A stretch of DNA of 64,000 bases from Microbacterium testaceum (GTDB taxonomy: Bacteria > Actinomycetota > Actinomycetes > Actinomycetales > Microbacteriaceae). The translations under genes were made by a program, and so were the position numbers. Below the pieces are notes generated by a model. That model ran no database searches. It was not told the DNA's origin and saw only the letters and a list, made by a program, of their open reading frames with translations. Below, piece after piece: positions 1 to 64,000 of the stretch. The DNA is taken from NCBI RefSeq assembly GCF_020781835.1, contig NZ_JAJGNJ010000003.1, positions 1-64,000 of the forward strand, written 5' to 3'. The first letter of the stretch is position 1; the number at the start of each line of letters is the position of its first letter.

Positions 1-552
1 GATCGCACCGAACTGGAAGTTCTGGTAGCAGCCACCGTTCTTCGTGCCACACGTATACGGACCCGTCGGAGCACCCAAAGCCCCGTCCGCGCCGGAGATC
101 GCGTTCCAGCGACGCCCGATATCACCGGTCACCGGGAACGCACCCGCTGAGGTCCACCCAATGGCTCCCCCCTGGAACGCCTGCGACGCCCGCCCATCCG
201 CATTCACCGGAGCTGCCGTCGGATACCCCAGCGGCCCGCCCTCGAATCCCGAGTCCCGCCAAGCCCCACGGATCGACCCATACGTCTCCCACGCCCCCGT
301 CGACGGCGACCAACTGATCGCGCCGAGCTGGAAGTTCTGGTAGCAGCCACCATCCTTGGTGCCGCACGTCGGCGCCCCGATCGGATAGCCGAGCACACCA
401 CCCTCGAAACCGATCCGCGACCAGCGCGCACGAATATCCCCGTAGGTCTCCCACGCCCCCGTCGTCGGCGACCAACTGATCGCACCGAACTGGAAGTTCT
501 GGTAGCAGCCACCGTTCTTCGTGCCACACGTATACGGACCCGTCGGAGCACC
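1..552. repeat. Near-identical direct repeats coding LGFP modules
   Basis: Bases 1-75 are repeated exactly at 478-552, with a diverged third copy from about 318. They encode the CGTKNGGCYQNFQFGAI modules of the LGFP protein. Exact DNA identity over 75 bp implies recent duplication or gene conversion of the module. Confidence 0.8.
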
Positions 553-1461
553 CAGCGGGTTGGCACGACCGCCGAGTTCCGTCCACCTGGCGAGGATCGC
601 TCCCCCGATGGGCTGAGACGTCGACCCGAACCAGTCCGTGAAGTAATTGAAGAAGTTCCGGTTCCCATATGCCGAACAGGAATCCCCCTCGCCGTATCCC
701 GCGCGCAGGGCGGCGGCATTGGGCTGGTAGGGCGTGTAGTAGTAGAGGTCGGCGGTCGCCTGATTAGCGATATAGACCGGCGACGAACCGCACGAAACGT
801 TGGGGTTGAAGCGGACATTCCACGTCTGGCCGGGCGCATACCACGTGAAGTACTTGCTCGTCCCCGGCGGGTTGGCATACCGCTTCAGCTGCCACGCTGC
901 GCCGTAGACCTGGTTGAAGAATCCGTAGTACCGGGTGTCGCATGCGGCGGTGTCCGGGCATCCCTGGCCCATGGCGATCCTGTACCGCCAGTCGCTCGGC
1001 CACGTGTGGTTCACCAGACCCTGCTCCTTCTGGAGCGTGACGAGAATGACCTGCGGATTGATACCGCAGGCCTGAGCGACCTTGAAGATGATCCGGGAGG
1101 CGCGCTCCCGCATCCCGCCCGAATACGCGCCGCACATGGCGTCCGCCGAGGTCGTGCGGGACGTGTCGTACCAATCCTTCAGACAGGTGTACCCGGCCCG
1201 ACAGGTCGGAACCTTCGCCTCGAGGAAGCTCTGAATTTGAGCCTCCGTCATCGTGCCACTGTTGAAAAATGCCTGATCGGTGATGATCTGGGACGGATTG
1301 AAACCGGACGGAGCCGCCGCAACGGCGGCAACCGTCGACACCGACTGCGGCGTCGCAGCCTGCGCCGCCGATACGGACGTCAGAGAACCGATCGCCGTGA
1401 CCAGGACGGCGACCGCCGCGAAGAATGTGGTCAGCGTGATTCGGCGCCCCGATTGCAGCAT
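1..1461 (-). CDS. Secreted LGFP-repeat protein, C-terminus beyond the window
   Basis: The open frame runs 487 codons from ATG 1461 to the window edge without a stop. Residues 1-36 are a signal peptide (basic start, hydrophobic core, AQA before the likely cleavage site). Residues about 54-280 form a Cys-containing domain with a helix ending in LQKEQGLV (Glu146) and a later YYGFFNQ...GAAWQLKRY segment; this resembles lysozyme/transglycosylase-like folds, but that is an inference. From about residue 287 come tandem LGFP-type repeats (ARW..., GAPT, CGTK.GGCYQNFQ..GAISWSP), typical of actinobacterial envelope-binding proteins. CACACT lies 6 nt before the ATG, supporting this start. The protein probably acts in or on the cell wall. 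An adhesin role is an alternative. Confidence 0.8.
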   Translation of the reverse strand, partial: MLQSGRRITLTTFFAAVAVLVTAIGSLTSVSAAQAATPQSVSTVAAVAAAPSGFNPSQIITDQAFFNSGTMTEAQIQSFLEAKVPTCRAGYTCLKDWYDTSRTTSADAMCGAYSGGMRERASRIIFKVAQACGINPQVILVTLQKEQGLVNHTWPSDWRYRIAMGQGCPDTAACDTRYYGFFNQVYGAAWQLKRYANPPGTSKYFTWYAPGQTWNVRFNPNVSCGSSPVYIANQATADLYYYTPYQPNAAALRAGYGEGDSCSAYGNRNFFNYFTDWFGSTSQPIGGAILARWTELGGRANPLGAPTGPYTCGTKNGGCYQNFQFGAISWSPTTGAWETYGDIRARWSRIGFEGGVLGYPIGAPTCGTKDGGCYQNFQLGAISWSPSTGAWETYGSIRGAWRDSGFEGGPLGYPTAAPVNADGRASQAFQGGAIGWTSAGAFPVTGDIGRRWNAISGADGALGAPTGPYTCGTKNGGCYQNFQFGAI

Positions 1462-1552
1462 TGGCCCAGTGTGACGGATGAGGCTTATGTGAATCAAATG
1501 TTTGATCGATCGCGCAACCTACGCGCCCCGTCGACCTGGCCGTGATCGCGCG

Positions 1553-2656
1553 CTACAACTCCGCGTGCAGCGCCCACACGCGCTCGGCGCACGCCTCCCA
1601 GGCGAACCCCTTCGCGCGGTCGCCGGCGAGCACGCGCAGTCGCTCGGCGTCCTCACCGAGGGCACGAGCCACGGCTCCGCCGAGCTGCTCCTCCCCCGCG
1701 TACAGCGCGGCGTCGGCGAGCACCTCGCGGTGGACGGCGGTGTCGGCCGCGACGATCGGCACACCCACGGCGAGAGCGTCGACGGCGCGCCACGGCCAGT
1801 CCGTGCGTGTGCCGGCGGCGACGTAGACGACAGCGTGCGAGAGCACGGCCGCGCGGTCCCACTGGTCGAGCGACCCTCGTGCATGAACGCGGGACTCGGG
1901 GATGCCGGCCGCCGACGCGAGGTCGACGACGGCGGGTTCGTCTCCCTCGGGGACGTCCAGCACGACCACGTCGCCGCCCCACTCGGCGGCCGAGACTCCC
2001 GCGAAGGCGGCGGCGAGCCCGTCGGAGGCGGCGACACCGCCCGCGAGAGCGATGAACGACGACGGCAGATCGAGCGCGCGCAGTCGGCCCACGGCATCCG
2101 AGGGCACACGGAACCCGGCCACAGGGGCTCCGCCGATGACGCGCACCTTCGCGACGAGCTTCGCCTTGGCCACCCCCGCCAGACGCTCCGCCATCGCGTG
2201 TGAGGGAACGACGACGGCATCGGCGTGCTTGCCGGTCCGCGACAGCAGCGCACGCGCGGCGAGGACCTCTGCCTTGGGCAGCTCGTCCGGCGTCTCCCAC
2301 GCTCGCAGGTCCCACAGCGTCACGACGATCTGGTGCGTCTCGTTGACGCGGTCGTGTCGCACGAGGGGGGCGAGGGGTGTCGGCGAGTGGATCAGCCCGC
2401 GACCGATGCCGGGAGCCACGCCGAGTTGCCAGGATGCCGCGAGCTCGCGTCTCCGCATCGACAGACGCGTCTCGCCCGACAGTCCCGTGATCGCCCCGTC
2501 GTCGGGGAGCCCCGGCGAGGGGGTGATCGCCGCGACGTCGCAGCCGCGCGGCGCGGTGTCCACGAGGGCTTGTGCGAGGGAGGCCGAGGCCTCGGCGAGA
2601 TCACGGGATGTGGGCGTGACGAGCTGGTCGAGGACGACGCGAAGAGTGACGGTCAC
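1553..2656 (-). CDS. Glycosyltransferase, GT4-like
   Basis: A protein of 367 residues. The GTG start at 2656 overlaps the stop of the upstream LCP gene by four bases (GTGA), so the longer reading frame reaching 3331 is not used. The C-terminal half has the GT-B donor-site pattern (WPWRAVDALAVGVPIVAAD...HREVLAD), equivalent to the E-x7-E region of family 4 with Asp at the first acidic site, preceded by a VVPSHAMAERL strand-helix. The N-terminal half has the loose acceptor-domain features of the family. Its coupling to an LCP protein suggests synthesis of a cell-wall glycopolymer or glycolipid. Donor and acceptor cannot be told from the sequence. Confidence 0.78.
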   Translation of the reverse strand: MTVTLRVVLDQLVTPTSRDLAEASASLAQALVDTAPRGCDVAAITPSPGLPDDGAITGLSGETRLSMRRRELAASWQLGVAPGIGRGLIHSPTPLAPLVRHDRVNETHQIVVTLWDLRAWETPDELPKAEVLAARALLSRTGKHADAVVVPSHAMAERLAGVAKAKLVAKVRVIGGAPVAGFRVPSDAVGRLRALDLPSSFIALAGGVAASDGLAAAFAGVSAAEWGGDVVVLDVPEGDEPAVVDLASAAGIPESRVHARGSLDQWDRAAVLSHAVVYVAAGTRTDWPWRAVDALAVGVPIVAADTAVHREVLADAALYAGEEQLGGAVARALGEDAERLRVLAGDRAKGFAWEACAERVWALHAEL

Positions 2657-4119
2657 GGGGCGGGTGCCTCCGTCTCGGTGGGCGGGTGGAGCGTGTCGCG
2701 CACCATCTGTTGAATCTGGGCGTAGTCGGGATCGAACTCGTCGACTCCGCCTTCGGGGGTCAGTTCGATCGTACTCACGGGCTGGTCCTTCGCCTTCAGG
2801 GCGAGGTCCACGAGGGTGGGGGCGATGAGGCCCTGCGGCAGATCGGTCTTCACGATGGCCGTGCCGGCGGCGGCGACCTCCTGGAAGCGCGTGAGCACGG
2901 TCTGCGGGGTGGCCTGCGCGAGGATCGCCTCCTGCAGCTGACGCTGACGCCGCATCCGGTCGAAGTCGCTCGTGGTGTAACGCGAGCGGGCATACCACTG
3001 CGCGGTGTCGCCGTCCATGTGCTGCGGGCCGGGCTCGATCCACCCGAACGCCCAGTCGTCGACCGGCTGGCCGTCGTAGGCCGGGCCGCCCTTGGGCAGA
3101 CGCTCGTCGACGGTGATGTCGACGCCGCCGAGCGCATCGACGACGTCGGCGAAGCCCTTCATGTCGATGAGGACGTAGTACGGGATCTGGATGCCGAGGA
3201 TGCCCTCCGCGGCATCCTTGGTGGCTTCGATACCCGGCTCGGAGCCGTTGGCGACAGCGTCGGGATAGAGGGCGTTGCCGTCCTGGCAGACCTCGACCTC
3301 GGTGCGGAGTTGGTTCACTCCGCTGCCCCACCCGCAGGTCTCGTCGAACTTGCCCGTGTGCCCGTTGGGGTACTCGTCCTGCATGGGGCCGGGGGCGAAA
3401 GGGAAGTGCGGCATGTCACGGGGGATGCCGGTGATGGTCACCGCTCCCGATGCCGCATTGACCGAGATCACCGAGATCGAGTCGAAGCGCATGGAGTCGC
3501 GCCCCTCGCCGGAATCGGCACCGAGCAACAGGATGTTGTAGTACCCGTCCGACGGGGGGACCACCGGCGCGGACTGCGCGAAGATCGACGAGAAGGCATC
3601 GCGAGTCGCGCCCGCCGTCTGCGCGGCCCACGCCGCACCGGAGCCGGAGAGCACCAGCAGCAGGATCGACACCGACGCGATGGCGAACCGCGCGAGGGGG
3701 CCGGTACGAACCAATCGGACGAGCCGCAACGTGTCGATCGTGAGCACGATCCACAGCACGACGTATCCCACGATCACGATCTGCACGACGGTGAGGGGCA
3801 CCCAGCGGAACCACGACAGGAAATCGGGGATGAACGAGCCGGTGGCCAGCGCGAACAGCCCGCTCGGCCATAGCAGCGCACCCAAGGCCGTCAGCACCAG
3901 GGCCGTCCAGAGGAACAGGGTGGCGCCGAGACCGAACCTGCCCAGTCGGCGGCTCCCCGCCAGCACCTGCGCTGACCCGGGGATGAGGAAGTTCAGGGTC
4001 ACGAGCCACCACCCGCGGCGGGTCATGACCTCGCGCGACGAGGTGTCCGGGTTGCGCATCGGACGCGACTCCACGAGCGGCTCGCGGGGGCGCGCCCGCG
4101 GCGGAGCGGCCACGCTCAC
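2653..4119 (-). CDS. LCP-family (LytR-CpsA-Psr) cell-wall glycopolymer ligase
   Basis: A protein of 488 residues from GTG 4119, overlapping the purE stop by GTGA. The N-terminal third carries several hydrophobic segments (residues about 35-60, 65-90, 105-130 and 150-170), more than the single anchor of many LCP proteins. The extracytoplasmic LCP domain follows: NILLLGADS...RDSMRFDSI (the conserved Asp/Arg pyrophosphate-binding set), ITGIPRDMP, and [19 protein letters not shown]. Family members move lipid-linked glycopolymers (teichoic or teichuronic acid, arabinogalactan) onto peptidoglycan. The translationally coupled glycosyltransferase downstream fits an envelope polymer pathway. Confidence 0.88.
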
Positions 4120-4631
4120 AGCGAATCCTTCAAGCGGCGGTTCTTCTCCTCCACCTGCGCCTCGAGGTCGGCGGCATAGGACTCGACGCGGTCGCCCAGC
4201 TCGGTGTCCGCGGCACCGAGGAGGCGGGCCGCGAGCAGACCGGCGTTCTTCGCACCGTTGATCGACACGGTCGCCACCGGGATACCGGCCGGCATCTGCA
4301 CGATGCTCAGCAGCGAGTCGAGCCCGTCGAGGGTCGCCAGCTGCACCGGCACACCGATCACCGGGAGCGCCGTGACCGAGGCGAGCATGCCGGGCAGGTG
4401 AGCGGCACCGCCCGCACCGGCGATGATCGCCCGCAGGCCCCGGGCGCGGGCCTCCCGGCCGTAGCGGATGAGCTTGTCGGGCGTGCGATGCGCCGAGACG
4501 ACTTCGACCTCGTGCGGGATGCCGAACTCGGTGAGCACCTGGGACGCGTCGCTCATCACGCGCCAGTCGGAGTCGGAGCCCATGACGACGCCGACCACGG
4601 GCGTCTCGGAAGAATGCAGCGGTCGGGTCAC
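4116..4631 (-). CDS. purE: N5-carboxyaminoimidazole ribonucleotide mutase
   Basis: A class I PurE of 171 residues, converting N5-CAIR to CAIR in purine synthesis. The family signature is intact: VVMGSDSDW, the catalytic His in [23 protein letters not shown], and the [20 protein letters not shown]-terminal region. The GTG at 4631 is preceded by TAGCCT with a 6-nt gap, consistent with a leaderless transcript starting in the 46-bp space after purK. It therefore may have its own promoter in addition to read-through from purK. Confidence 0.95.
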
Positions 4632-4637
4632 CGATCC

Positions 4638-4643
4638 AGGCTA
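4638..4643 (-). promoter_or_regulatory. -10 box of purE (leaderless)
   Basis: TAGCCT on the minus strand, six bases before the GTG start at 4631. Confidence 0.55.
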
Positions 4644-4677
4644 GGGCGGCTCGCTGGAAGATCCCGGAACGGCGCGC

Positions 4678-5811
4678 TCAGTCGAAGAAGGCCGCCGCGG
4701 CCCGGGCCTCGTAGACCACGTCGTCCAGGTCGTCGCCGGCGACGTTGACGTGACCGACCTTGCGCCCCGGTCGCGGATCCTTGCCGTAGGTGTGGATCTT
4801 CGCGGTCGGGTGCGCCGCCATCGCCGGCGCGAACCGATCGGTCAGACCGCCCTCGGCCGGCCCGCCCAGGATGTTGATCATCACTGTCCACGGGGCGACC
4901 GCATCCGAGGATCCGAGGGGGAGGTCCAGCACCGCGCGCAGGTGCTGTTCGAACTGGCTCGTGACCGCGCCGTCCTGCGTCCAGTGCCCGCTGTTGTGCG
5001 GCCGCATGGCGAGCTCGTTGATGAGGATGCGCTCGTCGGAGGTCTCGAACAACTCCACCGCGAGCATGCCGGTCACCCCGAGCCCCTCGGCGACGGCGAT
5101 CCCGATCTCGGCGGCGGCGCGCTGCATCCGCTCCCCCGCCCGGGGCGCCGGGGCGATCACCTCGGCGCACACGCCGTCGCGCTGCGTCGTGGCCACGAGC
5201 GGGTAGGTGCGCACCTCACCGGAGGGGCGACGCGCGACCTGCTGTGCCAGTTCGCGCGTGAAGTCGACGAGTTCCTCGACCAGCAGCGCACCGCCGTTGG
5301 CGTCCTCGGCGAGCGCCGCGAGCCAGTCCTCGGCCTCGGTCGCGGCCGATACGACACGCACGCCCTTGCCGTCGTAGCCGCCGCGCGGGGTCTTCACGAC
5401 CGCTCGACCACCGTGCGCGTCGAGGAAGTCCTGCAGGCCCGCGGCATCGGAGACGGACGCCCAGTCGGGCTGCGGCATCCCGAGTTCGGCCATGCGCGCG
5501 CGCATCACGAGCTTGTCCTGGGCCACGAACAGCGGCGCGGGGCCGGGGTGCACGGCGACACCGGCCTCCACGAGGACCGACAGCACGTCCTGCGGCACAT
5601 GCTCGTGGTCGAAGGTGAGCACGTCGACGTCCTGAGCGAAGCGCAGAACGGTATCGGCATGGCGGTAGTCGCCGACGGCCGTCGCCGCCAGCGCCGCCGA
5701 CATGCCCTCGGTCTCGGCGAGGACGCGGATCTCGATCCCGAGCTCCTCGGCGGGCGCGATCATCATCCGCGCCAGCTGTCCGCCACCGACCACTCCGACT
5801 CGCAGCGCCAT
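4678..5811 (-). CDS. purK: 5-(carboxyamino)imidazole ribonucleotide synthase
   Basis: A PurK of 377 residues, the ATP-grasp enzyme that makes N5-CAIR from AIR, bicarbonate and ATP. Visible features are the N-terminal VGVVGGGQLARMM, DHEHVP, the ATP-grasp strand VVKTPRGGYDGKGV, and INELAMRPHNSGHWTQDGAVTSQFEQHLRAV near the C-terminus (quoted in two parts of one conserved block). The ATG at 5811 has a good GGAAGGAG ribosome site; the frame stays open far upstream but has no family sequence there. It lies directly before purE, the usual pairing. Confidence 0.93.
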   Translation of the reverse strand: MALRVGVVGGGQLARMMIAPAEELGIEIRVLAETEGMSAALAATAVGDYRHADTVLRFAQDVDVLTFDHEHVPQDVLSVLVEAGVAVHPGPAPLFVAQDKLVMRARMAELGMPQPDWASVSDAAGLQDFLDAHGGRAVVKTPRGGYDGKGVRVVSAATEAEDWLAALAEDANGGALLVEELVDFTRELAQQVARRPSGEVRTYPLVATTQRDGVCAEVIAPAPRAGERMQRAAAEIGIAVAEGLGVTGMLAVELFETSDERILINELAMRPHNSGHWTQDGAVTSQFEQHLRAVLDLPLGSSDAVAPWTVMINILGGPAEGGLTDRFAPAMAAHPTAKIHTYGKDPRPGRKVGHVNVAGDDLDDVVYEARAAAAFFD

Positions 5812-6056
5812 GCCGCTCCTTCCGTCCCGTCCATTGTGGACGACGGCTCCGGGGCCCGCGAGCCCAGAGGGCTCACCGAACACGAAGAAGGAAACCCCGG
5901 CACCCGGCTCCGCCCGGAACCGCGCGTGCGCGACCGGGAGCACGGATCTCCTTCGTCGTGTCTGCCGAGGGGACGGGCCGCCCGGAGGCACGGCGGAGGG
6001 GCCGGATGCCGGCCGACCGGAAGCAGCGGCAGGTCCGATGAGGCGTGAGGGACCGC
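5812..6056. other. Intergenic region upstream of purK
   Basis: No gene is supported in these 245 bases between the PH-domain gene and purK, both on the minus strand. It presumably holds the purK promoter and 5' leader. No clear riboswitch fold or terminator was recognised. Confidence 0.4.
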
Positions 6057-6608
6057 TCAGTCGACGGGGCCGGACGCCTGCGCCTGCGAATCGCGGTGGG
6101 CGAGGATCTGGTTCACCTCGACCTGATCCACGAGAGTCTCGTGCACCAGCACGGCATGCGGCACGTTCTTCAACCGCATCGGCGGCTCGACGCCGTTCGA
6201 GAGCGTGAGCGTCCCCGCGCCCCACAAGCGCTGCAGGATGCCGCGACGCATCTGGATCGCGTACCCGCGGACGTGCGAGATCTCGCGGCTGCTCGAACCG
6301 AAGAAGCCGGAGCGTTCGATCACGCGCCGCGTCGTGATGGTCCAGGACCGCGACAGCCACACGAGATAGGGGATGAGTACGAGCAGCAGCACCACGGCCC
6401 CCGCCGCGCTCAGCAGCATCCAGTTCTCGAACGGGGCCGGAACGTTGTCGTAGAAATAGGCCGTCGCGCCCGACACCGCGATCAGCACGAGCGCGGACCA
6501 CGAGAGCCGCCGCGCGTGGCCGCGCAGTCGCGCGATGCGGCGTTCGGGCATCGCCGAACCCGGGGCCGGCGTGCGCGGGCGGCCTCCGTAGATGGTCGGC
6601 TGGGTCAC
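6057..6608 (-). CDS. Membrane protein with bacterial PH domain (DUF304-like)
   Basis: A protein of 183 residues. It has two membrane segments (around residues 35-55 and 60-85), then a bPH-type domain with the usual [10 protein letters not shown].....[13 protein letters not shown] pattern. Such proteins are small membrane-anchored PH-like modules of unknown function. I chose GTG 6608 because CAGAAT sits exactly 6 nt upstream; an in-frame GTG at 6650 would add 14 residues. It lies 60 bp after birA on the same strand and may be co-transcribed with it. Confidence 0.78.
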
Positions 6609-6668
6609 GTTCTCATTCTGCGGGGCCGCGGGCTCCACCGTCGCCCGCACACGCGGAACGACCGCGGG

Positions 6669-7451
6669 TCAGCGCACGTGGACGACGTCGCCCGCCGACA
6701 CCACGGTCTGAATCGTGCCCGATCCCACCACGAGGCGTCCCTCCTCATCGAGCCGTTCGGCGCGGCCCTGCACGGTGGTGCCGTCGGGGAGCGACACGGA
6801 CACCTCGCGCCCGACCGTGGCGCACAGCTTCTCGATGTCGCGGTGCACGTGCGCGATGTCGCCCTCCGACAGATGCGAGAGGAAGCCGGCCAGCGCCTCG
6901 AGGTAATCGGCGAGCAGCCGGTCCTCGTCGACCTCGAGCCCGATCGCGGCGAACGACGTCGCGGTCGACACGGGAAGATCGGCGCGGGTCATGCGTGTGT
7001 TGATGCCCGACCCGACGACGACCGTGTCGAGCGTGCCGGGAACGGCCTCGGCCAGGATGCCGCAGATCTTCGCACCGTCCACGAGCACGTCGTTCGGCCA
7101 CTTCAGCTCGGCCTTCGAGCCGTGCCCGCTCAGACGGGCGTTCACGGCGCGCGTCATCGCGGCACCGGCAGCGAGAGGGATCCAGCCACGTGCCGCCATC
7201 GGTATGCGGCCGGCGTCCACGACGACGGACACGGCCAGGGCGGTTCCGGCCGGCGCGGTCCACGTCCGGTCCAGTCGTCCGCGCCCCGCGCGTTGGTCGT
7301 CCGTGATCAGCAACGACAGGTGGGGCCAGCCCGCGGGATCGGACGTGACGGCCGCGACGACGTCGGCGTTGGTGGAGTCGGTCGTCTCGACGACCTGGAC
7401 GCGGGGACTGAGTGCGGCGGTGAGCGGGTATCCGGCAGCGGGGATCGGCAT
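6669..7451 (-). CDS. birA: Biotin-[acetyl-CoA-carboxylase] ligase
   Basis: A BirA of 260 residues that activates biotin and attaches it to the carboxylase biotin-carrier lysine. It contains ETTDSTN, the biotinyl-AMP loop region ([10 protein letters not shown], usually GRGRxxRxW), LKWPNDV and GILAE, and a C-terminal SH3-like domain. There is no N-terminal HTH, so it is a monofunctional class I ligase without repressor function. ATG 7451 is preferred to GTG 7457 because TAGGGT ends exactly 6 nt before the ATG and would abut the GTG. It is divergent from the acyl-CoA carboxylase beta gene, its likely functional partner system. Confidence 0.92.
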
Positions 7452-7457
7452 GTGCAC

Positions 7458-7463
7458 ACCCTA
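7458..7463 (-). promoter_or_regulatory. -10 box of birA (leaderless)
   Basis: TAGGGT on the minus strand, with a 6-nt gap to ATG 7451. Confidence 0.55.
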
Positions 7464-7597
7464 GGCAACACGCGGGGAGATCGGCATCCGCTTGCCTTCC
7501 GCGCGCGCACCGCCTCCGCGGCGCGGATGGATGGATGCCACAGCCTGTGGCCGAGGTGCTTGTGCGCACCCTCCAACATCGGCGCGGAACCGGTCGC

Positions 7598-7603
7598 TAG
7601 GGT
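7598..7603 (+). promoter_or_regulatory. -10 box of acyl-CoA carboxylase beta (leaderless)
   Basis: TAGGGT, seven bases before GTG 7611. Confidence 0.55.
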
Positions 7604-7610
7604 GGAAAGC

Positions 7611-9200
7611 GTGACCGACCAGCCCGATCTCTCCACGACCGCCGGCAAGATCGCCGACCTGCGCACGAGGTTCCAGGAGGCGGTCGTCGACGCCGAGACC
7701 GCCGCGCGCACCAAGCAGCACGCCAAAGGCAAACTGACCGCCCGCGAGCGGATCGAGATGCTCGTCGATCCCGGCTCGTTCGTCGAGCTCGACGAATACG
7801 TGCGGCACCGCACGTCGGCGTTCGGCATGGACAAGTCGCGCCCCTACGGCGATTCGGTCGTCACCGGCACCGGCACGATCCACGGGCGCACGGTCGCCGT
7901 CTACGCACAGGACTTCTCCACGTTCGGCGGTTCGCTCGGTGAGGTCGCCGGCGACAAGATCATCAAGGTCATGGAGCTCGCCCTCCGCAGCGGCATCCCG
8001 ATCATCGGCATGCTCGACTCCGGCGGCGCGCGCATCCAGGAGGGCGTGGTCGCGCTCGGCAAGTACGGCGAGATCTTCCGACTCAACACCGCCGCCTCCG
8101 GCGTCATCCCCCAGATCTCGATCATCATGGGGCCCGCCGCCGGCGGCGCCGTCTACTCCCCCGCCCTGACGGACTTCGTCATCATGGTCGACAAGACCAG
8201 CCAGATGTTCGTCACCGGCCCCGACGTCATCAAGACCGTCACCGGGGAGGACGTCGGGATGGAGGAGCTCGGCGGCGCACACACCCACAACACCCGTTCG
8301 GGCGTCGCCCACTACCTCGCCGACGACGAGGACGACGCGCTCGACTACGCGCGCACCCTGATCGGCTTCCTCCCGGACAACAACCTCGCCGAGCTCCCCC
8401 TCTACGAGACCCCGTTCGAGTTCGAGACGACGGATGCCGATCGCGCGCTGAACACCGTCATCCCCGATTCCCCGAACCAGCCCTACGACATCCACACCGT
8501 CATCGAGGGCATCGTCGACGGAGCCGACTTCCTCGAAGTCCAGCCGCTGTTCGCGCCGAACATCGTCATCGGCTTCGGTCGCATCGAGGGACGAACCGTC
8601 GGCATCATCGCCAACCAGCCCTCGCAGATGGCGGGGACGCTCAACATCGACGCCGGCGAGAAGGCGAGCCGCTTCGTGCGCTTCTGCGACGCGTTCTCCG
8701 TGCCGATCGTGACGCTCGTCGACGTCCCCGGGTACCTCCCGGGCACCGACCAGGAGTGGACGGGTGTCATCCGTCGCGGCGCGAAGCTGTTGTACGCGTA
8801 CGCCGAGGCGACCGTGCCGCTGGTCACCGTGATCCTTCGCAAGGCCTACGGGGGCGCATACATCGTCATGGGCTCGAAGCAGTTGGGCGCCGACATCAAC
8901 CTCGCCTGGCCCACCGCCGAGATCGCCGTCATGGGCGGCCAGGGCGCGGTCAACATCCTGTACCGCGGCGAGATCAAGCGTGCCGAGGAGGCCGGCGAGG
9001 ACGTCGCGGCCGTGCGGACGCGACTGGCGAACGAGTACACCTACAACGTGGCATCCCCGTTCCTGGCCGCGGAGCGCGGCGAGCTGGACGGCATCATCGA
9101 GCCGGCGCAGACGCGCGTGTCGATCGCGAAGGCGCTCCGGGCCCTGCGCAACAAGCGCGCGAGCCTGCCGGCGAAGAAGCACGGGAACATCCCGCTGTGA
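7611..9200 (+). CDS. accD: Acyl-CoA carboxylase beta subunit (carboxyltransferase)
   Basis: A protein of 529 residues, the usual length for actinobacterial AccD/PccB-type subunits. It transfers the carboxyl group from carboxybiotin to acetyl- or propionyl-CoA. Both crotonase-like halves are complete, with oxyanion-hole glycines in [11 protein letters not shown] and [11 protein letters not shown], and the C-terminal [27 protein letters not shown] and [12 protein letters not shown]. Acetyl versus propionyl preference was not determined. The GTG start is placed by the -10 hexamer 7 nt upstream; the longer open frame back to 6045 crosses birA and is spurious. The gene overlaps the epsilon subunit by GTGA. 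Confidence 0.93.
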
Positions 9201-9430
9201 CCGGCGCCGACACCGTCGACCCGTCAGAGACGATCGCCCGCGTCGTCCGCGGGACGCCGACGCCCGAAGAGCTCGCCGCGGCCATCGTGGTCGTGGGCGA
9301 GGCGTACGCCCGCGAGACGGCGGATGCCACGGCCCCGGAGGCCACCATCCGATCACGCTGGGAGCTCTCGGCACGCGGGCTGCGCGCGCCGCTGAACCGC
9401 GATGCGGGCTGGCGCGGCGTCACCGGCTGA
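9197..9430 (+). CDS. Acyl-CoA carboxylase epsilon subunit
   Basis: A protein of 77 residues that begins in a GTGA overlap with the beta-subunit stop. It has the small actinobacterial epsilon layout: [19 protein letters not shown] near residues 14-33, a variable alanine-rich linker, then a C-terminal [18 protein letters not shown] tail resembling the W/R-rich end of AccE proteins. The epsilon chain stabilises and stimulates the alpha-beta carboxylase complex. Position and motif agree, so the assignment is fairly secure despite the length. Confidence 0.85.
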
Positions 9431-9569
9431 CTGTCCCCCGAAATACCTACAGACGCCGAGGAATCGCTCACGGATACTGGAGGAGCTGGAACGCATCACG
9501 CGTTCGGTCGGTCCGCTCCATCGAGCCGGTTCTGACCACGCGGACGGTTTTCGGGTAGCCGTTCGCATG

Positions 9570-9602
9570 GGTGAGGGGCAGGCGTCATCGCCGCCCCTCA
9601 CC
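9570..9602. terminator. Hairpin terminator after the accD-epsilon pair
   Basis: Perfect 10-bp arms (GGTGAGGGGC at 9570-9579, complement at 9593-9602) with an inner GGCG/CGCC stem, between convergent genes. It is followed by a moderately T-rich stretch on the plus strand. Confidence 0.7.
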
Positions 9603-9647
9603 GCTTATCTTTCGCACTCTTCCCCGGATGCTGATACCCGAACACGG

Positions 9648-9674
9648 CCCCCGCCGGCGTTCACGCCGCGGGGG
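9648..9674 (-). terminator. Hairpin terminator after the kinase cluster
   Basis: CCCCCGC (9648-9654) pairs with GCGGGGG (9668-9674), 13 bp past the stop of the minus-strand gene at 9687. Confidence 0.55.
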
Positions 9675-9686
9675 TCTTCCGGTTGC

Positions 9687-10727
9687 TCACCGAGGGCGAC
9701 GGATCTCGCGCCAGAGGTCGACATCGTCCTCGTCCGCCCCGGCGCCCACGGTCGCCGTGCGACCGACGACCGTCACGGCCACCTCGTGGTGGGGCGAGGT
9801 GCGGATGATGAGCCGCTCGGACGCGGCGCCGGCCACGATGCCCGCCAGCTCGGCGCGGATGCTCTGCAGGGCGGATGCCGGGAGACCGTCGAGTCCACCC
9901 TCGTCGAACAGCATGACGATCGTGCCGCGGCGGCGCGCGGCGTCGATCTGGGCGCGCACGCCGTCGTCCAGAAGACGCGGACTGCGCAGTTCGTCGCGGA
10001 GGCTCTGCTCCGCCAGGCGCGCGGCGCTCTTCTCGCTCGGCCGCAGATTACCCCCGGTCTCGATCGTGCGACCGAGCACGGGCCCGGCGACGTGCAGCGC
10101 CCGCTGCACGTGCAGACGACGCTCGCGCTGACGACCGCTCTGCGAGGCCTGCCAGGCCGACGCCGCCTGCTGGAGCTCGGAGAGCTGTTCCGCGTCGCGG
10201 GCGACGCGATCGAGGGCGATCGTGATGAGCTGCGCGGCGGCGACCCAGACGAGCGACCCGACGAGTCCGAGACTCAGCGCCGAGAGAGGACCGAGCCAGA
10301 CCGCGGTGGAGACGGCGAGGAGGCCCGTCCCGGTCCACGCCACGGCCGGGCGCCGACGGACCATCACGACGGTCATGAGCGCTCCGATGCCGCCGATCAC
10401 CCAGGTGACGAACGGCTGGGAGCGACCGGCCTCGCTGACCGCGGCGAAGGCCGCGTTCGGGACGACCGCCGCCGCCATCAGCGCGAGGCCGACGGCCCAG
10501 CGCGGCGGTGTCAGCCGCATGCCCTCGCGCGCCTCGTCGGTCCCCGCGGAGCGTCGCCGCGTGGGCAGGAGGATCCAGAGCCAGGTGATGGGGAGATAGA
10601 GCACGAGAGCGGCGATGAGCAGCCACCCGCGCTCCACGGTGTCCGGGAGCGTCCACAGCAGACTGCGCGCGGACAGATACGCGGTGAAGGCCAGCGCGAT
10701 GCCCGAGAGGATCGAGCGGACGGTCAC
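9687..10727 (-). CDS. Membrane protein resembling a degenerate histidine kinase
   Basis: A protein of 346 residues that starts in a GTGA overlap with the histidine kinase gene (GTG 10727). It has about six hydrophobic segments up to residue 165, then a coiled region (ARDAEQLSELQQAASAWQASQSG) and a C-terminal domain of GHKL-like secondary structure (QSIRAELAGIVAGAASERLIIRTS). No phospho-accepting HD/HE box and no N or G1 ATP-binding motif are present. It therefore looks like a non-catalytic kinase paralogue acting with the neighbouring two-component pair. This interpretation is an inference; the safe call is an uncharacterised membrane protein. Confidence 0.72.
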   Translation of the reverse strand: MTVRSILSGIALAFTAYLSARSLLWTLPDTVERGWLLIAALVLYLPITWLWILLPTRRRSAGTDEAREGMRLTPPRWAVGLALMAAAVVPNAAFAAVSEAGRSQPFVTWVIGGIGALMTVVMVRRRPAVAWTGTGLLAVSTAVWLGPLSALSLGLVGSLVWVAAAQLITIALDRVARDAEQLSELQQAASAWQASQSGRQRERRLHVQRALHVAGPVLGRTIETGGNLRPSEKSAARLAEQSLRDELRSPRLLDDGVRAQIDAARRRGTIVMLFDEGGLDGLPASALQSIRAELAGIVAGAASERLIIRTSPHHEVAVTVVGRTATVGAGADEDDVDLWREIRRPR

Positions 10728-11980
10728 CAGCGGTCCCCGCTCTCCCACTCGAGGGTCACCGTCGTCCCGGCCGGCGAGGAATCCACGGTGGAGCGCCCCC
10801 CGACAGCGGTCACGCGGGCGATGATCGACCCCCGGATGCCGAGCCGGTCGGCCGGGATCGCGTCGACGTCGAAGCCGCGACCCGCGTCGCGCACGCGGAT
10901 GGTGACGCCCCCGGGTTCGGCGGAACCGATGACCTCGACCGTCAGCGCGCGCGCCTCGGCGTGCTGCACGGCATTGGCGACCGCCTGCATCGCCGCGAGC
11001 ACGAGGGCGCGCGCGACGCGGCCCGGGACGCGGGGCGTCCCCTCCTGCACGCGCCGCGTGACGGCGAGGGTGACACCGAAGTCACGGGCGGACGTTTCGA
11101 TGTCGTCGGCCAGCGCGCCGGCATCCATCGGCTCGTCGCTGCCCTCCAGGGCGTCCTTCTCGGCGTTGGCGAGCCTGGTGAGCGCCTCGCGTGCCATGCT
11201 CACCGCGAGGGTGCGTTCGCGTGGGGTGCCCGCCCGTTCCGCTGCCAGCAACGCGCCCAGGACGCTGTCGTGCATGAGAGCGGCCACCGCGATGCGCTCG
11301 TGCTCGGTCGCGGCCGTCGCCGCCGCCGACGCGTAGCTGGCGACCGCGCGCGCCCGCGTCTCGTCGACGTTGGCCGCGATCGATCGATACATCCACGTCA
11401 GGGTGACCAGGACGCTGCCCAGCAGCAGCGCGAACGAGACGTCGAGCGCCACCGGGAGCAGGAATTCGGGCTGGCCGCCCGCCTGCAGGAGCCGCACCAC
11501 CCCGAACAGCAGCGGCGCACTGACCGTCCACGCGACCTGCAACGCCAGAGGGAACGCCACGACCGTGGCGACGGTCGCGACGTTGATGAGGTAGAAGATC
11601 CACGGGTTCTGGGTCGGCGAGGGCGCCGGGCCACCGGTCGTGGCGACCGGCCACAGGGCGAGGGCGACCATGAACAGCACGGCGAACAGGCCCGAGAACA
11701 GGCGCGCGAAGCGGCCGACCGCACAGGCGACGACCATTGCCACGAGAGGCACGAACACTCCGACCACCAGCGGCAGATGCCAACCGTCGGCCTCGTCGGT
11801 CGGGCCGAATGCGGCGACGAAGGCCTGGACCCCCAGGACGAGGCAGGCTGGGCCCACCAGGAGGGTGATGACGCGTTCGATGCGCTTCTGAGTGAAGGAG
11901 CCGGGGTCGTCGCTGGTCTCCCGCGTGTGGGGGATGCGCCCCCACGCCTCATCGAGGACGGACCGGTCGATGTCAGGCAT
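10724..11980 (-). CDS. Sensor histidine kinase (HisKA_3/NarL-type)
   Basis: A protein of 418 residues. Six hydrophobic segments (about residues 35-195) precede a dimerisation helix with the phospho-acceptor His in IAVAALMHDSVLGALL. The HATPase domain has an N box (LAAMQAVANAVQHAEAR), G1 (VRDAGRGFD) and a G2-like RLGIRGSI. It should phosphorylate the LuxR-type regulator encoded just upstream, whose stop it overlaps by eight bases. GTG 11983 is an alternative start one codon earlier. There is no extracellular sensor domain of note, so sensing is probably within the membrane. The signal is unknown. Confidence 0.87.
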   Translation of the reverse strand: MPDIDRSVLDEAWGRIPHTRETSDDPGSFTQKRIERVITLLVGPACLVLGVQAFVAAFGPTDEADGWHLPLVVGVFVPLVAMVVACAVGRFARLFSGLFAVLFMVALALWPVATTGGPAPSPTQNPWIFYLINVATVATVVAFPLALQVAWTVSAPLLFGVVRLLQAGGQPEFLLPVALDVSFALLLGSVLVTLTWMYRSIAANVDETRARAVASYASAAATAATEHERIAVAALMHDSVLGALLAAERAGTPRERTLAVSMAREALTRLANAEKDALEGSDEPMDAGALADDIETSARDFGVTLAVTRRVQEGTPRVPGRVARALVLAAMQAVANAVQHAEARALTVEVIGSAEPGGVTIRVRDAGRGFDVDAIPADRLGIRGSIIARVTAVGGRSTVDSSPAGTTVTLEWESGDRW

Positions 11981-12638
11981 CACGGGGGGTCTCGGGCGTC
12001 TCGTGAAGGATGCCGTCCTCCATCGCCCGTCGCAGCAGATCGACCTTGGTCGGGGCGGGGCGGCCCACCTCGACGTACTTCACGCGCACGCGTGTGATGT
12101 TCTCCTTGGCCGTGGAGTAGGCGACGCCGAGGCGTTCCGCGACGGCCTTCAGCGGAAGGCCCGCCGCGTACAGCCGCAGAACCTCGCGCTCGCGCGCCGA
12201 CAGTTGCGCGTCGGCGAACTCGCGGTCGCCCTCGACCGCGCTGGCCCACTCGACGTTGTCCAGCAGCTCGCCTCGGGCGACGGTGCCGATCGCCGCGAGG
12301 ACCTCGTGCGTGGGAGAGGACTTGCTCACGATGCCGGCCGCGCCGGCGGCGAGCGCCTCGCGCACCGCGGCCGGACGGTCGGCGACGCTGTGGATGATGA
12401 CGCTGGACCCGTCGCGCACCACACGGTCGACGTTCTCGGACACCGTCGTACCGTCACCGAGGGTGAGATCGAGCACCACGACGTCGGCCGGAGCCTCGCC
12501 CGCGGCTCGACGCCAATCGAGGTACGCGGCGACGTTCGCGCCCGAGGACACCACCTGGAAGGACTCGGTCTGGGCCAACGCCGCCTCGAGACCGAGTCGG
12601 ACCGATTCGTGGTCATCGATGAGGGCGACGCGCGTCAT
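11973..12638 (-). CDS. LuxR/NarL-family response regulator
   Basis: A protein of 221 residues. The receiver domain has paired acidic residues (LIDDHESV), the phospho-Asp in VVVLDLTLGDG, and the conserved Lys in GIVSKSS. The C-terminal HTH is LSAREREVLRLYAAGLPLKAVAERLG with recognition helix YSTAKENITRVR. It is first in a three-gene unit with the kinase and the degenerate kinase. TACGAT lies 6 nt upstream of ATG 12638, so the transcript is probably leaderless. Target genes are not evident. Confidence 0.92.
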   Translation of the reverse strand: MTRVALIDDHESVRLGLEAALAQTESFQVVSSGANVAAYLDWRRAAGEAPADVVVLDLTLGDGTTVSENVDRVVRDGSSVIIHSVADRPAAVREALAAGAAGIVSKSSPTHEVLAAIGTVARGELLDNVEWASAVEGDREFADAQLSAREREVLRLYAAGLPLKAVAERLGVAYSTAKENITRVRVKYVEVGRPAPTKVDLLRRAMEDGILHETPETPRDA

Positions 12639-12644
12639 CCCCTC

Positions 12645-12650
12645 ATCGTA
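12645..12650 (-). promoter_or_regulatory. -10 box of the response-regulator operon
   Basis: TACGAT on the minus strand, six bases before ATG 12638. Confidence 0.55.
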
Positions 12651-12699
12651 TCCGCGCACGCCCCGCGCGACGGGGAGTGCACAGCCCCCGATCGGCTGG

Positions 12700-13947
12700 T
12701 CATCGCCGCAGCGAGACGACGGCCTCGACGTGGTGGGAGTTCGGGAAGAGGTCCAGGCCGTGCACGCCTCCTTCCGCGCGGTATCCCTGAGCGGCGAACG
12801 TGGCGAGATCCCGCGCCAACGCCACGGGATCGCACGCCACGTAGACGACCGCGCGAGGAGCCAGCGCCGCGATCCCCTCGACGACCTCCCGCCCCGCCCC
12901 CGCACGCGGCGGATCCAGGACCACGACGCCCCGGGAGAGACGCTCGCGCTCGCGCTCGGAGGCGTCGGCCACGAGCCGGCCCACGTAGCGGTCGACGCGG
13001 GCGGTCTCGGCGCGCGCGCCGACCCACTCGGCCAGGTTCTCCCCCGCGTGCTCGGTCGCCCGCGCGTCGCTCTCGACGCTGACGACCCGCGCGGCCGTGC
13101 CGCCGAGGCCGGCCAGCGTCGCGGCGAACAGGCCCACCCCGCCGTAGAGGTCCAGGTGCGTGGCATCCGGATCCAGCTCTCCCGCCGTGGCGCGCACCCG
13201 CTCGGCGACGGCCTGCGTAAGCGCGGAGGCCGCCAGCCGGTGCACCTGCCAGAAACCGCCGACATCGACCCGGAAGACCCGCTCGCCCACGCGCTCCTCG
13301 ACGACCTCGGCAGTCCCGGTGGTGCGCGCGCCGTCGGGACGGGGCAGTACGCGGACGCGTCCATCGGCGGGCTGCACGAGATCGATGCGACCCGGCGCGG
13401 CCCCTCGCAGCTCGCCGGCGGCGCGCCCGAGCGCGGCCGTGGCCAACGGCAGGTCGGGGGTTTCGATGACCCGGTGCGAGCGCGGGGCGAACGGTCCGAC
13501 GCGTCCGGCCTTGTCGACGTGCAGACTCACGCGGGTGCGCCAGCCCGTGCCGTCGGCGGTCTCATCGGCACCGGCGGGAGCGACCGCGACGGGCAGCTCG
13601 AGACGCCCGACCCGCTCGAGGGACTCCCGGATGACGCGCTCCTTCAGCGCCCGCTGGTGATCGAGGGCGATGTGTCCGAACTCGGCACCGCCCGCACGAT
13701 CGTCGGGGGCGCGGTCGATGGATGCCGAGGCCCACACGTGCCGCTGGCGTTCGGGAGCGGCATCCAGCACCTCGACGGCCTCGGCGCGCCAGAACGCCTT
13801 CTTCTTCGTGTCGGTGAGCCGCACCCGCACCCGCTCTCCCGGCAGGGTGTCGGGCACGAAGACCACGCGCCCTTCGTGGCGCCCCACGAAGATGCCGCCG
13901 TGGGCGACGCCGGTGATGTCGAGATCGATGAGGTCGCCGTTGTGCAT
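12700..13947 (-). CDS. TRAM-domain class I SAM-dependent RNA methyltransferase (TrmA/RlmD family)
   Basis: A protein of 415 residues. The N-terminal TRAM domain (residues about 5-60, GVAHGGIFVGRHEGRVVFVPDTLPGE) binds RNA. The SAM-binding motif is HLDLYGGVGLFAATLA, followed by VVVLDPPRAGAGREVV and YVACDPVALARDL, where the Cys is the usual m5U nucleophile. The N-terminal cluster cysteines of bacterial RlmD are not evident, so this is a cluster-less actinobacterial member. It probably makes 5-methyluridine in rRNA or tRNA; the exact target is unknown. CAGGCT lies 6 nt upstream of ATG 13947. It is divergent from maf. Confidence 0.88.
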   Translation of the reverse strand: MHNGDLIDLDITGVAHGGIFVGRHEGRVVFVPDTLPGERVRVRLTDTKKKAFWRAEAVEVLDAAPERQRHVWASASIDRAPDDRAGGAEFGHIALDHQRALKERVIRESLERVGRLELPVAVAPAGADETADGTGWRTRVSLHVDKAGRVGPFAPRSHRVIETPDLPLATAALGRAAGELRGAAPGRIDLVQPADGRVRVLPRPDGARTTGTAEVVEERVGERVFRVDVGGFWQVHRLAASALTQAVAERVRATAGELDPDATHLDLYGGVGLFAATLAGLGGTAARVVSVESDARATEHAGENLAEWVGARAETARVDRYVGRLVADASERERERLSRGVVVLDPPRAGAGREVVEGIAALAPRAVVYVACDPVALARDLATFAAQGYRAEGGVHGLDLFPNSHHVEAVVSLRR

Positions 13948-13993
13948 CCTCCGAGCCTGTCACACGACGGCGCCCGGCGACCGGCGTCGTCGG

Positions 13994-13999
13994 TAGCGT
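13994..13999 (+). promoter_or_regulatory. -10 box of maf (leaderless)
   Basis: TAGCGT, six bases before ATG 14006. Confidence 0.55.
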
Positions 14000-14005
14000 G
14001 AGGGC

Positions 14006-14653
14006 ATGCGCGTATGCCTGGCATCCACCTCCCCCGCTCGTCTCATGCTGCTGCGGCAGGCCGGCATCGAGCCTGAGGCCCGCGCGCCGCAGGTCGACGA
14101 AGAGGCGGTGATCGCGGAGGTCGAAGCGTCCGAGGGGCGCACACTCCCGGCTCCCGAGCATGTCCTGCTGCTCGCGCGGCGGAAGGCTGCCGACGTCGCA
14201 GATCGCCTGAGGGAGGAAGAGCCCGGGTTCGACGGCTTCGTCATCGGCGGCGACTCCATGTTCGCCCTCGGCGACGACATCCTCGGCAAGCCCTACACGC
14301 CCGCGGCGGCGACCGCGCGGTGGCACGACATGCGCGGGCGGACGGGCGTGCTGCACTCCGGGCACAGCGTGTTCCGACTCGCCCCCGGATACCGGCCGCG
14401 CGAGGCGTTCGCCGTGGCGGAGGCGTCGGTGAGCTTCGCGGCCGACATCGACGACGACGAGATCGCCGCCTACGTCGACAGCGGCGAGCCGCTGCACGTC
14501 GCCGGCGCGTTCACCGTTGACAGCCTCGGCGGCGCCTTCATCGAGCGCATCGAGGGAGACCCGTCGACCGTGGTCGGGATGTCGCTGTCGACGGTGCGAC
14601 GGCTGGTGCGCGAACTCGGGGGCTCCTGGCCGGCCCTGTGGAACCGTTCGTAG
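14006..14653 (+). CDS. maf: Maf-family nucleotide pyrophosphatase
   Basis: A protein of 215 residues that hydrolyses non-canonical nucleoside triphosphates (dTTP/UTP/m7GTP-type). It starts MRVCLASTSPARLMLLRQAGI, the Maf S-x-S-x-R signature, and continues with VIGGDSMFALGDDILGKP and the C-terminal DSLGGAFIERIEGDPSTVVGM block. The expected VGGD-type Asp is present and the length is normal. It stands alone between the divergent methyltransferase and the carboxylase alpha gene, 77 bp downstream; that proximity is a common actinobacterial arrangement. Confidence 0.92.
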   Translation: MRVCLASTSPARLMLLRQAGIEPEARAPQVDEEAVIAEVEASEGRTLPAPEHVLLLARRKAADVADRLREEEPGFDGFVIGGDSMFALGDDILGKPYTPAAATARWHDMRGRTGVLHSGHSVFRLAPGYRPREAFAVAEASVSFAADIDDDEIAAYVDSGEPLHVAGAFTVDSLGGAFIERIEGDPSTVVGMSLSTVRRLVRELGGSWPALWNRS

Positions 14654-14718
14654 ACTCCCCCACACGTTTTCCGGCGTTTCTTGTGGAGGTGGGTCAAAAG
14701 ACGCACACGCCCCCTCGC

Positions 14719-14724
14719 TAGGCT
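14719..14724 (+). promoter_or_regulatory. -10 box of the carboxylase alpha gene (leaderless)
   Basis: TAGGCT, six bases before ATG 14731; the GGGAGG in between could also act as a very close ribosome site. Confidence 0.55.
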
Positions 14725-14730
14725 GGGAGG

Positions 14731-16497
14731 ATGCCGAAGATCGCCAAGGTTCTCGTCGCCAACCGCGGCGAGATCGCCGTCCGTGTCATCCGCGCCGCAC
14801 GCGATTCGGGCAAGGCCTCCGTCGCCGTCTACGCCGACCAGGACCGGGATGCCCTGCACACCCGCCTCGCCGACGAGGCCTACGCTCTCGACGGCGCCAC
14901 CAGCGCCGACACCTACCTCTCGATCGAGAAGATCCTCTCGGTCGCCCGCCGCTCCGGCGCCGACGCCGTCCACCCCGGGTACGGCTTCCTCGCCGAGAAC
15001 GCCGACTTCGCCCGCGCCGTGATCGACGCGGGACTGATCTGGATCGGTCCCTCGCCTGAGGCGATCGAGGCCCTGGGCGACAAGGTCACCGCCCGTCACG
15101 TCGCCGAGAAGGTCGGCGCCCCGCTCGCGCCCGGCACCCCCGGTCCGGTGGCCGGCGCCGAGGAGGTCATCGCGTTCGCCGAGCAGGTGGGCCTGCCGAT
15201 CGCCATCAAGGCCGCGTACGGCGGGGGCGGGCGAGGCCTGAAGGTGGCCCGCGAGCTCGACGAGGTCGCCGAGATGTTCGAGTCCGCCACGCGTGAGGCC
15301 GTCGCCGCGTTCGGCCGCGGCGAGTGCTTCGTCGAGAAGTACCTCGACAAGCCGCGCCACGTCGAGACCCAGTGCCTGGCGGATGCCGCGGGCACTGTCG
15401 TCGTCGTCTCCACCCGCGACTGCTCCCTTCAGCGCCGCCACCAGAAGCTGGTCGAAGAGGCACCGGCGCCGTTCCTCACCGACGAGCAGAATGCCGTGCT
15501 GTACGCGGCATCCAAGGCAATCCTCCGCGAGGTCGGCTACGTCGGGGCCGGCACGTGCGAGTTCCTCATCGGCGCCGACGGCACGATCTCGTTCCTCGAG
15601 GTCAACACGCGCCTGCAGGTGGAGCACCCGGTCTCCGAGGAGGTCACCGGTCTCGACCTCGTGCGCGAGCAGTTCCGCATCGCCGAGGGCGAAGAGCTGG
15701 GATACGACGACCCGGCCCCGTCGGGGCACTCGTTCGAGTTCCGCATCAACGGCGAGGACCCGGGCCGCAACTTCCTGCCGCAGCCCGGTCCGATCCACGT
15801 CTTCAAGACGTTCGGCGGTCCCGGTCTCCGCCTGGACTCGGGTGTGACCGCGGGCGACAGCGTCTCCGGCGCGTTCGACTCGCTCCTGGCGAAGATCATC
15901 GTCACCGGCCGCGACCGTGCCGAGGCCCTGGAGCGCGCCCGCCGCGCCCTGGACGAGTTCGAGGTCGCGGGCCTCCCCACCGTCCTGCCGTTCCACCGCA
16001 AGGTCGTCCGCGACCCGGCCTTCACCGCCGAGGACGGCTCGTTCGGCGTGTACACGCGCTGGATCGAGACGGAGTTCGTCAACGACATCCCCGCGTGGGA
16101 CGGCGAGCTCGAGGCCCCCGGCGAGGCGCCGGGCCGCCACACGGTCGTGGTCGAAGTCGGCGGCAAGCGTCTGGAAGTCAGCCTCCCCGACCGCATCGCC
16201 GCGCCCGCCGCGAAGCCCGGCCGCCCGGCCGTGGCCCCGCCGTCGCGCCGCTCCCACGCGGCGTCGCCGGCCGCCGGCTCCACCGGCGACGCGGTGAAGT
16301 CTCCGATGCAGGCCACCGTCGTGAAAGTCGCGGTCGAAGAGGGTCAGCAGGTCGTCAAGGGCGACCTCGTCGTCGTGCTCGAGGCCATGAAGATGGAGCA
16401 GCCCATCCAGGCACATAAGGACGGCACGATCGCCGGCATCGACGCGAACCCCGGCACCACCGTGTCGGCGGGTCACCAGCTGCTGCTCATCAGCTGA
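14731..16497 (+). CDS. accA: Acyl-CoA carboxylase alpha subunit (biotin carboxylase fused to biotin carrier)
   Basis: A protein of 588 residues that carboxylates its own biotin with ATP and bicarbonate and supplies the beta subunit at 7.6-9.2 kb. Residues 1-450 are biotin carboxylase: [17 protein letters not shown], the ATP-grasp glycine loop [36 protein letters not shown]. An Ala/Pro-rich linker at about 485-510 leads to the carrier domain, with the biotinylation site EAMKMEQP near residue 555. The architecture is that of AccA3-type subunits. BirA (6669-7451) should modify it. A strong hairpin follows the stop. Confidence 0.94.
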
Positions 16498-16513
16498 GGC
16501 ATCCGCCCTCTTC

Positions 16514-16545
16514 CGGCGCCGCGTCCCTCCGGGGGCGCGGCGCCG
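16514..16545 (+). terminator. Terminator hairpin after the carboxylase alpha gene
   Basis: Perfect 10-bp arms, CGGCGCCGCG at 16514-16523 and CGCGGCGCCG at 16536-16545, starting 17 bp past the stop. No T-tract follows. Confidence 0.7.
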
Positions 16546-16622
16546 TCGCGTTGCGCGGTCGCGCTGCTCCGTCGCGTTGCGTGGCGCCGTGGGGTGGCGC
16601 CGTCACGTTCGCGGTCGCGTTG

Positions 16623-16687
16623 CGCGGTCGCGTAGCGCGGTCGCGTAGCGCGGTCGCGTAGCGCGGTCGCGTAGCGCGGTCGCGTTG
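16623..16687. repeat. Five tandem copies of a 13-bp unit
   Basis: The unit CGCGGTCGCGTAG occurs four times exactly and once with a single change (…TTG). Degenerate related copies precede it from about 16550. Confidence 0.9.
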
Positions 16688-16736
16688 CGTGGGGCGTACT
16701 GCGGGCTCGGGCGAGCGGGAACGGTTCCCTTCCCGC

Positions 16737-16803
16737 GCATAAACGCGATTCGCGCCCATAAACGCGCGGTCACCACGTTTATGGGCGCTGGGAGCGTTTA
16801 TGC
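16737..16803. repeat. 67-bp nested palindrome, family D, copy 1
   Basis: Outer arms are GCATAAACGC (16737-16746) and its exact complement (16794-16803). Inner arms are CCCATAAACG (16755-16764) and its exact complement (16776-16785). A second copy of identical length lies at 59681-59747. Confidence 0.9.
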
Positions 16804-16866
16804 GTGGCCCGAAGCCGGACCCGCACGCCGGGGCGCGCGGGGCGCGCGACGCACGCCGGGGCGCGC

Positions 16867-18327
16867 TCAGTCCTCGCCGGGATCATCGCGGTCGACGATG
16901 TGCATCGCGCGCGCGGCGTCGGTGATGCTGGAGGTGAGCGACGGGTACACGGCGAAGACGCGGGCGACCTGGTCGACGGTCAACCGGCGCTCGACCGCGA
17001 TCGCGATCGGGTAGATCAGCTCGGAGGCGCGCGGGGCGACGATGACACCGCCCATGACCGTGCCGCTCCCCTGCCGCGCGATGATCTTCACGAAGCCGTC
17101 GGTGATGCCCTGCATCTTCGCGCGCGGGTTCGCCGACAGCGGCAGCTTCTTCACCACGCCCGCGATCCTGCCGTCGACGACGTCCTGCTCACTGAATCCC
17201 ACCGTGGCGATCTCGGGGGCGGTGAAGATGTTCGCCGTGATGCGGCGCGTCTCGAGCGGGATCACGATGTCGCCGAGCGCGTGGAACACGGCCTGACGTC
17301 CCTGCATGGATGCCACCGAGGCCAGGGGGAAGAAGTTCGTGCAGTCGCCCGCGGCGTAGATGTTCGGCACCGAGGTGCGGGCGACGCGGTTGACGCGGAT
17401 GTGACCCGACGGCGTCATCTGGACGCCCGCCTGCTCCAAGCCGATCCCGGCGGTGTTCGGGATGGATCCCACGGCCATGAGGCAGTGGCTGCCCTCGATC
17501 GTGCGCCCGTCGCCGAGGGTCACCGTCACGCCGTCGCCGGTGTTGACCACCGACTCCGCGCGCGCCTTCGACAGCAGCGTCATGCCGCCGCGCTCGAAGA
17601 CGCGCTCCAGCACCGCAGCGGCATCCTGATCCTCACCGGGCAGCACCTGGTCGCGGCTGGAGACGAGCGTCACCTTCGCGCCGAGGTTCATGTAGGCCGA
17701 GGCGAACTCGGCGCCGGTGACACCCGAGCCGACGACGATGAGGTGCTGCGGGACGGACTTCATGTTGTACAGCTGCGTCCAGGTGAGGATGCGCTCACCG
17801 TCCGGGCGGGCCGAGGGCAGCTCACGCGGCGACGCACCGACGGACACGACCAGGGTCTCCGCCTCGATGCGGTCGAAGTCGGTGCCGCCCGCCTCGGTCG
17901 AGACGACCACGGCGCCGGAACCGTCGAGGCGCCCGTGGCCGGAGATGATGCGCACGCCGGCCTCGAGCAACGAGGAGCGCATGTCGTCGGACTGCTGACG
18001 GGCGAGCGAGAGCAGGCGCTGGTTCACGGCGGCGAGGTTGATGGCGACCTCGGGGGTCAGCGGCTTGCCCCGGTCATCCTTCGCGAACAACTGCACACCG
18101 AGCTCGCTGGCGTTGCGGATCGCCACGGCGGCGTCGGCGGTCGCGATGAGCGTCTTGGAGGGCACGACGTCGGTGATGACCGCCGACCCGCCCACCCCCG
18201 CCCGCTCGACGAGGGTCACGTCGGCGCCCAGCTGGGCGGCCGACAGCGCCGCTTCGTAGCCGCCGGGGCCACCGCCGACGATCGCGACGGACTGCTTGCG
18301 CTCGAAGCTCTGCACCATGGCATCCAT
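16867..18327 (-). CDS. lpdA: NAD(P)H-quinone dehydrogenase LpdA-type flavoprotein
   Basis: A protein of 486 residues with the lipoamide-dehydrogenase fold: N-terminal FAD motif VAIVGGGPGGYEAALSA, NAD(P) motif IVVGSGVTGAEFAS, second FAD motif NIYAAGDCT, and a C-terminal dimerisation domain. The place of the redox CxxxxC reads GVGGSAVITDVVPSK, with no cysteine. It therefore cannot be a dihydrolipoamide dehydrogenase and matches the mycobacterial LpdA group, which reduces quinones with NAD(P)H. ATG 18327 has a GGGGGAG ribosome site; ATG 18318 is an alternative. It is divergent from punA. Confidence 0.87.
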   Translation of the reverse strand: MDAMVQSFERKQSVAIVGGGPGGYEAALSAAQLGADVTLVERAGVGGSAVITDVVPSKTLIATADAAVAIRNASELGVQLFAKDDRGKPLTPEVAINLAAVNQRLLSLARQQSDDMRSSLLEAGVRIISGHGRLDGSGAVVVSTEAGGTDFDRIEAETLVVSVGASPRELPSARPDGERILTWTQLYNMKSVPQHLIVVGSGVTGAEFASAYMNLGAKVTLVSSRDQVLPGEDQDAAAVLERVFERGGMTLLSKARAESVVNTGDGVTVTLGDGRTIEGSHCLMAVGSIPNTAGIGLEQAGVQMTPSGHIRVNRVARTSVPNIYAAGDCTNFFPLASVASMQGRQAVFHALGDIVIPLETRRITANIFTAPEIATVGFSEQDVVDGRIAGVVKKLPLSANPRAKMQGITDGFVKIIARQGSGTVMGGVIVAPRASELIYPIAIAVERRLTVDQVARVFAVYPSLTSSITDAARAMHIVDRDDPGED

Positions 18328-18382
18328 TCTCCCCCAGTGCGACGCGCGGCTCGCTCGCCTGGCCCCGGATGCCGCGGCTTTC

Positions 18383-18388
18383 TAGAGT
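18383..18388 (+). promoter_or_regulatory. -10 box of punA (leaderless)
   Basis: TAGAGT, six bases before ATG 18395. Confidence 0.55.
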
Positions 18389-18394
18389 GGGTCC

Positions 18395-19228
18395 ATGGCA
18401 CACAGCACACTTCACCCGCTCGACGACCCGGCGGCCGACCCGTTCGAGATCGCCGCGGCGGCGGCCGCCGACATCGCACGCCTCTCCGGCGTCGAGCGTC
18501 ACGACATCGCGGTCACCCTCGGCAGCGGCTGGGGCCGCGCCGCCGAAATCATCGGCGAGGAGACCGCGTCGTTCCCCGCGACCGAGGTCGTCGGCTTCTC
18601 CAAGCCCGCCCTCGAGGGGCACGTCGGAACGCTGCGCAGCGTCCGGACCCCCGGGGGGAAGAACGTCCTCGTCATCGGCGCTCGAACCCACTACTACGAG
18701 GGTCACGGCGTCCGTCGGGTCGTCCACAGCGTCCGCACCGCCGCGGCCACCGGCGCGACCACGATGATCCTCACCAATGGCGCGGGCGGTATCCGCGAGA
18801 CGTGGAAGCCCGGCCAGCCCGTCCTCATCAGCGATCACATCAACCTGACTGCCGACTCCCCACTCGAGGGTGCGACCTTCATCGACCTCACCGACCTGTA
18901 CTCGCAGCGCCTGCGCGACCTCGCGCGGTCGATCGATCCCACGCTCGACGAGGGCGTCTACACGCAGTTCCGCGGTCCGCACTACGAGACCCCGGCCGAG
19001 GTGCAGATGGCCAAGACCATCGGCGGCCACATCGTGGGCATGTCCACCGCGCTCGAGGCGATCGCCGCGCGACAGGCCGGCATGGAGATCCTCGGCTTCT
19101 CCCTCATCACGAACCTGGCCGCCGGCATCCAGAAGACGCCCCTCAGCCACGAAGAGGTCCTCGAGGCCGGACGCGAGGCCGAGCCGGTGATCTCCGCGCT
19201 GCTGGCCCGTGTGATCGGGGCACTGTGA
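18395..19228 (+). CDS. punA: Purine-nucleoside phosphorylase
   Basis: A type I (trimeric) PNP of 277 residues that cleaves inosine and guanosine with phosphate. Diagnostic segments are VTLGSGWG near the N-terminus, GARTHYYEGH, LTNGAGGI, the FRGPHYETPAEV base-site loop, and VGMSTALEAIAAR, where family members have VGMSTVPE. The ribose-1-phosphate product can be handled by the phosphohexomutase gene that overlaps it by GTGA. Function links it to the nucleoside operon at 31.7-40 kb. Confidence 0.93.
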   Translation: MAHSTLHPLDDPAADPFEIAAAAAADIARLSGVERHDIAVTLGSGWGRAAEIIGEETASFPATEVVGFSKPALEGHVGTLRSVRTPGGKNVLVIGARTHYYEGHGVRRVVHSVRTAAATGATTMILTNGAGGIRETWKPGQPVLISDHINLTADSPLEGATFIDLTDLYSQRLRDLARSIDPTLDEGVYTQFRGPHYETPAEVQMAKTIGGHIVGMSTALEAIAARQAGMEILGFSLITNLAAGIQKTPLSHEEVLEAGREAEPVISALLARVIGAL

Positions 19229-20889
19229 GCGCCTTCGTCGCGGCGGCCCGCGCGTGGCTCGCCCAGGACCCGGATGCCACGACCCGCGAGGAGTTGACCT
19301 CTCTGCTTTCTCGCGTGGAGGAGGGGGATGCCGAGGCGGCCGCTGACCTCGAGGACCGTTTCGCCACGCGCCTCGCCTTCGGCACCGCGGGGCTCCGCGG
19401 CACCCTCGGCGCGGGCTCGAACCGCATGAACCGCGTGCTCGTCGCGCAGGCCGCGGCGGGCTTCGCCGCGTATCTGCGGGAGAAGCAGCCCGACGCGACC
19501 CCGACCGTCGTGGTCGGATACGACGGACGCCGCAACTCCGACGTCTTCGCGCGGGACTCGGTGGAGATCTTCGCCGGGGCCGGGCTGCGCGCGATCCTCC
19601 TCCCGCGCATGCTGCCCACGCCCGTGCTCGCGTTCGCGGTGCGGCACCTTCGTGCCGACGCGGGCGTCATGGTCACCGCCAGCCACAACCCACCGGACGA
19701 CAACGGCTACAAGGTGTACCTCGGCGGTGCCGACGACGGCGCGCAGATCGTCTCGCCCGCCGACGCCGAGATCGCCGCGCACATCCAGCGCGTGGCCGAC
19801 GCGGGCGATGTCACGGTGCTGCCCCGCTCGGTCGGGTACGAGAACGCCCCCGAGTCGCTCGTCGAGGCCTACATCACCGCGACCGCCGCCGTCGCCCCGG
19901 CACCCGCCGGGGCCGAGGGGCTCCGCTGGGTCTACACCGCGATGCACGGCGTCGGGTGGGAGACGGTCGCACGCGTGCTCACCGAGGCCGGGTACCCCGA
20001 GCCCGTGGTCGTGGAGGCGCAGATCCACCCGGACGGGCGCTTCCCGACGGTGGCGTTCCCCAACCCGGAGGAGCCCGGCGCCATGGACCTGTCGTTCGAG
20101 ACGGCCCGCGCCGTCGACGCCGAACTGGTCATCGCGAACGACCCGGATGCCGACCGCCTCGCCGTCGCGATCCCGGATGCCGAGACCGACGGCGGCTGGC
20201 GCCGCCTGACCGGCAACGAGATCGGGCTGCTGCTGGGGTGGCGCGCGGCGCGCGCGGCGGCCTCGACGGGCGGAGCGCTCGCCTGCTCCCTCGTGTCGTC
20301 CCCCGGGCTGCAGGTCGTCGCCGAGCACTACGGTCTGGACTTCCATGCGACCCTCACGGGCTTCAAGTGGATCTCGCGCGCCCCCGGGATCGTCTTCGGC
20401 TTCGAGGAGGCGCTGGGCTACCTCGTGAACCCCGAGACCGTGCGCGACAAGGACGGCATCTCCGCCGCCGTCGCGTTCCTCGACCTCGCCACCGCCGCTC
20501 GCGCGGAGGGCCGTACGGTCGCCGACCTGCTGCAGGAGTTCCGCGACACGTTCGGCGCGTTCGCGAGCGACCAGATCTCGGTGCGCGTCACCGACCTCAG
20601 CGAGATCGCCGGGATCATGGCATCCCTCCGTGCCCAGCCGCCCTCCGCGGTGGGCGAGGTCGCCGTCGAGCGCATCGACGATCTGCTGCTCGGCGTCGAC
20701 GGTCTTCCCCCCGGCGACGTGCTGCGCATCTGGCTGGAGGACGGTTCGCGTCTCATCGTGCGTCCGAGCGGCACCGAGCCGAAGCTCAAGCTGTACCTCG
20801 ACGTGCGCGGCTCGTCGGCCAAGAAGGCGCGCCGACGCCTCGACGCGCTGCGCTCCGGCGCCGAGGCGCTGCTGGTGTCGCTGCGCTGA
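19225..20889 (+). CDS. Phospho-sugar mutase (phosphopentomutase/phosphomannomutase-like)
   Basis: A protein of 554 residues starting with GTG 19225 inside the punA stop; the open frame upstream to 16804 is spurious. It is an alpha-D-phosphohexomutase with all four loops: FGTAGLRG near residue 50, the phosphoserine loop VMVTASHNPPDDNGYKVY, the metal loop IANDPDADRLAV, the sugar-specificity loop GFEEALGYL, and the phosphate loop RPSGTEPKLKLYL. Coupling to PNP suggests a PGM2-like enzyme interconverting ribose or deoxyribose 1- and 5-phosphates. Sugar specificity is an inference from context. Confidence 0.9.
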   Translation: MSAFVAAARAWLAQDPDATTREELTSLLSRVEEGDAEAAADLEDRFATRLAFGTAGLRGTLGAGSNRMNRVLVAQAAAGFAAYLREKQPDATPTVVVGYDGRRNSDVFARDSVEIFAGAGLRAILLPRMLPTPVLAFAVRHLRADAGVMVTASHNPPDDNGYKVYLGGADDGAQIVSPADAEIAAHIQRVADAGDVTVLPRSVGYENAPESLVEAYITATAAVAPAPAGAEGLRWVYTAMHGVGWETVARVLTEAGYPEPVVVEAQIHPDGRFPTVAFPNPEEPGAMDLSFETARAVDAELVIANDPDADRLAVAIPDAETDGGWRRLTGNEIGLLLGWRAARAAASTGGALACSLVSSPGLQVVAEHYGLDFHATLTGFKWISRAPGIVFGFEEALGYLVNPETVRDKDGISAAVAFLDLATAARAEGRTVADLLQEFRDTFGAFASDQISVRVTDLSEIAGIMASLRAQPPSAVGEVAVERIDDLLLGVDGLPPGDVLRIWLEDGSRLIVRPSGTEPKLKLYLDVRGSSAKKARRRLDALRSGAEALLVSLR

Positions 20890-20935
20890 CGCGCGGCTGC
20901 TCCGGCGGCCCGGCGGGGTCGACGGCCCGGCGATT

Positions 20936-20994
20936 GGGGCACATTTCGTGCACTGGGGCGGTCGTTGTACGCCCCGGTGCGCGAATGCAGCCCC
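20936..20994. repeat. Family A palindrome (59 bp), copy upstream of the 21.1-kb endonuclease-like gene
   Basis: Quasi-palindrome with 24-bp arms (GGGGC...GGGGC at 20936-20959 against 20971-20994, about 18 of 24 paired) around GGTCGTTGTAC. It is in inverted orientation to the downstream copies. Weaker similarity to the downstream repeat continues to about 21040. Confidence 0.75.
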
Positions 20995-21101
20995 GGTGTC
21001 GGAGGGCGCACGGTTCGTCCCCCGGGCGGTGGGTGGGGATGCCATCCACAAAGCGGCGGAAATGGCGCCCGGGCCGCGGGCGTCCCGGGCACAGTGGGGC
21101 G

Positions 21102-22055
21102 ATGAACAGCGCTGCCGTCGCCCTGATTCGGCGTTCGCAACTCGCGGACCACGGGTGGCACTCCCGCCGTATCCGGCTCGAGGTGGAGAAGGGATACCTT
21201 CGCGCCATCCGCCCGGGTGTCTACGCCCGCGGTGCGGACGTCGATGGACTCCGGCCCGAGCAGAAGATCGTCGTGCGCGCGAGGGCACTCGCGCTCGTCA
21301 GCGCACACCGTCCGACCTTCTGCGGCGTCACGGCCGCGGCAATCCAGGGCCTTCCGTGCCTGCGCGATGACGGTCTGCTGCACGTGCTCGCCCCGGACTC
21401 CCGGCCGGGCGGTGCACGGGGCGTCGTCCGTCATCGGGACCTCGCACGCGACCCGCACCACGTGGAGCTCGACGGCCTCCGATGCACTCCCCTCGCCCGA
21501 ACGGTCGCCGACGTCGCCCGCATGGAGTCGCGCGATGCGGCGGTGACCGTCATGGATGCCGCCCTCCGCGAGCGCGCCTTCACCCCGCCGGGCGGCTATG
21601 ACGTCGAGGAGGCGGAGCGGTTCCGCGAGGAAGCGATGAGCTGGACGCGATTCGCCACCCGCGGACGCCGTGCGGCGGAACGAGCGCTGACACTCGGGGA
21701 CGGGCGGGCGCAGCTCCCCGGCGAGAGCGTGAGCCGATTGCGGCTGCGGGAACTGGGATTCGCCCCTCCCTCCCTCCAGGTTCCGGTCGCCGGTCCGCGA
21801 GGCAACACGTACTGGATCGACTTCGGGCTCGACGATGTCGGAGCGTGGGGCGAGTTCGACGGGATGCTGAAGTACCGGGGTCTCGCGACCGACGCGGGGA
21901 GAAGTCCGCAGAGCGTCGTCGAGGACGAGAAGCGCCGGGAGGATTGGATCCGCGGCACCACGCAGCGGCGATTCGCGCGGTGGGGCTGGGAGCATCTCAC
22001 TGACGCGGCGACGCTGGGCCGTCGCCTCTCCGCCTTCGGCATCACTCCCGTCTGA
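21102..22055 (+). CDS. AbiEi-like/DUF559 endonuclease-like protein (1 of 3)
   Basis: A protein of 317 residues. The N-terminal winged-helix-like part (LIRRSQLADHGW....IRLEVEKGYLRAIRPGVYA) matches the AbiEi-type antitoxin domain seen in many actinobacterial orphan proteins. The C-terminal part (residues about 195-315) looks like the VSR/DUF559 nuclease fold: Glu in LPGESVSRLRLRELGF, then YWIDFGLDDVGAWGEFDG with an Asp and an E-x-D pair, and ARWGWEHL. CACAGT lies 6 nt before ATG 21102. The gene is flanked by inverted family A repeats. No partner toxin gene is adjacent. Nuclease activity is an inference from the motif pattern. Confidence 0.8.
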   Translation: MNSAAVALIRRSQLADHGWHSRRIRLEVEKGYLRAIRPGVYARGADVDGLRPEQKIVVRARALALVSAHRPTFCGVTAAAIQGLPCLRDDGLLHVLAPDSRPGGARGVVRHRDLARDPHHVELDGLRCTPLARTVADVARMESRDAAVTVMDAALRERAFTPPGGYDVEEAERFREEAMSWTRFATRGRRAAERALTLGDGRAQLPGESVSRLRLRELGFAPPSLQVPVAGPRGNTYWIDFGLDDVGAWGEFDGMLKYRGLATDAGRSPQSVVEDEKRREDWIRGTTQRRFARWGWEHLTDAATLGRRLSAFGITPV

Positions 22056-22105
22056 GTTGCCGCCGCATGCCTGCCGCCGGGGCACCACGCATCCACCCCC
22101 ACACG

Positions 22106-22164
22106 GGGGCGCCATGCATGCACCGGAGCGCACAACGACCGCCCCACTGCACAACCCGCGCCCC
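22106..22164. repeat. Family A palindrome, downstream copy 1
   Basis: 59-bp quasi-palindrome around GCACAACGACC (22130-22140), the reverse complement of the upstream core except for one base. It is embedded in a tandem unit of about 114 bp that starts near 22069, 14 bp past the gene's stop. Confidence 0.8.
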
Positions 22165-22219
22165 AAACCCCACCCGCCGCGCGCCTGCCGCCGGGGCACC
22201 ACCCGTCCACCCCCGCACG

Positions 22220-22278
22220 GGGGCGCCATGCGTGCACCGGAGCGCACAACGACCGCCCCACTGCACAACCCGCGCCCC
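22220..22278. repeat. Family A palindrome, downstream copy 2
   Basis: Second copy of the same 59-bp core, exactly 114 bp after copy 1, with a few substitutions in the left arm. Confidence 0.85.
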
Positions 22279-22300
22279 AAAACCCACCGTCGCGCGCCGG

Positions 22301-22410
22301 CCGCCCCGCTGCACGACCCGCGCCCCAAAACCCGAAGCCCGCCGCCCCACTGCACAACCCGCGCCCCAAACCCGAAGCCCGCCGCCCCACTGCATGACCC
22401 GCGCCCCAAC
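22301..22410. repeat. Tandem half-copies of family A
   Basis: Three right-arm-only units beginning CCGCCCC(A/G)CTGCA at 22301, 22342 and 22382, a 40-41 bp period, each ending in CCCGCGCCCC. Confidence 0.8.
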
Positions 22411-22437
22411 CCCGCGGGGATGCCACGCAGCCGAGCG

Positions 22438-24366
22438 TCAGCCGTCGATCACCGCCACCAGCTCATCCAGGAACGCCGGGAAGTCGGTCCCCCGGCGCAC
22501 GATGCGCTGCACGCTGTCGCGTTCGCTGAACACCTCGACGAACTGCTCGAACACGGTCTGGAAGGCTTCGCGGTCGGTCTCCGAGAACGCCACGAGCGCC
22601 ACGACCTGCACCCGCCCCTCGCCCCACGCGATGGACGGGTCGGCGATGCCGATGGCGATGCGGGTCTGCGTCGCGGTCATCCCCATCGCGTGCGGCACCG
22701 CGAGCGCATCGGTGAACGCCGTGGACGAGATCGCTTCGCGCTCGACCGCCCGGGCGACGTAGTCGTCGTCGATGACGCCCTCGGCCACCAGCAGCCCACC
22801 GAGCCGACGGATGACGCCCGCCTCGCCGTCGGCGGCATCCAGGCCCCGGATGAAAGCGTCGGGCGAGAAGTACCGCTCGAGCTCCGCGCGCAGCCGCGCC
22901 AGACGCCGGGCCCGTCGCACCCGCGACGCCGCGGCCTGCACGCGTTCGACGTCGGCGTCGGTGAGGAACGGCTGGATCCGAACGAACCGGTCGCCGGGAC
23001 GCGGCGGGTCGATCGTGGTCAGGACGAGGTCGGTGTCGATGGAATCCCACGTGGGGTCGATGCGGGTCTCGACCCCGACGACCTCGATCGCCTGCCCGAG
23101 CGAGCGGTCGACGCTCGAGCGCAGCAGCTCGTGCAGCTCGTAGTAGCCGGGGCACACGATCGTCGCGGTCAGCAGCTGATCGGAACGACGGCTGCGCTCG
23201 AGCCGCCCGCCGACGTGCATGGCGATGTACGCGATCTCGTCGTCGAGGATCGGGATGCCGAGAGCGTCCTGCAGCCCCTTGGCGATGTACACCGCCACCT
23301 CGAAGATCATCGGGTACGTCGACTTCAGGGAGCGGGTGAGCGGGTTGCGCGACCAGGCCTGCTCGCGCGAGCGGTGCAGCAGATTCTGCACGTGCAGGGC
23401 GAGCCGCAGCACGAAGTCGTCGTGCGCGATGTCGACGAGGAACTGGGATGCCGCGGCCTCGACGACGGCGCGCACGGCGTCCTCCACCGCAGGGTCGAGG
23501 CGCGCACGCACGTCGTCGGCGGCGGGCGCCCCGGGGGCGACGATGCGCGTGAGGACGAGGGTGGCGAGGTGGCGGAGGTCACCCGCGCCGAGCTGCACGC
23601 CGATGTGTTTGAGGGTGAGGCGGTCGAGCAGATCGGCGACGACATCCGCGGCATCCGAAGACTCCCCCGCCGCCGCGCCCAGGCCCCGGTCGCGCGTGAC
23701 CCGGTCGGCGGCGATCGCGATGTGCATGACGACATCGCCGATCCCGATCTCGTTGACGAAGTATCCGAGGGCCCCCAGCTCCGCGACGAGTTCGGCCTTG
23801 AACGGCCCGAATGCCCGGGCGCCTACCGACCTCTCACCCAGCGTGCGTCTCAGGGCGTCGAGATCGAACATCCCGGCATCCATCTCGTCGTGCGCGAGCT
23901 TGGACAGCAGCCGGCGCTGGGCGACCTCGGTTCCGCGCAGACGGGCGGTGGATGCCGAGCGCTCCAGGGTGAGCTCGGTTCCGCCGAGGAGCCCCCGCAC
24001 GCGCGCAAGGTCGGCCTCGAGGGTGGCGGCGCTGACGTGCAGCGAATCGGCGGTCTCGAAGACGTCGATGCCGTCCGCGGAATCGAGCAGCCGCCGCACG
24101 AGCGTGTGCAGGCGATCCCGCGGAGTGCCGCTGTCGGCCGGGGAGCCGGAGCGCAGCGCGACGGCCGCGTCCGAACCGGCGCGGTACCCGAGCGGACCGG
24201 ACTCGATCGCCGCACCCCCGGGCACCCGGGCGTTCACCGCCGTGACGTACGAGCGCACGCTGCGAGGGGTCACACCCAGCGCATCCGCCAGGGACGCGGC
24301 CGTGGACCACTCCGCGTCCCGCAGCAGCAGGGCCAGCAGGCGGTCTTGGCGAGCTTTCGTCGTCAC
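22438..24366 (-). CDS. mtlR: PRD-containing transcriptional regulator with PTS EIIB and EIIA domains (MtlR type)
   Basis: A protein of 642 residues from GTG 24366, with a GGAGGAC ribosome site. Order of domains: N-terminal HTH (ARQDRLLALLLRDAEWSTAASLADALGV), a second helical DNA-binding part, two PRD domains with conserved histidines (VVMHIAIAADRV; IAYIAMHVGGRLER), an EIIB-like domain with Cys (ATIVCPGYYELHELLRSSVD), and a type-2 EIIA domain with His (ALAVPHAMGM). Phosphorylation of these sites by HPr and EII components usually sets activity. It diverges from the mannitol PTS genes, so it is almost certainly their activator. Confidence 0.9.
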   Translation of the reverse strand: MTTKARQDRLLALLLRDAEWSTAASLADALGVTPRSVRSYVTAVNARVPGGAAIESGPLGYRAGSDAAVALRSGSPADSGTPRDRLHTLVRRLLDSADGIDVFETADSLHVSAATLEADLARVRGLLGGTELTLERSASTARLRGTEVAQRRLLSKLAHDEMDAGMFDLDALRRTLGERSVGARAFGPFKAELVAELGALGYFVNEIGIGDVVMHIAIAADRVTRDRGLGAAAGESSDAADVVADLLDRLTLKHIGVQLGAGDLRHLATLVLTRIVAPGAPAADDVRARLDPAVEDAVRAVVEAAASQFLVDIAHDDFVLRLALHVQNLLHRSREQAWSRNPLTRSLKSTYPMIFEVAVYIAKGLQDALGIPILDDEIAYIAMHVGGRLERSRRSDQLLTATIVCPGYYELHELLRSSVDRSLGQAIEVVGVETRIDPTWDSIDTDLVLTTIDPPRPGDRFVRIQPFLTDADVERVQAAASRVRRARRLARLRAELERYFSPDAFIRGLDAADGEAGVIRRLGGLLVAEGVIDDDYVARAVEREAISSTAFTDALAVPHAMGMTATQTRIAIGIADPSIAWGEGRVQVVALVAFSETDREAFQTVFEQFVEVFSERDSVQRIVRRGTDFPAFLDELVAVIDG

Positions 24367-24482
24367 GATCCGTCCTCCGCGCCGCCCCCGGATGGCAACG
24401 CTCCCTCCATCCAACCACGCGGTGTCGCCCGCGGCGTCGGGGCCGCGGCATCCGCGTTCCGGGGGGTGGGAAACGAACCTGG

Positions 24483-24511
24483 TTGTCTGCTGTGAACGCG
24501 GTACCGAGAAT
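24483..24511 (+). promoter_or_regulatory. Candidate promoter of the mannitol PTS operon
   Basis: TTGTCT (24483-24488), a 17-bp spacer, then GAGAAT (24506-24511), followed by a short leader and an AAAGGAGG ribosome site before ATG 24533. The 166-bp divergent region with mtlR would also hold its operator. Confidence 0.5.
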
Positions 24512-24532
24512 CGAGTCAAAGGAGGCGGGTCG

Positions 24533-24859
24533 ATGAAGATCCTCGTGGTGTGCGGCGCGGGTGCGTCGAGCACATTCGTCGCACAGCGTGTTCAACGCGC
24601 CGCCCACGATCGCGGCCTCCCCTACTCCGCTTCGGCGGGGACCGTGCGGTCGTACCCGATCGACCTGCTCGCGACCGACATCGTCCTCGTCGGCCCGCAC
24701 CTCGGTCCCGAGTTGGAACGGATACAGCAGGATGCCGCGACACGGGGGGTGCGGGTCGCGCTGCTGCCCGAGGACGTCTTCACCGACCTGACCGGTACCC
24801 GCACGCTCGCTCTCGTGGAAGAGGCGATGGGCGCGCGGGAATCCGCGGACACCGTCTGA
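24533..24859 (+). CDS. Orphan PTS EIIB, lactose/cellobiose type
   Basis: A protein of 108 residues with the EIIB phosphocysteine loop at the start (ILVVCGAGASSTFVAQRV, Cys8). The rest follows the low-molecular-weight fold (DIVLVGPHLGPELERIQQDA). No matching EIIC or EIIA of the lactose family is present nearby, and the mannitol permease MtlA carries its own EIIB domain. It may serve a distant permease or act in regulation. It is the first gene of the plus-strand PTS operon, with ptsH 23 bp downstream. Confidence 0.83.
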   Translation: MKILVVCGAGASSTFVAQRVQRAAHDRGLPYSASAGTVRSYPIDLLATDIVLVGPHLGPELERIQQDAATRGVRVALLPEDVFTDLTGTRTLALVEEAMGARESADTV

Positions 24860-24882
24860 CCCGCCGCCGGAAAGGAACACCC

Positions 24883-25158
24883 ATGCCCCAGATCACCCGG
24901 ACGGTCCGCATCGGCTCGTCGCACGGCCTGCACGCCCGCCCCGCGAAGCTCTTCGCCCAGGCGGCGAAGGAGTCCGGCATCCCGGTGACCCTCTCCAAAG
25001 ACGCCGGAAGCCCGGTCAACGCCGCGAGCATCCTGGGCATCATCGCGTTGGGCCTGGAGCAGGGGGACTACGTCACGCTCACAGCCGACGGCGACACCGC
25101 CGAGGCGACGCTCGAGCGCCTCGCCGAGCTGCTGACCACCGACCACGACGCCGAATAA
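24883..25158 (+). CDS. ptsH: Phosphocarrier protein HPr
   Basis: A protein of 91 residues. The active-site His17 is in SSHGLHARPAKLFAQAA, and Ser49 in VNAASILGI corresponds to the regulatory serine of low-GC Gram-positives. It receives phosphate from EI and passes it to EIIA of MtlF and probably to MtlR. It lies between the orphan EIIB and ptsI with short gaps, so the general PTS proteins are expressed with the mannitol system. Confidence 0.95.
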   Translation: MPQITRTVRIGSSHGLHARPAKLFAQAAKESGIPVTLSKDAGSPVNAASILGIIALGLEQGDYVTLTADGDTAEATLERLAELLTTDHDAE

Positions 25159-25173
25159 AGGAAGCACAGGAAC

Positions 25174-26856
25174 ATGACGGAACTCCGCGGAGTCGGAATC
25201 GGACTGGGAGTCGCCCAGGGACCCATCGCGCGCATGGCCGAGCCCCTGCCCGCCCCGAAGGACACCCCCAGCGAGCGATCGGTGGAGGACGAGACGGCGC
25301 GCGTGCGCGAAGCCGTCGCCGCCGTGGCACGCGAGCTCGAGGCGCGCGGCGCCCAGGCCGGTGGCGCAGCGCGCGAAGTCCTCGAAGCGCAGGCCATGAT
25401 CGCCGAGGACCCGACCCTCGAAGCCGAGGTCGACGCGCGCCTCACCGCGGGCAAGACCGGCGAGTTCGCCGTCCACGACGCCTTCGCCTCCTTCCGCGAG
25501 CAGCTCATCGCCCTCGGCGGCTATCTCGGCGAGCGCGCAGCCGACCTCGATGACGTCGCTCAGCGCGTCATCGCCCGTCTTCGAGGCGTCGCCGCTCCCG
25601 GCGTGCCCGACCCGGGACACCCGTTCGTCCTGGTCGCGAAGGACCTCGCCCCCGCCGACACCGCCCTGCTCGACCTCGACAAGGTGCTCGCGCTCGTGAC
25701 CACCGAGGGCGGACCCACCTCGCACACCGCGATCCTTGCGCGAGAGAAGTCCATCGTCGCCGTCGTCGGCGCCAGCGGCGCGAAGGATCTGGTCGACGGG
25801 CAGATGGTGATCGTGGATGCCGCCGCCGGCGTCGTCACGGTCGACCCGAGCGACGACGATCTGGCGCGCGCACAGAACCGCGCGGACGCGCGGGCGGCCG
25901 CCGCTTCGGCCCCCATCACCGACGGCGCCCTCGCCGACGGGACGAAGGTGCCGCTGCTGGCGAACCTCGGAAAGCCCGGCGGTGCCGCCGAGGCGGTCGA
26001 GCTCGGCGCCGAGGGCGTCGGACTCTTCCGCACCGAGTTCCTGTTCCTGAGCTCCAGCTCCGCGCCCACGGTCGAGGAGCAGCGCGCCGCATACGTGGAA
26101 TTGCTGAGCGCCTTCCCCGGCAAGAAGGTCGTCGTGCGCGTGCTCGACGCCGGTGCCGACAAGCCCCTCCCCTTCCTCAACGACGCGCACGAGGAGAACC
26201 CCGCTCTGGGCCTGCGGGGTCTGCGGGCGCTCCGCGCGAGCGAGGACATCCTGCGCGAGCAGTTGACGGCCCTGGCGGAGGCGGATGCCGAGACCCGCAA
26301 GAGCGCGGCGGGCCCCGCCGACCTGTGGGTCATGGCGCCCATGGTGTCCACCGTCGAGGAGACCCGCTACTTCACGGCCCTGGCCAAGGACTACGGTCTG
26401 AAGACCACGGGCGTGATGGTGGAGGTGCCGTCTTCCGCGCTCCTGGCCGACCGGATCCTGCAGATCGCCGACTTCGCCTCGATCGGGACGAACGACCTGA
26501 CGCAGTACACCCTGGCCGCCGACCGGCTGCTCGGTTCGGTCGCGTCCTTCCAGGACCCCTGGCATCCGGCCGTCCTCCGCCTGATCCGTGAGGTCGGGGC
26601 CGCCGGTCGCGCGAACGGCAAGCCCGTCGGTATCTGCGGCGAGGCCGCAGCCGACCCGCTGCTGGCGGTCGTGCTCGTCGGACTCGGCGCCACCACGCTG
26701 TCGATGGCCCCCACCGCCCTCGCCGACGTGCGCGCCACACTGCTCACCCACACTCTCGACGATGCCCGCCGCATCGCCGAGGCCGCTCTGGCCGCCGATG
26801 ACGCGGCCTCCGCACGGGAGGCCGCCCAGGCCGCCTCCGGATCCACCGCGGCCTGA
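25174..26856 (+). CDS. ptsI: PTS enzyme I (phosphoenolpyruvate-protein phosphotransferase)
   Basis: A protein of 560 residues that autophosphorylates from PEP and phosphorylates HPr. The phospho-His is in LVTTEGGPTSHTAILAR near residue 188. The C-terminal PEP-binding TIM barrel has GLFRTEFLF, VVVRVLDAGADKPLP, IGTNDLTQYTLAADR and GKPVGICGEAAADP with the catalytic Cys. The length is close to the usual 570. The ATG at 25174 follows an AAAGGAAG ribosome site, 15 bp after ptsH. Confidence 0.96.
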   Translation: MTELRGVGIGLGVAQGPIARMAEPLPAPKDTPSERSVEDETARVREAVAAVARELEARGAQAGGAAREVLEAQAMIAEDPTLEAEVDARLTAGKTGEFAVHDAFASFREQLIALGGYLGERAADLDDVAQRVIARLRGVAAPGVPDPGHPFVLVAKDLAPADTALLDLDKVLALVTTEGGPTSHTAILAREKSIVAVVGASGAKDLVDGQMVIVDAAAGVVTVDPSDDDLARAQNRADARAAAASAPITDGALADGTKVPLLANLGKPGGAAEAVELGAEGVGLFRTEFLFLSSSSAPTVEEQRAAYVELLSAFPGKKVVVRVLDAGADKPLPFLNDAHEENPALGLRGLRALRASEDILREQLTALAEADAETRKSAAGPADLWVMAPMVSTVEETRYFTALAKDYGLKTTGVMVEVPSSALLADRILQIADFASIGTNDLTQYTLAADRLLGSVASFQDPWHPAVLRLIREVGAAGRANGKPVGICGEAAADPLLAVVLVGLGATTLSMAPTALADVRATLLTHTLDDARRIAEAALAADDAASAREAAQAASGSTAA

Positions 26857-26910
26857 GCCGCGCCCCCACCCGCGACCCCGGTCGCACACCCACAACAAGG
26901 AGACACAGCA

Positions 26911-28566
26911 ATGACGACGGCGTCGACAGCCAAGAAGCCGGGAGGAGCACGGGTCGCAGTCCAGCGATTCGGCACGTTCCTCTCCGGCATGATCATGCCC
27001 AACATCGCGGCGTTCATCGCGTGGGGCTTCATCACCATGCTCTTCATCCCCGCCGGGTTCTTCGGCGCGGACAGCCCCTTCGGCTGGCACTGGGCCCCCG
27101 TGGCCGAGATCATCGGCGGCGGCGGTGACGCCGCTCAGATCGGCTGGCCGGGCGCCATGACGGCCCTCACGGAGGGTGCCGACGGCACCTACCAGGGATA
27201 CGTCGGTCTCGTGAGCGTCATGATCACCTACCTCCTGCCCCTCCTCATCGCGAACACCGGCGGCCGCATGGTCTACGGCGCGCGCGGTGGAGTGGTCGCC
27301 ACGATCGCCGTCATGGGCGTCATCGTCGGCACGAACATCCCCATGTTCCTCGGCGCCATGATCATGGGCCCGCTGGCTGCCTGGATCACGAAGCAGATGG
27401 ACCGCATCTGGGACGGCAAGATCCGCCCCGGCTTCGAGATGCTGGTGAACAACTTCTCCGCCGGCATCCTCGGCATGGTCCTCGCGATCGTCGGGTTCTT
27501 CGCCTTCGGCCCCGTGTTCCTCGGTATCAGCGCGTTCCTCGGCGGCATCGTCGGCTGGCTCGTTCAGTTCAACCTGCTGCCGCTGCTGTCGATCATCGTC
27601 GAGCCCGCGAAGGTGCTGTTCCTCAACAACGCCATCAACCACGGTGTCTTCACCCCGCTCGGTGTCGAGCAGGCCGCGGAGACGGGCAAGTCGATCCTGT
27701 TCCTCATCGAGGCCAACCCCGGACCGGGCCTGGGCCTGCTCCTGGCCTTCACCTTCTTCGGTGTCGGTGCGGCCAAGGCTTCGGCGCCGGGCGCGATCAT
27801 CATCCAGTTCTTCGGTGGCATCCACGAGATCTACTTCCCGTACGCGCTCGCCAAGCCGATGACGATCCTCGCGCTCATCGCCGGTGGCGCCGCGGGCGTG
27901 ACGACGAACATGATCTTCGGCGGCGGCCTGGTGTTCCCGGCTGCTCCCGGCAGCATCATCGCCGTGACCGCCGCCGCGATCGGCGCGGGCCCGGCCAACC
28001 TCCTGGTCGTCTACCTCTCGGTCATCGTGGCCGCCGCGGTCACCTTCCTGGTGGCGGGCGTCATCCTGCGCGCCTCGCGCAAGCGTGACCTGGCGGCCGA
28101 GGGCGGCGACGACGCGTTCGCCGCGGCGATCGACCAGACCGAGGCGAACAAGGGCAAGGAGTCCTCGACGCTGGGAGCCCTGCGCAACCGTTCCTCGAGC
28201 GATGTCACCGCCTCCGCCGACCGCGACGTCGAAGGCGCCCTCGGGGGCATCGGCGGTGCCGTGGCCACCAAGCAGCTGAACACGATCGTGTTCGCCTGCG
28301 ACGCGGGCATGGGCTCGTCGGCGATGGGCGCCAGCGTCCTGCGCAACAAGATCAAGAAGGCCGGCATCGACGGGGTCACGGTCACCAACCAGGCGATCGC
28401 GAACCTCGACGGCACCGCCGACCTGGTCATCACGCAGAACCAGCTCACGGACCGCGCTAAGGCGCAGAACCCCGACGCCATCCACGTGTCGGTGGACAAC
28501 TTCATGAACTCGCCGAAGTACGACGAGGTCGTGGAGATGGTCCGCGCCCAGCACGAAGCGAAGTAA
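26911..28566 (+). CDS. mtlA: PTS mannitol transporter EIICB
   Basis: A protein of 551 residues that imports mannitol as mannitol-1-phosphate. The EIIC membrane domain (residues about 15-390) carries the mannitol-family blocks GMIMPNIAAFIAWGF, LIANTGGRMVYG, NNAINHGVFTPLG and GGIHEIYFPYAL. After a linker the EIIB domain has the phosphocysteine loop IVFACDAGMGSSAMGAS near residue 460. The EIIA part is absent and is supplied by mtlF, as usual for Gram-positive systems. The 3' end is closed by a very strong hairpin. Confidence 0.95.
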   Translation: MTTASTAKKPGGARVAVQRFGTFLSGMIMPNIAAFIAWGFITMLFIPAGFFGADSPFGWHWAPVAEIIGGGGDAAQIGWPGAMTALTEGADGTYQGYVGLVSVMITYLLPLLIANTGGRMVYGARGGVVATIAVMGVIVGTNIPMFLGAMIMGPLAAWITKQMDRIWDGKIRPGFEMLVNNFSAGILGMVLAIVGFFAFGPVFLGISAFLGGIVGWLVQFNLLPLLSIIVEPAKVLFLNNAINHGVFTPLGVEQAAETGKSILFLIEANPGPGLGLLLAFTFFGVGAAKASAPGAIIIQFFGGIHEIYFPYALAKPMTILALIAGGAAGVTTNMIFGGGLVFPAAPGSIIAVTAAAIGAGPANLLVVYLSVIVAAAVTFLVAGVILRASRKRDLAAEGGDDAFAAAIDQTEANKGKESSTLGALRNRSSSDVTASADRDVEGALGGIGGAVATKQLNTIVFACDAGMGSSAMGASVLRNKIKKAGIDGVTVTNQAIANLDGTADLVITQNQLTDRAKAQNPDAIHVSVDNFMNSPKYDEVVEMVRAQHEAK

Positions 28567-28576
28567 TTCCCTACCA

Positions 28577-28610
28577 CGGAGGGGCCGGAGCTTTCGTTCC
28601 GGCCCCTCCG
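28577..28610 (+). terminator. Strong hairpin between mtlA and mtlF
   Basis: Perfect 13-bp arms (28577-28589 and 28598-28610) with an 8-nt loop, 11 bp after the mtlA stop. Because mtlF and mtlD continue on the same strand, it may attenuate rather than end transcription. Confidence 0.8.
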
Positions 28611-28669
28611 CCTTCCCGTCCGGCTCGCTTCCTGCGAGGCTGGACGGCACGACGAGAAAGGCGAGATCC

Positions 28670-29110
28670 ATGGCGAACGACGTCCTGCGTATCGAATCCG
28701 TCCGCATCCACCCCGGCAGCGCCACCCGCGAGGAGGCGATGAAGGAGGCCGCCGACCTGCTCGAAGCCTCCGGCTCCGTCACCGGTGAGTACTTCAGCGC
28801 CATGCAGCAGCGCGAGGAGACGGTGTCCACCTACATGGGCAACGAGCTCGCCATCCCGCACGGCACCAACGAGACCAAGCAGGCGATCCTGACCTCCGGG
28901 CTCTCGGTCGTCCGCTACGACGGGGGCGTCGACTGGGGCGGGGAGCCCGTGACCTTCGTCATCGGCATCGCAGGCAAGGGCGATGAGCACCTCGAGATCC
29001 TGTCCCAGATCGCGATCCTCTTCTCCGAGGAGGACGACGTCGCGCGTCTGAAGGCCGCCTCCTCCCCCGAGGAGCTGTTCGAGGCCCTCGCGGGTTCCGT
29101 CAACGCATGA
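28670..29110 (+). CDS. mtlF: PTS mannitol EIIA component
   Basis: A protein of 146 residues, the fructose/mannitol EIIA fold. The phosphorylated His is in ELAIPHGTNETK near residue 64. It relays phosphate from HPr to the EIIB domain of MtlA. An AAAGGCGAG ribosome site precedes ATG 28670, and the end overlaps mtlD by ATGA. Confidence 0.95.
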   Translation: MANDVLRIESVRIHPGSATREEAMKEAADLLEASGSVTGEYFSAMQQREETVSTYMGNELAIPHGTNETKQAILTSGLSVVRYDGGVDWGGEPVTFVIGIAGKGDEHLEILSQIAILFSEEDDVARLKAASSPEELFEALAGSVNA

Positions 29111-30258
29111 AGGCCGTCCACTTCGGAGCCGGCAACATCGGTCGGGGCTTCGTCGGTCTGCTGCTGCACGAGGGCGGCTACGACCTCGTCTTCTCCGACG
29201 TCTCCGCTCCGCTGGTCGCCGCGATCAACGCGGCATCCGAGTACACCGTCCACGAGGTCGGCGAAGGCGGCACCGACAAGACGGTGACCGGTTTCCGCGC
29301 GATCGACAGTTCGACGGATGCCGAGGCGCTGGTCGACGAGATCGCCACGGCGAATGTGGTCACGACCGCCGTGGGCCCCACGATCCTGAAGTTCGTCGCA
29401 CCGCACATCGTCGCCGGTCTCGCCCTGCGCGACCCCTCGCTCCCGCCGCTGCACATCATGGCGTGCGAGAACGCGATCGGCGCGACCGACCAGCTGCGCG
29501 AGCACGTGGTCGAGCTCGCGGGCGAGTCCTGGGACGCGCTGGCGTCGCGCGCGGTGTTCGCCAACACCGCGGTCGACCGCATCGTCCCCGCCCAGGCGCA
29601 GGGCGGTGTCGACGTCACCGTCGAGCCGTTCTACGAGTGGGCCATCGAGCGCGGTCCCTTCGGCGACAACCCGCCGCACATCCCCGGCGCCCACTTCGTC
29701 GACGACCTGACGCCGTACATCGAGCGGAAGCTCTTCACCGTCAACACCGGTCACGCGGCCACCGCCTATTTCGGCGCCCGCGCCGGGGTCGAGCGCATCT
29801 CCGACGCCCTGTCCGATGCTGACATCGCCGCACAGGTGGAGGCTGCGCTGGAGGAGACCAGCGCACTGCTCGTGCAGAAGCACGAGCTCGACGCCGAAGT
29901 GCAGGGGCAGTATCGCGAGACGATCCTGCGCCGCTTCCGCAACCCCGCACTCCCCGACACCGTGTGGCGCGTCGGACGTCAGCCGCTGCGCAAGCTCTCA
30001 CGTCACGAGCGCTTCGTCGGACCCGCCGCCGAGGCGATCGAGCGGGGGCTGCCCGTGGACGCGCTCGTCGCGGCGATGGCCGCGGCCCTGGAGTTCCAGG
30101 ATGCCGAGGACGCCCAGGCCGTGGAGCTGGAGCGCCTCCTCGGCGAGCTCGACGCCGACACCTTCACGGCGGAGGTCACCGGCCTCGAGCCGGAGCACCC
30201 GCTGTTCCCGCGGATCGTCGAGATCGTGGCCGCGCGACAGGCGGCACTGCGCTCGTGA
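29107..30258 (+). CDS. mtlD: Mannitol-1-phosphate 5-dehydrogenase
   Basis: A protein of 383 residues that oxidises mannitol-1-phosphate to fructose-6-phosphate with NAD. The N-terminal motif MKAVHFGAGNIGRGFVG binds NAD. The C-terminal domain has the long-chain polyol dehydrogenase signature ERKLFTVNTGHAATAYFG with the catalytic Lys, and YRETILRRFRNP. It is translationally coupled to mtlF and ends the mannitol operon. Confidence 0.95.
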   Translation: MKAVHFGAGNIGRGFVGLLLHEGGYDLVFSDVSAPLVAAINAASEYTVHEVGEGGTDKTVTGFRAIDSSTDAEALVDEIATANVVTTAVGPTILKFVAPHIVAGLALRDPSLPPLHIMACENAIGATDQLREHVVELAGESWDALASRAVFANTAVDRIVPAQAQGGVDVTVEPFYEWAIERGPFGDNPPHIPGAHFVDDLTPYIERKLFTVNTGHAATAYFGARAGVERISDALSDADIAAQVEAALEETSALLVQKHELDAEVQGQYRETILRRFRNPALPDTVWRVGRQPLRKLSRHERFVGPAAEAIERGLPVDALVAAMAAALEFQDAEDAQAVELERLLGELDADTFTAEVTGLEPEHPLFPRIVEIVAARQAALRS

Positions 30259-30270
30259 GCTGACCGACAC

Positions 30271-30293
30271 CCCCGCGCCGTCCGCCGGCGGGG
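30271..30293 (+). terminator. Possible hairpin after mtlD
   Basis: CCCCGC (30271-30276) can pair with GCGGGG (30288-30293), just past the stop. It is short and has no T-tract. Confidence 0.35.
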
Positions 30294-30363
30294 CGCCCCG
30301 TGCGCTCCGCCGGCGTTGTCGTGTCCTGCGGTGTCGGCGCCCCGCGGCGCGGCGCGGTGCCGT

Positions 30364-30446
30364 CCCGCGCTCCGGAGAGTACTGCCGTTTGCGGCCGGTG
30401 GGCCTGCCAGGCGTGCGGATCCGACGCCATCACTCCGGAGCGCGGC
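30364..30446. repeat. Family B palindrome (83 bp), copy 1
   Basis: 13-bp arms CCCGCGCTCCGGA (30364-30376) and TCCGGAGCGCGGC (30434-30446) around 57 bp of unrelated sequence. It ends 101 bp before the endonuclease-like gene at 30548. Confidence 0.85.
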
Positions 30447-30547
30447 ACAGACCTGCGCGGGTGCCCACCATTCCTCCACAGCCGTCGACCATCCACAGCT
30501 TCGCCTAACGGGCCGTCGTGGGGGGCGGAACGTCCCAAGCTGGGTCG

Positions 30548-31447
30548 GTGCACGGCCGCCCCCTCCCGACCGATTTCTCCCGATCACTGTCGACGAGCGC
30601 GCTCAGAGAGTCCGGGCTGACCAAACGCGACATCACCGCCGCCGTCGCGCGGGGCGATCTCCTTCGTCTGCGGCTGGGACGATACGCCCCGCGGCATACC
30701 CCCGAAGTCATGATCGACGCGGCTCGATGGGGCGGCCGCCTCGACTGCGTCTCGTTGCTGTCGCATCTGGGGGTCTTCGTTCACACCCGGGCGGGCACGC
30801 ACATCCAGATCGATCCCCACGCGACCCGCCTACCGCCGCATCCGGTGTCGGTTCGCTGCCACTGGCGCCCGACGGCAGCACCCGCGGAGTCGCTCGTGGT
30901 CGAGATCACAGAGGCGCTCGCACAGGCCGTCATCTGTCAACCGGCACGACACGCCATCGCGACGCTCGACAGCGCGTGGCACATCGGACTCGTCGACGAG
31001 CGCGCTATCGGCGACGTCTTCCGGCGGCTCCCGCCCCGGTTCCAGGTGCTTCGCGGGCTGCTGGATCGGCGCAGCGAGGCGGGGGTCGAGACCCTTGTGC
31101 GGCTGATCCTGCGCACGCTGGGTCACCGCCCGGAGCTGCAGGTGGTCATCGACGGCGTCGGTCGTGTCGACCTCGTCGTCGACGGGTGGCTCATCGTCGA
31201 GTGCGACAGCCGCCAGTTCCATTCCGGTTGGGAGGCTCAGATGCGGGACCGACGTCGCGATGCCGCCGCTCTCGCGCGGGGGTATGTCACCGTCCGCCTG
31301 CTCGCCACGGACGTGCTCTCCCGACCCGACGCCGTACGCGCGCAGCTCGAGGAGATTCTCGGTCACGGACGAGCCGTGCCGCACTCCGGAGAAACTCGCG
31401 CCTTCCGGGCGAGCAGCGCACGGCGCAGCAGGTTTATGCGGCCATAA
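30548..31447 (+). CDS. AbiEi-like/DUF559 endonuclease-like protein (2 of 3)
   Basis: A protein of 299 residues. The N-terminal domain (ALRESGLTKRDITAAVARGDLLRLRLGRYA) is AbiEi-like. The C-terminal DUF559/VSR-like domain has ETLVRLILRTLG, VGRVDLVVDGWLIVECDSR with an Asp and an E-x-D set, and RDRRRDAAALARGYVTVRLLATDVL. By eye it is about half identical to the 48.7-kb protein. GTG 30548 is chosen because CAAGCT lies 6 nt upstream and CCATCCACA lies 50 nt upstream, as for the first member; GTG 30518 is possible. The TAA stop lies inside a family B palindrome. Nuclease activity is an inference. Confidence 0.8.
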   Translation: MHGRPLPTDFSRSLSTSALRESGLTKRDITAAVARGDLLRLRLGRYAPRHTPEVMIDAARWGGRLDCVSLLSHLGVFVHTRAGTHIQIDPHATRLPPHPVSVRCHWRPTAAPAESLVVEITEALAQAVICQPARHAIATLDSAWHIGLVDERAIGDVFRRLPPRFQVLRGLLDRRSEAGVETLVRLILRTLGHRPELQVVIDGVGRVDLVVDGWLIVECDSRQFHSGWEAQMRDRRRDAAALARGYVTVRLLATDVLSRPDAVRAQLEEILGHGRAVPHSGETRAFRASSARRSRFMRP

Positions 31448-31460
31448 TCCGGAGCGCGGC
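31378..31460. repeat. Family B palindrome, copy 2
   Basis: Arms GCCGCACTCCGGA (31378-31390) and TCCGGAGCGCGGC (31448-31460), again 83 bp overall. It covers the last 70 bases of the coding region and supplies its TAA stop. Confidence 0.88.
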
Positions 31461-31462
31461 AC

Positions 31463-31562
31463 GCCACCGGCACCCGACCCGCACCCCACCCGCAGCCGTC
31501 CCGCACACCACCGGCACCCCACCCGCACCCGGCCCGCACCCGGCCCGCACCCGACCGGCGCG
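31463..31562. repeat. C-rich low-complexity tract
   Basis: Strand-biased array of CCGGCACCC, CCCGCACCC and related 9-11 bp units between two family B palindromes. No coding sequence is supported. Confidence 0.75.
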
Positions 31563-31638
31563 GCTCCACCGGTCCGAGATCAGAAGACAGCGTCGCGCGC
31601 TCCCGGGACGCCACGTCGCCGCCTCTGCGTCGACGTGT

Positions 31639-31721
31639 GCCGCGCTCCGGAGAAACCCAGCCCCGCGACCCGGTTGGCCGCACGCGAGACCGGGTCGGGC
31701 GAGTGCGCTCCGGAGAGCGGG
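31639..31721. repeat. Family B palindrome, copy 3
   Basis: Left arm GCCGCGCTCCGGA (31639-31651); right arm TCCGGAGAGCGGG (31709-31721), 11 of 13 bases matching at exactly the expected position for an 83-bp unit. Confidence 0.8.
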
Positions 31722-31744
31722 CCCCCGGGCCGCCGCGACGCCGC

Positions 31745-32851
31745 TCAGCGCGCGAAGCCCTCGGCGATGATCTCGATGAGCTCCTCACGCTCCTCGACCG
31801 GCAGGAACGCCCCCGCGGCGGCGTTGAGCTGGAACGCCTCGAAGTCGTCGAGGTCGTAGTCGAACGCCTGCGCCAGCAGCCCCAGCTCGCGCGTCAGAGT
31901 CGTGCGGCTCATCAGACGGTTGTCGACGTTCACCGTGACCGAGAACCCGAGCTGGTAGAGCAGGTCGAACGGGTGGGCGTCCATCGTGTCGCCCCACGCC
32001 GTGACCGCGCCGCTCTGCAGGTTCGACGTCGGCGACAGCTCCAGCGTGATCTCGCGGTCGCGGACCCATCGCGCCATGTCACCGAAGGTGACCAGCACCT
32101 CCTCGCCCTCACGCGAGACGACGTCGAGGTCGTTGGCGATCCGCACACCGTGCCCGAGGCGCACCGCCCGACCGTCGATCAGCGCGGAGCGGATGGATGC
32201 CAGCCCCGCCCCTTCGCCGGCGTGCACGGTCGTGGGGAAGAACCGCTCGGCGAGGTAGTCGAACGCCGCGCGGTGGTTCGCCGCCGGGAAACCGTCCTCG
32301 GGACCGGCGAGGTCGAAGCCGACCACCCCGCGCCCGCGCCACGCCACCGCGAGCTCGGCGATCTCGCGGGAGCGGGACCCCTGCCGCATCGCCGTGAGCA
32401 GCTGCCCGACGCGGATGTCCTTGCCGCGCGCGTCCGCGGCATCCTCGCCTTCCTCGATGCCCTCCTGCACGGCATCCACGACATCATCGAGACTCAGGCC
32501 GCGCGTGAGGTGCTGCTCTGGCGCCCACCGCACTTCGCCGTAGACGACGCCGTCGTCCGCGAGGTCTTCGACGAACTCCTTCGCCGCCCGCACGAGGCCC
32601 TCGCGGGTCTGCAGCACGCCGACGGTGAGCGAGAACTTCTCGAGGTAGTCCTCGAGCGAACCCGACTCGACGTGGTCCGAGAACCAGTCCTCGAGGCCCG
32701 CGGCGTCATCCGCGGGAAGGTCGAGGTCGAGGTCGTCGGCGAGTTCGAGCACGGTCTGCGCGCGCATGCCCCCATCGAGGTGGTCGTGCAGCGACACCTT
32801 CGGCAGGTTCTTGAGCTTCTTGCCCTGGATGCGGACGTCGTCGGTGGCCAT
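31745..32851 (-). CDS. add: Adenosine deaminase
   Basis: A protein of 368 residues converting adenosine and deoxyadenosine to inosine forms. Metal and catalytic residues are in KVSLHDHLDGG, TTVHAGEGAG, VRLGHGVRI and LELSPTSNLQSG. ATG 32851 has a GAGGAG ribosome site; ATG 32875 overlaps the deoA stop (TGATG) and would add eight residues. It is the last gene of the nucleoside uptake and salvage operon, and its product feeds purine nucleoside phosphorylase (punA). Confidence 0.93.
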   Translation of the reverse strand: MATDDVRIQGKKLKNLPKVSLHDHLDGGMRAQTVLELADDLDLDLPADDAAGLEDWFSDHVESGSLEDYLEKFSLTVGVLQTREGLVRAAKEFVEDLADDGVVYGEVRWAPEQHLTRGLSLDDVVDAVQEGIEEGEDAADARGKDIRVGQLLTAMRQGSRSREIAELAVAWRGRGVVGFDLAGPEDGFPAANHRAAFDYLAERFFPTTVHAGEGAGLASIRSALIDGRAVRLGHGVRIANDLDVVSREGEEVLVTFGDMARWVRDREITLELSPTSNLQSGAVTAWGDTMDAHPFDLLYQLGFSVTVNVDNRLMSRTTLTRELGLLAQAFDYDLDDFEAFQLNAAAGAFLPVEEREELIEIIAEGFAR

Positions 32852-32874
32852 GCTGCTCCTCGGGTCGGATGCCA

Positions 32875-34164
32875 TCACGCGGTGATGCGCTCGCGCACGA
32901 GCGGGGTGCGCACGGGAGCGACATCGCCGATCTCCCACGCGCCCTCGACCGCTTCGAGGGCGCGCGCGAAACGCGTCTCATCATCGGCCGAGAGGGTGAA
33001 CAGCGGCTGACCGGCGGCGACGGATTCGCCCACCGTGACGTGCAGGTCGATGCCCGCGGCGTGCACGACGGCGTCCTCGGCGCGCGCGCGGCCGGCACCC
33101 AAGCGCCACGCCCCGATGCCGAACGGCAGGGCTTCGACCCGCGTGACGACGCCCGCGCGGTCGGACACGACGGTGTGCGTTTCGCGCGGCGTGGGGAGCG
33201 CGGCATCCGGATCGCCGTCCTGCGCGCGGATCATGCGCTTCCACACGTCCATCGCACGGCCGTCGGCCAGGGCCGCCTCGACATCGGCATCGGGCTGTCC
33301 GGCGAGCGTCAGCATCTCGCGGGCGAGCGCGACGGTGAGCTCGACGACGTCGGCGGGCCCCCCGCCGGCGAGCACCTCGACCGACTCGCGCACCTCGTTG
33401 GCGTTGCCGATCGCGCGACCCAGCGGGGTGTTCATGTCGGTGAGCAAGGCCGTGGTGTTCACGCCCGAGTCGGTGCCGAGCGCGACCATCGTCTCGGCGA
33501 GCTCGCGTGCCCGGTCGATGTCCTGCATGAACGCGCCCGAGCCGAACTTCACGTCGAGGACGAGCGAGTCGGTGCCCTCGGCGATCTTCTTCGACATGAT
33601 GCTCGAGGCGATCAACGGGATGGCCTCGACGGTGCCGGTGACATCGCGCAGCGCATAGAGCTTCTTGTCGGCGGGGGCCAGCCCGGTACCCGCCGCGCAG
33701 ATCACCGCACCCACGTCGGCGAGCTGCGCGAGGATCTCGTCGTTGGACAGGGCAGCGCGCCAGCCCGGAATGGACTCGAGCTTGTCGAGTGTCCCTCCGG
33801 TGTGCCCGAGCCCGCGTCCTGACAGCTGTGGAACGGCGACGCCGAATGCGGCGACGAGCGGCGCGAGCGGCAGCGTGATCTTGTCGCCCACGCCGCCGGT
33901 CGAGTGCTTGTCGACGGTGGGCTTGCCCAGCGACGAGAAGTCCATGCGCTCGCCCGAGGCGATCATGGCATCCGTCAGCACGCGGATCTGGTCGCGGCCG
34001 AGGCCGTTCAGCAGCACCGCCATCGTGAACGCCGACATCTGCGCGTCCATGACGTAGCCGCGCGTGTAGGCGTCGACCAGCCACCGGATCTCGCCCTCGG
34101 AGATGGCGCGCCCGTCGCGCTGCGCCCGGATGATGTCGACGGCGTCGTACTGTTCGCCGCTCAC
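32875..34164 (-). CDS. deoA: Thymidine (pyrimidine-nucleoside) phosphorylase
   Basis: A protein of 429 residues that phosphorolyses thymidine, deoxyuridine or uridine. It shows the glycosyltransferase family 3 signature around the phosphate site (DKHSTGGVGDK, SGRGLGHTGGTLDKLE), then LVLDVKFGSGAFM and GNANEVRESVEVL. GTG 34164 overlaps the cdd stop by GTGA. Thymidine versus broader pyrimidine specificity was not resolved. Confidence 0.94.
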   Translation of the reverse strand: MSGEQYDAVDIIRAQRDGRAISEGEIRWLVDAYTRGYVMDAQMSAFTMAVLLNGLGRDQIRVLTDAMIASGERMDFSSLGKPTVDKHSTGGVGDKITLPLAPLVAAFGVAVPQLSGRGLGHTGGTLDKLESIPGWRAALSNDEILAQLADVGAVICAAGTGLAPADKKLYALRDVTGTVEAIPLIASSIMSKKIAEGTDSLVLDVKFGSGAFMQDIDRARELAETMVALGTDSGVNTTALLTDMNTPLGRAIGNANEVRESVEVLAGGGPADVVELTVALAREMLTLAGQPDADVEAALADGRAMDVWKRMIRAQDGDPDAALPTPRETHTVVSDRAGVVTRVEALPFGIGAWRLGAGRARAEDAVVHAAGIDLHVTVGESVAAGQPLFTLSADDETRFARALEAVEGAWEIGDVAPVRTPLVRERITA

Positions 34165-34562
34165 CGGGCCGCCTCCTCGAGGTCGCGCGGACCGAAAGCG
34201 TCGGGCAGGACCTCGTCGATCGTCCGGATGCCGCTGACCGTCTCGAGCAGCATGCCCGGGATGGCGTGCTCGAACAGCAGCTGCCGGCACCGCCCGCAGG
34301 GCATGAGCGTGCGCCCCTCCCCGTCGACGCAGACGAACGCCACGAGCTGTCCGCCGCCGCTCATGTGCAGCTCGGACACGAGTCCGCACTCGGCGCAGAG
34401 GGTCACGCCGTACGACGCGTTCTCGACGTTGCACCCCGAGACGATGCGCCCGTCGGCGACGAGGGCCGCGGCGCCCACCTTAAAGCGGGAGTAGGGGGCG
34501 TAGGCGCGGTGCATCGCCTCGGTGGCGGCGGAACGGAGTTCGTCCCAGTCGATGTCGGTCAT
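34161..34562 (-). CDS. cdd: Cytidine deaminase
   Basis: A homotetrameric-type cytidine deaminase of 133 residues. Zinc and proton-shuttle residues are in NVENASYGVTLCAECGLV (the CAE motif) and MPCGRCRQLL (the PCxxC motif). It deaminates cytidine and deoxycytidine imported by the ABC system encoded upstream, producing substrates for the overlapping deoA product. Confidence 0.95.
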   Translation of the reverse strand: MTDIDWDELRSAATEAMHRAYAPYSRFKVGAAALVADGRIVSGCNVENASYGVTLCAECGLVSELHMSGGGQLVAFVCVDGEGRTLMPCGRCRQLLFEHAIPGMLLETVSGIRTIDEVLPDAFGPRDLEEAAR

Positions 34563-34604
34563 CGTGGAGCGGTGGATCCTCTCGTGAAGGGAAGGCGGGC
34601 CGGA

Positions 34605-35903
34605 TCAGCCCTTGACGTACGGTTTGCCGGCGGCCGCGGGGCCGCGGACCTTCCCGACCAGACCCGCGACGGCGAAGATCGTCACGACGTACGGCAGCAT
34701 GAGCATGAACTCGCTCGGCACGGGCGAGCCGATGACGCCGAGGGTGTTCTGCAGGTTGGAGGCGAAGCCGAACAGCAGCGCCGCGAGCGTCGCCCGGATC
34801 GGGTCCCACTGACCGAAGATGACCGCGGCGAGGGCGATGTAACCGGCACCTGCCGTCATCTCCTTGTTGAAGGCACCGACGGATCCGAGGGTGAAGAAGG
34901 CACCGCCGAGGCCGGCGATGGCACCGCCCAGCGAGACGTTCCAGAAGCGGGTCCGGGCGATGTTGATGCCCACCGTGTCGGCCGCCTGGGGGTGCTCGCC
35001 CACGGCCCGCAGGCGCAGACCCCAACGCGTGTGGAACAGACCGACGTAGACGGCCACGACCGTGACGTACATCAGGTACACGATGATCGTCTGGTTGAAC
35101 AGCATGGGCCCGATGATCGGGATATCGGCCAGCACGGGGATCGGCAGCCTCGCGAATCGCGGCGGCGAGTTCAACGCCGCCGCGTTCGGGGACAGCAGCT
35201 GCGAGAACAGGAAGCTCGTCAGGCCGACCACCAGCACGTTCAGCACGACGCCGACGATCACCTGGTCGACGAAGTACTTGATCGCGAAGGCGGCCAGCAC
35301 GAACGACACGAGGACGCCCGCGACGGCGGCGGCGATGAGGCCGATATAGGGGTTCCCGGTCATCGTCGCGACGACCGCCGACGTGAAGGCGCCGGCCAGC
35401 AGCTGCCCCTCGATCGCGATGTTGACCACTCCGACGCGCTCGCTGAGCACACCGCACATGGCACCGAAGATCAGGGGCACGGACAGGCTGAGGCCTCCCG
35501 CGAGAAGACCCGTGAGCGGGATGACCGCGGTCGTCGCACCGGCGGCGGCCCACGTCAGGAAGCCCACCATGAACACCAGCGCGAAGATGACGGCCAACCA
35601 GATCGGGGGACGACGGTGCGCCCGGACCATCAGCACGCTCGCGAGCGTCACCAGTGCCAGCAGCACGGTGCAGACCGCTCCGGTGACGACGCCGCCGAGG
35701 ACGACCTCGGGCAGCTGGATGAACTCACCGGGGCTGGAGATGCGGAAGACGGCGTCGCCGTCCTGCCGCGCGATGACGAAGAGCACGGCGGCGAGGACCG
35801 TGATGACGCCGTAGACGATCGGCGCCTTCCAGCTGACGACGACGGCGGTGTCGAGCGCGTCAGCCGCGGGTGCGGCCTCGGGGCGTGCGGCGGTGGTGCT
35901 CAT
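34605..35903 (-). CDS. Nucleoside ABC transporter permease (second subunit)
   Basis: A BPD_transp_2-type permease of 432 residues with about ten membrane segments. The family block is LSLSVPLIFGAMCGVLSERVGVVNIAIEG, quoted here in parts: an E-R-x-G-V-x-N-x-x-x-E-G pattern near residue 130. GEHPQAADTVGIN is the coupling region. ATG 35903 overlaps the stop of the first permease by ATGA. Together they form the channel of a BMP-type nucleoside importer. Confidence 0.9.
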   Translation of the reverse strand: MSTTAARPEAAPAADALDTAVVVSWKAPIVYGVITVLAAVLFVIARQDGDAVFRISSPGEFIQLPEVVLGGVVTGAVCTVLLALVTLASVLMVRAHRRPPIWLAVIFALVFMVGFLTWAAAGATTAVIPLTGLLAGGLSLSVPLIFGAMCGVLSERVGVVNIAIEGQLLAGAFTSAVVATMTGNPYIGLIAAAVAGVLVSFVLAAFAIKYFVDQVIVGVVLNVLVVGLTSFLFSQLLSPNAAALNSPPRFARLPIPVLADIPIIGPMLFNQTIIVYLMYVTVVAVYVGLFHTRWGLRLRAVGEHPQAADTVGINIARTRFWNVSLGGAIAGLGGAFFTLGSVGAFNKEMTAGAGYIALAAVIFGQWDPIRATLAALLFGFASNLQNTLGVIGSPVPSEFMLMLPYVVTIFAVAGLVGKVRGPAAAGKPYVKG

Positions 35904-37260
35904 CGGGCCGCCTCCTTCTTCTTGGCGGCGCGAGCCTTCGGCTGGCGCGCTCCGGGAGCCGGCAGGCGGAAGATCGCGCGCACCAGCGGCGGGGCCGCGA
36001 TGAAGAGCACGATGAGCGACTGGACGACCAGGACGATGTCGATCGGGACGCCGTTGGCGGCCTGCATGGCGAAGCCGCCCGCCTTGAACGCGCCGAACAG
36101 GATGCCGGCCACGAGGACGCCGACCGGAGTGGAACGGCCCAGCAGCGCCACCGTGATGGCGTCGAACCCAATGCCCGCGTCGATGCCACTGGAAAAGCCC
36201 GTGGTCACGGTGCCCAGCACCTGGTCGACGCCGGCGAGACCGATGAGGCCGCCGGAGATCAGCATCGCGTACACGTACATCGACTTCACGTTGATGCCGG
36301 CAACGCGCGCGGCGTGGGGGTTCAGCCCCACCGCGCGGAAGCGGAAACCGAGCGAGGAGCGCTCGAGGATCCACCACACCAGGATCACGGCCGCGATCGA
36401 CAGCACGAAACCGAAGTGGAGGTTGTACCCGGAGCCGAGCAGGTCGGGGAAGACCGCGGTCTCTTTCATCGCCGGCGTCGTGGGGTTGCTGGAGCCCGGG
36501 GCCTGCAGCAGCCCGGGGGTGCGCAGCATGTAGTACACGAGATAGAACGCGACGTAGTTGAGCATGATCGTGACGATCACCTCGTGCGCACCGGTGCGGG
36601 CCTTGAGCACCCCCGCGATACCGGCCCAGATCGCGCCGGCGGCGACGCCGGCGACGAGGGCGACCAACGCGTGCAGCCCCCACGGCAGATCGAAGGCGAA
36701 GGCGACGTATCCGCCGGCGGCGGCGGCGACCAGCATCTGGCCGCGACCGCCGATGTTGAACATCCCGACGCGGAAGGCCAGGGCGACGCCGAGGCCGGCC
36801 GCGATCAGCGGCGTCGCGAACGTGAGCGTCTCGGTCAGGGGCCGGATGCCGGTGGCGAACTCGGGCCTGCGGAAGTTGTACACCGCGCCCTGGAAGAACG
36901 ACGCGTACGCGCCGGACACCGACTGCCAGATCGCCGTCAGGGTGTCGCCAGGACGGGCGAAGAAGTATCCGGCCGCTGCCTGCACGTTCTCGTCGGTCGC
37001 GGCGATCATGATCGCGCCGACCAGCAGAGCCAGCACGACGGCGAGGACGGAGATGATCGCGTTCCCGGTGGCGATCTCGCGCAGGGCACGGCGCCACCGG
37101 TTCTCGTCCGATGCGGGCGGCGGTGACGTGACACGTGCGCCGGCGGCGGTGTCGACGACGGCGCCGCCCTCGAGCGCGACGTCTGCTTCGGTGGCGGCGG
37201 CCACTTCGGCGGCTCGGTCGGAGCGCGACGCCGTGGGATCGTGCGGGCTGTGCGGATCGC

Positions 37261-37264
<4 letters not shown>
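35900..37264 (-). CDS. Nucleoside ABC transporter permease (first subunit)
   Basis: A permease of 454 residues. A hydrophilic N-terminal extension of about 65 residues, rich in Ala, Glu and Asp, precedes the membrane region; this is longer than usual. Family blocks are TLTFATPLIAAGLGVALAFRVGMFNIGGRGQ (split here: F-R-x-G-M-F-N-I-G-G-x-G-Q), TIMLNYVAFYLV and GLNPHAARVAGIN. GTG 37264 overlaps the ATPase stop by GTGA. Confidence 0.9.
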
Positions 37265-38781
<1,517 letters not shown>

Positions 38782-38788
38782 GTTCCCG

Positions 38789-38794
38789 ATCCTA
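38789..38794 (-). promoter_or_regulatory. -10 box of the ABC ATPase gene
   Basis: TAGGAT on the minus strand, seven bases before ATG 38781. Confidence 0.55.
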
Positions 38795-38891
38795 GGTTCT
38801 GTGGCACCGCACGCGGGGGTGCGGTGGGACGGACGCCCCTCGTGAGGGTGTCTCATCCGACGCCGCGATCAGCGTCGCGCCCCATAAGGGA

Positions 38892-38920
38892 GGGGAGGCC
38901 GGCATGGAGCCGGCCTCCCC
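38892..38920 (-). terminator. Hairpin after the BMP lipoprotein gene
   Basis: Perfect 12-bp arms (38892-38903 and 38909-38920) with a 5-nt loop, 17 bp past the lipoprotein stop. It would cap most transcripts after the binding-protein gene. Confidence 0.82.
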
Positions 38921-38936
38921 CAGGAGAGTGGTGCTC

Positions 38937-40040
38937 TCAGCCGGCGAGGTAGGACTCGACGGTGATCGCGCCGCTGATGATGTCGGCCTTGAGGGCGTCG
39001 ATCTCGGTGGTCAGCTCGGCGGGGACGCGGTCCGACCAGTCGTGGTACGGGGCCAGGCCCACACCCTCGTTCTCGAGGGTGCCGACGAACGGCGCGGCGT
39101 CGAACTCGCCGTTGCCGGCGGCGACGATGGCGTCCTTCGTACCCACGTCGATGCCCTTCAGGATCGAGGTCAGCAGCAGGTCGCCGACCGAGGGGTCGGT
39201 CTCGTAGACGTCGGCGTCGACACCGACGAGGGCGATCTCGCGGCCCGCGTCCTGGATGGCGACAGCGGCCGACTGGTAGATCGGGCCACCGACGGGAAGG
39301 AGCACGTCGACGTTCTGGTCGATGATCGCCTGAGCGGTCTGGCGCGCGGTGTCGTTCGCCTCGAAGCCACCGGTGAAGGAGCCGTCCTGAGCGGCGCGGT
39401 CCCAACCGACGACGCGAACGGACGTACCGTTGTCGGCGTTGTACTTCTCGACGCCCTGCGCGAAGCCGTCCATGAAGATGGTGACGGTCGGGATGTTCAT
39501 GCCACCGAAGGTGCCGACGACGCCGGTCTCGGAGACACCCGCGGCGAGGTAGCCGGCGAGGTAGGCCGCCTGGGCGGTGTCAAAGATGATCGGCTTGATG
39601 TTGGGGGCGTCGGTCTCGCCGTCGAAGTCGCTGTCGACGGTGTCGTCGATCGAGACGTACTGCAGGTCGGGGTTCGCCGTGGCCGACTCCAGCGCCGCGG
39701 GGGCCAGGAGGAAGCCGACCGTCACGATCGTGTTGCAGCCCTGGTCGACCAGGCTCTGCAGGTTGGAGGCGTAGTCGGTCTCGGACTGCGACTCGACCTC
39801 GATGGGGGTCTGCGAGCCGAGCTCTGCGGCCGCCTCGTCGACGCCCTCCTTGCCGAGCTGGTTGAACGACTTGTCGTCGAATCCACCGGCATCCGACACC
39901 ATGCAGGGCAGGTAGTCGCTGGCGCCGGCACCGGCAGACGCGCCGCCGTCGCTCTCGGGCGCGGCACCGCAGCCGGCGAGCAGCACGGCCGTGCCGATCA
40001 TCGCGAGGCCGCTGACGACGGCCTTCTTCGTGGTCTTCAC
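38937..40040 (-). CDS. BMP-family nucleoside-binding lipoprotein
   Basis: A protein of 367 residues. The N-terminus is a lipoprotein signal with lipobox LLAGC (Cys24), followed by a Gly/Ala/Ser-rich linker. The BMP/Med domain starts VSDAGGFDDKSFNQLGKEGV, with GVVGTFGGMNIPTV and VLLPVGGPIYQSA later. Such proteins (PnrA-like) bind purine or pyrimidine nucleosides and deliver them to a YufP/YufQ-type permease pair. The salvage enzymes downstream agree. GTG 40040 has a TTGGAGGA ribosome site. Confidence 0.92.
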   Translation of the reverse strand: MKTTKKAVVSGLAMIGTAVLLAGCGAAPESDGGASAGAGASDYLPCMVSDAGGFDDKSFNQLGKEGVDEAAAELGSQTPIEVESQSETDYASNLQSLVDQGCNTIVTVGFLLAPAALESATANPDLQYVSIDDTVDSDFDGETDAPNIKPIIFDTAQAAYLAGYLAAGVSETGVVGTFGGMNIPTVTIFMDGFAQGVEKYNADNGTSVRVVGWDRAAQDGSFTGGFEANDTARQTAQAIIDQNVDVLLPVGGPIYQSAAVAIQDAGREIALVGVDADVYETDPSVGDLLLTSILKGIDVGTKDAIVAAGNGEFDAAPFVGTLENEGVGLAPYHDWSDRVPAELTTEIDALKADIISGAITVESYLAG

Positions 40041-40203
40041 GAATGGTCCTCCAAGAAGGGGCCCCCAACGGGTTCGGGGGACGATGGAGTCACGTTACCC
40101 ACTGTGACGAATCGCTTGCGTGTCGAGACCGGCCGCGCGAGCCAATGGTTACAAAGACGCAATCTCACGTGACGCGCGCGCCACACAACACCGCGAGGAC
40201 GGG

Positions 40204-40232
40204 ACCGGATGCCGCCGTCAACGGCATCCGGT
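40204..40232 (-). terminator. Hairpin after manC made of inverted GGATGCC
   Basis: Perfect 11-bp arms ACCGGATGCCG (40204-40214) and CGGCATCCGGT (40222-40232), immediately past the manC stop. Confidence 0.75.
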
Positions 40233-40233
40233 G

Positions 40234-41352
40234 TCAGAGCACGTCGCCGCGTCCGGTGAGCTTGAGGGCGTCCACGACGCCCTTGACGCGCTGCGCGTTC
40301 TCGCTCGTGGTGACCAGGAGCGCGTCCGGGGTGTCGACCACGACGATGTCGCGGACGCCGATGAGGCTGATGACGCGCTTGGTCTGCGAGACGACGATGC
40401 CGCTCGACGCGTCGGAGAGCACCCGCGCGTCCTCTCCGAGGATCGCCAGCTCGTTGCGTCCGCCCGAGGAGTTGAGCTTGGAGAGGCTGGCGAAGTCGCC
40501 CACGTCGTCCCAGTCGAAGTGCCCCGGGATGACCGCGAGGCGGCCCTTCTCTGCGGCCGGCTCGGCGACGGAGTAGTCGATGGCGATCTTCTTCAGCTCC
40601 GGCCAGATGCGGTCGACCGCGGGACCGCGGCGGTCGCGGTCGTCCCACGCCTCGGCGAGTTCGATCAGACCCGCGTGCAACTCCGGCTCGTTGACGGCGA
40701 GCTCGGCCAGCAGCACATCGGCGCGCGTGATGAACATGCCGGCGTTCCACAGGTACGAGCGGTCGGCGAAGTACCCCTTGGCCGTCTCCAGGTCGGGCTT
40801 CTCGACGAAGCGCTCGACCATGTAGGCCTCGGGTGCGCCGTCGACGATGAGTTCGTCGGACTGCTTGATGTACCCGAAGCCGACGGAAGGCTCGCTGGGT
40901 TGGATGCCGATGGTGCAGATGTAGCCCGCTCGCGCGACGGCGACGGCCTGGCGCACGGCGAAGTCGAACTGGCGCGTCTGGCGGATGACATGATCGGCGG
41001 CGAAGGAGCCGATGATCACGTCGGGCTCGCGGCGGACGAGGATCGCGGCGGCCAGACCGATCGCGGCGCTGGAATCGCGCGGCTCGGACTCGAGGAAGAC
41101 GTTGTGATCGGGCACACCCGGCAGCTCGCGTTCCACGGCGGCGCGGTGCGCGCGGCCGGTGACCACGGCAATGCGATCGGCGCCCGACAGCGGGGCGAGA
41201 CGGTCCCACGTGTCGCGCAGGAGCGTCTGACCGGACCCGGTGAGGTCGTGGAGGAACTTGGGGGCGTCCGCGCGCGAAAGCGGCCACAGGCGGCTGCCGA
41301 TCCCCCCGGCGGGGATCACGGCATAGAAGTCGTCGATAGCAGGTTCGGCCAT
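40234..41352 (-). CDS. manC: Mannose-1-phosphate guanylyltransferase
   Basis: A protein of 372 residues making GDP-mannose. It begins FYAVIPAGGIGSRLWPLSRADAPKF, quoted as the nucleotidyltransferase signature G-G-x-G-x-R-L-x-P-L. It continues with FAADHVI, RFVEKPDLETAKGY, YLWNAGMF and FDWDDVGDFASL. The C-terminal isomerase domain of bifunctional enzymes is absent. TAGTGT lies 7 nt upstream of ATG 41352. GDP-mannose would serve cell-envelope mannosylation. Confidence 0.92.
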   Translation of the reverse strand: MAEPAIDDFYAVIPAGGIGSRLWPLSRADAPKFLHDLTGSGQTLLRDTWDRLAPLSGADRIAVVTGRAHRAAVERELPGVPDHNVFLESEPRDSSAAIGLAAAILVRREPDVIIGSFAADHVIRQTRQFDFAVRQAVAVARAGYICTIGIQPSEPSVGFGYIKQSDELIVDGAPEAYMVERFVEKPDLETAKGYFADRSYLWNAGMFITRADVLLAELAVNEPELHAGLIELAEAWDDRDRRGPAVDRIWPELKKIAIDYSVAEPAAEKGRLAVIPGHFDWDDVGDFASLSKLNSSGGRNELAILGEDARVLSDASSGIVVSQTKRVISLIGVRDIVVVDTPDALLVTTSENAQRVKGVVDALKLTGRGDVL

Positions 41353-41359
41353 GGGACCG

Positions 41360-41365
41360 ACACTA
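41360..41365 (-). promoter_or_regulatory. -10 box of manC (leaderless)
   Basis: TAGTGT on the minus strand, seven bases before ATG 41352. Confidence 0.55.
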
Positions 41366-41433
41366 CTGGGCGCGCCCCCGCCGATCCGCGCACCGCCGTG
41401 GCCGAGCGGCACATGGAAACCGACGCGAAACTA

Positions 41434-41447
41434 TCTCGACATCGAGA
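41434..41447. promoter_or_regulatory. Palindromic operator candidate upstream of sdhCDAB
   Basis: TCTCGACATCGAGA is a perfect palindrome around CA, in the 214-bp divergent region between manC and sdhC. TAGTAT at 41491-41496 is a possible -10 box for the sdh operon. The regulator is unknown. Confidence 0.45.
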
Positions 41448-41566
41448 GAGTGTTAGGCGACCCTCATCCCTCGAATTCATAGCCCGGACGTAGTATTCGA
41501 TGGCGCCCGTGTGACGCTCGGGGCCTGTGCAGGCCCCCACACCGTGTTCGATCAGGGAGGACGACC

Positions 41567-42001
41567 GTGTCAGCACCAGCACGTGTCACGCCGTCGGTGA
41601 AAGAGACCACCTCGAAGAGGCCGCGCGGCACTCTCTACCGCGGCCGCGAGGGTATGTGGTCCTGGGTCCTGCACCGCATCACGGGCGTGGCGATCTTCTT
41701 CTTCCTCCTCGTGCACATCCTCGACACCGCCCTGATCCGCGTGTCGCCCGAGGCGTACGACGCCGTCATCGGCACGTACAAGAACCCGATCATGGGTCTC
41801 GGCGAAGTCGCCCTCGTCGGCGCCATCGCTTACCACGCGTTCAACGGGCTGCGCATCATCCTCGTCGACTTCTGGCCGTGGGCCACGCGTCACCAGCGTC
41901 AACTGTGGTGGGGCGTCCTCGGACTCTGGGTCGTCACGATGCTCGGGTTCACCCCGCGCCACCTCATCAACGTCTTCAGCGCCGTCACGGGGAGCCACTG
42001 A
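41567..42001 (+). CDS. sdhC: Succinate dehydrogenase cytochrome b556 subunit
   Basis: A protein of 144 residues with three membrane helices. WSWVLHRITGVAIFFFLLVHILD carries the conserved SxxHR-type quinone/heme region and His ligands (split: W-V-L-H-R-I-T-G and L-V-H-I-L-D). It anchors SdhAB and binds quinone. GTG 41567 follows GGGAGGAC. The stop overlaps sdhD (TGATG). Confidence 0.9.
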   Translation: MSAPARVTPSVKETTSKRPRGTLYRGREGMWSWVLHRITGVAIFFFLLVHILDTALIRVSPEAYDAVIGTYKNPIMGLGEVALVGAIAYHAFNGLRIILVDFWPWATRHQRQLWWGVLGLWVVTMLGFTPRHLINVFSAVTGSH

Positions 42002-42456
42002 TGTCCGTCGCCCAGGAAGCCAGCACGATTCCCGCGCCCCGTACGCCCGCCGTACGCAAGAAGGGCTCCAATCTCGAGAAGTGGGGCTGGGTCTACATGC
42101 GCGCCTCCGGTGTGCTGCTGATCGTCCTCATCTTCGGTCACCTCTTCGTCAACCTGATGACCGGCGACGGCATCCACCAGATCGACTTCGCGTTCGTCGC
42201 GGGCAAGCTCGCCTCGCCGTTCTGGCAGTGGTGGGACGTTCTGATGCTGTGGCTCGCCCTCATCCATGGCGCCAACGGCATGCGCACGATCGTCAACGAC
42301 TACGTCACCCACGCGCAGGTGCGCCGCATCCTCATCGGTGCGCTCTGGGTGTCGGCCGCGTTCCTCATCCTGCTCGGCACGCTCGTCGTCTTTACCTTCG
42401 ACCCCTGCCTCGGCGTCACCGAGAGCAGCTCCCTCTGGGAGATCTGCCAGGCGTGA
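42001..42456 (+). CDS. sdhD: Succinate dehydrogenase membrane anchor subunit
   Basis: A protein of 151 residues with three helices. The first has LIFGHLFVNLMTG, and LALIHGANGMRTIVNDYV holds a second conserved His. It pairs with SdhC as the membrane anchor. The ATG at 42001 shares its A with the sdhC stop. A hydrophilic N-terminal tail of about 30 residues precedes the first helix. Confidence 0.88.
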   Translation: MSVAQEASTIPAPRTPAVRKKGSNLEKWGWVYMRASGVLLIVLIFGHLFVNLMTGDGIHQIDFAFVAGKLASPFWQWWDVLMLWLALIHGANGMRTIVNDYVTHAQVRRILIGALWVSAAFLILLGTLVVFTFDPCLGVTESSSLWEICQA

Positions 42457-42503
42457 GCCGTGGCATCCTCCTTCCCGACTGAGACAGCAGAGGCATTGCA
42501 CAC

Positions 42504-44333
42504 GTGAGCACTCAGAACAGCGCGGACACGATCGTCAAGGACGGCGTGCACTACCACCAGTTCGACATCGTGATCGTCGGCGCCGGCGGTGCCGGCATGC
42601 GCGCGGCGATCGAGGCCGGCCCGGGCGCGAAGACCGCCGTGATCTCCAAGCTCTACCCCACCCGCTCGCACACGGGTGCGGCGCAGGGCGGCATGGCTGC
42701 GGCCCTGGCCAATGTCGAAGAGGACTCGTGGGAGTGGCACACCTTCGACACGATCAAGGGCGGCGACTACCTCGTCGACCAGGATGCCGCTGAGATCCTG
42801 GCGAAGGAGGCGATCGACGCCGTCATCGACCTCGAGAACATGGGCCTGCCCTTCAACCGCACGCCCGAGGGCAAGATCGATCAGCGCCGTTTCGGCGGCC
42901 ACACCGCCGACCACGGCAAGACCCCCGTCCGCCGCGCCTGCTACGCCGCGGACCGCACCGGCCACATGATCCTGCAGACGCTGTTCCAGAACTGCGTCAA
43001 GCTCGGTATCAACTTCTTCAACGAGTTCTACGTCCTCGACCTCATCACGGTGAAGGACGACGCAGGGCGCACCCAGGTCGCCGGCGTCGTGGCGTACGAA
43101 CTGTCCACCGGCGACCTCCACGTCTTCCAGTCGAAGGCGGTCGTGTTCGCCACGGGCGGTTTCGGCAAGATCTTCAAGACCACCTCGAACGCCCACACCC
43201 TCACCGGTGACGGCGTCGGCATCGTCTGGCGCAAGGGTCTGCCGCTGGAGGACATGGAGTTCTTCCAGTTCCACCCGACCGGCCTCGCCGGCCTCGGCAT
43301 CCTGCTCACCGAGGGCGCGCGCGGTGAGGGCGCGATCCTGCGCAACGCCAGCGGTGAACGTTTCATGGAGCGCTACGCCCCGACGATCAAAGACCTGGCT
43401 CCCCGCGACATCGTGGCTCGCTGCATGGTCCAGGAGGTCGCGGAGGGTCGCGGCGCCGGTCCTCACCGCGACTACGTGCTGCTGGACTGCACGCACCTGG
43501 GCGCCGAGGTCCTCGAGACCAAGCTCCCCGACATCACCGAGTTCGCCCGCACGTACCTGGGCGTGGACCCCGTCGTGGAGCCGGTCCCGGTCATGCCGAC
43601 CGCGCACTACGCGATGGGGGGCATCCCCACGAACATCAAGGCCGAAGTGCTCGCCGACAACGAGACGGTGGTGCCCGGTCTCTACGCCGCCGGTGAATGC
43701 GCCTGCGTCTCCGTCCACGGCTCCAACCGCCTCGGCACCAACTCGCTCCTGGACATCAACGTCTTCGGCAAGCGCGCCGGCCGGAACGCCGTCGAGTACG
43801 TCCGGACGGCCGACTTCGTCCCCCTCCCCGAGGATCCCGCGAAGGAGGTCCGCGAGATGATCGAGGGCCTTCGCGCCAACTCCGGCACCGAGCGCATCGC
43901 GGTTCTGCGCAAGACGCTCCAGGACGAGATGGACAAGGGCGCCCAGGTGTTCCGCACCCACGACTCCCTCGCCGAAGTCCTCGACATCATCGCCGACCTG
44001 CGCGAGCGGTACAAGAACGTCCACGTCGACGACAAGGGCAAGCGGTACAACACCGATCTGCTCGAGGCCGTCGAGCTGGGCTTCCTCCTCGACCTCGCCG
44101 AGGTCGTGGTGTACTCCGCGCAGAACCGCGAGGAGAGCCGGGGCGGTCACATGCGCGACGATTTCCCGACGCGCGACGACGAGAACTACATGCAGCACAC
44201 CATGGCGTACCTGACGGGCGACCCGCACTCGTCGCACCCCGCCGACCACATCGAGCTCGGGTGGAAGCCCGTGGTCTTCACGAAGAACGACGCCGGCGAG
44301 TTGCGCTACCCGCCCCTGGAGAGGAAGTACTGA
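42504..44333 (+). CDS. sdhA: Succinate dehydrogenase flavoprotein subunit
   Basis: A protein of 609 residues. FAD-binding [19 protein letters not shown] near the N-terminus; the covalent-FAD His is in [16 protein letters not shown]. Catalytic-site segments are [25 protein letters not shown] (as F-G-G-H-T and [11 protein letters not shown]), QFHPTGL and [13 protein letters not shown]. It oxidises succinate to fumarate in the TCA cycle. GTG 42504 is 47 bp after sdhD. Confidence 0.96.
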
Positions 44334-44334
44334 G

Positions 44335-45117
44335 ATGGCATCCACCGTCATCGACACCGTCGACACCTCGGACGAGATCGAGCAGTCCCCCGCGGACACC
44401 GGCATCCAGTCGTTCCTGGTGACCTTCAACATCCGTCGTTTCGACCCCGAGGTCGACGACGAGCCGCGCTGGGTCGACTACGACGTGGAGCTGTACTCCA
44501 CCGACCGTGTCCTGGACGCCCTGCACAAGATCAAGTGGGAGGTCGACGGCTCGCTGTCGTTCCGCCGTTCCTGCGCGCACGGCATCTGCGGATCGGATGC
44601 CATGCGCATCAACGGCCGCAACCGCCTGGCCTGCAAGACGCTGATCAAGGACCTCGACATCTCGCAGCCGATCTACGTCGAGGCGATCAAGGGCCTGCCG
44701 CTGGTGAAGGACCTCATCGTCGACATGGAGCCGTTCTTCGCCTCCTACCGCGAGGTGCAGCCCTTCCTCATCGCCAACAGCAAGCCGGAGCCGGGCAAGG
44801 AGCGCATCCAGTCGATCGTGGACCGCGAGGTCTTCGACGACACCACGAAGTGCATCCTGTGCGCCGCGTGCACCTCGTCGTGCCCCGTGTTCTGGACCGA
44901 CGGCCAGTACTTCGGCCCCGCGGCGATCGTGAACGCCCACCGGTTCATCTTCGACTCGCGCGATGACGCGGGTGACGTGCGCCTGGACATCCTCAACGAC
45001 AAGGAAGGCGTGTGGCGCTGCCGCACCACCTTCAACTGCACCGAGGCCTGCCCCCGCGGCATCGAGGTCACCAAGGCCATCGCCGAGGTCAAGCAGGCGG
45101 TCCTGCGCGGTCGCTGA
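44335..45117 (+). CDS. sdhB: Succinate dehydrogenase iron-sulfur subunit
   Basis: A protein of 260 residues carrying electrons from SdhA to quinone. Cluster ligands are visible in order: [2Fe-2S] CAHGICGSDAMRINGRNRLAC (two Cys pairs), [4Fe-4S] CILCAACTSSCPVFW, and [3Fe-4S] CRTTFNCTEACPRGI. It begins one base after the sdhA stop and ends the operon at a strong hairpin. Confidence 0.96.
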   Translation: MASTVIDTVDTSDEIEQSPADTGIQSFLVTFNIRRFDPEVDDEPRWVDYDVELYSTDRVLDALHKIKWEVDGSLSFRRSCAHGICGSDAMRINGRNRLACKTLIKDLDISQPIYVEAIKGLPLVKDLIVDMEPFFASYREVQPFLIANSKPEPGKERIQSIVDREVFDDTTKCILCAACTSSCPVFWTDGQYFGPAAIVNAHRFIFDSRDDAGDVRLDILNDKEGVWRCRTTFNCTEACPRGIEVTKAIAEVKQAVLRGR

Positions 45118-45126
45118 TCCCCGCTT

Positions 45127-45161
45127 CGGACGGCGGGTGCGCTTCGGCGCCCCGCCGTCCG
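45127..45161 (+). terminator. Terminator of the sdh operon
   Basis: Perfect 11-bp arms CGGACGGCGGG (45127-45137) and CCCGCCGTCCG (45151-45161), ten bases past sdhB. Confidence 0.8.
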
Positions 45162-45272
45162 GCGTTTCCGGGGAGACGCCGTGCCCACCCCGATCGGTCC
45201 CGAGCGTCTTCGTGGCCACGTGACCCGCGACGGCTCTCGAAGCGAGAGCCCGGGGACGCGGCATCCATTCAT

Positions 45273-45278
45273 TAGGCT
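45273..45278 (+). promoter_or_regulatory. -10 box of the YihY-family gene (leaderless)
   Basis: TAGGCT, six bases before GTG 45285. Confidence 0.55.
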
Positions 45279-45284
45279 CGAACG

Positions 45285-46484
45285 GTGACCGAGAGCCGCC
45301 ACGACCCCCGACCGCTGCCCGGCGCGGCGACGGAGGAGACATCGTTGCGCGAGCGCCTCGAAGCCGCGCAGACGGCCGTACGCGAACGGCTCGACCACCC
45401 GATCGCGCGCGCCGCGAAGCTCGCGCAGCTGTTCCCGGTGCGCGTGTGGCGCCACTTCCTGCGGCACAACGGGTTCCTGCTGGCCGCGGGGATGAGCTAT
45501 CAGGGTCTGTTCGCGATGTTCTCGGCGCTGTATCTGGCGTTCGCGGCCGTCGGCATCTGGTTGGGCGGCAGCAAGACCGCCATCGACGGACTGATCCGGA
45601 TCGTCAACGGGTACATCCCGGGCATCATCAGCACGAACGGCCTGGTCAAGCCGGAGCAGGTCGAAGCGGTCGCCCAGGAGAGCGGCAGACTCCTGGGCGT
45701 GACCGGTGTCGTGGCCGGTGTCGTGGTCGTCTGGACGACGATCGGCTTCGTCACCTTCACCCGCCGAGCCGTGCGCGACACCTTCGGACTGCCCTTCGAC
45801 CTGCGCAACTACGTGCTGCTCAAGGCCCGGGACTTCGTCGCCTCCGTGCTGTTCGGCCTCGCCCTGCTCATGGGCGCTCTTCTCGGATCGATCACGACCG
45901 GCGCCGTCGACCTCGTGTTCGGTTGGATCGGCTGGACCCGCGAGACCGCGTGGTGGTCGCTCGGCGCCCGCGGGGTCTCGCTCCTGGTGGCGTTCGCCGT
46001 CAACACTCTCGCGTTGGCATCCCTCTTCCGCTTCCTCACCGGCACCGCGCTCCCCTGGCGCCGGATCTGGCCCGGGGCCCTGGTCGGATCGGCGGGTCTG
46101 ATCGTGCTGCAGGTCTCGGCGGGCTTCCTGTTCGTCTACACCCCGTCCAACCCGCTCCTGGCGACGTTCACCGTGCTCATCGGGTTCCTGCTGTGGTTCC
46201 GGTTCGTGGGCATCGTGATCCTGGTCGCCGCGGCGTGGATCGCCGTCGCGGCCCACGACCGCGACGTGCCGCTGCGCTCGCCCGAAGACCGCCGGGCGAT
46301 GGAGCAGACCGCGCTCGTCATCGCCGCGCAGGTCGCCGTGCGCGAGGCCGAGCGACGAGCCGCGCTGGCCCGCTGGCCGCGGCGCGGGTCGGCACGACGC
46401 CGCCTCCGCGCGGCCCGCGCCCGCCTCGCGCGCGCCGAAGCGGAACTCCCCGCCCCCCGTCGGGCGACGCTGCTGCTGGACTGA
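45285..46484 (+). CDS. YihY/BrkB-family membrane protein
   Basis: A protein of 399 residues. About six membrane segments (residues 65-325) include the family start FLRHNGFLLAAGMSYQGLFAMFSALYLAF (shown here as one hydrophobic block around AAGMSYQGLF). A basic, Arg/Ala-rich C-terminal tail of about 70 residues is probably cytoplasmic. Once thought to be RNase BN, the family is now regarded as membrane proteins of unsettled function. GTG 45285 is fixed by the -10 hexamer. It precedes xthA on the same strand by 72 bp. Confidence 0.86.
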   Translation: MTESRHDPRPLPGAATEETSLRERLEAAQTAVRERLDHPIARAAKLAQLFPVRVWRHFLRHNGFLLAAGMSYQGLFAMFSALYLAFAAVGIWLGGSKTAIDGLIRIVNGYIPGIISTNGLVKPEQVEAVAQESGRLLGVTGVVAGVVVVWTTIGFVTFTRRAVRDTFGLPFDLRNYVLLKARDFVASVLFGLALLMGALLGSITTGAVDLVFGWIGWTRETAWWSLGARGVSLLVAFAVNTLALASLFRFLTGTALPWRRIWPGALVGSAGLIVLQVSAGFLFVYTPSNPLLATFTVLIGFLLWFRFVGIVILVAAAWIAVAAHDRDVPLRSPEDRRAMEQTALVIAAQVAVREAERRAALARWPRRGSARRRLRAARARLARAEAELPAPRRATLLLD

Positions 46485-46544
46485 CCCGGGGTCGACGGCG
46501 AGGCTCGTCGTCGCAGACGCACGCTCGGTGTCGGAGGCCCCGGC

Positions 46545-46550
46545 TACGCT
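46545..46550 (+). promoter_or_regulatory. -10 box of xthA (leaderless)
   Basis: TACGCT, six bases before GTG 46557. Confidence 0.55.
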
Positions 46551-46556
46551 CGACGG

Positions 46557-47405
46557 GTGGCCCGTTCCGTACGCATCGTCTCCGTCAACGTCAATGGCAT
46601 CCGTGCCGCCGTCCGCAAGGGCATGACCGAGTGGCTCGACGCTTCGGGCGCCGACATCCTCGCCCTGCAAGAAGTGCGGGCGACCGCCGAACAGCTCGCC
46701 GAGGCGCTCCCGGGCTGGCAGATCGTCAACGACGAGGCCCTGCAGAAGGGCCGCGCGGGCGTCGCGATCGCGAGCCGACTCCCCGGCGTCGAGACCCGCA
46801 CCCACCTCGGACCCGAGCCGCTCGACGCCTCGGGCCGCTGGATCGAGACCGACTTCGACATCGACGGCGAGACCGTGACCGTCGTGAGCGCCTACGTGCA
46901 CAGCGGTGAGGTCGACACCCCCAAGCAGGATGCCAAGTGGCTCTTCCTGGATGCCATGGAGCGACGCCTCGCCGAACTGGGGCAGACGCGCCCGTTGGCC
47001 GTCGTCATGGGCGACCTCAACGTCGGACACCGGGAGCTCGACATCAAGAACTGGAAGGGCAACCGCAAGAACGCAGGGTTCCTCCCCCGCGAGCGCGCGT
47101 ACTTCGACCGGTTCTTCGGTCCCGCCGGCGCGCAGGTCGAGGGCGCGGACGGCTCGACCGGCCCGGGGCTCGGGTGGGTCGACGTGGGGCGACACCACGC
47201 GGGCGAGGTCGAGGGGCCGTACACGTGGTGGTCGATGCGGGGGAAGGCGTTCGACAACGATTCCGGATGGCGGATCGACTACCACGTCGTGACGCCCGCC
47301 CTGGCCGAGCGGGTCACCGACTACCGCGTCGACCGGGCACCGTCGTACGACACCCGGTGGAGCGACCACGCCCCGGTCATCGTCGACTACACCTTGGGGA
47401 TGTGA
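46557..47405 (+). CDS. xthA: Exodeoxyribonuclease III / AP endonuclease
   Basis: A protein of 282 residues of the EEP superfamily that incises DNA at abasic sites. Catalytic segments are SVNVNGIRAA, DILALQEVRA (metal-binding Glu), VVMGDLNVGHRELDIKN, WRIDYHVVTP and RWSDHAPVIVDY (catalytic Asp-His). The Trp/Tyr-rich substrate region is GPYTWWSMRG. It could act after the Fpg/Nei glycosylase encoded at 50.7 kb. Confidence 0.93.
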   Translation: MARSVRIVSVNVNGIRAAVRKGMTEWLDASGADILALQEVRATAEQLAEALPGWQIVNDEALQKGRAGVAIASRLPGVETRTHLGPEPLDASGRWIETDFDIDGETVTVVSAYVHSGEVDTPKQDAKWLFLDAMERRLAELGQTRPLAVVMGDLNVGHRELDIKNWKGNRKNAGFLPRERAYFDRFFGPAGAQVEGADGSTGPGLGWVDVGRHHAGEVEGPYTWWSMRGKAFDNDSGWRIDYHVVTPALAERVTDYRVDRAPSYDTRWSDHAPVIVDYTLGM

Positions 47406-47433
47406 TCCGGGGGTCGACACCTCTGCAGCGGCC

Positions 47434-48450
<1,017 letters not shown>

Positions 48451-48515
48451 CGCCGTCGGGGCCGGTGTGCGCCGAGCTGCCCACCGCGCCGAGTTCGCTG
48501 AGCAGCCTCAAGACA

Positions 48516-48586
48516 GCACTACTCCTGCAGAACCGGCCGAGCCGCCATTGATATGCGTGGCCGCGACGGCTCCGCCGGAGTTGCGC
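48516..48586. repeat. Family C palindrome (71 bp), copy 1
   Basis: Arms GCACTACTCCTGC (48516-48528) and GCCGGAGTTGCGC (48574-48586). Confidence 0.85.
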
Positions 48587-48697
48587 GGTGCGGGACAGGC
48601 ACGGCGCGGCCGCATTGGGAGCCGGAAGCGCCGGAGGTGCCCGGCTCACCCGCCGCTGCGCGCAGCCTCGCCCGCACCCCGGCCTGCACCCCGGTCA

Positions 48698-48768
48698 GCA
48701 CAACTCCGGCATTGGTCACTCGAGGGCACTGCGGCGGGGTGAAACAGCCGCCTCTGCCGGAGTTGTGC
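48698..48768. repeat. Family C palindrome, copy 2
   Basis: Perfect arms GCACAACTCCGGC (48698-48710) and GCCGGAGTTGTGC (48756-48768). It covers the stop codon and last 53 bases of the endonuclease-like gene. Confidence 0.92.
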
Positions 48769-49638
48769 AGCCGGGCGCCTCAGCGAGGAGCACCGAGGTG
48801 GACACCTCGCCGGATGCCTCGCGACGGCGACGCCGCCGCCCGCCCCGCAGCACACCCGCGAGTGCACGCTGCACAGCGTCGGGGCGGTAGAGAATGTCCT
48901 CCGCGACCAGGCGCAGCGTGGCGTACCCGAGTTCAGCGGCGACGCGGTCCCGGCGTCGATCGCGCAGTTGCTCCTCCCACGACGAGTGATGCGCACGGCT
49001 GTCGCACTCGACGATCAGCCACCCGTCGACCAGGAAATCGACGCGTCCCACGCCGGCGATACGCACCTGCGTCTCGAAGCGAGCGCCGAGACTCCGGAGC
49101 ATGAGCCGGACGAACGTTTCCGAACCCGCCTCCGCCGATCGGTCGGCCAGCGCCCGGAGCCGTCGGAAGCGTCGCGGAAGCCGCGCGAACACGGCGTCCA
49201 CCTCCTCCCGAGTGATCAGGTGTTTGTTCCAGGCGCTGTCCACCGAGGCGAGTCCGGCGCGGGGCCCCTGACATCGGAAGGCCTCGGCCAAGGCCTCTAC
49301 GAGGTCCGCATGCAGATGGCCCGGTCGCGCGCCGGTCGATCGCCAGTGCGCAACGACATCGGGCGGACGGTCGGGGAGCCTGCTCATCTCGCGATCGAAC
49401 TGCACATGAAGCTGCGGCGCATGCAGAACGAAGACGCCCAGGAGCGAGAGCAGAGACACGCAATCCACGCGCCCGCCGAGACGACCCGCTTCACAGGTGG
49501 TGGGGTCGAGGGAGCCTTCCGCGTATCTCCCCCGGCGGAGGCGAACCAGCGCCCCCTCACGCACGGCCCGATCGATCTGTGGACGCGCCATCCCGCGATA
49601 CGGAGTTCCCGATAGGTATGGAAGCGAGGCGTCGTCAT
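48716..49638 (-). CDS. AbiEi-like/DUF559 endonuclease-like protein (3 of 3), apparent frameshift near the start
   Basis: The main frame (stop 48716) encodes QIDRAVREGALVRLRRGRYA, then a body about half identical to the 30.5-kb protein, with ETFVRLMLRSLG, VGRVDFLVDGWLIVECDSR and RDRRRDRVAAELGYATLRL: the VSR-like E...D...E-x-D set. In this frame the first usable ATG (near 49587) would cut off the first helices. The missing part lies in the +1 frame: ATG 49638, with CAGAGT 7 nt upstream, encodes TYRELRIAGWRVHR, which aligns with the start of the 21.1-kb protein. The frames would join around 49571-49590. A real frameshift (pseudogene), a sequencing error or a recoding site are all possible. Confidence 0.7.
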
Positions 49639-49737
49639 CCTCTTCACTCTGCTCAGATCCCGGGCGGCGGGCGCCGTCCGCGACTCGTTCTGGGGACGAG
49701 AGAGCGCCGTTACCGTGATGGGCAGGAGCCGTCGCGA

Positions 49738-49807
49738 ACACAACTCCTGCGGACTGCCCGGGGTCTCTGGCATCCATGCACCTCGGGCCGGGATGCCGGA
49801 GTTATGC
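49738..49807. repeat. Family C palindrome, copy 3
   Basis: Arms ACACAACTCCTGC (49738-49750) and GCCGGAGTTATGC (49795-49807). It lies 100 bp upstream of the shifted start 49638 and 20 bp before the acetyltransferase gene. Confidence 0.88.
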
Positions 49808-49815
49808 CGCATCGG

Positions 49816-49821
49816 TACCGT
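49816..49821 (+). promoter_or_regulatory. -10 box of the acetyltransferase gene (leaderless)
   Basis: TACCGT, six bases before ATG 49828. Confidence 0.5.
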
Positions 49822-49827
49822 GGGCGG

Positions 49828-50391
49828 ATGGAGCATGAGCACCTGCACACCGCACGCCTCGAACTCTCGCCCCCGACGACGGCCGACGTCGCCGCCATCC
49901 ATGCGGCGTGCCAGGATGCCGATCTGCAGCGCTACACCATGGTGCCGTCGCCGTACCTCCTCGAGGACGCGGAACGCTTCGTCGAACTGACCGGGCGATG
50001 GTGGGCGGGTGGCACGGAGCCGACGTGGGCGATCCGCCGCGGCGGACGCCTCGTCGGCATGATCGGGCTGGCGAGGCTCGACACCGGGGCGCCCGAGATC
50101 GGGTACTGGATCGCCCGCGACGCTCGTCGACAGAATGTGGCAGGCGAAGCCGCCGCGGCCGTCGTCGACTGGGCGTTCGCGGACGAACGTCTCGCCGTCG
50201 AGCGGATCGAGTGGCGCGCGGTCGTCGGGAACATCGGCTCCGCCCGAACCGCCCGACGGCTCGGCTTCCGTTACGAGGGGCTGCTGCGACAGGCGCACGT
50301 GAACAGTCTCGGCCGCGCGGACGTGTGGATCGGCGGTCTGCTCCGACACGACGACCGGGTCCCGCAGGAGTGGCCTTTCGCCCTCGGGTGA
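49828..50391 (+). CDS. GNAT-family N-acetyltransferase (RimJ/RimL type)
   Basis: A protein of 187 residues. It starts HLHTARLELSPPTTADVAAI, the RimJ/RimL-like opening, then the acetyl-CoA pyrophosphate region IARDARRQNVAGEAAAAVVDWAF and the C-terminal VGNIGSARTARRLGFRYEGLLRQ. Substrate is unknown: ribosomal protein N-terminus, amino acid or drug are all possible. It sits inside the family C repeat zone, with palindromes 20 bp upstream and 5 bp downstream. Confidence 0.88.
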   Translation: MEHEHLHTARLELSPPTTADVAAIHAACQDADLQRYTMVPSPYLLEDAERFVELTGRWWAGGTEPTWAIRRGGRLVGMIGLARLDTGAPEIGYWIARDARRQNVAGEAAAAVVDWAFADERLAVERIEWRAVVGNIGSARTARRLGFRYEGLLRQAHVNSLGRADVWIGGLLRHDDRVPQEWPFALG

Positions 50392-50396
50392 AACCG

Positions 50397-50467
50397 CCCC
50401 CACTCCTGCAGGACCGGCTCCCGCTTGCGGCCACCACCACCGCGTCCGTGTTCCGCAGGAGTTGTGT
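50397..50467. repeat. Family C palindrome, copy 4
   Basis: Degenerate left arm with ACTCCTGC at 50402-50409 and right arm GCAGGAGTTGTGT (50455-50467); 71 bp overall. Confidence 0.75.
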
Positions 50468-50502
50468 CGCGGGACCGCGGACCAAACGACCGGACCCGCC
50501 GA

Positions 50503-50573
50503 GCACAACGCTGGCAGATTCGCCGCCGCGCTGGCATCCGCTCCGCACTGACACGCCCCCGCAGGAGTTCTGC
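50503..50573. repeat. Family C palindrome, copy 5
   Basis: Arms GCACAACGCTGGC (50503-50515) and GCAGGAGTTCTGC (50561-50573); 71 bp overall. Confidence 0.82.
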
Positions 50574-50653
50574 GTCGCCAACCCGGCGACTCGTCCTCGG
50601 CGCATCGCGGCAAGGGCCTGTCGGATGTCGGAGACGGATGCCACGATGGGCCC

Positions 50654-51517
50654 ATGCCCGAAATGCCCGAGGTCGAAGGACTCGTGGAGTTCCTGCGCGG
50701 ACGCGTCACGGGGCTGACGTTCACGAAGGCGAGCGTGTCGGCCATCAGCGCCCTGAAGACGTACGATCCGCCGATCGACGCGCTCGTGGGCTCGGCGGTG
50801 ACGGCGGTCGAACGCCACGGCAAGTTCGTCGACCTCGCCACCGACGGCGGCATCCATCTGATCTTCCACCTGGCCAAAGCGGGGTGGGTGCGCTGGTACG
50901 ACGCGCTGCCGTCGACGCTCATCAAGCCGGGCAAGACCCCGATCGCCCTCCGCGTCGGCTTCGACGACGGCTCCGGTTTCGACCTCACCGAGGCGGGCAC
51001 CAAGAAGTCGCTCGCCGTCTACGCCGTCCGCTCCCCCGGCGACGTGCCGGGCGTCGCGCGGCTCGGCCCCGATCCTCTCGATGCGGCTCTGGACCGCGAC
51101 GCGTTCGCCGCGCTCCTGGCCGGCCGTCGTACGCAGATCAAGGGAGTGCTCCGCGACCAGTCGATCATCGCGGGCGTCGGCAACGCCTACTCCGACGAGA
51201 TCCTGCACGCCGCGAAGATGTCGCCCTACGCCCTCGCGGCGAACCTCACCGCCGCCGAGATCGACACCCTGCACGCCGCGATGATCTCGACCCTCACCGA
51301 GGCGATCGACACCGCGCGCGGTAAGCCGCCGGCCGATCTGAAGGATGCCAAACGTCGGGGCATGCGCGTGCACGGGCGGCGTGGCGAGGCGTGTCCGGTG
51401 TGCGGCGGCGAGGTGCGCAGCGTCTTCTTCGCCGACAACTCCCTCGAGTACTGCCCCACGTGCCAGACGGGCGGGAAGATCCTCGCCGATCGCCGTCTTT
51501 CGCGCCTGTTGAAGTAG
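50654..51517 (+). CDS. Fpg/Nei-family DNA glycosylase
   Basis: A protein of 287 residues. The N-terminus MPEMPEVEG gives the catalytic Pro after Met removal and the essential Glu. The conserved Lys is in RHGKFVDLAT, and the H2TH region is DQSIIAGVGNAYSDEILHAA. The C-terminal zinc finger has CPVC and CPTC pairs. The finger arginine normally seen in GRSTxYC is Asn here (ADNSLEYC), as in a subset of actinobacterial Fpg-like proteins, so substrate preference may differ from MutM. CACGAT lies 6 nt before ATG 50654. Confidence 0.88.
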   Translation: MPEMPEVEGLVEFLRGRVTGLTFTKASVSAISALKTYDPPIDALVGSAVTAVERHGKFVDLATDGGIHLIFHLAKAGWVRWYDALPSTLIKPGKTPIALRVGFDDGSGFDLTEAGTKKSLAVYAVRSPGDVPGVARLGPDPLDAALDRDAFAALLAGRRTQIKGVLRDQSIIAGVGNAYSDEILHAAKMSPYALAANLTAAEIDTLHAAMISTLTEAIDTARGKPPADLKDAKRRGMRVHGRRGEACPVCGGEVRSVFFADNSLEYCPTCQTGGKILADRRLSRLLK

Positions 51518-51568
51518 CACCGTCGCCTCCGGCGTCGGCGGGAATGAATCCGTGTCGGCGGTGTTGAT

Positions 51569-51574
51569 TAGACT
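51569..51574 (+). promoter_or_regulatory. -10 box of the riboflavin operon
   Basis: TAGACT, about 15 bp upstream of the FMN riboswitch. Confidence 0.45.
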
Positions 51575-51587
51575 TCGACCAAGCAAC

Positions 51588-51733
51588 ACGTGCTCCGGGG
51601 TCGGTGAGAATCCGAACCGGCGGTGACAGTCCGCGAACCCCTCCGCTCAGCGGTGGGGCCGATCCGGTGGAATTCCGGAACCGACGGTGATGAGGCGAGA
51701 GATCTCCTCTAGTCCGGATAGGAGGCAGCACGG
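51588..51733 (+). promoter_or_regulatory. FMN riboswitch (RFN element)
   Basis: The conserved RFN blocks occur in order: GGTGAGAATCCGAACCGGCGG near 51602 (shown in the motif order GGTG-A-CCG-ACCGGCGGT), CAGTCCGCGAACC, GATCCGGTGGAATTCCGGAA, CCGACGGTGATGAG, and TAGTCCGGATAGGAGG. The closing stem is GTGCTCC against GGCAGCAC. It binds FMN and should repress ribD-ribE-ribBA-ribH, here probably by masking translation since no clear terminator follows. Confidence 0.93.
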
Positions 51734-51791
51734 TCGGCATGCCGCGCCGCCCTGCCCTCTCCTGCCCCGTTCACGACGGGAAGGACAGGAA

Positions 51792-52823
51792 ATGGCATCC
51801 GCCGCCGAAACTGACGCCATGCGCCAGGCGCTGCGTCTCGCGCGGAACGGCCCCCGCGGGCTCAACCCGCAGGTCGGCGCCGTGATCCTCTCCCCCGCCG
51901 GCGACGTCCTCGCCGAGGGCTTCCACCGCGGTGCGGGCACGCCGCACGCCGAGGTCGACGCGCTGTCCACGCTCGCACCGGGAGCCGCCCGCGGAGCGAC
52001 CGCGGTCGTCACGCTCGAGCCGTGCAACCACACCGGGCGCACCGGTCCGTGCGCCGTCGCGCTCCTGGAGGCCGGCGTCGCGCGGGTGGTCTACGCCCTC
52101 GACGATCCGACGGATGCCGCCGCGGGCGGGGCAGACCGTCTCCGGGCCGGCGGTGTCGATGTCGAGGCGGGGCTCGAGCGCGAGGCCGCGACCGACCTCG
52201 TCCGCGACTGGGTGCACCTGCAGCGCACCGGCCGTCCCCGCGTGACCGTGAAGTGGGCGCAGAGCCTCGACGGCCGCGCCGCGGCGGACGACGGTTCCAG
52301 CCAATGGATCACCGGACCGAAGGCCCGCCGCGACGTCCACGAACGCCGTGCGGCCGCCGACGCGATCCTCGTCGGCACAGGAACGGTCCGCGCGGACGAC
52401 CCCGCGCTCACGGCTCGCGACGCGGACGGGGCTCTCCTCGGAGACCAGCCCGTCCCGGTCATCGTGGGTGAGAGCGAGATCCCCGTGGATGCCGCGGTGC
52501 GCCGTCACCCGCACGCGCCGCTGTTCTTCGCCACCCGCGACCTCGCCGCTGTCCTCCACGACCTCGGTGGTCGTGGCATCCAGTCCGTGTTCGTCGAGGG
52601 GGGTCCCACCCTCGAGAGCGCCCTGGTGCGCGACGGACTGGTCGACGAGCTGCTGGTCTACCTCGCGCCCGTGCTGCTCGGCGGCTCGCGCCTCGCGCTC
52701 GGCGACCTCGGCGTGCCGGACATCGCCGCCGCGCGGCGGCTCGCGGTGGCATCCATCGACATCCTCGGCGACGACATCCGCGTCGTCGCCCGTCCCGTCC
52801 ACGACACCCAGGGGGAATCCTGA
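51792..52823 (+). CDS. ribD: Bifunctional pyrimidine deaminase/reductase of riboflavin synthesis
   Basis: A protein of 343 residues. The deaminase half has zinc motifs TPHAEVDAL and EPCNHTGRTGPC; the reductase half from about residue 150 has VTVKWAQSLDGRAAADDGSSQWIT (a K-x-A-x-S-L-D-G-R pattern) and VFVEGGPTLESAL. It carries out the second and third steps from the GTP cyclohydrolase product. ATG 51792 has an AAGGACAGGA ribosome site close to the end of the riboswitch. Its stop overlaps ribE (TGATG). Confidence 0.95.
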   Translation: MASAAETDAMRQALRLARNGPRGLNPQVGAVILSPAGDVLAEGFHRGAGTPHAEVDALSTLAPGAARGATAVVTLEPCNHTGRTGPCAVALLEAGVARVVYALDDPTDAAAGGADRLRAGGVDVEAGLEREAATDLVRDWVHLQRTGRPRVTVKWAQSLDGRAAADDGSSQWITGPKARRDVHERRAAADAILVGTGTVRADDPALTARDADGALLGDQPVPVIVGESEIPVDAAVRRHPHAPLFFATRDLAAVLHDLGGRGIQSVFVEGGPTLESALVRDGLVDELLVYLAPVLLGGSRLALGDLGVPDIAAARRLAVASIDILGDDIRVVARPVHDTQGES

Positions 52824-53479
52824 TGTTCACCGGAATCGTTGAAGAGGTCGGCGAGATCACCGCCGTCGAGCCGTCCGGAGACGGCGTGCGCGTGACCGTG
52901 AGGGCGCCGCTGTCGGTGTCGGATGCCGGCCACGGAGACTCGATCTCGGTCAGCGGCGTGTGCCTCACCGTCGTCGAGCAGGGTCCCGACTGGTTCACCG
53001 CCGACGTCATGAAGCAGACGCTGGACATGTCGACGCTCGCCGACGTCGCGGCCGGTCGCGCGGTGAATCTCGAGCGCGCCACCGCCGCCCACGGACGTCT
53101 GGGCGGTCACGTCGTGCAGGGCCACATCGACGGCACGGGCGTCGTGCGCGAGGTACGACCGGGCGCTCAGTGGAGCGTCGTACGCGTCGGCATCCCGGCC
53201 CACCTCGCCCCGCTCGTGGTCGACAAGGGGTCCATCGCGATCGACGGCGTCTCGCTGACGGTGAGCGCGGTGAGCGAGGCCGCCGATCCCGAGCCGTGGC
53301 TGGAGGTGTCGCTGATCCCCGAGACCCTCGAGGCCACGACCCTGGGCCGCGCCGAAGCGGGCGTCCCGGTCAACCTCGAGACCGACATCCTGGCCCGGCA
53401 CGTTCAGCGCCTGCTCGCCTTCCGCAGTACCGAGAACCCCGCGGCCCCCGCCGCGACGACCGAGAGGGGCTCCGCATGA
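52823..53479 (+). CDS. ribE: Riboflavin synthase alpha chain
   Basis: A protein of 218 residues, two lumazine-binding barrels. It starts MFTGIVEEVGEI; GDSISVSGVCLTVV and GSIAIDGVSLTVSAV mark the two halves, and GRLGGHVVQGHIDG carries the conserved GGH. It dismutates two lumazines to riboflavin. It overlaps both neighbours, so the operon is translationally coupled. Confidence 0.94.
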   Translation: MFTGIVEEVGEITAVEPSGDGVRVTVRAPLSVSDAGHGDSISVSGVCLTVVEQGPDWFTADVMKQTLDMSTLADVAAGRAVNLERATAAHGRLGGHVVQGHIDGTGVVREVRPGAQWSVVRVGIPAHLAPLVVDKGSIAIDGVSLTVSAVSEAADPEPWLEVSLIPETLEATTLGRAEAGVPVNLETDILARHVQRLLAFRSTENPAAPAATTERGSA

Positions 53480-54744
53480 GCCTGTCCACCATCCCCGAGG
53501 CCCTCGAGGCCCTGCGCGCCGGGCGGCCGGTGCTCGTCGCGGACGATGAGAACCGCGAGAACGAGGGCGACGTCATCATCTCGGCCCAGCTCGCCACGCC
53601 CGAGTGGCTCGCGTGGACGGTGCGCTGGTCCAGCGGCTACGTCTGCGCGCCCATGCCGGCGGACTGGGCCGACCGCCTCGACCTCCCGCCGATGGTCGAG
53701 GTCAACCAGGATGCCCGCGGCACCGCGTACACGGTCAGCGTCGACGCGGCCGAGGGCGTCGGGACCGGGATCAGCGCCGCCGATCGCGCGCACACGCTGA
53801 ACGTCCTCGCCGACCCCGAGTCGGTGCCCGCGAGCCTCATCCGCCCGGGTCACGTGCTGCCGCTGCGCGCCGTCGACGGGGGCGTGCGCGAGCGCGCCGG
53901 CCACACCGAGGCCGCCGTCGACCTCATGCGCCTGGCCGGTCTCGAGCCCGTCGGCGCGATCGCCGAGGTCGTGGCCGAGGACGGCAGCATGATGCGTCTG
54001 CCCGGGCTGATCGAGCTCGGGCAGCGCGACGGTGTGCCGGTCATCACGATCGAGCAGCTCATCGCCTACCTCGACCAGACCGAACCGGTCGCGACCTCCC
54101 CGGCGCCGCGTCGTCGCGTGAGCCTGCGCGCCGAGGCGAACGTGCCCACGGCCCACGGGACGTTCCGCTTCCTCGCCTACAAGGACCGCATCACCGGCAC
54201 CGACCACATCGCGGTGGTCTCGGGCGAGATCACCGACGCGGCGCCCCTCGTGCGCGTGCACTCGGAGTGCCTGACCGGTGAGGCGTTCGGTTCGCTCAAG
54301 TGCGAGTGCGGTCCTCAACTGGATGCCGCGCTCGACACGATCGAACGCGAGGGAGGCATCGTGATCTACATGCGCGGCCACGAGGGGCGCGGCATCGGCC
54401 TCATCAACAAGCTGCGGGCGTACAGCCTGCAGGAGCGGGGCCTGGACACCGTGGACGCCAACCTGGCCCTGGGGCTGCCGGCGGACGCCCGCGACTACGC
54501 CGCCGCCGCCGGCATCCTCACAGACCTCGGTGTCGAACAGGTCCGCCTGCTCACCAACAACACCGACAAAGTGGCACAGCTGCGCAGCTTCGGACTGGAC
54601 GTCGTCGAGCAGGTCCCCCTGCTCGTGGGTGTCGGCCCCAACAACCACCAGTACCTCGAGACCAAGCGCGACCGGATGGGTCACGTCATCGACGAGGACG
54701 AACTGCGCGACGCGCTCGCGCACATGAAGGAAGGACTCTCCTGA
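53476..54744 (+). CDS. ribBA: Bifunctional DHBP synthase / GTP cyclohydrolase II
   Basis: A protein of 422 residues. The N-terminal 3,4-dihydroxy-2-butanone-4-phosphate synthase has VADDENRENEGDVI, GTGISAADRA, HVLPLRA and RAGHTEAAVDL. The C-terminal GTP cyclohydrolase II from about residue 215 has the zinc ligands HSECLTGEAFGSLKCECG and RGHEGRGIGL. It supplies both precursors of the pathway. It begins ATGA over the ribE stop. Confidence 0.95.
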   Translation: MSLSTIPEALEALRAGRPVLVADDENRENEGDVIISAQLATPEWLAWTVRWSSGYVCAPMPADWADRLDLPPMVEVNQDARGTAYTVSVDAAEGVGTGISAADRAHTLNVLADPESVPASLIRPGHVLPLRAVDGGVRERAGHTEAAVDLMRLAGLEPVGAIAEVVAEDGSMMRLPGLIELGQRDGVPVITIEQLIAYLDQTEPVATSPAPRRRVSLRAEANVPTAHGTFRFLAYKDRITGTDHIAVVSGEITDAAPLVRVHSECLTGEAFGSLKCECGPQLDAALDTIEREGGIVIYMRGHEGRGIGLINKLRAYSLQERGLDTVDANLALGLPADARDYAAAAGILTDLGVEQVRLLTNNTDKVAQLRSFGLDVVEQVPLLVGVGPNNHQYLETKRDRMGHVIDEDELRDALAHMKEGLS

Positions 54745-55217
54745 TGGCGGGAAGCGGAGCACCCGAGACCGGCGGCATCGACGCGACGGGACTGAACGTC
54801 GTCGTCGTCGCGGGCACGTGGCACGAGGTCATCACCGACGGCCTGATCGCCGGCGCGAGGAAGGTCCTGGATGCCACGGGCGCGACGTACCGCGTCGTGC
54901 GCGTGCCGGGCTCGTTCGAGCTGCCGGTGGCCGCCGTCGCGGCGTTCGAGGGCGGCGCCGACGCCGTGGTGGCCCTGGGCGTCATCATCCGCGGGGGCAC
55001 CCCGCACTTCGAGTACGTCTCTTCGGCGGCGACGGACGGGCTGACCCGCGTCGCGATCGACGCGGGCAAGCCCGTCGGTTTCGGTGTGCTCACCCTCGAC
55101 GACGAGCAGCAGGGACTCGACCGCGCCGGGCTCGACGGGTCGAAGGAGGACAAGGGTGCCGAGGCTGCCGATGCGGCCCTCCGCACCGCCCTGGTCCTGC
55201 GCGACCTGCGCGGCTGA
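54744..55217 (+). CDS. ribH: 6,7-dimethyl-8-ribityllumazine synthase
   Basis: A protein of 157 residues. Diagnostic blocks are VRVPGSFELPVA, VALGVIIRGGTPHFEYV and GFGVLTLDDEQQGLDRAG, where family members usually have LTxxxxxQAxxR. It condenses DHBP with the ribitylaminopyrimidine. ATG 54744 overlaps the ribBA stop (TGATG), and a hairpin follows the gene. Confidence 0.94.
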   Translation: MAGSGAPETGGIDATGLNVVVVAGTWHEVITDGLIAGARKVLDATGATYRVVRVPGSFELPVAAVAAFEGGADAVVALGVIIRGGTPHFEYVSSAATDGLTRVAIDAGKPVGFGVLTLDDEQQGLDRAGLDGSKEDKGAEAADAALRTALVLRDLRG

Positions 55218-55228
55218 ACGACCCGGCG

Positions 55229-55259
55229 AGGCGCGCCTCCCGCGCGGTGAGGCGCGCCT
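55229..55259 (+). terminator. Terminator of the riboflavin operon
   Basis: Perfect 11-bp arms AGGCGCGCCTC (55229-55239) and GAGGCGCGCCT (55249-55259), 11 bases past ribH. Confidence 0.75.
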
Positions 55260-55285
55260 TGCTGGCGTCGAGATCACGGCATCCC

Positions 55286-55291
55286 TAATCT
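55286..55291 (+). promoter_or_regulatory. -10 box of the small membrane protein gene (leaderless)
   Basis: TAATCT, seven bases before ATG 55299. Confidence 0.55.
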
Positions 55292-55298
55292 GACGGTC

Positions 55299-55652
55299 AT
55301 GGAGATCCTGCGTCACGTCGTCGTGCTCGTCCACCTCGTCGGATTCGCCGTGCTGTTCGGCGCCTGGATCGTGGAGGCGGTCGCCCGCCGTGTGCAGGTG
55401 ACGCGTCTGATGAGCTACGGCATGCTGACCGCGCTGGTCTCCGGGCTCGCCCTGGCTGCGCCGTGGGGGATCGATCACGACCTCAACTACGTCAAGATCG
55501 GCACGAAGCTCGTCGTGCTCATCGTCATCGGTGCGCTCCTGGGCATCGGCTCGGCCCGGCAGAAGCGCACCGGTGCGGCGCCGTCGGCACTGTTCTGGCT
55601 CGTGGGCCCGTTGACGTTGCTGAACGCCGCACTCGCCGTGCTCTGGCGCTGA
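55299..55652 (+). CDS. Small integral membrane protein
   Basis: A protein of 117 residues, not assigned to a named family. It has four hydrophobic helices (about residues 5-27, 36-56, 66-85 and 96-114). A histidine in the first (VLVHLVGFAVLFGAW) and WGIDHDLNYVKIGTKL between helices 2 and 3 recall small membrane-bound proteins of Fe-S/heme-associated families, but nothing decisive. It is a single gene with its own leaderless -10 box, between the riboflavin operon and the MFS gene. Confidence 0.78.
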   Translation: MEILRHVVVLVHLVGFAVLFGAWIVEAVARRVQVTRLMSYGMLTALVSGLALAAPWGIDHDLNYVKIGTKLVVLIVIGALLGIGSARQKRTGAAPSALFWLVGPLTLLNAALAVLWR

Positions 55653-55820
55653 TCGGCGCGTCTCCCGCGAAGGCCTAGACTGGAGGGTCTGGACCCCCAC
55701 CCGGGTCCTTCCCGGTGCCCCCCGCCGCGCGCCCGGACACGCACACCAGGTGTGTCCGACTCCGCGCCACCGCTGCGCCCCCACGACGGACGCGATTGAT
55801 CGATCTCCTGTCAGGCAGTC

Positions 55821-57272
55821 ATGACCTCCTCCTCCCCCACCCTCCGCTCGTCGTCGGCTCCGGCCAATCCCCGTTCGCGCGTCATCACCGCGAGCCTCAT
55901 CGGCACCACGATCGAGTTCTACGACTTCTACGCGTACGCCACCGCGGCCGTGCTCGTCTTCCCGATCCTCTTCTTCCCCACCGGGAACGAGACCACCTCG
56001 CTCCTGCTGTCGTTCAGCGTCTTCGGAGCGGCGATGGTCGCCCGCCCCCTGGGCGCCGTGGTCTTCGGACACTTCGGCGACCGGTTCGGCCGCAAGGCCA
56101 CGCTCGTGGCATCCCTTCTCACGATGGGTGTCGCGACCTTCCTCATCGGATGCCTCCCCACGTACAACGACATCGGCGTGTGGGCCGCGGTGCTGCTGCT
56201 GATCATGCGCCTCGCGCAGGGCTTCGCGCTCGGCGGCGAGTGGTCCGGAGCGGCCCTCGTCGCGACCGAGAACGCACCGAAGGGCAAGCGCGCCTGGTAC
56301 GGAACGTTCCCGCAGCTGGGTGCGCCCATCGGCTTCATCATCGCCAACGGCATCTTCCTCATCATCAACTTCGCCCTCCCCCACCCCGACGGCACGGCGC
56401 AGCGTTCCGCGGAGTTCCTCACCTGGGGCTGGCGTGTGCCGTTCCTGTTCTCGGCGGTCATGGTCATCGTCGGGCTGTGGGTGCGCCTGAAGCTCGTCGA
56501 GAGCGAGTCGTTCGCGAAGGCCGAGAAGAGCGGTGCGATCCGCAAGTTCCCGCTGGGCGAAGTCATCCGTCGCAACTGGGTGCAGCTGATCCTCGGCACG
56601 TTCATCATGCTGGCGACCTACGTGCTGTTCTACCTGATGACGAGCTTCACGCTGTCGTACGGCACCAAGCCGACGCTCGACGGCGCCGCCGCTGCGGCCG
56701 AGAAGGCCGGGACACCGTTCGACGCCGCCACGTACGTGCCCGGACTCGGCTTCGGCTACACCGACTTCGTGATCATGCAGATCATCGGCGTGGTCTTCTT
56801 CGGCGTCTTCACGATGCTGTCCGGCCCGATCGCCGACCGCATCGGCCGGAAGCGCCTGCTCATCGGCGTCACGATCGCGATCATCGCGTTCGGTCTGACG
56901 TTCGCGTTCTTCCTGCTGCCCCAGGCGGACGCCGCTCTGACGCGCGTGTACGTCCAGGCGTTCCTCATCATCGGGTTCCTGCTCATGGGCTCGACGTTCG
57001 GCCCGATGGGCGCCGTGCTGCCCGAGCTGTTCCCGACGAACACGCGGTACACCGGCTCGGCCATCTCGTACAACGTGTCGTCGATCCTCGGCGCCGCGCT
57101 CGCCCCGATCGTCGCGGTGGCGCTGTGGGCCGCCGGCGACGGAAACCCGTGGCTCGTGGGCGCGTACCTGTCGGCGATGGGCGTGCTCACCCTGATCGCC
57201 CTGGTGCTCTCCCCCGAGACCAAGGACGTCGCCTACGACGACAACCTCGCCGCGGGGGCGACCGCGCCGTAG
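55821..57272 (+). CDS. MFS transporter, metabolite:H+ symporter family
   Basis: A protein of 483 residues with twelve predicted helices. The family signature is GHFGDRFGRKATLV between helices 2 and 3, with the repeat GPIADRIGRKRLL between helices 8 and 9, and RLAQGFALGGEWSGAALVATE, typical of the MHS group (ShiA, ProP, KgtP). A long loop (GTKPTLDGAAAAAEKAGTPFDAATYVPG) sits in the second half. The substrate is probably a carboxylate or osmolyte. TAGACT at 55676-55681 may be its promoter, leaving a leader of about 130 nt. Confidence 0.9.
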   Translation: MTSSSPTLRSSSAPANPRSRVITASLIGTTIEFYDFYAYATAAVLVFPILFFPTGNETTSLLLSFSVFGAAMVARPLGAVVFGHFGDRFGRKATLVASLLTMGVATFLIGCLPTYNDIGVWAAVLLLIMRLAQGFALGGEWSGAALVATENAPKGKRAWYGTFPQLGAPIGFIIANGIFLIINFALPHPDGTAQRSAEFLTWGWRVPFLFSAVMVIVGLWVRLKLVESESFAKAEKSGAIRKFPLGEVIRRNWVQLILGTFIMLATYVLFYLMTSFTLSYGTKPTLDGAAAAAEKAGTPFDAATYVPGLGFGYTDFVIMQIIGVVFFGVFTMLSGPIADRIGRKRLLIGVTIAIIAFGLTFAFFLLPQADAALTRVYVQAFLIIGFLLMGSTFGPMGAVLPELFPTNTRYTGSAISYNVSSILGAALAPIVAVALWAAGDGNPWLVGAYLSAMGVLTLIALVLSPETKDVAYDDNLAAGATAP

Positions 57273-57291
57273 CGCTTCGCGGACGGATCAC

Positions 57292-57325
57292 CGGATGCCA
57301 CGGGGCCTCGGCCTCGTGGCATCCG
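57292..57325 (+). terminator. Terminator after the MFS gene, inverted GGATGCC arms
   Basis: Perfect 11-bp arms CGGATGCCACG (57292-57302) and CGTGGCATCCG (57315-57325), with an inner GGCC/GGCC stem. Confidence 0.82.
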
Positions 57326-57342
57326 TCGTTCCCGCCCCGATC

Positions 57343-57388
57343 GTCAACTTCAGTTGACATCGCATCAGATGTCAACCAGGATTGACGC
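57343..57388 (+). promoter_or_regulatory. Promoter and palindromic operator of the small HTH gene
   Basis: TTGACA (57354-57359), 17-bp spacer, CAGGAT (57377-57382), then six bases to ATG 57389. GTCAAC half-sites flank it: GTCAAC-TTCA-GTTGAC at 57343-57358, and GTTGACATC at 57353-57361 paired with GATGTCAAC at 57368-57376. Confidence 0.75.
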
Positions 57389-57601
57389 ATGAGTGAGGCG
57401 ATCCATACCGCCCTCGGCGGACTCGGCGACGATGAGCCCTTGGTCGAGCTCCGGCGGCTCGCGACGCTCCGTCAGGAGATCGCGCGCGTCGAGGAGGCGC
57501 AGGTACGCCGCGCCCGACTGCGCGGACACTCCTGGCTCGCCATCGCGAGCGCGCTGGGCGTGACCAGACAAGCCGCGCACAAGAAGTACGGTCGAATCTG
57601 A
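57389..57601 (+). CDS. Small helix-turn-helix protein
   Basis: A protein of 70 residues. A helical N-terminal part (LVELRRLATLRQEIARVEEAQVRRAR) leads into an HTH, LRGHSWLAIASALGVTRQAAHKKYGRI, of the sigma-like/AsnC-like kind found in small actinobacterial regulators. The gene lies 23 bp before the ABC exporter gene, and its promoter is covered by palindromes that it may bind itself. It could regulate the exporter. ATG 57389 is fixed by the promoter geometry. Confidence 0.82.
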   Translation: MSEAIHTALGGLGDDEPLVELRRLATLRQEIARVEEAQVRRARLRGHSWLAIASALGVTRQAAHKKYGRI

Positions 57602-57624
57602 CCCCCGCACAGAACGAGGTGAGC

Positions 57625-59505
57625 ATGTCCGTTCCCGCTCCCGCCCGCGGCCGCCGCGGTCGTCGCGCCGCCGAGGGCCCGCGCGCGTCCTTCCGCCAGC
57701 TGCTGCCCTTCCTGCTCGAGCACAAGCGCACGCTCGTCGTCGTGGCCGTTCTGAGCATCCTCGGCGCCGGGGCGACGCTGGTGCAGCCGCTCCTGGTGGG
57801 GGAGGTCATCTCGCGCGTGCAGGAGTCCGTGCCGCTCGGGGCACTCGTCTGGCTCCTGGTCGGCTTCGTCGTGCTGTCCTCGCTCATCTCGGGATACCAG
57901 CACTATCTGCTCCAGCGCACCGGCACCGCGGTGGTGTACTCCAGCCGACGCCGACTCATCGCGCGCATCCTGCACCTGCCGATCAGCGAGTTCGACGCCC
58001 GCCGCACGGGCGACCTCGTCTCGCGCGTGGGCACCGACACGACTCTGCTGTACGCCGTCCTCACCCAGGGGCTCGCGGATGCCGTCGGCAACGCACTCAT
58101 CCTCGTCGGGGCGGTCGTCGCAATGGCGTTCATCGACCCCCTGCTGCTCGGCCTCATCGTGCTCGTCCTGGGTGCCTCGATCGCCACCGTGGGCATCCTC
58201 AGCACGCGCATCCGCGCGGCCTCGGCGGCGCAGCAGACCAAGGTCGGCGAGCTGGCGTCGGGTGTGGAACGCGCCGTCGGGTCGATCCGCACGATCCGTG
58301 CCGCCGGGGCGACCGATCGCGAGGCCACGGCCGTGACCCGCGCCGCCACCGAGGCGTACGACGCCGGGGTGCGCATCGCGAAGGTCTCGGCCCTCATCGT
58401 GCCCGTGGCCGGCATCGCACTGCAGGTGTCCCTGCTGGTGGTGCTGGGCGTCGGCGGCTTCCGCGTGGCATCCGGCGCCATCGACGTCGCGGCCCTGGTG
58501 ACGTTCGTCATCTTCCTGTTCCTGCTCGTGCAACCGCTCGCCTCGGCGATCGGCGCGATCACATCGGTGAACCAGGCCCTCGGCGCGCTCGGGCGCATCC
58601 AAGAGGTCCTGGACCTGCCGCTCGAAGAGGACGGCGATCGGCACGGCACGACGGAACCCCGCCCGGAGGCCGCCGCGATCGAGTTCCGCGACGTGCGCTT
58701 CCGCTACCCCGACCATGTGGTGCGGGCCCGCGAGGCCGCCGCGCGGGAGGCACGTTCCGTGCTCGCGCAGGCACACCTCGACCGCGCCGCGGACGAGACC
58801 GTCGCCGAGGCGGAGGAGGGCGAACGGGAGGTGCTGCGCGGGGTCTCCTTCACCGTTGCCCGCGGGTCCCGTGTCGCGCTCGTCGGCCCCTCCGGCGCGG
58901 GCAAGAGCACGGTGCTGTCCCTCGTCGAACGGTTCTACGACCCCACCGGGGGCGCGATCCTCGTCGACGGCATCGACGCGCGCGATCTCGCCCGCGATGA
59001 CCTGCGCTCCCGCTTCGGTTACGTCGAACAGGACGCCCCGACCCTGGCCGGCACGATCGCCGACAACCTGCGTCTGGCATCGCCCGAGGCATCCGACGCC
59101 GACTGCGAGCGGGTGCTGCGCGCGGTGAACCTCGGCGACGTGCTGGAGCGCAGCCCGCTCGGGGTCGACGCCCCGGTGGGTGAGGACGGCGTGATGCTCT
59201 CCGGCGGCGAGCGGCAGCGGCTGGCCATCGCGCGGGCGCTGCTGGCCGCTCCCCCCGTGCTGCTCCTGGACGAGTCGACATCGTCACTCGACGGCGTGAA
59301 CGAGCAGCGTATGCGCGAGGCCATCGACGCCGTCGCCACCGGCCGCACGCTGCTGGTCATCGCGCACCGGCTGTCGACCGTCGTGGACAGCGACCTCATC
59401 GTGGTGCTCGAGGACGGCCGCGTCGTCGGTCAGGGCACGCACAGCGAGCTCGTGGCATCCGTGCCGCTCTATCGGGAGCTCGCGAAGCACCAGCTGCTCG
59501 TGTGA
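57625..59505 (+). CDS. ABC exporter, fused membrane and ATPase domains
   Basis: A protein of 626 residues. Six membrane helices (residues about 30-320) precede an ATPase with Walker A GPSGAGKSTVLSL, Q-loop YVEQDAPTLAG, signature MLSGGERQRLAIARAL, Walker B VLLLDESTSSLD and switch IAHRLST. Between the first ATPase strand (FRDVRFRYPD) and LRGVSFTVARGS there is an inserted charged Ala/Arg/Glu-rich segment of about 45 residues, unusual for the family. It is a homodimeric half-transporter, lipid or drug type. ATG 57625 follows ACGAGGTG; GTG 57619 is possible. Confidence 0.9.
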   Translation: MSVPAPARGRRGRRAAEGPRASFRQLLPFLLEHKRTLVVVAVLSILGAGATLVQPLLVGEVISRVQESVPLGALVWLLVGFVVLSSLISGYQHYLLQRTGTAVVYSSRRRLIARILHLPISEFDARRTGDLVSRVGTDTTLLYAVLTQGLADAVGNALILVGAVVAMAFIDPLLLGLIVLVLGASIATVGILSTRIRAASAAQQTKVGELASGVERAVGSIRTIRAAGATDREATAVTRAATEAYDAGVRIAKVSALIVPVAGIALQVSLLVVLGVGGFRVASGAIDVAALVTFVIFLFLLVQPLASAIGAITSVNQALGALGRIQEVLDLPLEEDGDRHGTTEPRPEAAAIEFRDVRFRYPDHVVRAREAAAREARSVLAQAHLDRAADETVAEAEEGEREVLRGVSFTVARGSRVALVGPSGAGKSTVLSLVERFYDPTGGAILVDGIDARDLARDDLRSRFGYVEQDAPTLAGTIADNLRLASPEASDADCERVLRAVNLGDVLERSPLGVDAPVGEDGVMLSGGERQRLAIARALLAAPPVLLLDESTSSLDGVNEQRMREAIDAVATGRTLLVIAHRLSTVVDSDLIVVLEDGRVVGQGTHSELVASVPLYRELAKHQLLV

Positions 59506-59519
59506 GGCACCCGGCGGCG

Positions 59520-59660
59520 GACGGGGCACCGGGGCGGGCCGGGCGCCGGGGCGGGGCGCCGGGCCGGGGCGCCGGGCCGGGCGCTGGGCGCCGGGCGGGC
59601 GTCGGGCCGGGGCGGGGCGTCGGGCCGGGGCGGGGCGTCGGGCCGGGCTGGGCGGGGCGC
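59520..59660 (+). repeat. G-run-rich tandem tract
   Basis: Units such as GGGGCGCCGGGCC and GGGGCGGGGCGTCGGGCC repeat irregularly, with many runs of three or more G on the plus strand, so G-quadruplex formation is plausible. Confidence 0.75.
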
Positions 59661-59680
59661 CGGGCGGACGCCGTAGCCAT

Positions 59681-59747
59681 GCATAAACGCGATCCGCGCA
59701 CGGAAACACGCTGCGCACGCGTTTATGCGCGCGAGTGGCGTTTATGC
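59681..59747. repeat. 67-bp nested palindrome, family D, copy 2
   Basis: Outer arms GCATAAACGC (59681-59690) and its complement (59738-59747). The inner right arm GCGTTTATGC is at 59719-59728, and the inner left arm is degenerate. Same overall length as copy 1. Confidence 0.9.
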
Positions 59748-59950
59748 CTGGTGGCACCCCGCACCGCGCCCCCGCACCACCACCGGCGCCGCGCCACCCC
59801 ACCCGGCTCCCGCACCACCACGCGCCCCCGCGCCGCCGCGCCGCACCGCGCCCCAACACCACCGTCGCCGCCCCGCCGCACCACGCCGCACCACCGCGGC
59901 CGCCCGCCCACCCGCGCCCGCGCCGCCGCGGCGACCTGCCGCACGCAGGA

Positions 59951-59990
59951 CGACGCCCCTCCCGCGCGCCAAGAGCAGGGAGGGGCGTCG
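59951..59990 (-). terminator. Terminator of pckG
   Basis: Perfect 13-bp arms (59951-59963 and 59978-59990), CGACGCCCCTCCC and its complement, ten bases past the stop. Confidence 0.85.
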
Positions 59991-60000
59991 AGTGTGGGGG

Positions 60001-61893
60001 TCAGGCCCGCTGCAGGCGGTACCGCAGCGCGGCCAGCTCGGCGCGCAGCGCGGCCGGGAGGTGGCTGCCGAAGGTGTCGAAGAACTCCTCCGTGAGGTCG
60101 GCCTCGGCCAGCCACGACTCCTCGTCGATCGCGAACAGCTCGGCGAGGTCGGCCTCGGGCAGGTCCAGGCCGGACAGGTCGAGGTCTTCGATCCGGGGCA
60201 GACGTCCGATGGGGCTGTCCACGGCCTCGACCTGGCCGTCGACGCGGCGGATGATCCAGTCGATGACGCGGGCGTTGTCACCGAACCCGGGCCAGAGGAA
60301 CCGGCCGTCGTCACCCTTGCGGAACCAGTTGACCTGGAAGATGCGCGGCGCGCGGTCGAAGCGGAGCTTCTCGCCGACCTTCAGCCAGTGGCCGAAGTAG
60401 TCGCCCATGTTGTAGCCGCAGAACGGCAGCATCGCGAACGGATCGCGACGCAGCTCGCCGACGGTGCCCTCCTGCGCCGCGGTCTTCTCACTCGACACCG
60501 TCGAGCCGAGGAAGACACCGTGCGACCAGTCGGTGGCCTCGAGCACGAGCGGGACGTTGGTGGCCCGACGACCGCCGAACAGGATGACATCGAGCGGGAC
60601 ACCTTCGGGCGTCTCCCAGTCCTCCGCGATCTGCGGGCACTGGGCGGCGGCGACCGTGAAGCGGGAGTTGGGGTGAGCGGCCGGCCGGCCCGAGGCGGGC
60701 GTCCAGTCGTTGCCCTCCCAGTCGATCAGCCGCGGAGGCGCCTCGTCGGTCAGCCCCTCCCACCACACGTCGCCATCCGGACGCAGCGCGACGTTCGTGA
60801 AGATCGTGTTGCCCCACAGCGTCTCGACGGCGGTGACGTTCGTGGACTCACCGGTGCCGGGCGCGACACCGAAGAAGCCGGCCTCGGGGTTGATCGCCCA
60901 GAGTCGTCCGTCTTCGCCGGGACGGATCCACGTGATGTCGTCGCCGAGGGTCTCCACGCGCCACCCGGGGATCGTCGGCCGCAGCATGGCCAGGTTCGTC
61001 TTGCCGCAGGCCGAGGGGAACGCCGCGGCGACGTGGTACGCCTTTCCCTTCGGGTCGATGACGCGGATGAGCAGCATGTGCTCGGCCAGCCACCCCTCGT
61101 CGCGGCCGATCACCGAGGCGATGCGCAGCGCGAAGCACTTCTTCGCCAGGATCGCGTTGCCGCCGTAACCGGACCCGTACGACCACACCTCCAGGGTGTC
61201 GGGGAAGTGCACGATGTACTTCTCGTCGTTGCACGGCCACGTGACGTCCGCCTCGCCGGGGGCGAGCGGCGCACCCACCGAGTGCACGGTCTTGACCCAC
61301 GGGGCACCCGCGGCGATGCGCTCGAGCACCGCGGTGCCGACGCGAGTCATGATGCCGATCGATGCCACGGCGTAGGCGCTGTCGGTGATCTGCACGCCGA
61401 TGTGGCTGAGCGGACCGCCGACCGCGCCCATCGAGAAGGGCACCACGTACATGGTGCGTCCGCGCATCGACCCCTCGAAGACGCCGTCGAGCGTCTGCCG
61501 GATCTCGGCCGGAGCGACCCAGTTGTTGGTGGGACCGGCATCCTTCTCGCGCTCGGAGGCGATGAAGGTGCGCGACTCCAGACGGGCGACGTCGCCCGGG
61601 TGCGATCGCGCGAGGTACGAGCCCGGCCGCCACTCGGGGTTGAGCTTGATGAGCTTGCCCTCGTCGACCATCTCGCGCAGCAGCGCGTCGTTCTCGGCCG
61701 CCGAGCCGTCGACCCAATGGATGCTGTCGGGCTGCGTGAGCGCGGCGACCTCGTCGACCCACGCGGTGAGCGCGGCGAGGCCCGGACCCTCGACGGACGG
61801 GCGGATGCCTCGGCCCGGGCGGGGCGTGTGGGCCGCGGCCGTCGCGGCAGGGCGACCGGAGGGGCGTCCGGCGAAGATGTCGGCGAGTGCCAT
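60001..61893 (-). CDS. pckG: Phosphoenolpyruvate carboxykinase (GTP)
   Basis: A protein of 630 residues converting oxaloacetate and GTP to PEP. Key segments are the kinase P-loop with the hyper-reactive Cys ([16 protein letters not shown]), the metal/substrate loop around CNDEKYI and [32 protein letters not shown], and [16 protein letters not shown] 61893 has a GAGGAG ribosome site; the longer open frame upstream overlaps the regulator's promoter. It diverges from the RamB-like gene, which is likely to control it. Confidence 0.95.
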
Positions 61894-61963
61894 GTCGATC
61901 TCCTCGATTGAGAGCGAATTCGGTGGTCTTCCTCCACTGTGCGGCGCTTCCACCCGATTTTCA

Positions 61964-61975
61964 GCAGATTTCTGC
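61964..61975. promoter_or_regulatory. Palindrome in the pckG/RamB-like divergent region
   Basis: GCAGA-TT-TCTGC, midway between the two divergent starts and about 24 bp upstream of the regulator's -10 box. Candidate operator. Confidence 0.4.
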
Positions 61976-61998
61976 CGCAAGAATCGCCCATCTTTCGC

Positions 61999-62004
61999 TA
62001 TCGT
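61999..62004 (+). promoter_or_regulatory. -10 box of the RamB-like gene (leaderless)
   Basis: TATCGT, six bases before ATG 62011. Confidence 0.55.
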
Positions 62005-62010
62005 CAAGGA

Positions 62011-63450
62011 ATGGCATCGTCGCTCGAACTCGCCACCCTCGGACATCGCATCCGCCACCATCGCCTGGCCCGCGGCTACACGCTGGACGAGCTCGGCGCG
62101 CTCGTCGGTGTGGCCGGCAGCCAGCTGAGCCTCATCGAGAACGGCAAGCGCGAGCCCAAGCTCTCACTGCTGCAGGAGATCGCGCGGGCGACCGAGACCG
62201 AGGTCACGGAGCTGCTGTCCACCGAGCCGCCGAACCGGCGCGCTGCATTGGAGATCGAGCTCGAACGCGCCCAGTCGAGCCCCTTCTTCCGGCAGTTGGG
62301 CATCCCGCCCATCAAGGTCAGCAAGGGCACGACCGACGAGACCATCGAGGCCGTTCTGGGACTCCACCGCGAGCTGCAGCGTCGCGAGCGCGAGACCATC
62401 GCGAGCCCCGAGGAGGCACGCCGCGCGAACACCGAAATGCGTCTGCGCATGCGCGGACTCGACAACCATCTCCCCGACATCGAGAAGCTCGCCGAAAAAC
62501 AGCTGAAGGCCGCCGGGCACGGAACCGGCGCGCTGACGCACCGCACCGTGAGCATCATGGCCGAGCAGCTGGGGTTCGAGCTCATCTACGTCAACGACCT
62601 GCCGCACTCGGCGCGGTCGGTGACCGACCTCGAGAACGGACGCATCTACCTGCCCCCGGCATCCATCCCCGGCGGCCACGGGCTGCGCTCCATGGCGCTG
62701 CAGGCGATGGCGCACCGGCTGCTCGGGCACCGCCCGCCCACCGACTACGCCGACTTCCTCCAGCAGCGGTTGGAGATCAACTACTACGCCGCGTGCTGCC
62801 TCATGCCCGAGACGAACTCGGTCGCCTTCCTCGCGCAGGCGAAGAAGGACCGCAACCTCGCGGTCGAGGACTTCCGCGACGCGTTCGGCGTCACCCACGA
62901 GGCCGCCGCGATGCGCATGACCAACCTGTCCACGACGCATCTGGGCATCCGGCTCCACTTCCTGCGGGTCGACGGCGACGGAGCCATCTCGCGCGTCTAC
63001 GAGAACGACGACCTACCGTTGCCGTCCGACGTGACCGGGTCGGTCGAGGGGCAGATCGTGTGCAAGAAGTTCTCGGCCCGGGCCGCGTTCGACGAACGGA
63101 ACCGCACCACCGAGCACTACCAGTACACCGACACCCCTGCCGGCACGTTCTGGTGCTCCACCCAGACCGGCACGACCTCGGACGGCGACTTCTCCATCAC
63201 TGTCGGCGTGCCCTTCGACGACGCGCGCTGGTTCCGCGGCCGCGAGACCACCACACGCGGCATCTCGCACTGCCCCGACGAATCGTGCTGCCGGCGACCC
63301 GACTCCGAGGCGGCCGCGCGGTGGCAGGGCAAGGCGTGGCCGAGCGCGCGCGTGCACCGGCACATGTTCTCGCCCCTGCCCCGCGGCATGTTCCCCGGCG
63401 TCGATGACGCCGAGGTCTTCGCGTTCTTGGACCGGCACGCGGGCGACTGA
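62011..63450 (+). CDS. XRE-family short-chain fatty-acid regulator, RamB/ScfR-like
   Basis: A protein of 479 residues. The N-terminal XRE HTH is [49 protein letters not shown] (given here by its anchors L-x-x-L-G...S-L-I-E-N-G-K). A middle IrrE-like region ([16 protein letters not shown]...[12 protein letters not shown]) lacks a clean HExxH motif. The C-terminal domain has clustered cysteines ([21 protein letters not shown]). RamB homologues control acetate, glyoxylate and propionate genes. Here it diverges from pckG, suggesting control of gluconeogenic entry. Confidence 0.88.
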
Positions 63451-63520
63451 GCCGCGGCCGCGGGTGGGGCGTGGCGGGGGCGAGCCGGGGGCTCGGGCAG
63501 CGCCGGGCGCGGCGGCGCCC

Positions 63521-63592
63521 GCACAACTCCTGCACGATGCGGAGGATCCTGGCATCCCGACCACCCGCGAGTACGCGACGCAGGAGTTGTGC
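63521..63592. repeat. Family C palindrome, copy 6
   Basis: Perfect arms GCACAACTCCTGC (63521-63533) and GCAGGAGTTGTGC (63580-63592). Confidence 0.93.
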
Positions 63593-63659
63593 GGAGGGGA
63601 CCCCGGCCCCGCGGTGTGACTCAGTTACCCCGAACCGGCGCCGCGTCCGCGGCGTGCAG

Positions 63660-63730
63660 GCACAACTCCGGCGCCTCAGCCAGCCCACGCCGGTCGGGGC
63701 CGCCGCTCGACCCGATCGCAGGAGTTGTGC
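63660..63730. repeat. Family C palindrome, copy 7
   Basis: Arms GCACAACTCCGGC (63660-63672) and GCAGGAGTTGTGC (63718-63730), one mismatch. Confidence 0.92.
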
Positions 63731-63810
63731 ACGACGACAGACGGCGGATGCCACGGCCCCGACGATCCGAGGAGCCCGGAGCCCGGAGCCCGCAGCATGC
63801 CGGGCCGGCC

Positions 63811-63880
63811 GCACAACTCCTGCAGAACGCCGAGCTCCCCCGCCGGCGGCTCGGCAGGGGCCGAAACGCAGGAGTTGTGC
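63811..63880. repeat. Family C palindrome, copy 8
   Basis: Perfect arms GCACAACTCCTGC (63811-63823) and GCAGGAGTTGTGC (63868-63880). The sequence following copies 7 and 8 is also repeated (ACGGCGGATGCCACG). Confidence 0.93.
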
Positions 63881-63894
63881 GTGACGGCAAACGG

Positions 63895-63947
63895 CGGATG
63901 CCACGACCCCGGCACGCCCGCGAGGGGCGCCGGGGCCGTGGCATCCG
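63895..63947 (-). terminator. Terminator of the partial gene at the window end, inverted GGATGCC arms
   Basis: 11-bp arms CGGATGCCACG (63895-63905) and CGTGGCATCCG (63937-63947), with inner CCCCGGC/GCCGGGG, three bases past the stop at 63951. Confidence 0.8.
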
Positions 63948-63950
63948 GGG

Positions 63951-64000
63951 TCAGGCGAAGGGGTTCGCCGTCAGGGTGTACTTCGTCTGCAGGTACTCGT
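63951..64000 (-). CDS. C-terminal end of an unidentified protein
   Basis: Only the last 15 codons are in the window, encoding EYLQTKYTLTANPFA before TGA. The adjacent terminator hairpin supports a real gene end on the minus strand. The family cannot be named from so little sequence. Confidence 0.5.
   Translation of the reverse strand, partial: EYLQTKYTLTANPFA

Follow-up and report, generated by a model that had tools for sequence, protein, structure and literature searches.

Spaced units and nuclease genes in the window

The window is a stretch of 64,000 nucleotides from Microbacterium testaceum. Its first nuclease gene codes for a protein with an AbiEi-type winged helix and a Vsr/EDxHD nuclease domain (Pfam MTES_1575/DUF559) and is located at positions 48716..49638 on the minus strand. 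The first ~17 codons lie in a different frame, as a result of either a real frameshift or a sequencing error. At this locus the neighbours are trpS, a GNAT acetyltransferase gene (49828..50391, plus strand), which is a syntenic neighbour outside the system, and an Fpg/Nei-like gene, while an adjoining DUF1814 (AbiEii) toxin gene is absent.

Five units, designated C-type, were identified around these genes, each consisting of paired inverted half-sites of ~20 bp, with a unit length of 70-71 bp. Unit 1 (48516..48586, 71 bp) is located between trpS and the nuclease gene and has 2 arm mismatches compared to GCACAACTCCKGC. Unit 2 (48698..48768, 71 bp) overlaps the 3' end of the nuclease reading frame and has no arm mismatches, and unit 3 (49738..49807, 70 bp), with 2 mismatches, lies between the nuclease gene and the GNAT gene. 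Unit 4 (50397..50467, 71 bp) has a degenerate left arm with 3 mismatches and 4 mismatches in total, and unit 5 (50503..50573, 71 bp) has 2 in the left arm and 3 in total. In the preliminary description all five were given as 70-71 bp long, with 13-bp arms and interiors unrelated in sequence. The lengths were reproduced (71, 71, 70, 71 and 71 bp) and the interiors are unrelated between loci, whereas the arms had been described slightly generously, considering the left arms of units 4 and 5. The gap between the GNAT gene and fpg has ~200 bp more DNA than in eight relatives, and two units lie in this additional stretch.

Three additional C-type units with perfect arms are present at 63521..63592 (72 bp), 63660..63730 (71 bp) and 63811..63880 (70 bp). 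In the whole window, 20 matches to the C-type arm with at most 2 mismatches were counted, compared to 4.7 expected, and none of 100 shuffles reached 20. The arm profile has a sharp outer edge, with conservation fading inward. A second gene of the nuclease family, with 52% identity to the first, is located at 30602..31375 on the plus strand and has cognate units of its own, all 83 bp in length: one at 30364..30446 with the arms CCCGCGCTCCGGAG and GCCGCGCTCCGGAG, one at 31378..31460 with somewhat diverged arms, and one at 31639..31721.

For the protein, a predicted model was obtained with a pLDDT of 90.5, for which the first Foldseek match was AbiEi (6y8q, E 6e-5). Residues 8-168 align with AbiEi 6y8q with a Z score of 6.8 (160 residues), and residues 171-271 with the catalytic domain of I-Bth0305I (3r3p, Z 14.1) and with Vsr (1cw0, Z 12.7). 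The MTES_1575 REase domain (PF18741) is common to the members of alignment A1 of the nuclease family, being matched at E<=0.001 by 24 of 24, and AbiEi_4 was matched in 10 of the 24. When scored individually against MTES_1575, the gene of the window and that of locus L101 fall below Pfam's own cut-off. Of 61 proteins, 59 have the catalytic-type residues E176, D203, E213, D215 and H220 (locus L123, which had been read in a wrong frame, was excluded). The MTES_1575 domain owes its name to a Vsr-type REase situated close to the end of a very large HEPN/helicase protein, and the passages on it contain no mention of repeats (PMC3710099). No gene of the family was found in phage and plasmid records searched at 1e-10 and 1e-15.

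The units as partners of the nuclease gene

At 79 of 129 usable distinct loci of the nuclease family, the gene has matching arm pairs on either side, compared to none of the control genes (0/133 and 0/138, together 0/271). The 129 loci are those left from 151 after removal of 19 near-duplicates and of 3 loci with less than 400 bp of flank; by subset, before pruning, 19 of 30 (1 short), 52 of 80 (2 short), 11 of 20, 9 of 20 and 1 of 1 were flanked. These counts depend on the gene ends used, as in another run 13 of 20 loci were flanked, and G035, G011 and G051, which were missed there, were positive with different ends. The 50 of 129 loci that are unflanked are so under a strict criterion, which also misses the first gene of the window and that of G027 despite plain units.

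The arms differ from gene to gene, and they do so even where different species are compared at one locus (trpS-gene-GNAT or mtlD-gene); these two loci hold 57 of 80 genes. Among 59 genomes, strict C-type units are present in 11, and a gene flanked by C-type arms was identified in 6 of these 11 (G000, G007, G011, G027, G053 and G055). In the genomes with strict C-type units, the arms of the best gene of G051 are similar but not identical (CTCCTCA), neither a close gene nor a GNAT neighbour was found in G009, and in G016 the locus lies at contig ends. A C-type gene was not seen in G003 (1 of 2 matches examined) or in G058 (3 of 5 examined). The spaced units belong to the neighbouring AbiEi-type/Vsr-EDxHD nuclease gene, which is their cognate partner. 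What had been noted at first as an endonuclease-like gene is this partner, and genes of the family come with their own arms.

In a sample of 62 non-redundant gene/arm pairs, which includes L123 (wrong frame) and L102 (no N-terminal part), the top six covariation scores were those of residue 22 with arm positions -1 and 0, and of the pairs 21/1, 86/12, 25/1 and 38/4. Residues 21, 22 and 25 are located in a predicted helix comprising residues 21-30, residue 38 lies between the two wing strands, and residue 86 lies outside. Five of the six strongest associations of protein and arm fall in the recognition helix or the wing, and 6 of the top 20 columns are among residues 8-43 (p 0.024), in both cases with phylogeny not removed.

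Spacing, conservation and placement of the units

The spacing was checked genome-wide by pattern searches of the whole source genome together with retrieved stretches. In the source genome, 32 of 33 exact C-type arms have a partner (at most 4 mismatches) at 56-60 bp, compared to 69 of 4000 random positions. When any gap from 30 to 60 was allowed, a strict arm pair gave 10 matches in the whole source genome, all with a gap of 44-46, and the reversed control pattern gave no matches. In 303,836 bp of source sequence, 41 convergent arm pairs were found at a distance of 13-110, 35 of them at 57-60; of the remaining pairs, 3 are at 47, 1 is at 45, and 2 are at 80 and 82. A separate spacing class of 45-47 bp was rejected as a register artefact, since each pair in it has one arm in common with a unit of 58 or 59 bp. 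Divergent and direct arm pairs had no spacing peak in the same sequence. The sharp peak that had been predicted for a whole-genome scan is thus present at 57-60 bp, and neither a broad distribution nor a predominance of single arms, which had been named as refuting outcomes, was found. The observation was confirmed as real and extends well beyond the window.

In other species, which have other arms, the units of a genome likewise agree in length to 1-2 bp, even though the gap was allowed to vary by ~30 bp (all 16 strict units in G035, all 39 in G054 and all 8 in G031). With these patterns, 2 matches were obtained in G034 and none in G010, G049 and G013, which have different arms of their own. 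Between loci, four length classes were identified, which lie about one helical turn apart: 71.1, 81.8, 93.7 and 103.5 bp (n = 11, 39, 5 and 1) in a set of 56 that omits loci with a register score below 5, and 71.3 (14), 81.8 (40), 93.9 (7) and 103.5 bp (1) for all 62 loci. Four loci (L196, L204, L214 and L216) were shifted by hand by 4 nt, with the CAG core 4 positions inward; unshifted, they would measure 79-80 and 102-103 bp. The 94-bp class accompanies an insertion of ~10 residues in the protein: the stretch between winged helix and nuclease has 139-142 residues in 7 of 7 proteins of this class, which are related to each other, and exceeds 136 in 1 of 53 others (L123 and L102 were dropped).

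The complementarity of the arms, which could fold, and the preference of the units for convergent intergenic regions would also be consistent with DNA or RNA hairpins, such as terminators, REP-like stem-loops or an RNA family. However, at the K position, 90 units have T/T in 25, T/G in 26, G/T in 23 and G/G in 15 cases in the left and right arm, with one other (Fisher p 0.29), so that the arms are mismatched there (T/C or G/A) in 49 of 90 units. The inner arm positions pair no better than those of re-paired units (z 0.02), the spacing shifts by helical turns, and a search of the region in Rfam at E up to 1 gave no match. With no covariation of the arms and no Rfam match, the hairpin or RNA reading was rejected as having next to no chance of being correct. 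The two arms vary independently, and the conserved feature is therefore a pair of double-stranded half-sites at a fixed distance rather than a stem-loop. An earlier proposal that selection acts on the distance between half-sites and not on a stem-loop agrees with the independent arms, the sharp spacing in other species and the steps of a helical turn in length.

At orthologous sites the arms are more conserved than the interior. In 144 syntenic pairs the differences amount to 18.3% in the arms, 36.3% in the interior and 27.8% in the flanks, with the arms below the interior in 124. For the 110 pairs with flanks differing by less than 40%, the values are 10.9%, 29.7% and 20.6%, with the arms below the interior in 100 of 110; in 6 pairs the arms differ by more than 30% though the flanks differ by less than 40%. 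Pairs were counted in both directions, starting from 96 distinct query units, and the second orthologue was unconditioned. An estimate of 6.8% versus 28.5% was discarded as biased, because both orthologues had been chosen by their arms. Arm conservation exceeds what would be expected for a neutral fossil insertion. From G000 to G053, 25 orthologous sites have a C-type unit and none is without, where units of a cluster can substitute for each other. Five cases of "no element" from G055 to G053 were left out of the losses, since the matches behind them are short and repeated. A true replacement was identified once: locus L091 of G000 is without the C-type unit of G027 and G053 and contains another 71-bp inverted pair.

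Dispersed sets of units also exist for other arm types, and in a small sample none of 22 dispersed units from species with other arms coincides with a C-type unit. No recent unlinked copy of a unit was found. Of the similar pairs scored as unlinked, L045/L079 represents a single place, and the others (76-79% over 75-117 bp) were taken as chance or arm-only matches. A target-site duplication, searched as direct repeats of 2-10 bp at 101 units, was near chance, with a top excess of 9 versus 5.7 (sd 2.3) at 3 bp. Since neither a recent unlinked copy nor a target-site duplication was found, dispersal is deduced from the differences in position only.

These results bear on a reading of the units as ordinary MITEs, with short terminal inverted repeats that would belong to a known transposase family, and of the nuclease gene as a bystander. 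The sharp outer edge and the inward fading of the arm resemble terminal repeats, and the extra DNA in the GNAT-fpg gap would be consistent with insertion. However, interiors unrelated between loci, quantised lengths, the lack of a significant target-site duplication and an arm type that goes with the nuclease gene make this very improbable.

It is less improbable, though still unlikely, that the sites are an immobile set serving the host, which would, for example, sequester or position the nuclease, mark self DNA, or guide repair or recombination, with new sets arising by selection. Orthologous units common to species, the constraint on the arms, the presence of most genes at two syntenic loci and the lack of hits in phage and plasmid records would all fit such a set, but the coincidence of 0 of 22 units with C-type units is hard to build site by site.

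With a simple gene caller, 15 of 49 intergenic regions with units are convergent, compared to 27 of 222 other regions (enriched, p 0.004), and 9 of 49 are divergent, compared to 80 of 222 (depleted, p 0.018). This is the reverse of a promoter network and speaks against the units as operators of an AbiEi-type regulator, by which autoregulation and a dispersed regulon would be explained and the nuclease domain would be incidental. AbiEi and Rv2827c are described to repress their own expression via inverted 23-bp repeats in the promoter (PMC7319586), and the units adjoin the gene and in some cases lie upstream of other genes. However, units are present on either side of the gene, an overlap with its 3' end is seen in the window as well as in G027, and the nuclease-type residues are kept in nearly all proteins. 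The operator reading was therefore considered doubtful, more so than a host-serving set.

A proposed dimeric nuclease and its genomic sites

The reading preferred here, with a probability of roughly 0.6, is a dimeric nuclease together with its genomic sites. In its construction this would resemble REPIN/RAYT, although the machinery is unrelated. Each unit would be the double-stranded binding site of the cognate nuclease, with one monomer bound to each inverted half-site of ~20 bp via the AbiEi-type winged helix, of which the recognition helix would contact the outer bases and the wing would read further in. The two C-terminal Vsr/EDxHD domains would face each other across the sequence-neutral interior, so that both half-sites would need to be on the same face of the helix and separated by whole turns. 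The gene would bear its own sites on both sides, with more sites between genes around the chromosome. Because species with other arms have their sites at other places, the nuclease would disperse sites, in the way proposed for RAYTs and REPINs, and the sites would then persist. Direct binding and the dimer geometry are very probable on the evidence given above. Catalysis at the site is a guess with even odds, and a dispersal of the units driven by the nuclease is a guess at slightly less than even odds.

Like the units, REPINs are intergenic pairs of inverted short sequences, which occur in tandem clusters and with a resident gene that lies next to its own repeat type (PMC3116915). In contrast, the cognate protein is a winged-helix and Vsr/EDxHD nuclease and not a tyrosine (Y1 HUH) transposase, and the pairing of the arms is not kept by selection, with an interior that is free in sequence and fixed in helical phase. 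AbiEi monomers are reported to bind two 23-bp inverted repeats that are 3 bp apart, and the pairs of Rv2827c are 13 bp apart (PMC7319586). The fold of residues 8-168 and the paired inverted repeats with a gap differing by 10 bp are shared with this group, whereas the C-terminal half is a nuclease, the sites are dispersed and on both sides of the gene, and the gap would be ~25, 36, 48 or 57 bp if a half-site of 23 bp is assumed. I-Bth0305I is described as dimeric on its target, which measures nearly 60 bp (PMC3943268). The fold of the catalytic domain and the conserved acidic and histidine residues are shared with I-Bth0305I and Vsr. Unlike in I-Bth0305I, the gene is not in an intron but chromosomal and at mostly fixed loci, many sites exist instead of one target, and the conserved bases are at the outside of the site and not at its centre.

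A literature search found no paper describing these spaced units, and the results point to a protein-and-site system not described before, in which a nuclease-like gene family of Microbacterium is combined with its own matched paired sites. More tentatively, and at somewhat less than even odds, this may be an undescribed intragenomic replicator, in which a winged-helix/EDxHD nuclease spreads and maintains short elements that consist only of two half-sites with whole helical turns between them, with the gene being fixed in place and changes in specificity bringing new genome-wide sets of sites. In its logic, such a replicator would be a bacterial counterpart of PRDM9 and its hotspots.

To our knowledge, only a few forms of nuclease-plus-site partnerships spread across a chromosome are known. 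In the present family, dozens of natural gene/arm pairs are available, in which the sequence alone gives protein, specificity and geometry, so that a recognition code of the AbiEi-type winged helix and a rule relating protein length to DNA spacing would be directly testable. For the widespread and uncharacterised DUF559/MTES_1575 family, the system suggests a function to look for, and it may add a second and independent example to the question of how populations of REPIN-like sequences come to persist in bacteria.

Half-sites and their spacing

The five C-type units, each a pair of inverted arms with an interior between them, were confirmed at the window positions of the preliminary description (starting at 48516, 48698, 49738, 50397 and 50503), with measured lengths of 71, 71, 70, 71 and 71 bp, and three further C-type units were identified at 63521-63880. 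The constant distance proposed for them was checked in the whole genome (3.61 Mb, 67 contigs, the window being C33:1-64000 there). With the gap left free between 30 and 60, the strict pair, a pattern match to both arms, was found ten times, with a gap of 44-46 every time, and its reversed control had zero matches in this genome. In the stretches fetched from it, 35 of 41 convergent arm pairs 13-110 bp apart were located at 57-60 bp. Four of the remaining six were register artefacts of 57-60 bp units and two lay at 80 and 82 bp, while divergent and direct pairs in these stretches gave no spacing peak. The arms are not mostly single, since a partner was identified for 32 of 33 exact arms. In other Microbacterium genomes, convergent pairs at 56-60 bp accounted for 30/30 in G053, 17/20 in G027 and 3/6 in G007, and the three pairs of G051 are at 68-69 bp.

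For 90 units from five genomes, the half-site was shown to comprise about 20 bp, GCACAACTCC(T/G)GC(A/G)GAA(C/T)CGG-like, with a sharply conserved outer edge and a fading inner part; little conservation was present outside the units and in their middle. At the T/G position, the left and right arms carried T/T in 25 units, T/G in 26, G/T in 23, G/G in 15 and another combination in one (Fisher p 0.29), so that, statistically, left and right arms are independent of each other. Because the arms vary independently, the palindrome represents two recognition sites and not a stem, as had been suggested from the constant spacing with variable interiors. Within the half-site consensus, GCACAAC...GCAGAAC forms an 11-bp quasi-repeat, spaced by about one helix turn, and may be the trace of two contact blocks of one monomer.

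The nuclease gene flanked by the units

The gene between units 2 and 3 (48716-49638, minus strand) matches Pfam MTES_1575 and DUF559. Its start, at 49575-49638, reads in a different frame from the remainder and intact relatives exist; from the sequence, this copy may be a pseudogene or contain an assembly error there. In the predicted model (pLDDT 90.5), the N-terminal part is AbiEi-like (Foldseek E 6e-5; Z 6.8 over 160 residues), and the C-terminal part is similar both to I-Bth0305I, an EDxHD homing endonuclease (Z 14.1), and to Vsr (Z 12.7). Monomers of AbiEi are reported to bind a pair of inverted 23-bp repeats with 3 bp between them, a distance that is 13 bp for the pairs of Rv2827c (PMC7319586); I-Bth0305I is described as a dimer on a target nearly 60 bp long (PMC3943268).

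Among 62 non-redundant protein-arm pairs, the strongest associations link residue 22 with arm positions -1 and 0, residue 21 with 1, 86 with 12, 25 with 1 and 38 with 4; they still include the effect of phylogeny. In the model, residues 21-30 form a helix at the place of a recognition helix, and residue 38 lies between the wing strands. Residues 8-43 hold 6 of the top 20 columns (p 0.024), a modest enrichment.

The nuclease gene with units on its flanks was also identified in G011, G007 and G053, and in G011 the only two strict units sit on either side of it. Of the 59 genomes of the genus, 56 contain relatives (E up to 0.001), frequently several each. A search for inverted arm pairs recurring on both gene sides, with no sequence assumed, identified such pairs at 19/30, 52/80, 11/20 and 9/20 loci and at a second gene of the window, the genes of the 9/20 set sharing only about 35% identity with the query. 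When duplicates and loci with short flanks are excluded, flanking pairs are present at 79 of 129 loci; the same search on control genes from the same stretches gave 0/133 and 0/138. Locus L356, which comes from a different family within the order, is also flanked by this criterion, and for L360 (G000:C44:294800-295564), the third such nuclease gene in the own genome, no flanking pairs were found under it. When up to 12 candidates per genome were scored in 198 genomes drawn from the phylum, at least three besides the own genome matched at 1e-15, two in the same order and one beyond. No match to the gene was found in phage and plasmid records at 1e-10 and 1e-15.

Arm types and helical phase

In a common register, for which four loci were shifted by hand, the units of 56 non-redundant loci fall into length classes of 71.1 (11 loci), 81.8 (39), 93.7 (5) and 103.5 bp (1), in steps of 10-12 bp. 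The distance from winged helix to nuclease is 139-142 residues in 7/7 proteins of the 94-bp class and exceeds 136 in 1 of 53 others. Although these seven are related, so that the p value treats them as more independent than they are, the length of the protein and the spacing of the DNA sites do change together. Most probably, the units serve as targets, each of two half-sites whole helix turns apart, for a dimeric nuclease of the winged-helix/EDxHD type.

Different arms were identified for different genes: GCACAACTCCKGC in the own genome, CCCGAACTCCTGC in G035, GCACAACGTCGGC in G017, G025 and G012, CGYAACTCCTCAA in G031, and CCGTATTCAGTCT at loci L196, L203 and L214. The second window gene (30602-31375, plus strand), whose neighbours we take to be mtlD-like, has three 83-bp units (30364-30446, 31378-31460 and 31639-31721) with arms like CCCGCGCTCCGGAG, and another strict unit of its type is located on contig C22. 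G035, G054 and G031 contain 16, 39 and 8 strict units with their own arm type, of which 5, 2 and 3 adjoin the gene, and each set has one length within 1-2 bp. Two syntenic places hold 57 of 80 genes, 26 by trpS and/or GNAT and 31 by the neighbours of the second window gene. The arms there differ among species, so the gene is mostly fixed in position and its specificity changes. Strict C-type units occur in 11 genomes, and in six of these a gene is flanked by C-type arms, which counts against a simple one-to-one presence of the two. In 22 genomes without such units, the best gene locus had C-type flanks in none (other arms in 12, none found in 9, one unusable).

Placement, persistence and possible dispersal

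Predicted genes border 82 of the 90 units on both sides; five units lie at locus edges and three inside predicted ORFs, among them the window's unit 2, which is perfect and overlaps the nuclease ORF at its end. The 49 unit-bearing intergenic regions are 15 convergent, 9 divergent and 25 codirectional, compared to 27, 80 and 115 of 222 others. This bias is the reverse of that of a promoter network. In the single-contig genomes G035 and G054 (C1 in each), dispersed units appear denser near both contig ends than mid-contig. An FMN riboswitch (51587-51734, plus strand; Rfam RF00050, 74.7 bits) lies in the window upstream of an ORF, presumably ribD.

C-type units at syntenic places are shared within the clade of the own genome (25 with and 0 without from G000, the own genome, to G053, a count in which units of one cluster may replace each other). 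When the second copy was left unconditioned, the differences in 144 syntenic pairs amounted to 18.3% in arms, 36.3% in interiors and 27.8% in flanks; in the 110 pairs with flanks below 40%, they were 10.9%, 29.7% and 20.6%, with arms below interior in 100. Clustered units are partly tandem duplicates. Neither a recent unit copy at a different locus nor a significant duplication of target sites at units was found. The GNAT-fpg gap of the window contains two units and is about 200 bp longer than in eight relatives. At L280 (G000:C33:217924-217988) and L091, a lone 71-bp inverted pair with CCCACTTCTKGC arms occupies the position of a C-type unit in related species; a second strict copy was not found in the own genome. 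In G054, G031, G034 and G035, 9 of 31 unit loci adjoin the gene. None of the 22 others coincides with a C-type unit: seven have a matching stretch, with the nearest C-type unit 828-7010 bp away, and for the other 15 the sequence compared, about 8% of the own genome plus portions of four other genomes, contained no match.

The overall architecture of units and gene is similar to that of REPIN/RAYT systems; however, neither the selected pairing of copies of REPINs nor the tyrosine transposase of RAYTs was found here. Among the readings of what this nuclease and its sites do in the genus, a selfish system of the dispersal type is tentatively ranked first, ahead of a site set serving the host and, last, a regulator network.
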